Assembly: GCA_018714165.1 (NCBI GenBank)
Contig: DVNU01000028.1
Span: 1-36,931, forward strand
From: Candidatus Coproplasma excrementipullorum
GTDB taxonomy: Bacteria; Bacillota; Clostridia; Christensenellales; Borkfalkiaceae
DNA: 36,931 nt
Direction: 5' to 3'
Of this stretch, positions 1 through 36,931 are shown piece after piece. The position numbers and the translations under genes are program-made. The notes under the pieces are model-generated. The model was not told where the DNA came from. It saw nothing but the letters and a program-made list of their open reading frames with translations, and made no database searches. How positions within the stretch are numbered: position 1 is the stretch's first letter; every line of letters begins with the position of its first letter.

Positions 1-90
1 AAGTACAACGCTTTCCCCATGCGACCGTTGAACTGGCACTCTCCAAAAGACTATATCACTGATTTCTTAAAAGACGGTTTACTCCATTAA
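1..90 (+). CDS. C-terminal fragment of an unidentified protein
   Basis: An open frame enters from the left edge and ends with TAA at 88-90, giving the last 29 residues of a protein (KYNAFPMRPLNWHS then PKDYITDFLKDGLLH). The P-x-x-L-x-W-x-S-P-x-D-Y pattern recalls the C-terminal tail of some DDE transposases, but the fragment is too short to identify it. No start or domain is visible. The hairpin array at 141-328 follows and may act as its 3' end region. Confidence 0.4.
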   Translation, partial: KYNAFPMRPLNWHSPKDYITDFLKDGLLH

Positions 91-140
91 TTTTATCTTT
101 AAACTGTCTCACATGTTTGACAAACCTACAATAATTCAAT

Positions 141-328
141 TTGTAATGAATTGCGGCTTACAGCCGCATGAATTTTCGGCTCAAACGCCTCAATTAATGG
201 GCTATGCCATGAATTCTCGCAATCTTCGATTGCTCCATTGTGGTAAAAATTATTTAAAAATATTTCTCACCACAATGCACACATTAGTGTGCAATTCGTG
301 CCGTCTTACATAGCGGCGTACCGCCGCT
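141..328. repeat. Array of short hairpins with ATGAATT spacers (copy 1)
   Basis: The 240 bases between the left-edge gene and trmL hold no convincing gene but at least five clean hairpins. These are GCGGCT-TAC-AGCCGC (153-167), GCAATC-TTC-GATTGC (219-233), ATTGTGGT/ACCACAAT (237-276, long loop), GCACAC-ATTA-GTGTGC (277-292) and AGCGGCG-TAC-CGCCGCT (312-328). Decayed ones lie at 178-189 and about 198-209. Spacers contain ATGAATT or AATT (168-174, 209-215). The last hairpin touches the trmL stop codon. The same design recurs at 26640-26735 with different stem sequences. Confidence 0.75.
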
Positions 329-820
329 TTACCACTTCAACCTGTGCAGTTGGCCCTTTTTATTCATACTCTCAAACCCGCTCTGGCGAAATCCCTCGTA
401 CACGGCTATAGCCACCGAGTTGGAGAGGTTGAGCGAGCGCAGTTCGCCCATCATCGGTATGCGCACGCAGCTGTGCGGATTGGCCCTTAAAAGTTCTTCG
501 GGCAGTCCTTTTGTCTCCTTGCCGAACACAAGAAAATCGCCGTCGGTATATTCAATGTCGGTGTAGCAGTTGAGCGCCTTGGTGGTAAAGTAAAAGAACC
601 TGCCCTGTGGGAATGCAGCTTGCAGCTCTTCAAAGTTCTCCCAGTATTTGATATCCACATACTGCCAGTAGTCCAGCCCCGCGCGCTTTAAATATTTGTC
701 GCTCACCTCAAAGCCCAGCGGTTTCACCAGGTGGAGGCGGCAACCCGTCGCCGCGCACGTGCGCGCAATGTTGCCGGTATTTTGCGGAATTTCAGGCTCT
801 ACCAAAACAATGTTAAACAT
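329..820 (-). CDS. trmL: tRNA (cytidine(34)-2'-O)-methyltransferase TrmL
   Basis: A 163-residue SPOUT-class methyltransferase. It transfers a methyl group from SAM to the ribose 2'-OH of the wobble base in the anticodon loop of leucine tRNAs. The start MFNIVLVEPEIPQNTGNIAR is the family signature (N-T-G-N-I-A-R loop). The C-terminal region holds the knotted SAM-binding segment (LVFGKETKGLPEELL, then IPMMGELRSLNLSNSVAIA). Length is normal for TrmL/YibK. A GAGG ribosome site lies just upstream of the ATG at 820. The gene is transcribed alone, away from the Na/Pi gene, from the promoter at 892-920. A 16-bp palindrome (845-860) lies in its leader. Confidence 0.93.
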   Translation of the reverse strand: MFNIVLVEPEIPQNTGNIARTCAATGCRLHLVKPLGFEVSDKYLKRAGLDYWQYVDIKYWENFEELQAAFPQGRFFYFTTKALNCYTDIEYTDGDFLVFGKETKGLPEELLRANPHSCVRIPMMGELRSLNLSNSVAIAVYEGFRQSGFESMNKKGQLHRLKW

Positions 821-891
821 AATTCCTCACTGATAAAATGTCACCTGCGCATATGCGCAGTTATAAGCAGTTATAAGATGTCATCCGCTAT

Positions 892-920
892 ATTATAAAT
901 AATGTAAAGTGTTTTATCAA
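892..920 (-). promoter_or_regulatory. Promoter of trmL
   Basis: On the minus strand, TTGATA (915-920) and TATAAT (892-897) are separated by 17 bp. This places the start point about 60 nt upstream of trmL. The leader contains the palindrome CTGCGCATATGCGCAG (845-860) and a tandem GCAGTTATAA motif. Confidence 0.6.
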
Positions 921-1010
921 GCTAAATCCACTCGTTGATGTGTTTTTTATAAAGTGATAATTTTCGTCGCTTGGGCACGATATTTAAACAATATTTAAAA
1001 ATAATTAAGT

Positions 1011-1152
1011 TTTGCCTCAAAACCGCGCTTTTGGGGCAAAGGCCCAAATTTGCGATTCCTCTCGCCTCTGCCGTTTTCCTTCGGGAGGCTCGGCAGAGCA
1101 GCGCTTCGCTCGCGCAGCGGTTGAATTTGCACGATTACCACTTGTGTTAACC
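1011..1152 (+). repeat. Structured repeat element, shortened copy (copy 1 of 3)
   Basis: The ~410-base gap between trmL and the Na/Pi gene contains a 12-bp hairpin with hexaloop CCGCGC (stem 1011-1022 with 1029-1040). It is followed by AAAGGCCCAAATTTGCG, further hairpins, and an end sequence CCACTTGTGTTAA (1138-1150). The same order (AAA-yCrCGC-TTT hairpin, then CAATTTGCG, then an end near CGTTAA) is found at 11597-11771 and 12148-12323. This copy is about 35 nt shorter between its landmarks. It sits directly upstream of the Pho-box promoter. Confidence 0.6.
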
Positions 1153-1165
1153 AGCTATTTTTATT

Positions 1166-1205
1166 TTACAATTAATTGACAAACCTGTTACAAAACTGTT
1201 ACAAT
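1166..1205 (+). promoter_or_regulatory. Pho-box-like operator and promoter of the Na/Pi cotransporter
   Basis: Four hexamers lie exactly 11 bp apart: TTACAA (1166), TGACAA (1177), TTACAA (1188) and TTACAA (1199). The last two form CTGTTACAAAACTGTTACA, very close to the enterobacterial PhoB box, and the 11-bp spacing also fits Bacillus PhoP boxes. TTGACA (1176-1181) and TACAAT (1200-1205) with an 18-bp spacer can serve as -35/-10. The downstream gene encodes a phosphate transporter, which fits control by a PhoR/PhoB-type two-component system. Confidence 0.65.
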
Positions 1206-1240
1206 TATAATGCAAATATACGATGGAGAGAAAAAACTAA

Positions 1241-2416
1241 ATGGGTATAGGCGACGTATTAAAGATAATCTACTCTGTTTTCTACCTGCTCGGCGGCATA
1301 ACCGTGTTCATGATCGGCATGGATATTCTGAGCTCCAATATGGAGAAGGCCGCAGGCAGCAAGATGCGCACGCTTATCGGCAAGGCTACAAAGAATAAAT
1401 TTCTCGGCATCGGCACGGGTACGGCGATAACGGCCATTATTCAAAGTTCATCGGCCACAACGGTAATGGTCGTGGGCTTTGTAAACATCGGCCTCATGAC
1501 GCTCACTCAAGCCGCGTCAATAATAATGGGCGCCAACATCGGCACAACCATTACAGCCTTTATAACCGCCCTTGCCGTGGGTGATGCTACGGCTACAGGC
1601 AACGTCGCCGAGTTTGACATATCTGCAATATTCGCTCTCATAGCCTTTCTGGGACTGATGATGACGCTCTTTTCCAAAGAGGAAAAGACAAAGCGCATCG
1701 GCAATATGCTCTCCGGCCTCGGTCTCATCTTTATCGGTCTGTACACAATGGACTTCACCGTCTCCGACGTCACTTCAGACCCTACGATCGGCCCCGTCAT
1801 CGACAATATGTTCATAGCCATAGGCAATGGAAAGGACTTTCTCACCTGGGAAGCTCTGGTTCTCTTCCTGCTGGGCCTTATACTTACGGCCATAATGCAG
1901 TCCTCGTCTGCCGTCACGGGCATAGTCATTGCGCTTGCCGGCCGCGGACTTATAAATATTTATATGGCAATGTTCATAGTGCTCGGTTCAAACATAGGCA
2001 CATGTGTAACTGCCCTCATCTCTTCAATCGGCACAACAACCAATGCCAGGCGCGCCGCCTGCATACACCTGTGTTTCAACGTAATCGGCTGTCTCATCTT
2101 CGCCATACCCGTCACTGTATGGGGGGCGGATATAGCCTCATTCCTCAATTATATCTGCGGCGGCAGGGCCACCTGGGAGATAGCGCTCTTCCATCTCTTC
2201 TTCAACGTTGTAAACACCGTCATTCTCATGTGGTTCATTCCCCAGCTCGTCAAGCTGTCTCATATCATTATACGTGACAGGAAGGGCGACAATCAGGAGG
2301 AGCAGGGCGAAAACGACGAACAGCTCGACAAGCGCCTTTTAAAGACTCCCGCAATCGCCGTCGGCCAGTCCCGCAAGGAGATTGTAAAGATGGGCCGCAT
2401 AGCCTTCTCTAACTAG
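1241..2416 (+). CDS. Na/Pi cotransporter family protein, membrane part (ends at an in-frame TAG)
   Basis: A 391-residue integral membrane protein of the Na+/phosphate cotransporter (NptA/PNaS) family, importing phosphate with sodium. The two inverted half-repeats are visible, each with a QSSSA motif: QSSSATTVMVVGF with GANIGTT (around residues 68-105), and MQSSSAVTGIVIAL with GSNIGTC (around 218-255). A GGAGAG site precedes the ATG. The reading frame is interrupted by TAG at 2414-2416 and continues in the same frame as a PhoU-like domain to 2980. An intact family member of this type would be one ~580-residue protein. The transporter core is complete, so the truncated product could still function. 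A Pho-box-like site lies upstream. Confidence 0.88.
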   Translation: MGIGDVLKIIYSVFYLLGGITVFMIGMDILSSNMEKAAGSKMRTLIGKATKNKFLGIGTGTAITAIIQSSSATTVMVVGFVNIGLMTLTQAASIIMGANIGTTITAFITALAVGDATATGNVAEFDISAIFALIAFLGLMMTLFSKEEKTKRIGNMLSGLGLIFIGLYTMDFTVSDVTSDPTIGPVIDNMFIAIGNGKDFLTWEALVLFLLGLILTAIMQSSSAVTGIVIALAGRGLINIYMAMFIVLGSNIGTCVTALISSIGTTTNARRAACIHLCFNVIGCLIFAIPVTVWGADIASFLNYICGGRATWEIALFHLFFNVVNTVILMWFIPQLVKLSHIIIRDRKGDNQEEQGENDEQLDKRLLKTPAIAVGQSRKEIVKMGRIAFSN

Positions 2417-2431
2417 AAACTGGCCGTTGAG

Positions 2432-2980
2432 ATGCTGCTCGGCTATGACATTACCCAGAGGGAAAAGTTTGCTGAAAACGAAAAGCGCATAAACGACCTC
2501 AATAAGTATATAACGCAATTCCTTGTAAAACTGTCCTCGGAGGATATTTCTGTCACTGACGAGACAAAGGTATCGTCCTTCTACCACGTTGTCAGCGATA
2601 TCGAGCGCATAGGCGACTATGCCGAAAATATCGTAGAGTATACCGAGGAGATGGTAAATACGGGGGTCAGGTTCTCCGACCACGCCGTCGCCGAGATAAA
2701 GGAGATGGACGAATATCTCTCCGAGCTGTATAAATATGTTGAAATGGCCTTTGCCAACCACAACTTAAGCTATACGCAGAACATCGAAAACGCTGAAAAT
2801 TCAGTGGATGAGATGTGTGCGAAGATGAAGGATGCGCACATACGCCGCACGCAGGAGGGGCGTTGTTCTCCCGAAGCGGGTTCCGTATACCTTCAGCTGG
2901 CCGTAAATATGGAGCGCATAGGCGACCATATGACCAACATTTCCAATTCCATAAAGTCTTACGTGGAGCCCAATTCTTAA
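2432..2980 (+). CDS. PhoU-like domain, detached C-terminal part of the Na/Pi cotransporter
   Basis: A 182-residue all-helical PhoU-like region (for example DETKVSSFYHVVSDIERIGD and VNMERIGDHMTNISNSI, the repeated ERIGD helices). In this family it normally forms the cytoplasmic C-terminus that senses or gates phosphate uptake. It is in the same frame as the upstream transporter, separated only by TAG and five codons. The residues just after the TAG (KLAVEMLLGYD) read as normal protein. No ribosome site precedes the ATG at 2432, so translation would depend on reinitiation or read-through. This is most simply one gene broken by a single nonsense base change. Confidence 0.75.
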   Translation: MLLGYDITQREKFAENEKRINDLNKYITQFLVKLSSEDISVTDETKVSSFYHVVSDIERIGDYAENIVEYTEEMVNTGVRFSDHAVAEIKEMDEYLSELYKYVEMAFANHNLSYTQNIENAENSVDEMCAKMKDAHIRRTQEGRCSPEAGSVYLQLAVNMERIGDHMTNISNSIKSYVEPNS

Positions 2981-3051
2981 TAATGTCTATGGTGCGCCGC
3001 CGCACAAGCGGCGGCGCGTTCATAAAGTATCCCAACCCATCCGGGATATCA

Positions 3052-3079
3052 AAAAAACACCGCACCGGCGGTGTTTTTT
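3052..3079. terminator. Bidirectional terminator between the Na/Pi gene and lysR
   Basis: A 12-bp stem AAAAAACACCGC / GCGGTGTTTTTT with loop ACCG gives a T-run on both strands and serves two convergent genes. A second GC-only hairpin (10-bp stem, loop ACAA) lies just before it at 2994-3017. Confidence 0.85.
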
Positions 3080-3127
3080 CCTTTGTGTTAAGTTACATTG
3101 GTGCGCGCATATGCTCCCGCTAAACGG

Positions 3128-3994
3128 CTAAAGCAGCTTTTTGAGCTCGCTTAAAAACACCTCTGCGGCGGGCGAAAAAATCTGATACTTTTTCCAGGCT
3201 ATGTCCAGTCTCGACTGCAATTCGGGCCTGAGCGGCACAAAGCGCAGGTCGCCGCCCTGTGTATTTATCAGCCCTTCCAGGCTCACGGCATACCCCGCGC
3301 CGCTCTCCACCAGCAGAGAGGCGTTGTACAGCAGGTTGTACGTCGCCACGGGCTCGGTTTCGGCCTCTCCGAACCAGTCTGAAACCAGACTCTTGCCCAG
3401 CGAGTGGCGGGAGCGTATGACGGGCAGACCCCGCAGATCTTCGGGCGTTATGAATTGCTTTTGCGCCAGCGGACTGTCCTTCCGCATAATTACTCCCCAT
3501 CTGTCGTTCAGTGGCAGGCGCAGACTGTCGTAAGGGGAGAGGTCTGTCGGCTCTATGAATATGCCGAAGTCGATCAACCCCTTGTCAAGCTTTTCGGATA
3601 CAGCCTGACTGTCGCCGCTGTAGATATCGAATTTCACATTGGGATAATTGCGTTGAACGGCACATATTGCACGGGCAATCAGCGCAAAGGCGCGGCTTTC
3701 GCCGCCGCCTATGCGTACCTCGCCTCCCACCGTAAGCGGCGGGGCGTGCAGTTCGTCCTGCGCCTTGTCGTATAGCTCAAGTATCTCCTCAGCGCGCTTT
3801 TTAAGCAGCTTTCCCGCCTCGGTCAGGGTTATTTTGCGGCTGCCGCGCACAAACAGCTGTCTGCCCGTTTCTTCCTCAAGCTTTTTCATCTGCCGCGAAA
3901 GATTGGGCTGGGTGACAAACAGCTCCTTGGCCGCACGCGATATGCTCTCTTCATTGGCCACGGCCAAAAAATATCTCAGTTCACGCAGTTCCAT
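3128..3994 (-). CDS. LysR-family transcriptional regulator
   Basis: A 288-residue LysR-type regulator. An N-terminal winged helix-turn-helix (MELRELRYFLAVANEESISR ... VTQPNLSRQMKKLEEETG, residues 1-60) precedes a periplasmic-binding-protein-like effector domain (about 90-288). An AGGAGGG site lies before the start. It is divergent from the acetyltransferase at 4119. The two promoters share a dyad (4037-4075) that overlaps both -35 boxes, so it probably controls itself and the acetyltransferase/lipoprotein pair. The effector cannot be deduced. Confidence 0.92.
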   Translation of the reverse strand: MELRELRYFLAVANEESISRAAKELFVTQPNLSRQMKKLEEETGRQLFVRGSRKITLTEAGKLLKKRAEEILELYDKAQDELHAPPLTVGGEVRIGGGESRAFALIARAICAVQRNYPNVKFDIYSGDSQAVSEKLDKGLIDFGIFIEPTDLSPYDSLRLPLNDRWGVIMRKDSPLAQKQFITPEDLRGLPVIRSRHSLGKSLVSDWFGEAETEPVATYNLLYNASLLVESGAGYAVSLEGLINTQGGDLRFVPLRPELQSRLDIAWKKYQIFSPAAEVFLSELKKLL

Positions 3995-4013
3995 GGATCT
4001 CCCTCCTGTCCCG

Positions 4014-4098
4014 ATTATAACACTTTAATCTATGCCTGTCAATTATGCTTATCTATAAAATATAAGTAATTGACATATGTCTTTGCGTGCGGTAAAAT
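4014..4098. promoter_or_regulatory. Divergent promoters with a shared LysR operator
   Basis: A perfect 9-bp inverted repeat, TGTCAATTA (4037-4045) and TAATTGACA (4067-4075), has inner arms CTTAT (4048-4052) and ATAAG (4062-4066). The outer arms are also the two -35 boxes. On the minus strand TTGACA pairs with TATAAT (4014-4019, spacer 17) for lysR. On the plus strand TTGACA (4070-4075) pairs with TAAAAT (4093-4098, spacer 17) for the acetyltransferase. A regulator bound to the dyad would control both promoters. Confidence 0.75.
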
Positions 4099-4118
4099 CA
4101 CTGCAGAGAGGAAGAGGT

Positions 4119-4685
4119 ATGAACAGTAAACAGTACATCAAAAATCTTAGCGCCGATCCGAAGATTGCGGCCGGTTCGGAAATGCATCTCCATATGCACG
4201 CTGCGGCCGACAGGGCCAGGCGCATAACACAAAAAATCAACTGCGGATACAACTCCGCAGAACGGCTCCGCGCACTTTTCGGCGAGCTGACGTACGGCAA
4301 CATCGGTGCAAACTTCGGGCTCTTTCCGCCCTTTTACACTGACTACGGAATGAATATCCGTTTGGGCGACAACGTGTTCATAAACAGCGGCTGTTGCTTT
4401 CAGGATCAGGGCGGAATTTTTATTGGCGACAACGCGCTCATCGGCCACCAGGTGGTCATAGCCACGCTGAACCATGCCGCTGACCCGTTGAGGCGGGGCG
4501 ATATGATTGCCGCCCCCGTGCACATTGGCAATAATGTGTGGATAGGCGCTCACGCCACTATATTGCCGGGTGTAACGGTGGGAGACGGCGCAATTGTCGC
4601 CGCGGGAGCGGTGGTTACAAAGGATGTTCCGCCAAAAAGTGTAGTCGGCGGCGTCCCCGCAAGGATTCTGAAGGTGATAGAATGA
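4119..4685 (+). CDS. Hexapeptide-repeat O-acetyltransferase (maltose/galactoside acetyltransferase family)
   Basis: A ~188-residue trimeric left-handed beta-helix acetyltransferase that uses acetyl-CoA to acetylate a sugar or similar acceptor. It has the N-terminal maltose-acetyltransferase helical cap ([12 protein letters not shown]), the active-site region ([11 protein letters not shown], with the catalytic His) and repeats of the type I/V-G-x-x-V/A ([38 protein letters not shown]), ending [13 protein letters not shown]. The ATG at 4119 is chosen because it follows AGAGGAAGAGG and lies downstream of the predicted start point (about 4105). An in-frame ATG at 4077 lies upstream of the promoter's -10. 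The stop overlaps the start of the next gene (ATGA). Confidence 0.9.
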
Positions 4686-5215
4686 AAAAACTGCTTGCAT
4701 TTATTGTAATTGCCGCGGCAATATGCTTTACTTTCTGCGCCTGTGCCGGCGGTGAAAGTGACGGCGCGCATTCAGAAAATGACGGCACCATTACGGACGG
4801 CAGGCCGACTGACGATAGTGATGAAGGCGCCCCTTCGGGCGATATTGAGGAGGTAACCTGTATGTATATCTATATCAACGGCAACAGGCTGGAGGTTGAG
4901 CTTGCCGAAAATTCTTCCGCCGCGGCGCTCGCTGCCGCGCTCGCAGAGGGCGACGTCGTGTATACGGCGGATGATTACGGCAATTTCGAAAAGGTGGGAG
5001 ACATCGGCATGACCCTGCCGCGCAACGATGAGCGTATATCTGTTTCGCCCGGTGATGTAATATTGTATCTGGGCTCCAACATCTGTATTTACTATGGCAC
5101 CAACAGTTGGAATTTTACCCGCTTAGGCCGTATCAACGGCTACGGCGATGAGCAGTTGCGCACACTTCTCGGCGCCGGACAGGGGAGCGTTGAGGTGCGC
5201 TTAAGTTTAATTTAA
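4682..5215 (+). CDS. Lipoprotein with a cyclophilin-like fold domain
   Basis: A 177-residue secreted lipoprotein. A positively charged start and hydrophobic core ([19 protein letters not shown]) lead into a lipobox ending in Cys (CAC, around residues 19-21). An acidic Ser/Asp/Gly linker (about 22-55) follows, then a cyclophilin-like beta-barrel domain ([19 protein letters not shown] ... [20 protein letters not shown], then FTRLGRI). Proteins of this fold in Firmicutes are often uncharacterised or linked to flavodoxin-type operons. The start overlaps the acetyltransferase stop, so the two are cotranslated and share the LysR-controlled promoter. Confidence 0.8.
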
Positions 5216-5245
5216 TCTCGTAGTATGCGGCAATCACTGTATTTT

Positions 5246-5285
5246 TTGCGCCCGCGCGCGGCTTTTAAGCCGCGCGCGGGCGCAA
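5246..5285. terminator. 40-bp near-perfect palindrome, terminator-like
   Basis: A perfect 19-bp stem (5246-5264 with 5267-5285) closed by a 2-nt TT loop, almost entirely G+C. It follows the lipoprotein gene. Upstream ATTTTTT gives a T-run on the minus strand; the plus side has AATATATTTT. Confidence 0.7.
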
Positions 5286-5314
5286 TATATTTTACTTACC
5301 AATCGCCTTAAAAT

Positions 5315-5344
5315 GTTGACAAGTCAACGATTTAGGTATATAAT
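5315..5344 (+). promoter_or_regulatory. Promoter of marR-degV with an overlapping palindromic operator
   Basis: TTGACA (5316-5321) and TATAAT (5339-5344) are 17 bp apart. The -35 box is embedded in the palindrome GTTGAC-AA-GTCAAC (5315-5328), a typical MarR-family operator shape. This suggests that the downstream MarR protein represses its own operon. Confidence 0.7.
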
Positions 5345-5375
5345 TCGGCTATAAAAAGATTTCGGGGCTGAAAAA

Positions 5376-5828
5376 ATGGAAGATTTGTTCGAAAGGTTTA
5401 CAGTAAGCATACTCAAGCTCAATAAGCTCGTGCAAAAAATCAAATTGTACGAGATGAAAAAATTCGGATTAAAGTCCGTGCACGTGATGTGTATATACTA
5501 TCTCTACCGCCACCGCGAGGGGCTTACCGCCAGCGAACTGGTAAAACTCACTCTCGACGATAAGGCCGCCATCTCCCGCGCGCTTGCGATAATGCGCGAC
5601 CAGGGCTATGTGCAGTACGACCAGGCTTCGCACAATGCACCCGTTACGCTTACGCCAAAGGGCGTTGAGCTTGCCGAATATATCGTTCAAAGGGCGACGG
5701 CCGCCGTTCATGCGGGCAGTGCGGAATTTTCCGTGGAACAGCGCGCTTTTTTCTATAAGGCGCTCATTACCATTGCAGACAATCTCGAAAATTATTACAA
5801 TAATCTCCCAAAGGATAAAACGGAGTGA
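5376..5828 (+). CDS. MarR-family transcriptional regulator
   Basis: A 150-residue winged helix-turn-helix protein of the MarR type. Helix-turn-helix: EGLTASELVKLTLDDKAAIS followed by RALAIMRDQGYV (about residues 50-82), then the wing (THNAPVTLTPKGVELAEYI-like segment, 90-110). N- and C-terminal helices (RFTVSILKLNKLVQKI; FYKALITIADNLENYYNN) form the dimer interface. It likely binds as a dimer to the palindrome over its own promoter. It lies immediately before degV, whose start follows its stop within 5 nt. The ligand is unknown. Confidence 0.88.
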   Translation: MEDLFERFTVSILKLNKLVQKIKLYEMKKFGLKSVHVMCIYYLYRHREGLTASELVKLTLDDKAAISRALAIMRDQGYVQYDQASHNAPVTLTPKGVELAEYIVQRATAAVHAGSAEFSVEQRAFFYKALITIADNLENYYNNLPKDKTE

Positions 5829-5830
5829 AT

Positions 5831-6679
5831 ATGATAAAAATATTGATTGATTCCGGTTGTGATGTCGAAAAGGATCAGGCTCAGGCGCTGGGCATTACGG
5901 TTCTGCCCTTTGCCGTACGCTTAGGCGACGAGGAATATCTTGACGGCTTCACTCTCTCCCATGAGCAGTTCTTCGAAAAGCTGATTGAAAACGCCGATCT
6001 TCCCCAGACCAGCCAGATAAACGAGTTTACTTTTGCCGAAAAATTTGAAGAACTAACTGCCGACGGAAGCGAAGTTGTTGCCATAACGATATCTTCAAAG
6101 CTTTCGGGCACGTACTCCTCGGCCGTAAAGGCGGCTAAAAAGTTTGCGGGCAAGGTCTTTGTCGTCGACAGTCTCAACGCATGCATAGGTGAGCGCATTC
6201 TCCTCGACTATGCGCTCCGCCTTGTCGAAAAGGGCGAACTTACCGCCGCGCAGATCGCCGCCGAGCTCAACGATAAAAAGTGTAAAATCCAGCTTCTTGC
6301 CGTGCTCGATACGCTGAAGTATTTAAGGAAAGGCGGCAGAATCTCTTCGGTAGCCGCCGTCGCGGGCGAAATGCTCTCCATAAAGCCCGTAATCTCCGTT
6401 GTGGGCGGCGAGGTCAAGCTCGTCGGCAAGGCGATGGGTTCCAAAAAGGGCAACAACCTTTTAAACCAGCTCGTGTCAAAGTGCGGCGGAATAGATTTTT
6501 CAATGCCCTATGTTCTGGGCTACTCAGGCCTTTCCGATGCCTTCCTCAAAAAGTATATAGCCGACAGCGAAAACCTGTGGAAGGGCAAGGCCGAGAGCAT
6601 TCCATATTACCTAATAGGCAGTACAATAGGCACCCACGTCGGCCCAGGCGCCATAGCCGTAGCCTTCTTTGCAAACTGA
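5831..6679 (+). CDS. DegV family fatty-acid-binding protein
   Basis: A ~282-residue DegV protein, the family that binds fatty acids; FakB members present them to the kinase FakA for phosphorylation and lipid synthesis. Family marks are the N-terminal ILIDSGCDV (usually T/S-D-S-x-x-D), the PQTSQIN motif (residues 55-63) with the lipid-contacting Ser, SSKLSGTYSSA (around 93-104), and LKYLRKGGRIS (about 155-166). The ATG at 5831 follows CGGAG; a GTG at 5825 is in frame but too close to the Shine-Dalgarno. No fakA-like kinase is in the window. A strong terminator follows. Confidence 0.92.
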   Translation: MIKILIDSGCDVEKDQAQALGITVLPFAVRLGDEEYLDGFTLSHEQFFEKLIENADLPQTSQINEFTFAEKFEELTADGSEVVAITISSKLSGTYSSAVKAAKKFAGKVFVVDSLNACIGERILLDYALRLVEKGELTAAQIAAELNDKKCKIQLLAVLDTLKYLRKGGRISSVAAVAGEMLSIKPVISVVGGEVKLVGKAMGSKKGNNLLNQLVSKCGGIDFSMPYVLGYSGLSDAFLKKYIADSENLWKGKAESIPYYLIGSTIGTHVGPGAIAVAFFAN

Positions 6680-6695
6680 ATTGTGTTTGATATAA

Positions 6696-6729
6696 AGCGC
6701 GCGCCGCGAAGTTCTTCGCGGCGCGCGCT
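6696..6729. terminator. Terminator after degV
   Basis: A perfect 16-bp GC-rich stem (6696-6711 with 6714-6729), loop TT, followed by GATTTTTTATGG. Confidence 0.85.
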
Positions 6730-6755
6730 GATTTTTTATGGCTCTGTCACTTTAT

Positions 6756-7489
6756 TTAATATTTTAAAAGCCCCTCGTCGCTTACGTCATACTCAAAAAT
6801 AATATCGCGGCAGGCAATTGTAAGGCATGCGTACCCGTCGGGCGTTGCAAACAACATATGCGCTTCGTTGCCCTCAGCCGTCTTATAAAGTTCCTCGTCC
6901 CTCCATTGGCAGCAGCTTCTGTATTTTGTGCCGTCTGCAAGGGGGAAGTCCACAAAATCAAAGTTCAGGTGCTCGTCCCGCTCAATTATTCGGCCGCCAA
7001 AAAATTTAATCTTAATGTGCGGGGTGATGTGCCCCTCGCGCGGGAAATCCTCGCGTATGAGCATTTCAAGGTCGTCGTTTGTCTCCTTCAGGAACAGCAC
7101 ATCATCGCGCATTGCTCTTCAAATCGCTCAACCGTTCGCTTCGGATTAAAGGGAGGGCGATTGCCAAATTCCTTACATTCCTTACGATATTTTTCCTCAA
7201 ATATCCTATCGAACTCTTCAAGGGATGAAGGGATTACCGTCTCGTACGTTTCAGGGTCTGTGTACGAAAAGTCCTCGGCCTTCAGCCCGTCGGGGCCCTG
7301 CGTGTATTTAAAGATATCAAACTTTGTGGGCGGTATGTCGTGCACAAGCTCAGCCTTTCATATAAGGCGGTTCAACTGCCGCTTTTTAAGCGTTTCAATC
7401 TCCTTATCGGAATATTGCTTGTCTGCTACCCGCCTTACATCCATATTATGGGCAAAAAGTTTAAAGTACTCTTCGGTGAAATATCTCAT
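6756..7489 (-). pseudogene. Broken DUF4085-type gene (one nonsense codon, one frameshift)
   Basis: On the minus strand a protein begins MRYFTEEYFKLF (ATG at 7487-7489), a start I associate with DUF4085 proteins. It is stopped by TGA at 7358-7360 and continues in the same frame (KAELVHDIPPTKFDIFKY...) to TGA at 7088-7090. It then resumes one frame over (DVLFLKETNDDLEMLIREDF ... EELYKTAEGNEAHMLF ... LTIACRDIIFEY) to TAA at 6756. Joined, the three parts give ~240 residues, a plausible full length. The TGA could come from CGA by one transition. Alternatively these are two small overlapping genes (7088-7345 with GTG start, 6756-7112). The function of the family is unknown to me. Confidence 0.6.
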
Positions 7490-7584
7490 ACAACTAATAT
7501 ATAATCTCCCATTCCTGAAGTCAACAGGCAAATCTGGTTTGCTTAAATTACTAAAGCCGACAGGTATTTCATTTGCTATATGTA

Positions 7585-7618
7585 AATGGCGGCGGGCGCT
7601 ATAGCGCCCGCCGCCATT
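7585..7618. repeat. 34-bp perfect palindrome
   Basis: Two perfect 17-nt arms (7585-7601 and 7602-7618) with no loop nucleotides, built on AATGGCGGCGGGCGCTA and its complement. It lies downstream of the membrane-protein gene (7641-8195, minus). It lacks a T-run on either strand, so it is not a classical rho-independent terminator, though it could stop polymerase or block exonucleases. Confidence 0.8.
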
Positions 7619-7640
7619 ACTTCTTGTACCAATTGTATTA

Positions 7641-8195
7641 TTAAATTGTATCAATTGTATTAGCTGAATTATCTGTATTAGTCTTTTTATCACTGTCGAC
7701 CACGGCATTTTTATTTTCGGCAGCAATTATTTCGTCGATTTTCTTTTTGACCTCCGCGGGCTCTTCAAGGTATTTTATCCTGTACAGGGTGTTTTTCCTG
7801 TCAAATATCCTCAAAACACCCCTGTCCAGAATGGTGCGCATTGTCGTAAATGTGCCCGTGGGGCTGTTTGTCCTCAGTTCGTCAATCTCGTCAAGGCCCA
7901 GGCACAGCCATTTGCGGTTGCACCGGAACAACAACTTGTCCCCGTCCAGCTTAACGCACTCGGCGGGGGTGAGCAAGTAGTTGAGCGCCTCCCACAAACA
8001 TTTCAGCAAAAATATGGCCGAAACGGCTATAAGTAGCGCAAAAATTCCGTTGGCGCCAATCACCAGATAGATGCTTACGGAAAGCAAAATGGCCCACATC
8101 GCGGAAAACAGTCCTATCCAAAGCAAAAATCCGCTGTGCTTTTTTCCTATCGCCTTTGCGGCGGCTATTTTGTTTTTATCTGTAACCCTTTCCAT
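7641..8195 (-). CDS. Two-helix membrane protein of unknown function
   Basis: A 184-residue protein. A short basic N-terminus (MERVTDKNKIAAAKAIGKKH) precedes two adjacent transmembrane helices (about 23-44 and 47-66: LLWIGLFSAMWAILLSVSIY; FALLIAVSAIFLLKCLW). A soluble segment follows with a PH-like beta pattern (LDGDKLLFRCNRKWLCLGLDEIDELRT ... GVLRIFDRKNTLYRIKYLEEP, about 80-150) and a charged Asn/Asp-rich tail. The pattern resembles bacterial PH-domain membrane proteins. No Shine-Dalgarno is visible. A possible promoter (TTGACG 8226-8231, TAATAT 8203-8208) would start transcription almost at the ATG, so the mRNA may be nearly leaderless. Confidence 0.65.
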   Translation of the reverse strand: MERVTDKNKIAAAKAIGKKHSGFLLWIGLFSAMWAILLSVSIYLVIGANGIFALLIAVSAIFLLKCLWEALNYLLTPAECVKLDGDKLLFRCNRKWLCLGLDEIDELRTNSPTGTFTTMRTILDRGVLRIFDRKNTLYRIKYLEEPAEVKKKIDEIIAAENKNAVVDSDKKTNTDNSANTIDTI

Positions 8196-8282
8196 TTATA
8201 TTATATTAAAACATTTTGCCCCGCCCGTCAAGCCTGCAGCTTTCAATTGCATTAAAAAATGCGGCAAATTATATGCCGCCGC

Positions 8283-8311
8283 TTGAAACGCGCCGCGTTT
8301 TATGATACAAT
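8283..8311 (+). promoter_or_regulatory. Promoter of the 8402 gene
   Basis: TTGAAA (8283-8288) and TACAAT (8306-8311) with a 17-bp spacer. The ~85-nt leader contains two copies of CTTTTAAACA. Confidence 0.6.
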
Positions 8312-8401
8312 GATTATATATATTAAACGCTTTTAAACATACTGACCACTTTTAAACAAGTTGACTGCCCGCAGGCAACACTAAATTAAGGTAATGTAGT
8401 T

Positions 8402-9088
8402 ATGAAAAAGAGAAATATAAAAATAATTGAGGAACAACCTCGGCCTTCCATGGTTATGTCTGACAGTATGCCCGATTCGACCGGCGTTGACACGAGCGAT
8501 AGTTGTGGCAAAACAGACAAGGAAATTATTACCCGGAACGCTGATTCATCTTTGTCCGCATCACAGAGCAGCGGAGTGGTTGTTAGGCAGCGGGGAGTGG
8601 CTATTGCGGCAGTTGCGTGCATAATAATGGCGGCGATTTTTTTTGTGGTATTTTTCTCTCGTCAGCGCGACCTTGTAAGCGATGAGTCCGTATTCAAGCT
8701 TGTCGAACTTGAAGAAAGGGAGATAATTTCTATTTCTCAATACAACATAGAGAACGGCACGTCTTATTTGTGCGCAGAGGAGGACGTGAGCGACGGACTG
8801 GCCTATTCGGACGGCTCGCGCGATGTGTTGCTTACCGAAAATTTTTACTATTCAGGCGTCGATTGCGTGCTTTATGTGCTCACCGACGCGTCGGATAAGT
8901 CTGTCGACGTGCTCAGCCCCTTTTACGACTGTCTTAATACTATGCAGGTGGACGAGCGGGAGGTGTTTTACGACGACCTTACCCTTTCTCTGGCGTATTT
9001 TCATGACGGTGAAACAAAGTACTTTTTGTCGCTGGAAGTCGGCGGAAAGGAGGCGCTCTCTGCCGTCCTTAAATATCTCTTCGCATAA
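8402..9088 (+). CDS. Single-pass membrane protein of unknown function
   Basis: A 228-residue protein not recognised as a known family. Residues 1-62 are a polar, Ser/Asp-rich cytoplasmic region. One transmembrane helix follows (about 66-86, GVAIAAVACIIMAAIFFVVFF) and then an extracytoplasmic domain of ~140 residues rich in Asp, Glu and Tyr (YNIENGTSYLCAEEDVSDGL ... YYSGVDCVLYVLTDASDKSV ... LSLEVGGKEALSAVLKYLF). Translation probably starts at the ATG after TTAAGGTAATG. It appears monocistronic, with its own promoter and a 21-nt palindromic hairpin (9132-9152) downstream. Confidence 0.7.
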   Translation: MKKRNIKIIEEQPRPSMVMSDSMPDSTGVDTSDSCGKTDKEIITRNADSSLSASQSSGVVVRQRGVAIAAVACIIMAAIFFVVFFSRQRDLVSDESVFKLVELEEREIISISQYNIENGTSYLCAEEDVSDGLAYSDGSRDVLLTENFYYSGVDCVLYVLTDASDKSVDVLSPFYDCLNTMQVDEREVFYDDLTLSLAYFHDGETKYFLSLEVGGKEALSAVLKYLFA

Positions 9089-9227
9089 ACTTGTTGATAT
9101 GTTCCGAAACATAATCTTTTATAAAAATTAAGCGGCCGAAAATTTCGGCCGCGAATGATGCGTTATCTGCTACTTAAAACCCAATTTCAAATTGGGGTGT
9201 AATTGGGGTGTAACTTAAAAATTGATG

Positions 9228-9275
9228 AAAAATGCCCGTTTTCAAGCGAAAAACCGCCAAATACGGGCATTTTTT
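9228..9275 (-). terminator. Second terminator downstream of the tRNA operon
   Basis: Stem 9228-9239 with 9263-9274 (core ATGCCCGT/ACGGGCAT), flanked by A/T runs, so it can stop RNA polymerase on either strand. It lies just beyond the tRNA-Val 3'-end copy at 9275-9295. Upstream at 9187-9212 the sequence AATTGGGGTGT occurs twice in tandem. Confidence 0.65.
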
Positions 9276-9420
9276 GGTGAAGATGATTGGACTCGCCGCT
9301 TGGGCGCGGCGCACGGAAAACAGTGGGTGTCCACTGTTTTGTCGGCGATAGAGCCCGCCGGCCAGCGCATTGCTTACAGCAATGCTTGCCTCCCCTCGAA
9401 TCCAATAGCATCTCGCCAAA
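9273..9420 (-). repeat. Hairpin-rich repeat with tRNA-Val 3'-end sequence as terminal inverted repeats
   Basis: The stretch 9088-9466 has no credible gene. 9275-9295 is an exact 21-bp copy of the 3' end of tRNA-Val including CCA (tRNA positions 9466-9486). 9397-9420 is an inverted, imperfect copy of the same sequence (about 20 of 24 bases). Between them lie stacked palindromes: ACAGTGGGTGTCCACTGT (9324-9341) and GCATTGCTTACAGCAATGC (9367-9385). The layout is that of a small (~148-bp) inverted-repeat element placed behind a tRNA gene. Confidence 0.6.
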
Positions 9421-9421
9421 G

Positions 9422-9465
9422 AAAAAGCCGCTGTGGGCTGTATAAATCACAGCCCACAGCGGCTT
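9422..9465 (-). terminator. Terminator directly after tRNA-Val
   Basis: An 18-bp perfect stem (9424-9441 with 9449-9466) with a 7-nt loop, followed on the minus strand by TTTTTCTTT. It starts right at the CCA end of tRNA-Val and ends the tRNA operon. Confidence 0.85.
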
Positions 9466-9542
9466 TGGTGAAGATGATTGGACTCGAACCAACGACCTCT
9501 ACCATGTCAAGGTAGCGTTCTAACCAACTGAACTACACCTTC
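9466..9542 (-). tRNA. tRNA-Val (GAC)
   Basis: The minus strand folds as a cloverleaf. The acceptor stem is GAAGGTG/CATCTTC, with discriminator A and an encoded CCA. The anticodon stem is CTACC/GGTAG with loop TTGACAT, giving anticodon GAC (valine, GUC/GUU codons). The T-arm contains GGTTCGAGTCC. Last gene of the tRNA operon. Confidence 0.93.
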
Positions 9543-9610
9543 ATTTAACCCTCCCGGGGGAGGGAATAGCATAAGCGGGAATACAGCTTAAATAAGTTGC
9601 ACTCCCGTTT

Positions 9611-9685
9611 TGGTGACCCGTACGGGACTCGAACCCATGATACCACCGTGAAAGGGTGGTGTCTTAACCGCTTGACCAACGGGCC
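9611..9685 (-). tRNA. tRNA-Glu (TTC)
   Basis: Minus-strand cloverleaf with acceptor GGCCCGT/ACGGGTC and encoded CCA. The anticodon stem is CCACC/GGTGG with loop CTTTCAC, giving anticodon TTC (glutamate). Confidence 0.94.
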
Positions 9686-9753
9686 GTTGAGTGATTGGCG
9701 CGAATAAACCGCAGTCAATCTATATAGTCGCCTTGTGCGGCGCTGTTGTTTTG

Positions 9754-9831
9754 TGGTAGCGATGGGTGGATTCGAACCGCCGACCTGCCGGGTATGAACC
9801 GGCCGCTATAGACCAACTAAGCTACATCGCC
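9754..9831 (-). tRNA. tRNA-Met (CAT), elongator type
   Basis: Minus-strand cloverleaf with acceptor GGCGATG/CATCGCT (G-U first pair) and encoded CCA. The anticodon stem is GCCGG/CCGGC with loop TTCATAC, giving anticodon CAT. It lacks the initiator features (C1-A72 mismatch, three G-C pairs). A tRNA-Ile read as CAT after lysidine formation by TilS is possible, and tilS lies next door. Elongator Met is the default call. Confidence 0.88.
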
Positions 9832-9858
9832 GAAAAATTAAACGTGCGTAAACAATTA

Positions 9859-9936
<78 letters not shown>

Positions 9937-9966
9937 ATAAAGTGTTGCGCACGTTCAAGCTTTATT

Positions 9967-9995
9967 ATCATATAGTAAAGCTGACTTTTTGTCAA
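9967..9995 (-). promoter_or_regulatory. Promoter of the tRNA operon
   Basis: Minus strand: consensus TTGACA (9990-9995), 17-bp spacer, TATGAT (9967-9972). Transcription would start about 24 nt before tRNA-fMet and run through fMet, Met, Glu and Val. Confidence 0.85.
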
Positions 9996-10047
9996 CTGTT
10001 TTTGACGCGATTGTGAAAAAAATTGTATTATTTATTTTTCATCAATA

Positions 10048-10077
10048 TTGCAAAAGTGCGCCTGAATATGTTATAAT
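10048..10077 (+). promoter_or_regulatory. Promoter of tilS, positioned for a leaderless mRNA
   Basis: TTGCAA (10048-10053), 18-bp spacer, TATAAT (10072-10077). The ATG of tilS begins 7 nt after the -10 box, the usual distance to the transcription start. No Shine-Dalgarno precedes the ATG. Confidence 0.6.
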
Positions 10078-10083
10078 CTTACT

Positions 10084-11523
10084 ATGAAAGTCGACCTTGC
10101 CCCCTATGCAGGCAAAAGCATCTGCGTCGCCTGTTCGGGCGGGCGCGATTCAATGGCGCTGCTGCACTATCTTTACAGCAGCGCCGCGCAGTACAACATC
10201 TCACTCTCCGCGCTCAACTGCGACCACGCAATGAGGGGGGAGGAGTCCGCGCGCGATTCGGCCTTTGTCATAGACTACTGCAAAAAGCTGGGTATACCCC
10301 TCCTGTTTTTCAGGGCTGACGGCATCTACAAAAACGAGAATATGGCTCGCTTCTGGCGCGTGTTCCGCTGTTACACAATCGCCCACGCCGACAGCGATAA
10401 GTGGGCTGAAAACTTTGACTACCAATCGCTCGGTATAAAGCCCGTTATATATTCGCCCGACGGCAAGTGGAGGGGGTGCGACGACGTTGCCACTGCCCAC
10501 CACATGGACGACAACGCCGAAACGGTGCTCTTTAACCTCGCCAGGGGTACGGGCCTTTCGGGAATGTGCGGCATTCAGGACAGTAAAAACGGCTATGAAT
10601 GGTCAACAGTTCACCCGCTGGTCTCCGTTTCGCGCAAGGATATCGACGAATATGTCGCGGCCAACAACATTCCGTATGTCGACGACAGCACAAATTTTTC
10701 GGACGATTACACCCGCAACTATATCCGCCACAATGTTCTGCCCGCCTTAGAGAAGGCTGTGCCCGGCGCGGCCCGCGCCATATACCGCTTTTCGCGGCTT
10801 GCCGCCGAAGACGAGGAGTATTTTGCCCGCCAGGTCAAAAAAATCGTCACGCACAACGGTTGGTACGGCTATAAAATCGCGCACTGTGATGAGAGCGTGA
10901 TCTTCAAACGTGCGGCACTATATGTCATCGAAAGCTATCAGAAGAAGGATTACACCTCTGCCCAGGCGCAAAAGCTTTTCGAGTTGCAGTTTGCCGAAAA
11001 CGGTAAAAAGTTTGAGTTTTTGGGGCTTACGGCCTTTAAAGAGGAGGACGGCATAGCCATAAACGATAACTATTTTGCCAAAGCCGTCTCCGATGGCATG
11101 CCTTATGCCGAATTCTACAGCGGCGGCTACGACAACTATATCGATCAGATTGTTTTCATCTCCACGGAAAGGGATTGTGAAGAGGACAGGGAGTTGGCCG
11201 AAGAACGTTTTATTGATGAGGAGGGCAGGCGTACGCCCTACAAAATTTTGAAGTACGACGGCGGTTGTATCCCCGATGACGCGGTAGTCCGCACCATGCG
11301 ACAAGGCGATAAATTCAAAAAGTTCGGCGGCGGCACAAAAAACCTTGGCGACTTCTTCACCGACAGAAAGATACCCGTGCGGCTGAGGAGCATAATTCCC
11401 GTAATAGCTTCGGGCAACAACATTTTAATGGTGTGCGGCGTGGAAATTTCGGACAAAATAAAGGTGACGGACAAAACCCAAGCTGTGCGCTACGCCGTCT
11501 CCGCCGACTACTCAAAACTGTAA
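10084..11523 (+). CDS. tilS: tRNA(Ile)-lysidine synthase TilS
   Basis: A 479-residue N-type ATP pyrophosphatase. It attaches lysine to C34 of the CAT-anticodon tRNA-Ile so that it reads AUA. Features: the PP-loop SGGRDS (residues 18-23); NCDHAMRGEESARDS (around 45-59); HHMDDNAETVLFNLARGTGL (about 140-159), the family signature; and the C-terminal TilS domain (GDKFKKFGGGTKNLGDFFTD, about 412-431). Between FFRADG and the HH-DDNAET motif there is a longer stretch than usual (CYTIAHADSDKWAENFDYQS... through RGCDDVATA). The gene is divergent from the tRNA operon and upstream of the tautomerase and hpt genes, close to the common tilS-hpt order. Confidence 0.94.
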   Translation: MKVDLAPYAGKSICVACSGGRDSMALLHYLYSSAAQYNISLSALNCDHAMRGEESARDSAFVIDYCKKLGIPLLFFRADGIYKNENMARFWRVFRCYTIAHADSDKWAENFDYQSLGIKPVIYSPDGKWRGCDDVATAHHMDDNAETVLFNLARGTGLSGMCGIQDSKNGYEWSTVHPLVSVSRKDIDEYVAANNIPYVDDSTNFSDDYTRNYIRHNVLPALEKAVPGAARAIYRFSRLAAEDEEYFARQVKKIVTHNGWYGYKIAHCDESVIFKRAALYVIESYQKKDYTSAQAQKLFELQFAENGKKFEFLGLTAFKEEDGIAINDNYFAKAVSDGMPYAEFYSGGYDNYIDQIVFISTERDCEEDRELAEERFIDEEGRRTPYKILKYDGGCIPDDAVVRTMRQGDKFKKFGGGTKNLGDFFTDRKIPVRLRSIIPVIASGNNILMVCGVEISDKIKVTDKTQAVRYAVSADYSKL

Positions 11524-11596
11524 TTGCACGGCATATATGCCGTAGTTAATAACATTATACTGCGCTTAGCCGAAGTATCTTTCATAATGATTAACG

Positions 11597-11771
11597 GTGC
11601 AAGCGAAACCACGCTTTCGCGCCGCACAACTCAATTTGCGCATACCTGCGGCTCACCGGGGAGAATTTGTGCGATTATATAATCGTGGGCCATTAAAACA
11701 TCGCGCAAAGCGGGGCTGGCCCCGCAGATAACGACAAGTGGATGGCTTCGGCCAAGCCACCACTTGCGTTA
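11597..11771 (+). repeat. ~175-nt structured repeat element (copy 2 of 3)
   Basis: The gap between tilS and the tautomerase is filled by a multi-hairpin element. A GCGAAA-CCACGC-TTTCGC hairpin (11603-11620) sits inside GTGC/GCAC. Then come ACTCAATTTGCGCATAC and a TGTGCGAT/ATCGCGCA stem. GGGGCTGGCCCC follows, and then a long hairpin based on TAACG (11729-11733) and CGTTA (11767-11771) with an apical CAAGTGG/CCACTTG stem. The copy at 12148-12323 has the same order, and the distance from hexaloop to end differs by 1 nt. The last hairpin ends 2-3 nt before the tautomerase Shine-Dalgarno, so it could affect translation. Confidence 0.7.
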
Positions 11772-11783
11772 ATAGGAGTCTTT

Positions 11784-12122
11784 ATGCCTTTTATCGATTG
11801 CAAAATTACAATAAAACTTACCGAAGAGCAGAAGGAGAGCGTCAAGAGCGCTCTCGGCAAGGCCATAACCAATATGCACAAGACCGAAAGCTATCTTATG
11901 GTCGGCATATGCGACGGTTACGATCTGTACTTCGCGGGCAAAAAGCTCGCTTCGGGCGCGTTTGTCGACGTGCGTGCCTTCGGCTCGGTAAATCCGGCCG
12001 ACTGCGACAAGATGACGGCCGCCGTCTGCGACATTTTAAGTCAGGTCGGTGTGGAACCTTCCGGCGTATACGTCACTTACGAGGGTTACTCCAACTGGGG
12101 CTGGAACGGTTGCAATTTTTAG
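11784..12122 (+). CDS. MIF/phenylpyruvate tautomerase-like protein
   Basis: A 112-residue protein of the tautomerase superfamily (macrophage migration inhibitory factor branch). These are trimers in which the N-terminal proline, exposed after Met removal, is the catalytic base. The start MPFIDCKITIKL gives Pro-1. The ending NWGWNGCNF matches the family's usual NWGWNGS-type C-terminus. The ATG at 11784 follows AGGAG (11774-11778); an in-frame ATG at 11742 would bury Pro-1 and falls inside the upstream hairpin. The substrate is unknown. The last ten codons recur, slightly altered, at 12328-12357. Confidence 0.85.
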   Translation: MPFIDCKITIKLTEEQKESVKSALGKAITNMHKTESYLMVGICDGYDLYFAGKKLASGAFVDVRAFGSVNPADCDKMTAAVCDILSQVGVEPSGVYVTYEGYSNWGWNGCNF

Positions 12123-12147
12123 TATAAAATTATAAAAATAATTGCGT

Positions 12148-12323
12148 TTTCACCCAAAATCGCGCTTTTGGGTGAAAGGACTCAATTTGCGCATACTTGC
12201 GCCTCAGCAGGGTGAATGGGCGCAATTATTTAACAGTAGGGCTAATAAAATTGCGCCCAGAGGGGCTGGCTCCTTAAACTAACGGCGAATTGGTGCATGT
12301 CCTCTAATGCACAATGAGCGTTA
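12148..12323 (+). repeat. ~175-nt structured repeat element (copy 3 of 3)
   Basis: Same architecture as 11597-11771. A perfect 12-bp hairpin with hexaloop TCGCGC (12148-12159 with 12166-12177) is followed by ACTCAATTTGCGCATAC. Then come a GGGCGCAATT/AATTGCGCCC stem, GGGGCTGGCTCC, and a terminal hairpin TAACG (12280-12284) to CGTTA (12319-12323) with an inner GTGCAT/ATGCAC stem. Stem sequences differ from copy 2 but pairing is kept. Confidence 0.7.
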
Positions 12324-12327
12324 AAAT

Positions 12328-12357
12328 AACTGGGGCTGGAACGGCTCAAATTTCTGA
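12328..12357 (+). repeat. Duplicate of the last ten codons of the tautomerase gene
   Basis: AACTGGGGCTGGAACGG at 12328-12344 repeats 12093-12109 exactly. The similarity extends to the stop codon: the copy reads NWGWNGSNF-stop and the gene reads NWGWNGCNF-stop. The two copies enclose structured-repeat copy 3. The rest of the gap up to hpt (12358-12450) holds small hairpins (GCACATATGTGC, GCGCCGCTTCGGC-type) and no gene. Confidence 0.75.
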
Positions 12358-12460
12358 TTGCACTGCACATATGTGCCTTTTACTGCCTGTTATGAGCTGT
12401 TTTGTTGCGCCGCTTCGGCACACAATCTGCTTTAATTAATTTATTTGGAGAGAAAATTTT

Positions 12461-13000
12461 ATGCATCCCGATTTACAAAAGATTTTATTGACAGAAAACC
12501 AGATCAGATCGCGCGTCACCGAGGTGGCAAAACAGGTCGATAAAGCCCTTTCGGGCAAGCGCCCCGTGGCCGTCGGCATATTAAAGGGCAGTATCATATT
12601 TTATGCCGACTTTATCCGCTGTCTCACCGTCCCGCTCGAACTTGACTTTATGGCCGTGTCCTCCTATGGCGCGGGCAGTGTCTCCAGCGGCAAACTCAAG
12701 ATCAGAAAGGACCTCGACGGCGACGTCAGGGGCAGGGATATCGTGGTGATAGAGGATATCATCGACAGCGGTTTCACCCTCGCTTGCCTCAAAAAGCTTT
12801 TAACCGAGCGCGGCGCCGCTTCGGTGACCATAGTCACCCTTCTCGACAAGCACGAACGCCGCACAGAGGACATCAAGCCCGACTACAACTGCTTTGAGAT
12901 TCCCGACGAATTTGTCGTCGGCTACGGCCTCGACTACAACGAGGAGTACCGTTCATTGCCCTATATCGGCATACTTAAGCGCTCCGTCTACGAAAAATAG
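12461..13000 (+). CDS. hpt: Hypoxanthine phosphoribosyltransferase
   Basis: A 179-residue purine salvage enzyme. It joins hypoxanthine or guanine to PRPP to give IMP or GMP. It has the PRPP-binding motif VVIEDIIDSGFT (residues 95-106), the early loop LKGSIIFYADFIR (41-53), the flexible-loop Ser-Tyr dipeptide in MAVSSYGAGS (64-73), and the C-terminal FVVGYGLDYNEEYRSLPYIG, all typical. Length is normal. Shine-Dalgarno GGAGAG precedes the ATG. It lies two genes after tilS; tilS-hpt neighbourhood is common in Firmicutes. The stop codon is TAG. Confidence 0.95.
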   Translation: MHPDLQKILLTENQIRSRVTEVAKQVDKALSGKRPVAVGILKGSIIFYADFIRCLTVPLELDFMAVSSYGAGSVSSGKLKIRKDLDGDVRGRDIVVIEDIIDSGFTLACLKKLLTERGAASVTIVTLLDKHERRTEDIKPDYNCFEIPDEFVVGYGLDYNEEYRSLPYIGILKRSVYEK

Positions 13001-13036
13001 GGCGTTGCTTTTATCTTCTTGTAAATTTTTGCGGCA

Positions 13037-13045
13037 TGGTATAAA
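13037..13045 (+). promoter_or_regulatory. Extended -10 promoter of the DUF378 gene
   Basis: TGG-TATAAA (13037-13045) forms an extended -10. TTGTAA (13019-13024) is a possible but closely spaced -35. Downstream, AAAAACTAT (about 13060) and ATAGTTTTT (about 13090) could pair around the Shine-Dalgarno. Confidence 0.4.
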
Positions 13046-13086
13046 TAGTCTGCTATCGTCAAAAACTATTGTAAGGAGATTTATTT

Positions 13087-13328
13087 ATGATAGTTTTTAA
13101 CTTGATTTCTTATAACTCGTGCTTCTCGGCGCGATCAACTGGGGTCTTTACGGCATCTGGAATTTCAACCTCGTCGGTTGGATTTTTCAGGGGCCCCGCA
13201 CCGTCGGTTCGGTTATCGTTTACATCATAATCGCCGTCGCGGCGCTCTGGCTGATAATTTCGCCCATAATCACGGGCAGGGGTCTGCTTCTCTCCATGCA
13301 CAGACGTGAAGAGCAGCCCGAAAACTAA
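13087..13328 (+). pseudogene. DUF378 membrane protein gene with a single frameshift
   Basis: A Shine-Dalgarno (AAGGAG) precedes the ATG at 13087, which reads MIVFNLISY and then goes off into nonsense. One frame over, from 13119, the sequence continues LLGAINWGLYGIWNFNLVGW ... VGSVIVYIIIAVAALWLI, the hallmark of small DUF378 proteins (two helices around GAINWG). Adding one base near 13111-13116 restores one ~80-residue protein with two transmembrane helices. The break is a real mutation, a base-calling error, or less likely programmed frameshifting. If translated from GTG at 13119, the first helix would lose its start. The family's function is unknown. Confidence 0.75.
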
Positions 13329-13340
13329 ATTTTAAAGCGC

Positions 13341-13380
13341 AAATACAGGCGCGCCGCCAACGGGCGGCGCGCCTGTATTT
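13341..13380. terminator. Terminator after the DUF378 gene
   Basis: A perfect 18-bp stem (13341-13358 with 13363-13380), loop AACG, with AAAT/ATTT at the base. Confidence 0.8.
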
Positions 13381-13484
13381 TAGCCATACAAGTACGCCTT
13401 GTAAGCGCGCCGTTTGATATTAATGGCTGTATCAGGGTTTCTGCCATTATTTTTATCAAAGTGCTAAAATTTTGTTCTGCACTA

Positions 13485-13513
13485 TTGAAATATTCGACAC
13501 TGTGTGGTATAAT
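13485..13513 (+). promoter_or_regulatory. Promoter of the ABC exporter operon
   Basis: TTGAAA (13485-13490), 17-bp spacer, extended TGG-TATAAT (13508-13513). A second TATAAT at 13613-13618 without a clear -35 may be another start. The rest of the 13328-13664 gap holds only a small GTGTCC/GGACAC-type hairpin. Confidence 0.65.
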
Positions 13514-13663
13514 ATGGATAAGAACAAAGAATAAGGTGTCCTGCTGACACTTAAAATCCATAATTTAACATTTTTTTCACAAATATACAACATACTGTAC
13601 ATTTAAAAAGTTTATAATGAGTTTATAAATCAATAGGAAAGATTTTCAAGGCAGGTGCGAAGT

Positions 13664-14365
13664 ATGAGTTATCTCACCCTCACAAACGTAAGCAAAGATT
13701 ACAAAGTAGGCAGTATCACGGTCAACGCGCTCAAGCACGTATCTTTCGGTCTTGAGGATGGCGAGTTTGCCGTCGTCGTCGGCAGTTCGGGCGCGGGCAA
13801 GACTACGCTTTTGAACCTTTTGGGCGGAATGGACTCGGCAACGGACGGCAAGATAGTGCTTGGCGACAGGGAGATCACCAATCTCAACCGCAAGGGCCTC
13901 ACGGATTACCGCCGCAATGACGTCGGGTTTGTCTTTCAGTTCTACAATCTCATGCCCAATCTCACCGCGCTCGAAAATGTCGAGATAGCCGTTGAGATCT
14001 GCAAAGACCACTTAAAGCCGGCGGATGTGCTTGCCGAGGTCGGCCTGTCGGAGCGCCTTCAGAACTTCCCCGCCCAGCTTTCGGGCGGCGAGCAACAGCG
14101 CGTCTCCATTGCCCGCGCAATAGCTAAAAACCCCAAACTATTGCTGTGCGACGAGCCCACCGGCGCGCTCGACTATCAGACGGGCAAAAAGATTTTAAAG
14201 CTTTTGTACGACGTGTCCAAACAGCGCAAGCGGCTTGTCATCGTCGTAACGCACAACTCTGCATTAAAGGAGATGGCCGATAAGGTCATCTACATACGCA
14301 GCGGTGAGATAGAGCGCATAGAGGCCAACCCTAATCCCAAGCCCGTTGAAGAGATTGAATGGTAA
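13664..14365 (+). CDS. ABC transporter ATP-binding protein (LolD/MacB/FtsE type)
   Basis: A ~233-residue nucleotide-binding subunit of a type VII (MacB-like) ABC system. Walker [10 protein letters not shown] (about residues 40-48), Q-loop [17 protein letters not shown], signature [16 protein letters not shown], Walker [13 protein letters not shown] and H-loop IVVTHN are all intact. Start at 13664, preceded by AGGTG; a GTG at 13655 is in frame but overlaps that site. The next gene begins 15 nt downstream and encodes the matching FtsX-like permease. The pair probably couples ATP hydrolysis to extracytoplasmic mechanical work or export of a peptide or lipid. Confidence 0.93.
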
Positions 14366-14380
14366 GGGAGGCCCGCCTTA

Positions 14381-16396
14381 ATGAAAACATATTTAAAGAC
14401 TCTCGGGCGAATGTTTTCAAAACACGTCACCCGCTTTATCTCAATAATATTCATAGTGCTTTTAGCCGTAGGCTTTTCGTCGGGCGTTGGCGCAGCTACC
14501 GATAAGATTAACCATTCGCTGGACGAGTATTACCGCTCCGCCAACGTCACCGACTTCATTATAAAGAGCTCGGCGGAGGGCGGCTTTTCGGACGAGGATA
14601 TCCAGACCATAACTGACATGTTCACTCCCGAAGACGGGGAGGAAGAGGAGGCCGCACAGCCTACTATAGCTTCGGGCATGTCTGTGGACGTCGAGCTTGA
14701 AATCGGCGGTCAGACCTCGCTCACCAGGATCTACTTCCTGGATAACTTCCCAGAATTTACCGTAAATATTCCCGACGTCATCGAGCAGACCGAGTACGAC
14801 GGAACCAATCAGATCGCCTACGCCCAGCAGGCAAATAAGTCAATAAGCGGCGTGGATCTCGGTTCTACGATCACTCTTGATTTTGTGGATATATTAGACC
14901 AGCTGTCGATCCAGGATTCCGGCGAGCCCCTTGACGACAGTACAAAAGATTTGCTGTCAATGGTGTTTGACGAGGAGCAGCTCAATGTTCCGTTGACAAT
15001 CACTCAGGAATTGCAGAGTCCCCTTCTGATTGCGTTGGACGGCGACCCAAGCTATGTCAACGGCGAGGACGTTGAACTGCCCGAAACAGGTTCGGGCCTT
15101 GGCGATCTGGTAACGGTCGATAACGTCATCTACACCTCGTCCGACATTCTTCCCTCAACAACCTTCTTCGGCACTACGGTTGAACCCATCGCCCGCGGCG
15201 ATATCTACGTCTCCATTGCCGACCGCGACCTGTTCAACTGTTTTTCGGGCAGCTATGAGGATTACGTAAACGAGATGACGGCCGAGATTGAAAGCGCCTT
15301 TGTCGACGAGGACGGCAACAGCGCCGTTCAGGTCATAACGCTGTACGACAACTTTTCACTGTATTCGCTGAACAGCTATTCGCAAAAAGTCGAAGCGCTC
15401 GGCTGGGTGCTCGTCGTCGCCTTCCTGCTCGTCACGGCGCTCGTCGTGTACTCCAACATCTCCAGACTTGTGGAGGAAGAACGGGCGCAGATCGCCTGCA
15501 TGCGCACGTTGGGCTATTCGGCGTTTAAGATAATCTTCAAATATGCGCTGTTCGCGGCAGTTGCCGCAGGCATAGGAGGTTTCGGCGCATACTTTGTCGG
15601 TGAAGGTCTGGCGCAGCTCATCTATTACATCTTCAATTTCTCATATGTGATGCCGCAGATGTCGCTGTATTTCTCGGTCACATTCTTTATGATCGTATTC
15701 TTTATAATTGCGGTGGTAATTTTGGCGGCAACTATAATTTCGGGCATAAAGATGACGAGCGCCCAGCCTGCGGTGCTCCTGCGCCCCAAGCCCCCCAAGG
15801 CCGGCAAAAAGGTCATCTTCGAGCGCTTCCCCAAGTTCTGGAACCTGTTGTCATTCAAGTATAAATCTACAGTGCGCAACGTTCTGCGCTACAAGAGCAG
15901 ATTTTTAATGACGGTGGTTGCCGTGGCAATCTCCATGGCACTGGTGATGGCGGGACTGGCCATACTGGATTTGTGCCTGTTCGGCTCGCTCAAGTCAACG
16001 GCCATAATCGCCATTTCTATAGTCATCATAGTCTTTGCCGGTCTGCTCACGGCCACGGTCATATATACGCTCACCAACATCAACATAAGCGAGCGCAACC
16101 GCGAGCTGGCAACGCTGATGGTTTTAGGCTATCAGGACAGTGAAGTTTCGGGCTACATCTACCGCGAAATTTACATCGATACGCTCATAGGCATAATGTT
16201 CGGCTACCCTCTGGCGGCGCTGCTCATATGGATAGTGTTCAATATGATAGGATTGGGTACGCTTGGCGGCGTAAGCTGGTTTATGTGGCTCATTGCTCCC
16301 GTCGTCGTGGCGCTGTTCACATGGATAGTCACCATAATGCTCCGCCGCAAAATCGTGCGCATAGATATGAACGAGAGCCTGAAGGCGATAGAGTAA
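14381..16396 (+). CDS. FtsX-like ABC permease
   Basis: A 671-residue permease partner of the upstream ATPase. TM1 (about 17-38) is followed by an ~290-residue extracytoplasmic domain with an acidic stretch (EDGEEEEAAQ). The first FtsX domain has helices near 338-358, 384-412 and 425-450. A linker (SAQPAVLLRPKPPKAGKK) leads to a second FtsX half (helices near 512-532, 540-562, 600-620, 635-655). In the second half only a few residues (LCLFGSLKST) separate the helices where a second outer domain is often found, so it is a compact, asymmetric form. AAGGGAGG precedes the start. Substrate unknown. Confidence 0.87.
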   Translation: MKTYLKTLGRMFSKHVTRFISIIFIVLLAVGFSSGVGAATDKINHSLDEYYRSANVTDFIIKSSAEGGFSDEDIQTITDMFTPEDGEEEEAAQPTIASGMSVDVELEIGGQTSLTRIYFLDNFPEFTVNIPDVIEQTEYDGTNQIAYAQQANKSISGVDLGSTITLDFVDILDQLSIQDSGEPLDDSTKDLLSMVFDEEQLNVPLTITQELQSPLLIALDGDPSYVNGEDVELPETGSGLGDLVTVDNVIYTSSDILPSTTFFGTTVEPIARGDIYVSIADRDLFNCFSGSYEDYVNEMTAEIESAFVDEDGNSAVQVITLYDNFSLYSLNSYSQKVEALGWVLVVAFLLVTALVVYSNISRLVEEERAQIACMRTLGYSAFKIIFKYALFAAVAAGIGGFGAYFVGEGLAQLIYYIFNFSYVMPQMSLYFSVTFFMIVFFIIAVVILAATIISGIKMTSAQPAVLLRPKPPKAGKKVIFERFPKFWNLLSFKYKSTVRNVLRYKSRFLMTVVAVAISMALVMAGLAILDLCLFGSLKSTAIIAISIVIIVFAGLLTATVIYTLTNINISERNRELATLMVLGYQDSEVSGYIYREIYIDTLIGIMFGYPLAALLIWIVFNMIGLGTLGGVSWFMWLIAPVVVALFTWIVTIMLRRKIVRIDMNESLKAIE

Positions 16397-16419
16397 AACT
16401 TAATCCCCTTATAGTTTAA

Positions 16420-16451
16420 GCGCGGCGCGGACATAAAAGTCCGCGCCGCGC
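16420..16451. terminator. GC-rich hairpin after the ABC operon
   Basis: A perfect 13-bp stem (16420-16432 with 16439-16451), loop ATAAAA. No T-run follows, so termination would be weak or rely on structure alone. Confidence 0.6.
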
Positions 16452-16491
16452 TCGCCGCTCCGCGATATCCGGGCGCGGTCGTTTACAATGC

Positions 16492-16520
16492 TTGACTTAA
16501 CCTGTAATATATTCTATAAT
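16492..16520 (+). promoter_or_regulatory. Promoter of the AAA ATPase gene
   Basis: TTGACT (16492-16497), 17-bp spacer, TATAAT (16515-16520). It places the start point near 16527, so the gene must begin downstream of that. Confidence 0.75.
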
Positions 16521-16571
16521 ATTAATGCATATGGCCAATTCGCCCCGCTATATGCCTTGATTAATGCGAAA

Positions 16572-17432
16572 ATGGTCTATCTGTCATCCTTTGCGTTTCC
16601 CGATTGGGACGCCGAGTACAACTTCAGACTAAACAAAGTCAAGCGCACCTGCTACAGCACGATGTATCCTTTCTTCGTGCTGTCCGCGCGCGCCTTTTCG
16701 CGCGTCGATTTCGAGCCCGTCACCATCTTCTGCGGCGGCAACGGCAGCGGCAAAACGACCGCGCTCAACGTCATTGCCGAAAAACTCAGGCTCAGCCGTT
16801 CGGGGCTGTACAACCGTTCTGATTTTTTCGAAGATTACGTAAATATGTGCCGCTGCACCACAGAGGTCAGGCCGCCACACGGCGAAATCATAACCAGCGA
16901 CGACGTGTTCGACTATATGCTCTCCGTCCGCGGCATAAACGAGGGCGTCGACAACCGCAGGGAGGAGCTGTTCGAAGAGTATAACAATCTCAAACGCGAG
17001 CGCTCGCAGGTGCGGTCGCTTGAGGACTACGACCGCTTGAAAAAGATAGCTGACGCGCGCAGACGCACCCAGTCGGAATTTGTACGCCGCAACCTTGCGG
17101 ACAACGTGCGCGAGCGTTCCAACGGCGAGAGCGCCTTTGCCTACTTCACGCAGAGGATAAACAGGGACGCGCTCTACCTTCTGGATGAGCCTGAAAACAG
17201 CCTCTCCGCCGAACTCCAGCAAAAGCTGACTACATTTCTGTCCGACAGCGCCCGCTTTTACGGCTGTCAGTTCATAATAGCCACGCATTCACCCTTTATT
17301 CTCGCTATGCGCGGCGCAAAGATCTACGACTTGGACGCGGATCCCGTAGACGTCAAAAAATGGACGGAGCTTGAAAACGTGCGCGCCTGGTATAAATTTT
17401 TTAAGGAACATTCGGACAAATTTGATAGTTGA
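16572..17432 (+). CDS. AAA family (ABC-like) ATPase
   Basis: A ~286-residue soluble ATPase of the SMC/RecF-like AAA type. Walker A CGGNGSGKTTALN (about 49-61), a charged helical middle (RREELFEEYNNLKRERSQVR... residues 138-180, coiled coil), signature-like RSNGESAFAYF, Walker B LYLLDEPENSLSAELQ and the late IIATHSPFILAM. The start MVYLSSFAFPDW is chosen because the in-frame ATG at 16488 lies upstream of the promoter. No nuclease domain is present and no neighbour suggests an OLD- or Gabija-type partner. The role is unknown; a housekeeping or DNA-metabolism function is possible. Confidence 0.82.
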   Translation: MVYLSSFAFPDWDAEYNFRLNKVKRTCYSTMYPFFVLSARAFSRVDFEPVTIFCGGNGSGKTTALNVIAEKLRLSRSGLYNRSDFFEDYVNMCRCTTEVRPPHGEIITSDDVFDYMLSVRGINEGVDNRREELFEEYNNLKRERSQVRSLEDYDRLKKIADARRRTQSEFVRRNLADNVRERSNGESAFAYFTQRINRDALYLLDEPENSLSAELQQKLTTFLSDSARFYGCQFIIATHSPFILAMRGAKIYDLDADPVDVKKWTELENVRAWYKFFKEHSDKFDS

Positions 17433-17488
17433 CCCCAATATATGTTGTAACCAACGCACATTTTGTCTCGCGTTCAGGAGATTTGAAT

Positions 17489-18247
17489 ATGGAAAAATAT
17501 ACAGATATAAACGCCCGCACCATCGACAAGTGGAACGACGAGGGCTGGGAGTGGGGAGTGCCCGTCACGCACGAGCAATATTTAAGGGCAAAGGCGGGCG
17601 AGTGGAAAATCCTGCTCACCCCCACAAAGATAATGCCGCGGCAGTGGCTGCCCGCTTCGCTCGGCGGCTTGAAAATCCTCGGCCTGGCCAGCGGCGGCGG
17701 TCAGCAGATTCCTGTATTTTCCGCGCTCGGCGCGCATTGCACCGTGCTCGACTATTCCCCGTCGCAGATTCAACACGAGCTTGAAGTCGCGGCGCGGGAG
17801 GGCTATGCCGTTGAGGCGGTCAGGGGAGACATGACCGAGCGGTTTCCCTTTGATGACGGCGCGTTCGATATAATTTTTCACCCTGTCTCCAACTGCTACA
17901 TAAAGGAAGTGGAGCATGTGTTCCGCGAATGTCGCCGCGTGCTCAAGGCGGGAGGCATCCTCGTCTGCGGGCTGGATAACGGCATAAACTACATCACAGA
18001 CGACGGAATTACAATAGTCAACAGTCTGCCGTATGACCCGCTCGAAAATCCTCAATATATGCGCAAGCTTATAGAGAGCGGCGACGGCGTTCAGTTCTCG
18101 CACACTATGGAAGAGCAGATAGGCTGTCAGCTCAGGGCGGGCTTCCGTCTCACCGACATCTACGAGGACACAAACGGTTCAGGCCGCCTGCACGAGCTCA
18201 ATATTCCCACATTTATAGCCACGCGCGCAATAAAGGAGGGGCAATGA
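17489..18247 (+). CDS. Class I SAM-dependent methyltransferase
   Basis: A ~252-residue methyltransferase. SAM-binding motif I is ILGLASGGGQQIPVFSALGA (around 59-78), followed by the acidic VLDYS (motif II), GDMTERFPFDDGAFDIIFH (motif III/IV) and FRECRRVLKAGGILVCG (motif V-VI). The N-terminal NARTIDKWNDEGWEWGVPVT is typical of a small-molecule methyltransferase subgroup common in Firmicutes. Start at 17489 after AGGAGATTTGA. Its stop overlaps the start of the GNAT gene (ATGA), so they form a two-gene operon. Substrate unknown. Confidence 0.88.
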   Translation: MEKYTDINARTIDKWNDEGWEWGVPVTHEQYLRAKAGEWKILLTPTKIMPRQWLPASLGGLKILGLASGGGQQIPVFSALGAHCTVLDYSPSQIQHELEVAAREGYAVEAVRGDMTERFPFDDGAFDIIFHPVSNCYIKEVEHVFRECRRVLKAGGILVCGLDNGINYITDDGITIVNSLPYDPLENPQYMRKLIESGDGVQFSHTMEEQIGCQLRAGFRLTDIYEDTNGSGRLHELNIPTFIATRAIKEGQ

Positions 18248-18690
18248 AGATACGCGCATTTTTGCCTCAGGATGCGGAGGAGACGTACCTGTTGTTCTGC
18301 GACACGGTGCACAAGGTCAACCGCACCGACTATTCGCCCGAACAGCTGAACGCCTGGGCGGACGGAAAGACGGATGTAAATGCCTGGGCGGCTACATTTG
18401 CGGGCAAACGGGCGTATGTGGCAGAGGAGAACGGCCGCATTGTCGGCTTCGGCGATATCGCGTCAGACGGTTACCTCGACAGGCTGTATGTTGCAAGCGA
18501 TTGCATCGGCCGCGGCGTAGGCAGTGCGCTGTGCGATGTGCTTGAAGAGCCCTTTGCCGCCGTCAGCGTGCACGCGTCGATAACCGCGCGGCCCTTCTTC
18601 GAAGGGCGCGGCTATACGGTGCTCCGCTCCAACATCGTCGAAAGAAAGGGCGTACGGCTTACAAATTATATTATGATAAAAAATAAATAA
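18244..18690 (+). CDS. GNAT-family N-acetyltransferase
   Basis: A 148-residue acetyl-CoA-dependent N-acetyltransferase. The acetyl-CoA-binding core is YVAEENGRIVGFGDI ... LYVASDCIGRGVGSALCDVLE (a G-R-G-V-G-S/A version of the R/Q-x-x-G-x-G/A loop). It ends with the ARPFFEGRGYTV motif that follows the core in this family (YjaB/PhnO-like). Overlaps the methyltransferase stop by 4 nt, indicating coupled translation. A strong terminator follows. Confidence 0.88.
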   Translation: MKIRAFLPQDAEETYLLFCDTVHKVNRTDYSPEQLNAWADGKTDVNAWAATFAGKRAYVAEENGRIVGFGDIASDGYLDRLYVASDCIGRGVGSALCDVLEEPFAAVSVHASITARPFFEGRGYTVLRSNIVERKGVRLTNYIMIKNK

Positions 18691-18704
18691 TCAGGGCTAA
18701 AACG

Positions 18705-18742
18705 GCGCCCGCTGAGCTGCAATTTTGCAGCTCCGCGGGCGC
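18705..18742 (+). terminator. Rho-independent terminator after the GNAT gene
   Basis: A stem of about 17 bp with one mismatch (18705-18721 with 18726-18742), followed by TTTTATTTTTT. Confidence 0.9.
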
Positions 18743-18842
18743 TTTTATTTTTTACAATTTTCCCGAAAAATCGTCCCAACAACCCAAATTTTGCGTGACG
18801 GGCTGTGATATTATTGCCATAAACCGCAAGGAGGGGTTACAG

Positions 18843-19151
18843 ATGAAAGTTCAGACGGCGCGCTCTGGCGGCGTGCTAAAAATCAAACTTTACGGCGAAA
18901 TGGACGAGTATTCCGCGCCCGATGTCCGCGCCGCGTGCGACAGGCTGATAGACGAAAACGCGGGCGTGCGCAAGATAATAATAAACCTCGCCGACGTGGC
19001 GTTTATGGACTCCACGGGCATAGGTTTTCTCATAGGCAGGTACAAAAAGGCCCGGCGCCGCGGCGTGGCGCTTATGGTTGAAAATCCCAACTTCGCCGCA
19101 GACAAGGTGCTGTCCTTGAGCGGCATTTACACACTCATTCCCAAGGTATAG
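18843..19151 (+). CDS. spoIIAA: Anti-sigma F factor antagonist SpoIIAA
   Basis: A 102-residue STAS-domain protein. In the early forespore, dephosphorylated SpoIIAA binds SpoIIAB and frees sigma F. The phosphorylated serine lies in FMDSTGIGFLIGRY (about residues 57-70). The ATG at 18843 follows AAGGAGGGG; an upstream in-frame ATG at 18795 lacks such a site. First gene of the three-gene spoIIA operon, which is also the main evidence that this organism descends from spore formers. Stop codon TAG. Confidence 0.93.
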   Translation: MKVQTARSGGVLKIKLYGEMDEYSAPDVRAACDRLIDENAGVRKIIINLADVAFMDSTGIGFLIGRYKKARRRGVALMVENPNFAADKVLSLSGIYTLIPKV

Positions 19152-19152
19152 T

Positions 19153-19593
19153 ATGACTAAAAATTATTTAAAACTCCAGTTTTATTCTCTTCCCTGCAAC
19201 CAGGCGTTCGCGCGCGACGCGGTCGCCGCCTTTTGCGTAAGTTTAAATCCCTCGCTGTCCGTGCTTTCAGACATTAAAACCGCCGTGTCGGAGGCGGTCA
19301 CCAACTGCACGGTTCACGCCTATAAGGGCAATCTCGGCCTTATTACCGTGGAGTGCGAGATAGAGGACAGGGCTCTACATATCAAGGTCAGCGACACGGG
19401 CCGCGGCATCGACGACATCGAAAAGGCGGTTCAGCCCTTTTACACCACACTGCCCGACGACGAGCGTTCGGGCATGGGGTTCACCATAATGCAGACCTTT
19501 ATGGACGACTTTAAAGTCAACTCCATAAAGGGCGAGGGCACCGTCGTTTACATGACCAAACAACTTGACGCGGAAGTAGTGGAGAATGTTTGA
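19153..19593 (+). CDS. spoIIAB: Anti-sigma F factor SpoIIAB
   Basis: A 146-residue GHKL-type protein kinase that holds sigma F inactive and phosphorylates SpoIIAA on serine. N-box SEAVTNCTVHAY (about 45-56), G1-like VSDTGRGIDDIEKAVQPFY (about 92-110), G2-like RSGMGFTIMQTF (about 117-128). It starts 1 nt after the spoIIAA stop, with coupled translation, and overlaps sigF by 8 nt. Confidence 0.95.
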   Translation: MTKNYLKLQFYSLPCNQAFARDAVAAFCVSLNPSLSVLSDIKTAVSEAVTNCTVHAYKGNLGLITVECEIEDRALHIKVSDTGRGIDDIEKAVQPFYTTLPDDERSGMGFTIMQTFMDDFKVNSIKGEGTVVYMTKQLDAEVVENV

Positions 19594-20311
19594 TACCGAG
19601 ACGACAAACGCCTACATCGACAGGGCCAAGGCGGGCGACTCCGAGGCCAAAGAAATACTCTTAAAGGACAACGAAAATTTAATAAAATCCATCGTGCGCA
19701 GATATCTGGGCAAGGGGGTGGAGTACGACGATCTGTACCAGCTTGCGGGTATGGGGCTTTTAAAGGCCATAAACGGCTTCGATAAGTCCTACGGCGTGCG
19801 CTTTTCCACCTATGCCGTGCCCATGATCGCGGGCGAGATAAAGCGCTTCATGCGCGACGACGGCTCCATAAAGGTCAGCCGTTCCTTAAAGGCCGCGGCC
19901 AAGAGCATCAACGCCTTTATTGAAGAGTACGCCGCCATGAACGGCGTACAGCCCACTGTTAAAGAAATTTCGGCCAAGTTCGGCATGCCGCCCTCAGAGG
20001 TGGTGTTCACTATGGGCTCCTCGCGCATGCCGCTGTCGCTCTTTGCACGGTCGGATTATAAGGACGAAAAGAGCCAGCTTTTATTGGATAAATTGTCCTC
20101 TGATGACAACCAGGACGAGATGATAGAGTCGCTTGAGCTCCGCACAGCCATATCCGAACTCCCCGAACGCGAAAAAAAGGTCATAATGCTGCGCTATTTC
20201 CGCGATATGACCCAGTCGGAGGTAGCGGCGCAGCTCGGTGTGTCGCAGGTGCAGGTCTCGCGCATAGAAAATAAAATTATGGAAAACTTCCGCAAAAAAC
20301 TTACGGGCTGA
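19586..20311 (+). CDS. sigF: RNA polymerase sigma-F factor
   Basis: A 241-residue sigma-70-family factor that directs early forespore transcription. Region 2 (NLIKSIVRRYLGKGVEYDDL... YGVRFSTYAVPMIAGEIKRF, about 30-90), region 3 (KVSRSLKAAAKSINAFIEEY) and region 4 (SELPEREKKVIMLRYFRD, MTQSEVAAQLGVSQVQVSRI, about 190-225) are complete. Its start overlaps spoIIAB and completes the canonical spoIIAA-spoIIAB-sigF order. Confidence 0.95.
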   Translation: MFDTETTNAYIDRAKAGDSEAKEILLKDNENLIKSIVRRYLGKGVEYDDLYQLAGMGLLKAINGFDKSYGVRFSTYAVPMIAGEIKRFMRDDGSIKVSRSLKAAAKSINAFIEEYAAMNGVQPTVKEISAKFGMPPSEVVFTMGSSRMPLSLFARSDYKDEKSQLLLDKLSSDDNQDEMIESLELRTAISELPEREKKVIMLRYFRDMTQSEVAAQLGVSQVQVSRIENKIMENFRKKLTG

Positions 20312-20349
20312 TACAGCCGTACTAATGTTTCTCACTCCGCTCAGTATGA

Positions 20350-20413
20350 CACCCTTTTGTCATTTCGAGCGTCAGTCGAGAAATCTCGGAGTGCAACGAC
20401 GGACAAAAGGGTG
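20350..20413. repeat. REP-like palindromic unit
   Basis: A perfect 12-bp inverted repeat, CACCCTTTTGTC (20350-20361) and GACAAAAGGGTG (20402-20413), encloses GTCATTTCGAGCG and TCGAGAAATCTCGGAG (itself containing CGAGAAATCTCG). Units of the form GTCATTTCGAGC...GAGAAATCTC are common dispersed intergenic repeats in many bacterial genomes. It lies between sigF and the aminotransferase promoter. Confidence 0.65.
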
Positions 20414-20423
20414 CAGTTGCCGC

Positions 20424-20452
20424 TTTACACGGCTCAATTTATATGTTATAAT
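20424..20452 (+). promoter_or_regulatory. Promoter of the aminotransferase gene
   Basis: TTTACA (20424-20429), 17-bp spacer, extended TGT-TATAAT (20447-20452), 32 nt before the chosen ATG. Confidence 0.75.
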
Positions 20453-20483
20453 GTATTCCGTAATATACAAACGGAGCACTTCT

Positions 20484-21668
20484 ATGATAAATCAGACAAG
20501 TTTACAGTTAGGTTCGGTGCGCTCGGTCATACGCGAACTTTTCGAGTATGGCAAAAAGCGCAAGGCACAGATAGGCGAGGACAACGTCTACGACTTCTCT
20601 TTGGGCAATCCGTCGGTTGCCCCTCCCCGGGTTGTGGAGGACACCCTTATAGACATATTGCAAAACGGCGACCCCGTTGAGGTGCACGGCTACACCTCCG
20701 CCCAGGGCGACTTTGCCGTCCGTAAGGCCGTTGCTGATTATGTAAACTCCAAATTTTCCGTCGGCCTAGGCCCCGACAACATCTATATGACGTGCGGTGC
20801 GGCGGCCTCGCTGTGCATCACCTTGAATTCCTTACTCAATGAGGGCGACGAGGTGATAACCATTGCGCCCTACTTCCCCGAATACAAGGTATTCACTGCG
20901 CACGCCCGCGGAAAGCTCGTGCCCGTCCGGGGTCAGAATGGCACCTTTCAGCCCGATGTTGTTGCTATAAAGCGCGCAATCACTCCCAAAACCAAGGCCG
21001 TTTTAATCAACTCCCCCAACAACCCTTCGGGCGTGGTGTACACAGAGCAGTCCATAAAGGAGTTGTGTAAGGTATTACAGGAATGTAAGGAGAATGGGCA
21101 GACGATATACCTCATCTCGGACGAGCCCTACCGCGAACTTGTGTTCGGCGGGGTAAAGGTGCCCTATATTATGAACTATTATAAGGATAGCATAGTCTGC
21201 TATTCATACTCAAAGTCGCTCTCCCTTCCCGGCGAGAGAATAGGCTACATAGCCGTAAATCCCGCAATGGACTGCGCCTCAGATGTGTACGCCGCAGTCT
21301 GCGGCGCGGGCAGGGCGCTCGGCTATGTGTGCGCGCCCAGCCTCTTCCAAAAACTCATCGCCCGCGTTCAGGGCGTCACCTCCGATATCTCCGTGTACGA
21401 GCGCAACCGCGACGTGCTTGTTGAAGCCCTCACAAGTTACGGCTATAAGGTGGTCAGGCCGGACGGCGCCTTCTATCTGTTCGTGCAGTCGCCCGAACCT
21501 GACGCTGACGCCTTTGCCGAGCGGGCAAAGGATTACGAGCTTTTAATAGTCTCCGCTAACTCCTTCGGGGTAGAGGGGTATGTGCGCATATCCTACTGTG
21601 TGTCCCCCGATATGATAGCCCGCTCGCTTCCCGCCTTCAAGGCTCTGGCTGAAAGTTATAAAAAATAG
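20484..21668 (+). CDS. Pyridoxal-phosphate-dependent aminotransferase (class I/II)
   Basis: A 394-residue fold-type I aminotransferase. PLP contacts: GAAASLCITLNSLL (phosphate side), NSPNNPSGVVY (the conserved NxPxNPTG-like stretch), ISDEPYRELVF (Asp to the pyridine N) and SYSKSLSLPGERIGY (Lys forming the Schiff base). The C-terminal VRISYC carries the substrate-carboxylate Arg. The sequence is of the aspartate/aromatic type in Clostridia; the exact substrate is not determined. ATG at 20484 after ACGGAG; longer in-frame starts lie upstream of the promoter and inside the REP-like repeat. Confidence 0.9.
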   Translation: MINQTSLQLGSVRSVIRELFEYGKKRKAQIGEDNVYDFSLGNPSVAPPRVVEDTLIDILQNGDPVEVHGYTSAQGDFAVRKAVADYVNSKFSVGLGPDNIYMTCGAAASLCITLNSLLNEGDEVITIAPYFPEYKVFTAHARGKLVPVRGQNGTFQPDVVAIKRAITPKTKAVLINSPNNPSGVVYTEQSIKELCKVLQECKENGQTIYLISDEPYRELVFGGVKVPYIMNYYKDSIVCYSYSKSLSLPGERIGYIAVNPAMDCASDVYAAVCGAGRALGYVCAPSLFQKLIARVQGVTSDISVYERNRDVLVEALTSYGYKVVRPDGAFYLFVQSPEPDADAFAERAKDYELLIVSANSFGVEGYVRISYCVSPDMIARSLPAFKALAESYKK

Positions 21669-21677
21669 AATAAAAAA

Positions 21678-21711
21678 ATTACCGCCCGATTGCTTGCAAT
21701 CGGGCGGTAAT
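21678..21711. terminator. Hairpin after the aminotransferase gene
   Basis: A perfect 16-bp stem (21678-21693 with 21696-21711), loop TT. The A-run before it gives a T-run only for the minus strand. The following 340 bases (21712-22055) are AT-rich with a small ACCGTCGCAGCTCACTACGGCGGT hairpin-like stretch and no gene that I can support. Confidence 0.65.
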
Positions 21712-22055
21712 AATGATAATCAGAATTTATAATGATAGAAATTTAAAAAGATAAAAATTTAAATAATTAAAAATAATGAAAATCTTATTTTCAAAGAAAC
21801 CGTCGCAGCTCACTACGGCGGTTTTTGCCGCTTGAGCGGCTTATAAAGAGGATGGGCGGCCGTTCTCAGTCACCCTCGTATCCCGCACCGCTGCCGGCAT
21901 TTTACGCCACATAAAATACCCGCGGTGTTTGATACTTGTCTATATTATAAATTATTTTTGTATAAAATGCAAAGATTTTAAGGCCGTTTACAATATTTCT
22001 TATAAATACTTGTAAATAATTTAGATAGTAGATTAAAATACTTAATGAAACGCTC

Positions 22056-22178
22056 ATGACCCAGCAACAATACAGCCGCTTCGAAAACGGCGTCTTTCAG
22101 CTCAACTACGAGCAGATTTTAAAGCTGTGCGAACTTTTCGAAGTCACTCCAAACTACATCTTCGGCTATGAGGAGTAG
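22056..22178 (+). pseudogene. Remnant of an XRE-family helix-turn-helix gene
   Basis: A 40-residue frame reads MTQQQYSRFENGVFQLNYEQ then ILKLCELFEVTPNYIFGYEE. This is the second half of an XRE/Cro HTH domain. The residues between TQQQ and YSRFENG that should form the first recognition helices (about nine) are missing. A different frame just upstream reads RLKYLMKRS, like the lost N-terminus. No ribosome site is seen. It is best explained as a decayed regulator, perhaps from a former mobile element. Confidence 0.55.
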
Positions 22179-22229
22179 GGGCAAAGCGGAATAAGTATAT
22201 AAGTTTATAAAAGCTGCGCAAAAATTTGT

Positions 22230-22260
22230 GGGCGGAGGGCATATTCTATGCCCTCCGCCC
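22230..22260 (-). terminator. Terminator of argH
   Basis: A perfect 13-bp stem (22230-22242 with 22248-22260), loop ATTCT, followed on the minus strand by ACAAATTTTTGCGC. Confidence 0.75.
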
Positions 22261-22273
22261 TCGTCAGTCAGGC

Positions 22274-23653
22274 TCAGTTTTCGTAAATCTTAAGCCGCTT
22301 TTTAATGGACTTCAAATTCTCCCTCACGCAGGCGGAGGAGGCTCCGCCGTAGGAGGTGCGCGCATCTGCGCAGGCCTGCGCCTTTACAACCTCACATATG
22401 TCGCATTCAAATATGTCCGAAAAGTTTTTGAACTCCTCGGCCGTCATATCCTGCAGCGTGCGTCCCTCTGCAATGCACCAGCGCACAATCCTGCCCGTAA
22501 CGGCGTGCGCCGTGCGGAAGGGCACGCCTTTCTTTGCAAGGTAGTCGGCCACGTCCGTCGCACAGCAGAATTCGGCCTCGGCCGCCTTTGCCATGCGCTT
22601 TTTGTTGAGCTTTATAGTGGGCAACATCTCTGCCATAATGTTTATGCTGTTTATGGTCTGGCGCTCGGCGTCGAAAAATCCCTCCTTGTCCTCCTGCAAG
22701 TCCTTGTTGTAGGCAAGGGGTATGGCCTTTATCGTCGTTAAAATGGCCATAAGGTGCCCGTATATGCGCCCCGTCTTGCCGCGCATAAGTTCGGGAATGT
22801 CGGGGTTCTTCTTCTGGGGCATTATGGATGAACCCGTCGAGTACTCGTCGGCAATCTCAAAGTATCCGAACTCCTCGGTGGAGTAGAGGATTATGTCCTC
22901 GCACAGGCGGGATAGGTGGGACATAATCAGCGAGCAGTCAAATAAAAACTCGGCCACAAAGTCGCGGTCGGAGACGCCGTCCAGCGAGTTCTCGCACGGC
23001 CTGTCAAACTCCAAAAGATCGCAGGTTATGTCGCGGTCAATGGGGTAGGAGGTGCCCGCCAGCGCCCCGCTGCCCAGCGGCATTACGTTGGCCCTGTCGC
23101 GCGAAGCCCTCACGCGGTCCAAATCGCGCAAAAACATCTCGGAGTATGCGTTGAAAAAGTGTCCCGCGCACATGGGCTGGGCCTTTCTCAGGTGCGTGTA
23201 GCCCGGCATTATCAGCTTAAGCCCCTCCTGGGCCTTGCCGCACAGGCTCTCAACCAGCCAGATAAGGCTCTCTGTCAGGCAGTCGAAGGCGTTCCGCGCA
23301 TACAGCCGGAAGTCGGTGGCCACCTGGTCGTTGCGCGAGCGCGCAGTGTGCAGTTTCTTTCCAGTGTCGCCTATGCGCGCAACCAGCTCGTTCTCCACAA
23401 AGGAGTGTATGTCCTCCGCACCCTTAATCTCCAGCCTGCCCTCGGCAATGTCTGTGGCTATGGCGTTCAGGTTGTCGCAGATGAGCTTGCTCTCGTCCCC
23501 GGTTATAATCGAGCACTGCCCCAGCATTGTGGCGTGCGCGATTGATGCGGCTATATCCACCGCCCAAAGCCGGCAGTCGAAGGGCAGTGAGTCGTTGTAA
23601 AGGTCGGCGTTCTTGGCTGTGGGCGCGTCAAAGCGCCCTTCCCATAGTTTCAT
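22274..23653 (-). CDS. argH: Argininosuccinate lyase
   Basis: A 459-residue enzyme of the fumarase/aspartase superfamily. It cleaves argininosuccinate to arginine and fumarate, the last step of arginine synthesis. Start MKLWEGRFDAPTAKN; HTARSRNDQVATDFRLYAR (the substrate loop); PGYTHLRKAQP (catalytic His region); and the signature GSSIMPQKKNPDIPEL. Length is normal. GAGG precedes the start. The usual partner argG is not next to it, so it stands alone here, divergent from ruvC. Confidence 0.96.
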   Translation of the reverse strand: MKLWEGRFDAPTAKNADLYNDSLPFDCRLWAVDIAASIAHATMLGQCSIITGDESKLICDNLNAIATDIAEGRLEIKGAEDIHSFVENELVARIGDTGKKLHTARSRNDQVATDFRLYARNAFDCLTESLIWLVESLCGKAQEGLKLIMPGYTHLRKAQPMCAGHFFNAYSEMFLRDLDRVRASRDRANVMPLGSGALAGTSYPIDRDITCDLLEFDRPCENSLDGVSDRDFVAEFLFDCSLIMSHLSRLCEDIILYSTEEFGYFEIADEYSTGSSIMPQKKNPDIPELMRGKTGRIYGHLMAILTTIKAIPLAYNKDLQEDKEGFFDAERQTINSINIMAEMLPTIKLNKKRMAKAAEAEFCCATDVADYLAKKGVPFRTAHAVTGRIVRWCIAEGRTLQDMTAEEFKNFSDIFECDICEVVKAQACADARTSYGGASSACVRENLKSIKKRLKIYEN

Positions 23654-23675
23654 ATATAAAAACCTCTGTAAAAAA

Positions 23676-23704
23676 TTGACTTAAACTCTATTTCATTATA
23701 TAAT
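23676..23704 (+). promoter_or_regulatory. Promoter of the ruv operon
   Basis: TTGACT (23676-23681), 17-bp spacer, TATAAT (23699-23704), 47 nt before ruvC. Confidence 0.8.
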
Positions 23705-23751
23705 ATTTAAGTAAACTAATCAAGCCAATTTATAAAAAGACGGGCAAATTT

Positions 23752-24249
23752 ATGATAATTCTGGGCATCGACCCCGGCTATGCCACAATGGGCTACGGCG
23801 TCATTGAAAAACTTAAAAACGGCAACATCATTCCCGTCGATTACGGCGTGGTTGTAACGCCCAAGGACGAAAGTTTTCCCGTGCGCCTTGCAATGCTTGA
23901 AGAGGGGCTCAACAAAATCTATGCAAAATACAAGCCCGAAGAGATAGCGGTGGAGGAGCTGTTCTTCACCAAAAACATCACCACCGGCATACCCGTCGCG
24001 CACGCCAGGGGCGTAATACTCGTCTCGGCCGTCAAATATTGCGGCAAGCTGTACGAATACACGCCCATGCAGATAAAGCAGGCCTTAACGGGCTACGGCA
24101 AGGCGGACAAAGTTCAGATGATGCACGTGGTAACTTCCCTTTTGCACCTCAACAAAATCCCCCGCCCGGACGACGCGGCCGACGCCTTAGCCGTCGCTCT
24201 CTGCCACGCCCATACCAATCGTTTTGGTGATATGTTCGGTATAAAGTAA
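23752..24249 (+). CDS. ruvC: Crossover junction endodeoxyribonuclease RuvC
   Basis: A 165-residue Holliday-junction resolvase. The four catalytic acids are visible: Asp7 in GIDPGYATMGYG, Glu68 in AVEELFF, and the two Asp in PDDAADALAVALCHAH near the C-terminus. RuvC cuts junctions held by RuvAB. It opens the ruvC-ruvA-ruvB series and is followed by ruvA after 48 nt. Confidence 0.96.
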   Translation: MIILGIDPGYATMGYGVIEKLKNGNIIPVDYGVVVTPKDESFPVRLAMLEEGLNKIYAKYKPEEIAVEELFFTKNITTGIPVAHARGVILVSAVKYCGKLYEYTPMQIKQALTGYGKADKVQMMHVVTSLLHLNKIPRPDDAADALAVALCHAHTNRFGDMFGIK

Positions 24250-24297
24250 CGAAAGTGTTGCCCTGGCCGAGGGTATTCAATTGCGTTAAGGAGTTTT

Positions 24298-24891
24298 ATG
24301 ATTGGTTATTTAAAAGGTAAATTAATATATTCTACAGCCGATACCGCATTGATTGAAGTAAACGGCGTCGGATACGAAGTTTATTGCTCCGCTCAGGCGT
24401 TTTCCAAAATGTCTGTTGGCGAAACGTGCGAAGTGTACACCTACCTTCAGGTCAGCGAGCAGAACGGCGTAACGCTGTACGGCTTCTCCTCGGTTGAGGA
24501 GAAAAATATGTTCTTGAAGCTCATCTCCGTTTCGGGCGTTGGGCCCAAAATGGGCATAGCCGTGCTGTCGTCAATGGATTCATCCTCGCTCGCGGCGGCA
24601 ATCGCCACGCAGGACGTAAAGCGGCTGTCATCGGTTAAAGGCCTGGGTAAAAAGACGGCAGAGCGCATAATTTTGGAGCTCCGTGAAAAGGTTGGCGCAA
24701 TCGCCAAAACAACCCCTGCATCTGGCGTTGCCCCCGCAGTATTGCCCGACGACGGCGATGAGGACGCAATCGTTGCCCTGCAAACTTTAGGCTTCACTCG
24801 TGCCGAAAGCGTCAAGGCCGTCGCCACCGCCAAAGCCAACGGCGCCACCGGCATTGAAGAGATAATAATGACCGCACTCAAAAGTATTTGA
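24298..24891 (+). CDS. ruvA: Holliday junction branch migration protein RuvA
   Basis: A 197-residue junction-binding protein with an N-terminal OB-fold (MIGYLKGKLIYSTADTALIE), two helix-hairpin-helix units (LISVSGVGPKMGIAVLS, LSSVKGLGKKTAERIILEL) and a C-terminal RuvB-contact domain (EDAIVALQTLGFTRAESVKA). AAGGAG precedes the start. Normally ruvB follows at once; here ~670 bp with a four-helix-bundle gene and repeats intervene. Confidence 0.96.
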   Translation: MIGYLKGKLIYSTADTALIEVNGVGYEVYCSAQAFSKMSVGETCEVYTYLQVSEQNGVTLYGFSSVEEKNMFLKLISVSGVGPKMGIAVLSSMDSSSLAAAIATQDVKRLSSVKGLGKKTAERIILELREKVGAIAKTTPASGVAPAVLPDDGDEDAIVALQTLGFTRAESVKAVATAKANGATGIEEIIMTALKSI

Positions 24892-24894
24892 GTG

Positions 24895-24980
24895 CAGGGA
24901 ATAGGGGATAGTGAATAGGGGATAGGGAAGGTTAAGAGTGTATGCGGCAACGCCGCCAGATAAATAATCTTTATAATAAT
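24895..24980 (+). repeat. 86-bp direct repeat, left copy, with G-rich heptamers
   Basis: Begins 4 nt after ruvA. It contains four heptamers in a row (ATAGGGG, ATAGTGA, ATAGGGG, ATAGGGA; 24901-24928). The core GTGTATGCGGCAACGCCG and an AT-rich tail follow, both near-identical to 25412-25497. The core holds the hairpin GCGGCAACGCCGC. Confidence 0.8.
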
Positions 24981-25010
24981 TCCATCATTCCTGCCCCCTA
25001 ATTTAACCTT

Positions 25011-25370
25011 ATGGAAAAATTTCAGGATTTAATAGTGTGGCAAAAATCTATGCAACTTGTTAAATGTGTATATGATTTAACAAGTAAGATACCAGTGCAT
25101 GGTAATTTTGCTATTATAGATCAAATGCGGAGAGCGGCGATTTCTATACCTTCCAATATTGCGGAGGGGCATGAACGCAATAGTACAAAAGAATATTTAA
25201 GGTTTTTGTCCATTGCAGCAGGTTCAAAATCAGAGTTACATTCACAAGTTGAAATTTGTAAAATGCTATCATTAGTTTCGGACGATGATGATCAATTGTA
25301 TGATTCGGTTATTAATCTTTTGGTTGAAGTTGGAAAAATGCTCAATACAATTATAAAAAAATTAAGCTGA
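25011..25370 (+). CDS. Four-helix-bundle protein (S23 / 23S rRNA intervening-sequence family)
   Basis: A 119-residue helical protein of the S23/IVP family. Hallmarks are FQDLIVWQKSMQLVKCVYDL, the central QMRRAAISIPSNIAEG and the late helix KSELHSQVEICKML. Relatives occur inside 23S rRNA intervening sequences, and the fold is shared with Avd of diversity-generating retroelements, but the cellular role is not established. Base composition is much more AT-rich than flanking ruvA and ruvB. It lies between 86-bp direct repeats and splits ruvA from ruvB. No Shine-Dalgarno is visible, only TTAACCTT before the ATG. Likely a recent insertion. Confidence 0.9.
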   Translation: MEKFQDLIVWQKSMQLVKCVYDLTSKIPVHGNFAIIDQMRRAAISIPSNIAEGHERNSTKEYLRFLSIAAGSKSELHSQVEICKMLSLVSDDDDQLYDSVINLLVEVGKMLNTIIKKLS

Positions 25371-25411
25371 ACTATTTCAAATGACCTTTCGCCGTCCCTA
25401 ACCCATAAATA

Positions 25412-25497
25412 CAGGGAATAGGTGGTAATTAATAGTAGATAGGGAAGGTAAAAGTGTATGCGGCAACGCCGCCAGATAAATTAATCTTTATAATAAT
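25412..25497 (+). repeat. 86-bp direct repeat, right copy
   Basis: Imperfect copy of 24895-24980. The G-rich heptamers are more decayed, while the core (AGTGTATGCGGCAACGCCG, then CAGATAAATTAATCTTTATA) is almost unchanged. Just before it, CCCTAACCCATA (25396-25407) looks like part of a C-rich heptamer array. Confidence 0.8.
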
Positions 25498-25503
25498 CCC
25501 CCC

Positions 25504-25552
25504 CCCTAACCCCTAACCCCTAATCCCTAACCCCTAATCCCTAACCCCTAAG
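25504..25552 (+). repeat. Seven tandem CCCTAAN heptamers before ruvB
   Basis: Seven uninterrupted heptamers: CCCTAAC x2, CCCTAAT, CCCTAAC, CCCTAAT, CCCTAAC, CCCTAAG. The last unit runs into the ruvB ribosome site (AAGGA) 8 nt before its ATG. The complement, GTTAGGG, is telomere-like and could form G-quadruplexes on the minus strand. Confidence 0.9.
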
Positions 25553-25560
25553 GAACACTT

Positions 25561-26631
25561 ATGTTTTTCGATGAAGAAGATTACACAACGGACGATGAAC
25601 AACGCTTAGTTCAGTCCACCAAGGGCGAATACGACGCCGAGGAAAATGTCCTCCGCCCCAAAACTCTGGACGCCTACGTCGGCCAGAGCAAGGTGAAGGA
25701 AAACCTGACCGTCTACATGAACGCCGCCAAAAAGAGGGGGGAGGTGCTTGAGCACGTCCTTCTTTTCGGCGCGCCCGGCCTCGGCAAGACGACGCTCGCG
25801 CATATCATCGCCAACGAGATGGGTGGACAGCTAAAGATGACCTCGGCCCCCGCCATAGAGCGCAGCGGCGACCTCGCCGCAATACTCACCAACCTCAACG
25901 AGGGTGACGTGCTGTTCATCGACGAAATCCACCGCCTCAACCACAGCGTGGAGGAGATTTTGTATTCGGCAATGGAGGACTACGCCCTCGACATTATAGT
26001 CGGCAAGGGCCCTTCGGCGCGCAATATCCGCTTTTCACTCAAAAAATTCACGCTTATAGGCGCCACCACCCGCGCGGGCATGATCTCCAATCCCCTGCGC
26101 GACAGATTCGGTATAACCTGCCGCCTGGAGATGTACACCCCCGCCGAACTCAGGGAGATTGTAACCCGCTCGGCAAAAACGCTCGGCATCTCCATTGACG
26201 ACGAAGCCGCCATTGAAATTTCCAAGCGTTCTCGCGGTACGCCCCGTATCGCCAACCGCCTGTTAAAGCGCGTGCGCGACTTCTCCACAGTAAACGGCAG
26301 TTCGACCGTAACGCTCAAGGACGCCCGCTTTGCGCTGGGCAGAATGGAGATAGACGAACTCGGCCTCGACGAAGTCGACCGCAATCTGTTAAAGGCGATG
26401 ATAGTCAAGTTCGACGGAAAACCCGTAGGCCTTGAAACGCTCGCCGCCACTATAAATGAGGACGCGGGCACTATCGAGGACGTGTACGAGCCATATCTAT
26501 TACAGCTCGGCTTTATAGCGCGCACGCCGCGCGGCAGAGTCATCCTCAAGGGCGGCTACGAACACCTCGGCTATACGCCCACCGCAACGCAATCGGCACA
26601 AATTTCGCTGTTTGATAAAAAGGGAGAATAA
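25561..26631 (+). CDS. ruvB: Holliday junction branch migration helicase RuvB
   Basis: A 356-residue AAA+ motor that drives branch migration with RuvA. Walker [12 protein letters not shown] (about 69-79), Walker [13 protein letters not shown] (about 117-128), sensor 1 LIGATTRAG, the arginine finger in PLRDRFG, and a C-terminal winged helix ([16 protein letters not shown]). The extreme C-terminus carries [11 protein letters not shown], whose QISLF fits the sliding-clamp-binding consensus. Its ribosome site is the last unit of the heptamer array. Neighbours on both sides are four-helix-bundle genes rather than the usual ruvA and queA. Confidence 0.96.
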
Positions 26632-26639
26632 GATTCTCC

Positions 26640-26735
26640 ATGAATTGCGCTTTTCAAGCGCATGAATTTTCGCCGCTATAAGCGGCTCAATGAATTGAAT
26701 ACTTCGTATTCATGAATTGCAAACTGCGTTTGCGT
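26640..26735 (+). repeat. Array of four 15-nt hairpins with ATGAATT spacers (copy 2)
   Basis: Four perfect hairpins, each with a 6-bp stem and 3-nt loop: GCGCTT-TTC-AAGCGC (26647-26661), GCCGCT-ATA-AGCGGC (26672-26686), GAATAC-TTC-GTATTC (26697-26711) and GCAAAC-TGC-GTTTGC (26719-26733). Their starts are 25, 25 and 22 nt apart, and all spacers contain ATGAATT. It fills the gap between ruvB and the second four-helix-bundle gene and ends just before that gene's ribosome site (GTTGAGGT). Confidence 0.85.
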
Positions 26736-26749
26736 TGAGGTAAAAATTA

Positions 26750-27226
26750 ATGAAAGATAACACTCTCATTGAAATTACGAGGCAGTTTGCCGTAGAAATT
26801 GTCAATCTCTGTGCGCGTATTGACGATAAAAAATATTTGGTTTTATTCAATCAATTATTGCGCAGCGGTACAAGTATAGGTGCAAACACGCATGAGGCAA
26901 ATTACGCTGCCAGCAGGGCGGATTTTATAAATAAATTTCAGATAGCGCTCAAGGAATGTTACGAGACGGAGTATTGGTTACGATTATTGAAAGATACTTA
27001 TTTAATTGATGATGGAAAGTATCAGAATTTATACAACCAGTGCAGTAAAATACGCAAGCTTCTTGCAACGTCGATAATGGTATGCAATATAGAAAAAGTG
27101 ATTTCAACTACAACCTCCCCCCCGAACTCATCGCGCAGACTCCCGTCGAGCCGCGCGATTGCTCCCGCCTGCTCGTCTACAACCGCGCTACGGATAGGGT
27201 TGAACACCGCATATTCAGGGACATAA
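26750..27226 (+). CDS. Four-helix-bundle protein, C-terminus running into queA
   Basis: A member of the S23-type four-helix-bundle family in a different branch from the gene at 25011. [20 protein letters not shown] and [19 protein letters not shown] are its hallmarks. Such proteins are usually ~115-125 residues; here the family part ends near residue 112 (KLLATSIMV). The frame then continues through the first 145 nt of queA in another frame to a stop at 27224-27226, giving 158 residues with an unrelated tail (Ser/Pro/Arg-rich). It probably lost its own stop when it was joined to queA. GAGGT precedes the start. Role unknown. Confidence 0.85.
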
Positions 27227-28140
27227 CTCAATATTTAAAGGCGGGCGATGTGCTCGTCATCAACAACACCAAGGTGCTTCCAGCAAGACTGTATGCCCTC
27301 ACCGAACACGGCGGGCGCGTTGAAGTGCTCCTCTTAAAGCGCCTCGACATTGACAGGTGGGAGGTGCTCGTAAAGCCGGGTAAAAAGTGCCGCATAGGCA
27401 CCCGTCTCACCATTTCGCCCAAGTTGTCCCTGACCGTCGAGGGCATAACCGACAGCGGCGAGCGCATTGTAAAGTTTGACTGCGACGGCGTGTTCGAAGA
27501 GGTGCTCGACGAAGTCGGTTCCATGCCCCTGCCGCCCTACATTCACGAAAAACTCAAGGATAAAAACCGCTACCAGACGGTCTACGCCAAAACCGACGGG
27601 TCTGCCGCCGCGCCCACGGCGGGTCTGCACTTTACTCCCGAACTCCTGCAAAAAATCAAGGATATGGGCGTGGAGGTGGTCGAAGTTCTTCTCCACGTCG
27701 GCCTGGGTACCTTCCGCCCCGTAAAGGAGGACGTCATCACCGACCACAAGATGCACAGCGAGTACTTCTGTGTAACCGAACAGGCCGCAGCCGCTATAAA
27801 TAAGGCAAAGGCAGAGGGGCGCAGGGTGATAGCCGTCGGCACAACTTCGGTGCGCACCCTAGAGTCGGCCACGGGTGACGACGGAATTATCCGCGCGCAG
27901 AGCGGCAACACGCAGATATTCATCTACCCGCCATACAAATTCAAGTGCGTCGACGCGTTGATTACCAACTTCCACTTGCCCGAAAGCACCCTCATAATGC
28001 TTGTCGCCGCAATGACGGGCAGGGAAAAGATACTCGAAATTTATAACGAAGCTGTACGTGAAAAATACAGATTCTTCTCCTTCGGCGACGCGATGTTTAT
28101 TGTAGGCAGGATTGATGACGATAAAAAAGAGCCTCAATAA
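27082..28140 (+). CDS. queA: tRNA preQ1(34) S-adenosylmethionine ribosyltransferase-isomerase QueA
   Basis: A 352-residue enzyme that moves the ribosyl part of SAM to preQ1 in tRNA, making epoxyqueuosine. Start [20 protein letters not shown] followed by [10 protein letters not shown]; middle [29 protein letters not shown]; end [18 protein letters not shown] and [11 protein letters not shown], all characteristic. No clear ribosome site precedes the ATG at 27082, which lies inside the four-helix-bundle gene, so translation may depend on coupling. In many Clostridia tgt follows queA; here a prophage begins instead. Confidence 0.95.
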
Positions 28141-28174
28141 TTTGCTGGAAAAGGTCAATTAAAGGCTCTTTTTT
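28123..28174 (+). terminator. Terminator overlapping the queA stop codon; possible prophage junction
   Basis: Arms AAAAAAGAGCCT (28123-28134) and AGGCTCTTTTTT (28163-28174) form a 12-bp stem with a 28-nt loop containing the queA stop codon. It ends both queA and, on the other strand, the recombinase gene. The prophage left attachment site should lie between here and 28210, but no core can be recognised from one end. Confidence 0.7.
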
Positions 28175-28209
28175 GCTGTTTTAGGGCTTATTTTAATAAG
28201 AATTAATAA

Positions 28210-29952
28210 TTACTCGGAATACAAAAATTTATGCTCAATTCCGTTTTTAAAGAGAATTGAGATGATTTTGCCGTCCAAAATTACAATTTTTTTGATGATG
28301 GTATTGACAAATTCTTTGATGATTTTAGCATCTATTTTTCGTATCAAAGTTTCAAAATTTACATACCGTTTGGTAAGCAATTGCTGACTCATAATGAAAT
28401 AAGATGCTTTTGATATGAAGTCTTCGTCAGATATTGAAAACGCTGCTGCGGAGTTCTTTTCGATTTCTTCAAGACGCTTGTCTATGCGTTCCAAGTCGTC
28501 AGTTATTGATTTGCGCTCAATGATATACTCTGTTTCGGGCATATCATCGTCGTTGTATAAATAGATTGCTTTAAGACGTGCTAACGCACGTTCTTTTTTT
28601 CTGCGCTCTACAAGCAACAAATCACGTTCTGCGGTCGTACTTTCGTCCACTTCAATATTTCGTGGAGAGTATGTATTGCTATTGAACTTGCCTGATTTGA
28701 GCATATCATACATTTCACGCAAGCCGGTGCCTTCAATCTTGATAACATTTGAAAATGAGTCGCCGCGGAGAAGTTTCTTCTCGAATGTTTCAATGCTCGT
28801 GCTTATTCCAAAATTGTTTTGCGCTTTGATTATGTTTGATATGTAATTCAATACGAAAGGAGCAACTGTTATATCGGAAACGTATTTGTTCGGGCAGTCG
28901 TTAAACCTTCGATGGCGTGAGCAAAGGTAAATAGATGGTCTATATCCGTCCTCGCGCGGTCTATCTATCGTTGCGTTCATTTGTGAACCGCAGCGACTAC
29001 AGATGAGGAGTCCTGCAAATATATGAGTGTTTACCCTCGTATATGTTCGAGGACCATCTTTATTGCTGCGGCGATTTGATTGAAGCTGTGCATTTACAGA
29101 CTCCCAACGCTCTCTTTCTATTATAGCCGGGTGGTGGTTCTCAACAAGAATCCACTCCGATTCAGGCCTGCGATTAGATTTCAGTCTATAATTTGTTTTG
29201 CTTAAATTATGTTTGTTGTACAGATAATCACCCACATAGAACGGGTTTGCAAGCATTGTCCTTGATGTTGTCGGGTTCCAGGGTGTTCCGCTGCGAGGAA
29301 ATAAATGACGCTCGTTCATATATTTGCAAGTTTGTAAAAGCGAGTGGGTTTCCTCGTATTTCTCGTAAATGATACGAACAGTAGACGCCTCCGATTCGTT
29401 TATTGTAAAGGTCTTTGTTTCCTTATCGTAATCATATCCGAAAGGAACTCTGCCTCCGTTCCATTGACCGTTATTTGCTCTTGAAACCATAACAGCGGTA
29501 ACGCGTTCAGATGTCATCTTGCGTTCAAGTTCTGCAAATATAAGAATTATTTTAAGCATTGCCTCGCCGATAGCGGTAGAGGTATCAAACTGCTCATTCT
29601 TGCTTACGAACACCACGCCAAGGCGTTTAAGTTCGTCGTACATAGTTGCGAAGTCAAGAAGATTTCGGGATATGCGGTCTATCTTCCAGACGACAAGATG
29701 CGAAAACTCACCTGTACGAAGTCTGCTCATCATTTGCTGATAAGCCGGGCGATCTGTATTCTTTGCAGAATAACCAGCATCTTCGAATATTTCATACTCT
29801 GAAATGTTAAGTGCGTATTTGGAATAATTTATCAGGTCGTCCTTTTGAAGGGGAAGGCTGTCCTTGTCAATCTGCCAATGGGTAGATACTCTGACATAAA
29901 GGGCAGCCTTTTGTTTTTCAATTTTTGTAGTGGTACTCTTATTTTTTTGCAT
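28210..29952 (-). CDS. Large serine recombinase (prophage integrase)
   Basis: A 580-residue large serine recombinase for integration and excision. The resolvase-like catalytic domain (residues ~15-155) has the nucleophile in ALYVRVSTHWQ (Ser23) and the conserved VVWKIDRISRNLLDF. The recombinase domain (~175-280) contains VPFGYDYD and RMLANPFYVGDYLYNK-like stretches. A zinc ribbon (CSRCGSQ ... CSRHRRFNDCPN, ~318-355) and a C-terminal coiled coil (ERDLLLVERRKKERALARL..., ~440-500) follow. Its 3' end points at queA, as expected for an integrase next to the attachment site. It is the last gene of the leftward lysogeny operon, 17 nt after the nuclease-like gene. Confidence 0.94.
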   Translation of the reverse strand: MQKNKSTTTKIEKQKAALYVRVSTHWQIDKDSLPLQKDDLINYSKYALNISEYEIFEDAGYSAKNTDRPAYQQMMSRLRTGEFSHLVVWKIDRISRNLLDFATMYDELKRLGVVFVSKNEQFDTSTAIGEAMLKIILIFAELERKMTSERVTAVMVSRANNGQWNGGRVPFGYDYDKETKTFTINESEASTVRIIYEKYEETHSLLQTCKYMNERHLFPRSGTPWNPTTSRTMLANPFYVGDYLYNKHNLSKTNYRLKSNRRPESEWILVENHHPAIIERERWESVNAQLQSNRRSNKDGPRTYTRVNTHIFAGLLICSRCGSQMNATIDRPREDGYRPSIYLCSRHRRFNDCPNKYVSDITVAPFVLNYISNIIKAQNNFGISTSIETFEKKLLRGDSFSNVIKIEGTGLREMYDMLKSGKFNSNTYSPRNIEVDESTTAERDLLLVERRKKERALARLKAIYLYNDDDMPETEYIIERKSITDDLERIDKRLEEIEKNSAAAFSISDEDFISKASYFIMSQQLLTKRYVNFETLIRKIDAKIIKEFVNTIIKKIVILDGKIISILFKNGIEHKFLYSE

Positions 29953-29969
29953 TTTTCATAAAGTTGTTT

Positions 29970-30536
29970 TTATAGATTATCGACAGCAGATTTAAGGCTG
30001 TAATAGGTTAACTCAACGGGAGAAAAGTTTTTTAGGAGTGATGACAGAGATATTGAAGATTGATTGCCGCACACAGAATCTATAAGCCGGGTCGGAACGG
30101 CGTAAAATCTCCATTGAGATAAATCTGATACATCAAGTTTTACCCAATCGCTCTCTGTCAAAACGCAGAATATGTAAATATCTGAATTATGCTGTTTTTC
30201 AGAATACTTGCCAGACTCTGCGTTATACTCTCCTGCGCGGCGTATGGAGAAAGAAATTTTTGATATGCGATCGTTGTCGATATTCCAGCTTTGCAAATAA
30301 GATGACGCTTTAACCTCTATGCGTTTGCCGTTATAAAGTAGGTCATAGCTTTCCCAATCTCTGCGAGGAAAATCAGTATTAAGGTCTAACGCCTTTGCAA
30401 CAATGAACTCTGCAACAGCCCCGCGTGTTGTATTGCTTAATAAATCGCCAAACGCATAATGTAAGCAGTCAGATATGCTGTAATCGAATGGGAAGTCCTC
30501 GTAATGAAATAAATCGTGACCTTCATAAGTCTTCAT
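29970..30536 (-). CDS. PD-(D/E)XK nuclease-like protein in the lysogeny operon
   Basis: A 188-residue protein with the arrangement of a PD-(D/E)XK nuclease core. Glu43 is in RGAVAEFIVAKAL, Asp65 in WESYDLLYNGKR, and Glu74-Val-Lys76 in RIEVKASSYLQSW. The second half (HNSDIYIFCVLTESD ... LSQWRFYAVPTRLID ... SISLSSLL) follows a pattern I recall from uncharacterised single-domain proteins in many bacteria and mobile elements. Its AGGAG ribosome site overlaps the repressor stop codon, so it is translated with the repressor and expressed in the lysogen. This is a usual place for superinfection-exclusion or defence genes. The target is unknown. Confidence 0.7.
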   Translation of the reverse strand: MKTYEGHDLFHYEDFPFDYSISDCLHYAFGDLLSNTTRGAVAEFIVAKALDLNTDFPRRDWESYDLLYNGKRIEVKASSYLQSWNIDNDRISKISFSIRRAGEYNAESGKYSEKQHNSDIYIFCVLTESDWVKLDVSDLSQWRFYAVPTRLIDSVCGNQSSISLSSLLKNFSPVELTYYSLKSAVDNL

Positions 30537-30546
30537 CGTATTGCTC

Positions 30547-30906
30547 CTATATACCCAAGGTCTTGCGTTCTTCTGACGTTAAATACTTTGACATCAACGT
30601 CCATAAAACACGTTTGTCGTCTTCGCTTGCCCTGTTTACGCAAGAAGCAAGAATTCTGAATTCTTCGGGTATAGTTTCCTTCGCATTGGGAATGTTTGTA
30701 AGTCCGAGAAGATAATCGGAAGACACATTCAGGGCAGATGCAATATCGGCAAGTATTGTGAGAATAGCAGGACTGTTAACAGATTTGATATATCGGGAAA
30801 TAGTTGCTTCTGTGGTATATGCGTGTTCAGCAAGCCACTTTTGAGTAACGCCGCGCATGTTAATTGCGTCAGCAAGTCTTACGGGAAAAATATCGTTTTT
30901 TTCCAT
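30547..30906 (-). CDS. CI-like phage repressor (XRE family)
   Basis: A ~119-residue repressor. The XRE helix-turn-helix (RLADAINMRGVTQKWLAEHA then YTTEATISRYIKSVNSPAIL, about 8-50) ends with ALNVSSDYLLG, typical of phage CI-like proteins. A short helical C-terminal part follows (EEFRILASCVNRASEDDKRV), without a LexA-type peptidase. The ATG at 30906 follows AAGGAG; an in-frame ATG at 30954 lacks a site and lies in the operator region. It probably binds the TTACCG-type operators at 30933-31033 to keep the lysogenic state. Confidence 0.9.
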   Translation of the reverse strand: MEKNDIFPVRLADAINMRGVTQKWLAEHAYTTEATISRYIKSVNSPAILTILADIASALNVSSDYLLGLTNIPNAKETIPEEFRILASCVNRASEDDKRVLWTLMSKYLTSEERKTLGI

Positions 30907-30932
30907 TGAATACTCCTTGATAAACGAATTTA

Positions 30933-31041
30933 CTATCGGTAAGAATTTTAGCATAAAATATACCGATTGTATATAAAAATTATAATATTTATAATTTATT
31001 TATAAAATTTGCTTGACAATTACCGTTCGGTAAGATAGAAT
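30933..31041. promoter_or_regulatory. Lysogeny/lytic switch: divergent promoters with repeated operators
   Basis: The rightward promoter is TTGACA (31013-31018), 17-bp spacer, TAGAAT (31036-31041). The palindrome TTACCG-TT-CGGTAA (31020-31033) fills its spacer. Partial matches ATACCGATTGTAT (30960-30972) and TTACTATCGGTAA (30930-30942) flank the leftward promoter, whose extended -10 is TGC-TAAAAT (30945-30953 on the minus strand) with a weak -35 TATACA (30968-30973). This is the usual design of a CI/Cro switch. The centre is very AT-rich. Confidence 0.8.
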
Positions 31042-31072
31042 AAAGAAAAGATAAAATAAAGGGAATAAAGCA

Positions 31073-31303
31073 ATGAACTCAAGTCTGTTAAGGTCAGCAA
31101 GAATAGCAAAGCAAATGACACAATCTGATATTGCTGCTGCCATAGAAAAGACCACCGACTGTTATTCAAAGAAGGAAAGAGGGCAGAATTGCTTTACTCC
31201 TGATGAAATTGTAATTATCGCTAATGTGCTTGGGCTTACGTTCAGGCAGATTAACGATATTTTTTTTGACTCGAAATTACCAATCAGTAATAACGGTGCA
31301 TAA
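31073..31303 (+). CDS. Cro-like XRE regulator
   Basis: A 76-residue single-domain helix-turn-helix protein (SARIAKQMTQSDIAAAIEKT followed by TDCYSKKERGQNCFTPDEIV). First gene of the rightward early operon, directly behind the promoter with the palindromic operator. Its position and size suggest a Cro-type lytic regulator opposing the repressor at 30547. GGGAATAAAGCA precedes the ATG (GGGA as a modest ribosome site). Confidence 0.87.
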   Translation: MNSSLLRSARIAKQMTQSDIAAAIEKTTDCYSKKERGQNCFTPDEIVIIANVLGLTFRQINDIFFDSKLPISNNGA

Positions 31304-31348
31304 TCTTCCTGTTTGTCAATATTATAGCACCGAATGAGGGCTACCACA

Positions 31349-31849
31349 ATGGGAAACGACTCTACAAAAGCCAACACGAACGTGTACTTTCTCGCCAGAA
31401 AACAGGCGGCAAAATACGACGAGAGGCTATGTAGCCGTGAGAGTGCCGCCGATCTGATAGGAGTTTCTTCCTCATCGCTTGCGGACTATGAATTAGGTCA
31501 AACGAAAGTTGTTCCGGTAGATAAGGTAGCAATAATGGCGGAAGTTTATCACGCTCCGCAATTAAAGACTTTATATTGCAAGCACGAATGTCCGATAGGA
31601 AAATTGCTTGCTGTTTCCACAGAAGTTAAGACCATTGAACGTGTTACTTTGGGGTTGCTGGGGCAGCTTGATTTAAGAAAGCTTGAAGATATAAAGAAAA
31701 CGCTCATTGATGTTTCGTTGAATGAAAGAGAAGATTTAGACGAGTTAAAAGAATTGCAAGAAATCAGGTTTTATTTTGATAAGTTGCAAGAAAAAATATC
31801 CGAATTGACGCTTTTATGCGATAAAAGGGAGGCTGACAGTAAGTGGTAG
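31349..31849 (+). CDS. Second XRE-type phage regulator
   Basis: A ~166-residue protein with an N-terminal helix-turn-helix (ARKQAAKYDERLCSRESAAD then LIGVSSSSLADYELGQTKVV, about 15-55). A helical C-terminal region with coiled-coil character (LRKLEDIKKTLIDVSLNERE ... YFDKLQEKISELTLLC) follows. The segment YHAPQLKTLYCKHECPIGK has two cysteines, seen in phage XRE activators of Clostridia. The start at 31349 is preferred because GAGG lies 8-9 nt before it; ATG at 31334 is also in frame. It may activate early genes or act as an anti-repressor. Confidence 0.78.
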   Translation: MGNDSTKANTNVYFLARKQAAKYDERLCSRESAADLIGVSSSSLADYELGQTKVVPVDKVAIMAEVYHAPQLKTLYCKHECPIGKLLAVSTEVKTIERVTLGLLGQLDLRKLEDIKKTLIDVSLNEREDLDELKELQEIRFYFDKLQEKISELTLLCDKREADSKW

Positions 31850-31998
31850 AAATGCTTGAAAAAATCAAGAAGTGCCTTAAAGAAGAATACGGCATTAGTT
31901 CAGTTCAGGAACTTGCTATAGCCCTCGAAAAATCGCAGAAAATACCCATCGGGATTTTTACAACGAATAGGAAAGAGGCTAATGAAAATGAATGTTGA
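31843..31998 (+). CDS. Small early phage protein
   Basis: A 51-residue frame. GTG at 31843 follows GGGAGG by 10 nt, and ATG at 31852 is the alternative start (48 residues, MLEKIKKCLKEEYGISSVQE). It overlaps the XRE stop by 7 nt and the nuclease start by 17 nt, in keeping with the tight operon. Mostly helical and basic at the N-terminus. Not recognised. Confidence 0.5.
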   Translation: MVEMLEKIKKCLKEEYGISSVQELAIALEKSQKIPIGIFTTNRKEANENEC

Positions 31999-32611
31999 AA
32001 TATGTAAAGACCTTACATTTGATGACGGATTGCACGTATATAAATTGCACGGAGTAACACTTCCTTCCGTAACACAGTTAATGAAACCGTTAACGGATAA
32101 TTACTACGGCGATACAGATTACGAATTCCTGAAAAATGCTGCAACAAGAGGAACGACAATACATAACAGCATAGAGAATTATTGGCTATTCAACGTCGTT
32201 GATATACCTCACGAATATAAGGCCTATATGGACGCTTTCCTAAAATTCGTAGAAATGTATAAGCCCAAGCCTTTGGCTACCGAAGTGAGATTTTACCACA
32301 AGTATTTGTACTATGCCGGAACCGCAGATTTGATATGCACTCTAAACGGAAACGATAACGAAGTGTGGCTTATCGACTATAAAGCGACAGCCGGGATACA
32401 CAAGTTTCTCACCAGAATCCAGCTTGAGGGATATAAGCAAGGAATAGAGAGTCAGGGTATCACTATCCACAGGAAAGGTATTCTGCATCTCACCAAAACA
32501 GGAAAATTCACGTTGGACGATGAGTACGACGATGAACACGATAGTGAAAGTTTGGAAGTTTTCAGCGCATTGCTTACGCTGTATAACTATATGAAAAAAA
32601 ATAAAAAATAG
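31982..32611 (+). CDS. RecB/Cas4-like PD-(D/E)XK exonuclease
   Basis: A 209-residue phage exonuclease. Core motifs: His61 (TRGTTIHNSIE), GTADLIC with Asp116, WLIDYKATAG with Asp132 and Lys134, and Gln147 in RIQLEGYKQG. This is the order of RecB-family and Cas4/YqaJ-like nucleases. Two genes downstream is a Bet/RecT annealase, so the pair probably forms the phage recombination module: 5'-end resection followed by strand annealing. AGAGG precedes the start; ATG at 31988 has better spacing to it and is an equally good choice. Confidence 0.85.
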   Translation: MKMNVEICKDLTFDDGLHVYKLHGVTLPSVTQLMKPLTDNYYGDTDYEFLKNAATRGTTIHNSIENYWLFNVVDIPHEYKAYMDAFLKFVEMYKPKPLATEVRFYHKYLYYAGTADLICTLNGNDNEVWLIDYKATAGIHKFLTRIQLEGYKQGIESQGITIHRKGILHLTKTGKFTLDDEYDDEHDSESLEVFSALLTLYNYMKKNKK

Positions 32612-32620
32612 GAGGACACT

Positions 32621-33355
32621 ATGGAACAGTTGCAGACAACAGACCAAGAAGTGGTTTTGGCAGAATTGCCAGCAACAGAACAGGAAGGCGTCGACGGAGA
32701 ACAGGAATTGCAGGTATCGGTTACCGAATTCGGAAAAAAGGCAAGCGGTATCGTTGTAAAAACAGAAGATGACTTCAAGAACGCCGCAGAGTTCGTAAAA
32801 GAAATCAAGAAGAAGGCGAACACGGTAAAAACATTCTTTGAACCTTTGAAGAAGTCGGCATACGCAGCCCATCAGCAAATCTGTTCAAGAGAAAAGGAAA
32901 TGCTTGCGCCGCTCGTTTCGGCAGAGAAAGAAATCAAGTCGGCAATGGCGGTATGGACAGAAGAAAAGGAAAGAGAACGCAGAGATGCAGAGGAGGCAGC
33001 GAGAAAAGCTGCGCAGGAACAGGCAGACAGGCTTTTACAGGAGTCGATAGAACTTGAAAAGACAGGAAATACGGTCGCGGCGGAGCAGAAGTTCAATTCT
33101 GCTGCAATGCTTGAAAGACAGAGCGGTCAGATTGTTATACCCGTAGAAAAAACGCAGGTAAGCGGCGTAAGTCAAACCAAGGATTGGGAAATCACAGCGG
33201 TAGACGAAACGGCGGTTCCCGTAGAATTTAACGGCGTATGTATAAGACCTGTGGACGAAAGCGCAGTCCTCAAACTCATAAAAGCAAACAAAGGCAAAAT
33301 AAAAATTCCCGGAATTGAATACAAGGAAACGACGAAATTCAGCATAAGGAGTTAA
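32621..33355 (+). CDS. Coiled-coil phage protein between exonuclease and annealase
   Basis: A 244-residue protein found in many phages next to RecT/Bet genes. An acidic N-terminus leads to a long helical stretch (DFKNAAEFVKEIKKKANTVK ... EKEMLAPLVSAEKEIKSAMA ... ERERRDAEEAARKAAQEQAD, about 45-145), predicted coiled coil. A C-terminal domain (TKDWEITAVDETAVPVEFNG ... AVLKLIKANKGKIKIPGIEY) follows. The position suggests a role with the exonuclease or annealase, perhaps as a scaffold, but function is not established. AGGAGG precedes the start. Confidence 0.8.
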   Translation: MEQLQTTDQEVVLAELPATEQEGVDGEQELQVSVTEFGKKASGIVVKTEDDFKNAAEFVKEIKKKANTVKTFFEPLKKSAYAAHQQICSREKEMLAPLVSAEKEIKSAMAVWTEEKERERRDAEEAARKAAQEQADRLLQESIELEKTGNTVAAEQKFNSAAMLERQSGQIVIPVEKTQVSGVSQTKDWEITAVDETAVPVEFNGVCIRPVDESAVLKLIKANKGKIKIPGIEYKETTKFSIRS

Positions 33356-33359
33356 TCAG

Positions 33360-34313
33360 ATGGAAGAAAAAAATGTTGCAGTAGTGAATAATTCCAACGC
33401 CGCGTTAAATGTTACGTTTGAGTTGCAGGGAAGAAAAATTGAAATAGACGGGGATTTCGTAAAGAAATATCTTGTACGCGGCAAGTCTGAAATGGTTACG
33501 GCACAGGAAGTATTGTTTTTCCTGAATACATGCCGGGCACAAAATCTTAATCCGTTGGCAAACGGCGAAGTGTACCTCATAAAGTACAGCAAAGAGGAGC
33601 CTGCACAGCTTGTTGTCGGCAAAGATAAGTACTTGTCGCGTGCTTACCTCAACCCGAATTATATGAGCAAGGAAGACGGAATAATCGTTTCTCGCGGAAG
33701 CCAAATCATACAGAAAAAAGGATGTTGCTTATATCCCAATGAGATACTTATCGGCGGGTGGTGCAGAGTTTTCTATATGAAAGGCGGCACGCAACGCGAG
33801 GCGTATAAGGAAGTTGCACTCCAAGAGTACAACAAAGGAATGGCGAATTGGAAGTCAAAGCCTGCCACAATGATAAACAAAGTTGCAGTAAGTCAATGCG
33901 TAAGGGATGCATTCCCCCAAGATTATTGCGGATTGTATTCAGAAGATGAAATGATTGCCGCAGGAGCAATACCGCCTGAAATACCACCCGCACAGAAAGA
34001 AATCATCGTAAGCGAAGACGGAAGATTGCTTGACGAGGACGGAAACGACATTACGGAGCAGGGAACGACTCTTGCAGAAGAAGGTTCTGACGAAGATAGA
34101 GTTATAACCCAAGAAGAACGTAAAGCATTGTTCAGAAAGGGAAGTGAACTGTTTCAGGAAGATGGAAACGACATCATAAGGCAGATTATGGACGGCCTCG
34201 GCATAGAATCTACGGCAAAAATGACCGTAAAAGATTATCTCACGGTCCTCGAAGGTCTTGAAGACGAAAAGCAAATGAGAGACCACATAATAGACGAGGA
34301 AAGCGTAGATTAA
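33360..34313 (+). CDS. bet: Phage recombination protein Bet (RecT/Red-beta superfamily)
   Basis: A 317-residue single-strand annealing protein. The Bet/RecT core is visible: QEVLFFLNTCRAQNLNPLAN, EVYLIKYSKEEPAQLVVGKD, YLSRAYLNPNYMSKEDGIIV, MINKVAVSQCVRDAFPQDYC (about 50-200). The C-terminal ~110 residues are acidic and variable, as is common where these proteins contact single-strand DNA-binding protein or partners. It pairs with the exonuclease at 31982. AAGGAG precedes the start. Confidence 0.92.
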   Translation: MEEKNVAVVNNSNAALNVTFELQGRKIEIDGDFVKKYLVRGKSEMVTAQEVLFFLNTCRAQNLNPLANGEVYLIKYSKEEPAQLVVGKDKYLSRAYLNPNYMSKEDGIIVSRGSQIIQKKGCCLYPNEILIGGWCRVFYMKGGTQREAYKEVALQEYNKGMANWKSKPATMINKVAVSQCVRDAFPQDYCGLYSEDEMIAAGAIPPEIPPAQKEIIVSEDGRLLDEDGNDITEQGTTLAEEGSDEDRVITQEERKALFRKGSELFQEDGNDIIRQIMDGLGIESTAKMTVKDYLTVLEGLEDEKQMRDHIIDEESVD

Positions 34314-34327
34314 AGCGAGGTATAAAG

Positions 34328-35128
34328 ATGAATGAAGACGCAAAGAGAGGGGCAGGAAGAAACGTAAAGAAGGGAGTAGACTACTTTCCGCACTTCACCA
34401 ACTCGATGACGCATTCTTCAACAATCTTTACTATCCAAGAAGACTTTGGAAACGACGGCTACGCTGTTTGGTATAAACTGCTTGAATATCTGGGAACACA
34501 GGAAAAGCTGTATTTTGATACGAATGATAGGCAAAGATGGAAACATTTTGTTGCACTGTGTAAAACCTCTCAAGAAACAGTTTTAGGCATTATCAATAGC
34601 CTTGCAGAAATGAACGCAATAGACTATGACTTGTGGACCAAGCACAAAGTTATTTGGTCTGATAATTTCGCAGACAACGTAGCCAGCGTTTACAAAAAGC
34701 GCGGTGTTGCAGTTCCGACTAAACCTGTATTTTTAAACGATACTGAAAGCAAAGAAGTTCCTCAAACAGAGCCTGTAATGCAGTTGCCTGAAATCAAATC
34801 GTCTTTCGATGGCGACAAAATGTCAGAATTCTGTGAAAGGTTTAATGTTCAGATAGACTCGTATGGAAGTGCTTTAAGTGAGATGGATTTTGATTTGCTC
34901 ACGAAAGCATACGAAGAAAGCCCCCAATATTTGCAGACAAGCAATATTGCAAGATTTATGTCGTGGGTAGTAAAAAACTACGCATCCATAATCAAAGGCA
35001 AGTACAAGCTTGACAGCAAATCCTCGACGTCGCGCGAACAGCAAGCAATCGATGAAAGACGTAGGCAAAATGATATGATGCAGTCATTGTACAACAAGTA
35101 TTTGTCGGAGGAAGATGACAATGGATAA
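34328..35128 (+). CDS. DUF4373/Lin1244-type phage replication protein
   Basis: A 266-residue protein. The N-terminal domain (VDYFPHFTNSMTHSSTIFTI ... YAVWYKLLEYLGTQEKLYFD ... IWSDNFADNVASVYKKRGVA, about 15-130) matches the DUF4373 (Lin1244/Lin1753-like) domain of phage primosome proteins. A DnaD-like C-terminal helical part (FEERFNVQ-like region to ARFMSWVVKNYASIIKGKYK) follows, with a basic tail. Such proteins act as origin binding or helicase-loading adaptors. It is followed, with a short overlap, by a loader-like gene. GCGAGG precedes the start. Confidence 0.82.
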   Translation: MNEDAKRGAGRNVKKGVDYFPHFTNSMTHSSTIFTIQEDFGNDGYAVWYKLLEYLGTQEKLYFDTNDRQRWKHFVALCKTSQETVLGIINSLAEMNAIDYDLWTKHKVIWSDNFADNVASVYKKRGVAVPTKPVFLNDTESKEVPQTEPVMQLPEIKSSFDGDKMSEFCERFNVQIDSYGSALSEMDFDLLTKAYEESPQYLQTSNIARFMSWVVKNYASIIKGKYKLDSKSSTSREQQAIDERRRQNDMMQSLYNKYLSEEDDNG

Positions 35129-35717
35129 TCTCCAAAGATCAGATATTGTAAAAATACTTGCGCTTATCCGAGTTAATGATGAAAAAGCATATCAGTTGAT
35201 GTCATCGAAAGAAGCTGAAACCCTTGTAGATTTTTGGTATGAAAGCTTGTCGATATACCCCCAAGAAGTAGTTTTTGCTGCAACAAAACTTGCTATACAG
35301 AATAGCGAATTCACGGTTAAGCTTGCTACCATAATCAATGAAATCAAAAAGATTAAGACCTCATTGCAAAAATCAGACGTTGAATTATGGAATGAATTAA
35401 ACGAAGTATTGTTCATTGTAAATTATGAGTCGGCATACTTGAACTACGACCGGGAGCGCGACGAAACATTAAAAAAGTTGAATCGGATTTATCAATCGTT
35501 ATCAGCAGAAATAAGGCTCTATGTAACAAGTTTAAGCGAGTTAATTAATATCTCGCGCATGGACAAAAAAGAGCTTTCATACGAAAAAGACAGGTTTTTA
35601 AAGGCTATGCCAAAACTCAAAGAAAATGCAGAATATCGGGCAAAATCAGAACGATTTATGCAGTTCTTGGAAAGTAAAGAAGTCTATCAGATAGAAGACA
35701 AAAAGGTTAAGAAATGA
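35121..35717 (+). CDS. Helicase loader/inhibitor-like phage protein (G39P type)
   Basis: A ~198-residue all-helical protein. The first 75 residues (MDNLQRSDIVKILALIRVND ... VDFWYESLSIYPQEVVFAAT KLAIQN) resemble G39P-type replicative helicase loader/inhibitors, which recruit the phage or host DnaB helicase. The rest is helical and charged. It overlaps the DUF4373 gene and precedes RusA, as in several Firmicutes phages. The ATG at 35121 is chosen because it is 9 nt after GGAGG; ATG at 35115 is too close. Stop and next start overlap (ATGA). Confidence 0.7.
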   Translation: MDNLQRSDIVKILALIRVNDEKAYQLMSSKEAETLVDFWYESLSIYPQEVVFAATKLAIQNSEFTVKLATIINEIKKIKTSLQKSDVELWNELNEVLFIVNYESAYLNYDRERDETLKKLNRIYQSLSAEIRLYVTSLSELINISRMDKKELSYEKDRFLKAMPKLKENAEYRAKSERFMQFLESKEVYQIEDKKVKK

Positions 35718-35923
35718 TAAAGCACAAATATAAAATCATTGTTGACTCCACAGACGATAGAGAACGCTTGGCCGGAATACTCGTTAAGAACGGGTATTCA
35801 GTAAAGCAGGGAAAGCAGCTCAAAAAAGATAGCAACAAGTCCTACGATTACTATCTCGAAGTTTGCGACGAAAACGACAGAAATGTTTACTCGAAGGAAG
35901 TTATAAGGGATAGAAAGAAATGA
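35714..35923 (+). CDS. Small phage protein of unknown function
   Basis: A 69-residue basic protein (MIKHKYKIIVDSTDDRERLA ... SYDYYLEVCDENDRNVYSKE). The beta-alpha-beta pattern and positive charge suggest nucleic-acid binding, but no family is recognised. Overlaps both neighbours by 4 nt, so it is translated with the loader-like protein and RusA. Confidence 0.7.
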   Translation: MIKHKYKIIVDSTDDRERLAGILVKNGYSVKQGKQLKKDSNKSYDYYLEVCDENDRNVYSKEVIRDRKK

Positions 35924-36393
35924 AAGTTGCAAGATTTGTTGTCTACGGAAATCCGAAGGGGAAAGGCAGACCGAGGTTTACTACTGTCTGCGGCTACGCA
36001 AAGTCCTACACCCCGAAAGATACAGAAAACTACGAAAACCTTATCAAGATTGAGTATAAAAGTCAATGCGGAAATATCTTCTTTGATAGAGATGAACAAC
36101 TCGAAGTGAAGATATATTGCTACCACTCAATCCCCAAAAGCGTATCAAATAAGAAACGCTCTCTTATGATTGCTCATAGGATAAGACCTGCCAAAAAGCC
36201 TGATTTTGACAATATGGCAAAGGTGGTTACGGACGCCCTCAACGGCATAGCGTATCACGACGATAATCAGATAGTCGATGGTATGGTAAGAAAATTCTAT
36301 GACGAGCAACCGAGAGTTGAAATTCAAATAAAATCTATAAACGACGAGGTAAAAAATGAAAGAATTATTGAGCATCAACAACAGCGTATTTGA
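35920..36393 (+). CDS. rusA: RusA-family Holliday junction resolvase
   Basis: A 157-residue endonuclease that resolves junctions and branched phage DNA. RusA signatures: GNPKGKGRPRF (about 11-21), then RPAKKPDFDNMAKVVTDALN and GIAYHDDNQIVDG (about 88-120), with the catalytic Asp residues in PDFDN and HDDNQI, and an ending DEQPRVEIQI. The last ~15 residues (NERIIEHQQQRI) are an extension that overlaps the next gene by 38 nt. It works on products of the upstream recombination module. The host ruvC lies ~12 kb away. Confidence 0.93.
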   Translation: MKVARFVVYGNPKGKGRPRFTTVCGYAKSYTPKDTENYENLIKIEYKSQCGNIFFDRDEQLEVKIYCYHSIPKSVSNKKRSLMIAHRIRPAKKPDFDNMAKVVTDALNGIAYHDDNQIVDGMVRKFYDEQPRVEIQIKSINDEVKNERIIEHQQQRI

Positions 36394-36865
36394 AGACTTG
36401 CGAAACGATATTGATAACATTATCAATCGCACCATCGGAAATATGCAGCAAAGGGAAACCGATAGCGCAGACATCACAATTAAGTTGTCTGTCAAGCTTG
36501 AACAGGCAAGCATAGCGGACAGAGAGGCAGGTAATGGTTGTGTTAAAACCATACAAAAGCCCAAGTTCGGCTATGCTATAACATCTGCAATGCAGATAAA
36601 GGATAAGGAGAGCGGCGCCCTGAAAGGCGAATATCAGCTTGTATGGAACGAAGAAGAAGGAAGATACGAACTTGCTCCCATAGATGACGGTCAAATGAGT
36701 ATGTTCGACGACGAACTTTTCACGGAACGTACAGTAAACAACGATAATGCAGAAGACGTCAAGGAAGAACAGGCTCTCATCGGCGGAGAAGTTAAAATGC
36801 TTGGTAATGGTGATAGTTTTGATAACTTCGACGACCACGACGAAGATAACGAAGACGAGGTATAA
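36356..36865 (+). CDS. Phage protein with a sliding-clamp-binding-like motif
   Basis: A 169-residue protein. The N-terminal region (EDLRNDIDNIINRTIGNMQQ RETDSADITIKLSVKLEQAS) is helix plus beta, a central beta segment follows (KFGYAITSAMQIKDKESGAL KGEYQLVWNEEEGRYEL), and then DDGQMSMFDDE and an acidic tail (DNFDDHDEDNEDEV). QMSMF fits the QL(S/D)LF-type beta-clamp-binding consensus. The gene overlaps rusA by 38 nt, with GAGG inside rusA. I know this kind of protein only as a conserved hypothetical of phage replication regions. Confidence 0.75.
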   Translation: MKELLSINNSVFEDLRNDIDNIINRTIGNMQQRETDSADITIKLSVKLEQASIADREAGNGCVKTIQKPKFGYAITSAMQIKDKESGALKGEYQLVWNEEEGRYELAPIDDGQMSMFDDELFTERTVNNDNAEDVKEEQALIGGEVKMLGNGDSFDNFDDHDEDNEDEV

Positions 36866-36868
36866 ATT

Positions 36869-36931
36869 ATGAATGAAGAAAAGAAAAAGCCTTCGATTGA
36901 GGAAGTTTTCGTAGGAATTGCAAGCAAAATA
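36869..36931 (+). CDS. Start of a further phage gene, cut by the window edge
   Basis: ATG at 36869, 3 nt after the previous stop, reads MNEEKKKPSIEEVFVGIASK and runs off the window. GAGG lies 8-10 nt upstream, and the spacing fits the operon. Not enough is present to identify it. Confidence 0.6.
   Translation, partial: MNEEKKKPSIEEVFVGIASKI

Follow-up and report, generated by a model that had tools for sequence, protein, structure and literature searches.

The window, i.e., the whole analyzed stretch of 36,931 nucleotides, raises the question of how a short gene for a four-helix-bundle (4HB) protein came to stand between ruvA and ruvB, and what the seven-nucleotide repeats around it are. We consider it likely (probability about 0.7) that the locus holds one insertion of a widespread, small element of the intervening sequence (IVS) type, which consists of 5′ heptamers, a 4HB gene, and complementary 3′ heptamers and would act as an RNA hairpin.

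The ruvA-ruvB junction and its repeat unit

The genes ruvC, ruvA, a 119-aa 4HB gene, ruvB, a second 4HB gene, and queA follow each other in this order, all on the + strand. The features of the locus are:

24298..24891, + strand: ruvA, upstream host gene (TIGR00084, 199.7 bits)
24895..25001 (end approximate), + strand: left repeat unit with G-rich heptamers, hairpin core, and one CCCCTAA end (BLAST, sequence)
24896..24929, + strand: left G-rich heptamer array, the 5′ arm (Tandem Repeats Finder, period 14, score 61)
25011..25370, + strand: 4HB gene, 119 aa, PF05635/TIGR02436 (profile matches; solved relative 2GSC)
25389..25408, + strand: extra C-rich end (CCCTAACCCATAA) in the interval between the gene and the right unit (repeat family D6, sequence)
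25412..25551, + strand: right repeat unit (first 89 bp 89% identical to the left unit; the unit of locus L008 matches too)
25503..25551, + strand: right C-rich heptamer array, the 3′ arm, 7 copies of CCCCTAA (Tandem Repeats Finder, period 7, 7.0 copies, score 84)
25561..26631, + strand: ruvB, downstream host gene (NF000868, 503.1 bits)
26750..27226, + strand: second 4HB gene in the ruvB-queA interval (TIGR02436, 98.0 bits; sequence)

The initial annotation had described an AT-rich 4HB gene between ruvA and ruvB, and both the position and the composition were confirmed. The protein encoded at 25011-25370 scored 117.6 bits against TIGR02436 (cut-off 24) and 118.8 bits against PF05635, 23S_rRNA_IVP (cut-off 33.8), and the GC content of the gene was 0.322 compared with 0.519 for ruvA, 0.563 for ruvB, and 0.479 for the window. 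One relative with a solved structure is 2GSC (XCC0516 of Xanthomonas campestris, E 4.7e-23). No match was found in the phage collection. The suggested leads to 23S rRNA IVS and to Avd also held, the protein belonging to PF05635 and matching bAvd weakly below cut-off. The initial annotation had also described the gene as lacking a ribosome site, but the purine-rich heptamers could serve as one.

The repeat at 24895 was found again at 25412-25500 with 89% identity (BLAST). In every copy, G-rich heptamers at the start and C-rich heptamers at the end flank a GCGGC/GCCGC hairpin core, which makes the unit imperfectly palindromic. The 4HB gene is flanked by two such palindromic units, and the further C-rich end (25389-25408) lies 5′ of the right unit. 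CCCTAANCCCTAA occurred 16 times in the own 1.7-Mb assembly compared with 0 occurrences of the reversed pattern. The G-rich arm together with the hairpin core matched seven other places of this assembly, all without a 4HB gene (C12:1841, which is split by another insert, C12:10990, C34:10392, C52:5169, C52:17584, C69:25783, and C74:22607), and none of them coincided with the three 4HB genes of the assembly. Shorter fragments of the unit matched at further places. The 86-bp direct repeats that had been proposed as the ends of a cassette are therefore real as repeats, but as cassette ends they were ruled out, being neighboring copies of a dispersed, mostly gene-less unit. Likewise, heptamers are present on the G-rich and the C-rich side as had been described, but each repeat copy alone carries both ends.

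The ruvB search in 41 genomes of the genus yielded 30 loci, 28 of which showed both ruvA and ruvB (L119 and L136 did not). In 21 of the 28 readable junctions, the gap between the two genes did not exceed 44 bp, and the other long gaps measured 100, 136, 208, 401, 401, and 796 bp. A 4HB gene occurred at this junction in the window's own genome only (1/28), while TIGR02436 matches of other genomes in the genus were situated elsewhere. The nearest relative by ruvB (L114, 94%) carried a 401-bp stretch of different, gene-less repeat sequence between ruvA and ruvB. Judged by these junctions, the 4HB gene at ruvA-ruvB is a lineage-specific insertion. The comparison with empty junctions that the initial annotation had called for thus showed no vertical conservation across the genus, and the inserted 4HB gene with heptamer arms was upheld by its absence from 27 of the 28 junctions and by the insertion of the package elsewhere.

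Both other 4HB genes of the own genome were located in palindrome arrays, as were several in the genus and order. The second 4HB gene of the window (26750-27226) has short palindromes upstream (26640-26740) with a ATGAATTG linker, and it runs at its 3′ end into the queA frame, which starts at 27082. Gene-less repeats were present at the ruvB-queA junction of the nearest relative (L114) too. The third 4HB gene (L002 on C52; compare L183-L212) lies between halves resembling a gene-less GTGAAAT...ATTTCAC repeat (L013, L025), for which the search returned 34 matches in the own assembly. Another repeat of this genome, CCCTTTGTCATTT...GACAAAGGG, was found inside or beside heptamer units (L007 at 1570-1810, L009 at 1425-1490, and L026 at 1430-1490). 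A large serine recombinase related to CcrB/XisF, scoring under the curated cut-offs, is encoded at 28210-29952 on the − strand, where it adjoins queA with two ORFs alongside.

Heptamer arrays across phyla and empty sites on plasmids

The association of arrays with 4HB genes was surveyed in 68 loci from many phyla, obtained from a scan of genome contigs with the window protein. Arrays in flanks of 250 bp were scored with +1/-2 at a single lag and a threshold of 10, which 50 of the 68 loci reached at lag 7 and 38 at lag 14; none of the other lags between 4 and 15 reached it in more than 5. Lag-7 arrays were found in 69 of 135 near segments (51%) compared with 8 of 599 segments located 1.2-2.4 kb distal (1.3%). 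With same-site relatives collapsed by our own judgement, 33 of 49 sites carried lag 7, 26 lag 14, and at most 4 any other lag; the lag-7 score was at least 9 on both sides in 22 of the 49. A second set of 29 Bacillota loci, two of them with an internal stop codon, comprised the best TIGR02436 matches of the 68 positive genomes among 398 sampled in the phylum. Here, lag-7 arrays occurred in 20 of 29 loci and in 29 of 58 flanks compared with 12 of 167 distal segments. Seven-base-pair arrays near other family members, the second point that the initial annotation had wanted checked, were thus present at most sampled loci. No lag-7 array reached the threshold in 18/68 and 9/29 loci, respectively, which counts against our reading, as do the 4HB genes in palindrome arrays. 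Periods of 8, 9, or 10 were found in a few loci (L059, L086, L061, L089, and L046). The rRNA context of 16 chosen loci, six of them array-less, contained two tRNAs and no rRNA.

The arms match each other in inverted orientation. When the upstream 150 bp were compared with the reverse complement of the own downstream 150 bp, 48 of 67 loci scored above the 95th percentile of cross-locus pairs, compared with 5 of 67 in direct orientation, and the own partner was the best of all arm matches in 30 of 67 loci. The consensus heptamers varied (GGGGTTA, GGGGCTA, GGCCAGA, GGAAAAC, GTTTTCA, GATTCAA, GGGAACA, and others), with at least four of seven positions being purines on the coding strand in 52 of 65. 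Protein and heptamer similarity were weakly correlated (Mantel r 0.157, 0/500 permutations) across the 92 pooled loci, which include the window genome's own three, and the rise was restricted to protein identities above 50%. One fixed heptamer per protein type was ruled out on this ground. The heptamer turns over, and the 7-bp period persists. Given that heptamers change and period and complementarity stay, recognition by structure is more likely than recognition by sequence. For the same 92 loci, neighboring genes were counted as 66 same and 21 opposite upstream and 62 and 26 downstream; the crude ORF caller was noisy in GC-rich DNA and the counts stand without a background rate, and we claim no sense-strand bias. 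The downstream flank of the 4HB gene in Lysobacter (L064) showed a GGGAATC-like array, close to the heptamer of the Xanthomonas G-quadruplex repeat as given in the available text of PMC4692102. On contig 150 of genome G368 (L251), four TIGR02436 matches in approximately 5 kb form an apparent 4HB cluster.

On plasmids, the window protein matched 27 records, mostly cyanobacterial, of which 10 were inspected and 5 had their empty sites searched. Arrays stood on both sides of the gene in 9 of the 10 inspected records (by eye), the exception being L147. Empty relatives were found for all five sites, and gene and arrays were both missing there. The pairs, filled versus empty, with the identity of their flanks were:

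Trichormus variabilis ATCC 29413 plasmid C (4HB gene AVA_RS28115) versus Tolypothrix: 97.6%
Nostoc C052 versus C057: 94.8%
Calothrix brevissima versus Tolypothrix and Aulosira: 90.4 and 89.7%
Picosynechococcus PCC 7003 (between cas10 and cmr3) versus PCC 7002: 87.5%
Nostoc ATCC 53789 versus Nostoc C052: 93.1%

A 5-bp duplication (GTAAT) bounds the insert in T. variabilis (428 bp) and in Scytonema (414 bp), which represent one common event. For the insertion in Nostoc pNsp_c, 3 bp (ATG) are common and lie at an overlapping stop and start, and elsewhere target duplications were not readable because the flanks have diverged. That a target duplication is clear in one event only and that another event shares just 3 bp counts against our reading. 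No transposase was found in the resolved inserts of 414-518 bp. The package thus measures approximately 400-500 bp in the resolved plasmid cases, with one gene and no transposase, yet it is found in many phyla.

The neighboring junction of the pNsp_c Nostoc operon holds a distinct 4HB gene whose heptamer also differs (L160, L162, and L164). A gene-less stretch of inverted arrays occupies the C052 site in Nostoc ATCC 53789 (L156), and at the site of the T. variabilis insertion, Nostoc C052 plasmid E carries what looks like a degenerate copy (L154). Between L145 and L146, the 4HB gene was 99.7% identical, compared with 83, 94, and 87% for neighboring coding stretches, and the array copy number differed. 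L049 and L095 share flanks of 90-91% identity, while their 4HB genes are without a DNA match and their heptamers differ. The match between L108 and L104 spans gene and arrays (-41 to +20), with adjacent flanks that are not collinear and other homologous pieces kilobases off in a different arrangement. One site with a 4HB gene was kept across many related species (e.g., L096, L100, L104, L105, L109, and L112), and such sites count against constant movement.

The empty sites bear on two other explanations. According to the first, the arrays are independently selfish and 4HB genes land in or between them by recombination, as chance cargo. The window gene, lying between two complete units of a mostly gene-less kind, would suit this. 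It is nevertheless very improbable, given that the empty plasmid sites show no array prior to the arrival of the gene, that arrays accompany 4HB genes in many phyla at the near and distal frequencies given above (51 versus 1.3%), and that the two flanks match in inverted orientation. According to the second, the operon (e.g., CRISPR, conjugation, or restriction) benefits from its 4HB gene, and the arrays are local repeats with a regulatory role or a slippage origin. The conservation of some sites across related species and the variable array copy number (L145 versus L146) agree with this, as does the selection on the gene: purifying selection was observed in the measurable pairs, with dN/dS of 0.03-0.17 in seven of 12 gene pairs, some of which share a sequence and two of which are near saturation; of the remaining pairs, one gave 0.86 on very few changes and four gave no usable ratio. 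The purifying selection also counts in favor of our own reading. The gene is also listed as cas-locus-associated in the available texts of PMC3936711 and PMC10910872, where PF05635 genes in cas loci, one of them between Cmr3 and Cmr2, are read as having a CRISPR-associated function. A working part is nevertheless improbable, because relatives with flanks of 87-98% identity lack the package at the corresponding junction, including cas10-cmr3 in Picosynechococcus PCC 7002 (L150 versus L159), and because the package is present in unrelated operons and inside 23S rRNA. Under the preferred reading as insertions, the reported CRISPR association of 23S_rRNA_IVP may partly reflect them, and 4HB proteins encoded in operons for CRISPR, restriction, or conjugation would be insertions rather than working parts. 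In the available text of PMC10053308, PF05635 is taken as Avd-like in retroelement-based immunity. Among open-licence PMC full texts, no paper was found that links PF05635 genes generally to heptamer arms or shows operon insertions.

Relation to 23S rRNA intervening sequences and other repeats

Bacterial 23S IVS with an S23/IVP gene are reportedly the subject of work by Ralph and McClelland in 1993. In our survey, a 4HB gene was located inside the 23S rRNA gene in three genomes (G180, G120, and G245); the Rfam LSU model spans the 4HB gene in L243, L245, L252, and L253, while L244 and L246 were assigned as 23S copies by their identity to L243 and L245. Heptamer arms were visible by eye on both sides in the IVS of all three; in G120, the left arm reads GAGAGGT GTGAGGT GAGAGGT and the right arm CACATCT TACTTCT CACATCA CACTTCT. 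The same genome also carries a 4HB gene between protein genes (L215), with a quite different array. In G245, a gene-less hairpin with heptamers of a similar type splits the 23S IVS gene (L252 and L253, near 1960-2080).

The IVS of Coxiella is described as 428 nt long with a 28-bp terminal stem and excision by RNase III, with tandem heptamers 5′ of the S23 gene whose number depends on the strain (PMC4990558, available text). According to the same text, S23p is probably not produced in vivo and is undergoing decay. This restricts the role that can be ascribed to the protein there and counts against a needed protein in our reading. The window element shares with 23S IVS the protein family (PF05635/TIGR02436), a terminal stem with the only gene in its loop (in the window from a predicted fold), a similar size (428 nt in Coxiella compared with 414-518 bp for the plasmid inserts), and the tandem heptamers seen in Coxiella and in the three 23S IVS examined. 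Unlike them, it lies between the protein genes ruvA and ruvB, and its processing is a prediction; owing to this location outside rRNA, it is classified as a variant and not as a 23S IVS. Because the same package is found inside 23S rRNA in three genomes, rRNA IVS appear to be particular forms of a single element class that includes the intergenic packages. The window fits such a class with its inverted 7-bp arrays on both sides, and the package points to a widespread, little-noticed kind of heptamer-armed, IVS-type mobile element, broader than the cassette initially annotated. If true, the origin of ribosomal IVS and of IVS proteins would be explained. In CPR bacteria, IVP genes are scattered over rRNA insertion sites, and ORF-less inserts are given for other families at the same sites (PMC11270868, available text).

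Other known systems resemble the window element in part. Compared with the accessory proteins Avd and bAvd of diversity-generating retroelements (DGR), the window protein is of the same fold family with a weak sequence match of 29.7 bits against the Avd model (cut-off 80) and 24.2 bits against bAvd (cut-off 40). DGR membership was rejected on these scores, and neither a reverse transcriptase nor a template repeat was identified at the window locus. Intergenic heptamers are described from Xanthomonas, Nostoc, and Beggiatoaceae, and the available texts make no gene link (PMC4692102, PMC4679880). Those of Xanthomonas (GGGAATC) and Nostoc (GGGGA(C/T)T) are 7-nt G-rich units like the ones here, and the Xanthomonas repeats include 70 and 75 convergent (inverted) pairs; in contrast to the present arrays, no link to a gene or mobile element is described in the available text of PMC4692102, which contains neither "four helix" nor "S23". 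If our reading is true, the identity of some bacterial 7-bp repeat arrays would be explained. Miniature inverted-repeat elements (MITE) and REP/RAYT share the dispersed, palindromic, gene-less intergenic copies, whereas the arms described here keep their 7-bp period and not their sequence, and the gene is no transposase. REP/RAYT was rejected on the basis of 0 matches of PF01797 (Y1 transposase) in the own assembly, which is 81% complete.

Arm pairing and possible routes of spread

In the predicted RNA fold of the window locus, the outer arrays were paired around the gene with an MFE of -173.2 kcal/mol (z -3.88, 0/20 shuffles). Duplexes between the 100-nt flanks of 92 loci beat all 25 shuffles in 43 loci; in 35 loci, they surpassed every one of the 25 cross pairs. 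The inner 100-nt duplex of the window was not among the significant loci because its arms lie further out. That fewer than half of the arm duplexes beat all shuffles, and that the inner 100 nt of the window fail to, weighs against our reading. So does the window protein itself, which is acidic (pI 6.27) unlike 64 of 82 relatives with a pI above 7.5.

The element that we propose has mostly purine-rich heptamers at its 5′ end, followed by the 4HB gene and complementary heptamers at its 3′ end. It would be cotranscribed with the host operon, and base pairing between its arms would give a long stem that encloses the 4HB gene. By analogy with what is published for 23S IVS, RNase III would cut this stem, and an insertion between cotranscribed genes would be tolerable owing to such processing. 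More speculatively, the 4HB protein might bind its own hairpin and promote the spread of the element. Spread might possibly proceed via an RNA or cDNA intermediate with a reverse transcriptase acting in trans, which is suggested by analogy with the related Avd that works with one.

Movement could also take place at the DNA level, with the arrays as binding sites of a 4HB pentamer (an operator or transposition end), a host enzyme or one acting in trans, and the RNA stem as a by-product. The short target duplication of one event, the gene-less copies with the same ends in the manner of MITE, the mostly basic proteins (64/82 above pI 7.5), and the weak correlation of protein and heptamer (Mantel r 0.157, 0/500 permutations) are all consistent with this. 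The heptamer, however, varies widely and tracks the protein only above 50% identity, the resolved inserts of 414-518 bp are without a transposase, and the own assembly (81% complete) gave no Y1 transposase match. We therefore regard movement at the DNA level as possible but unlikely.

The RNA-hairpin reading can be extended, tentatively and with less than even confidence, to a class of transposase-less RNA-hairpin elements whose 7-nt arms keep period and complementarity but not sequence and whose sole gene encodes an Avd-related 4HB protein. IVS, many of the dispersed heptamer repeats, and many presumed accessory genes of CRISPR, restriction, and conjugation loci would then be insertions of such elements or their remains, spread would run through an RNA intermediate with a reverse transcriptase in trans, and the arms would arise by stepwise re-copying. 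The own genome gave a single RVT_1 match barely above the cut-off (30.1 versus 29.6 bits), which leaves a reverse transcriptase acting in trans unproven and counts against this part of our reading. The hypothesis of an RNA route draws on the kinship with Avd, on the transposase-free inserts, and on an element in genome G431, of which four copies (L247-L250) were identical over more than 4.2 kb and encode a bAvd-like protein and a reverse transcriptase together with an Rfam RT-9 RNA.
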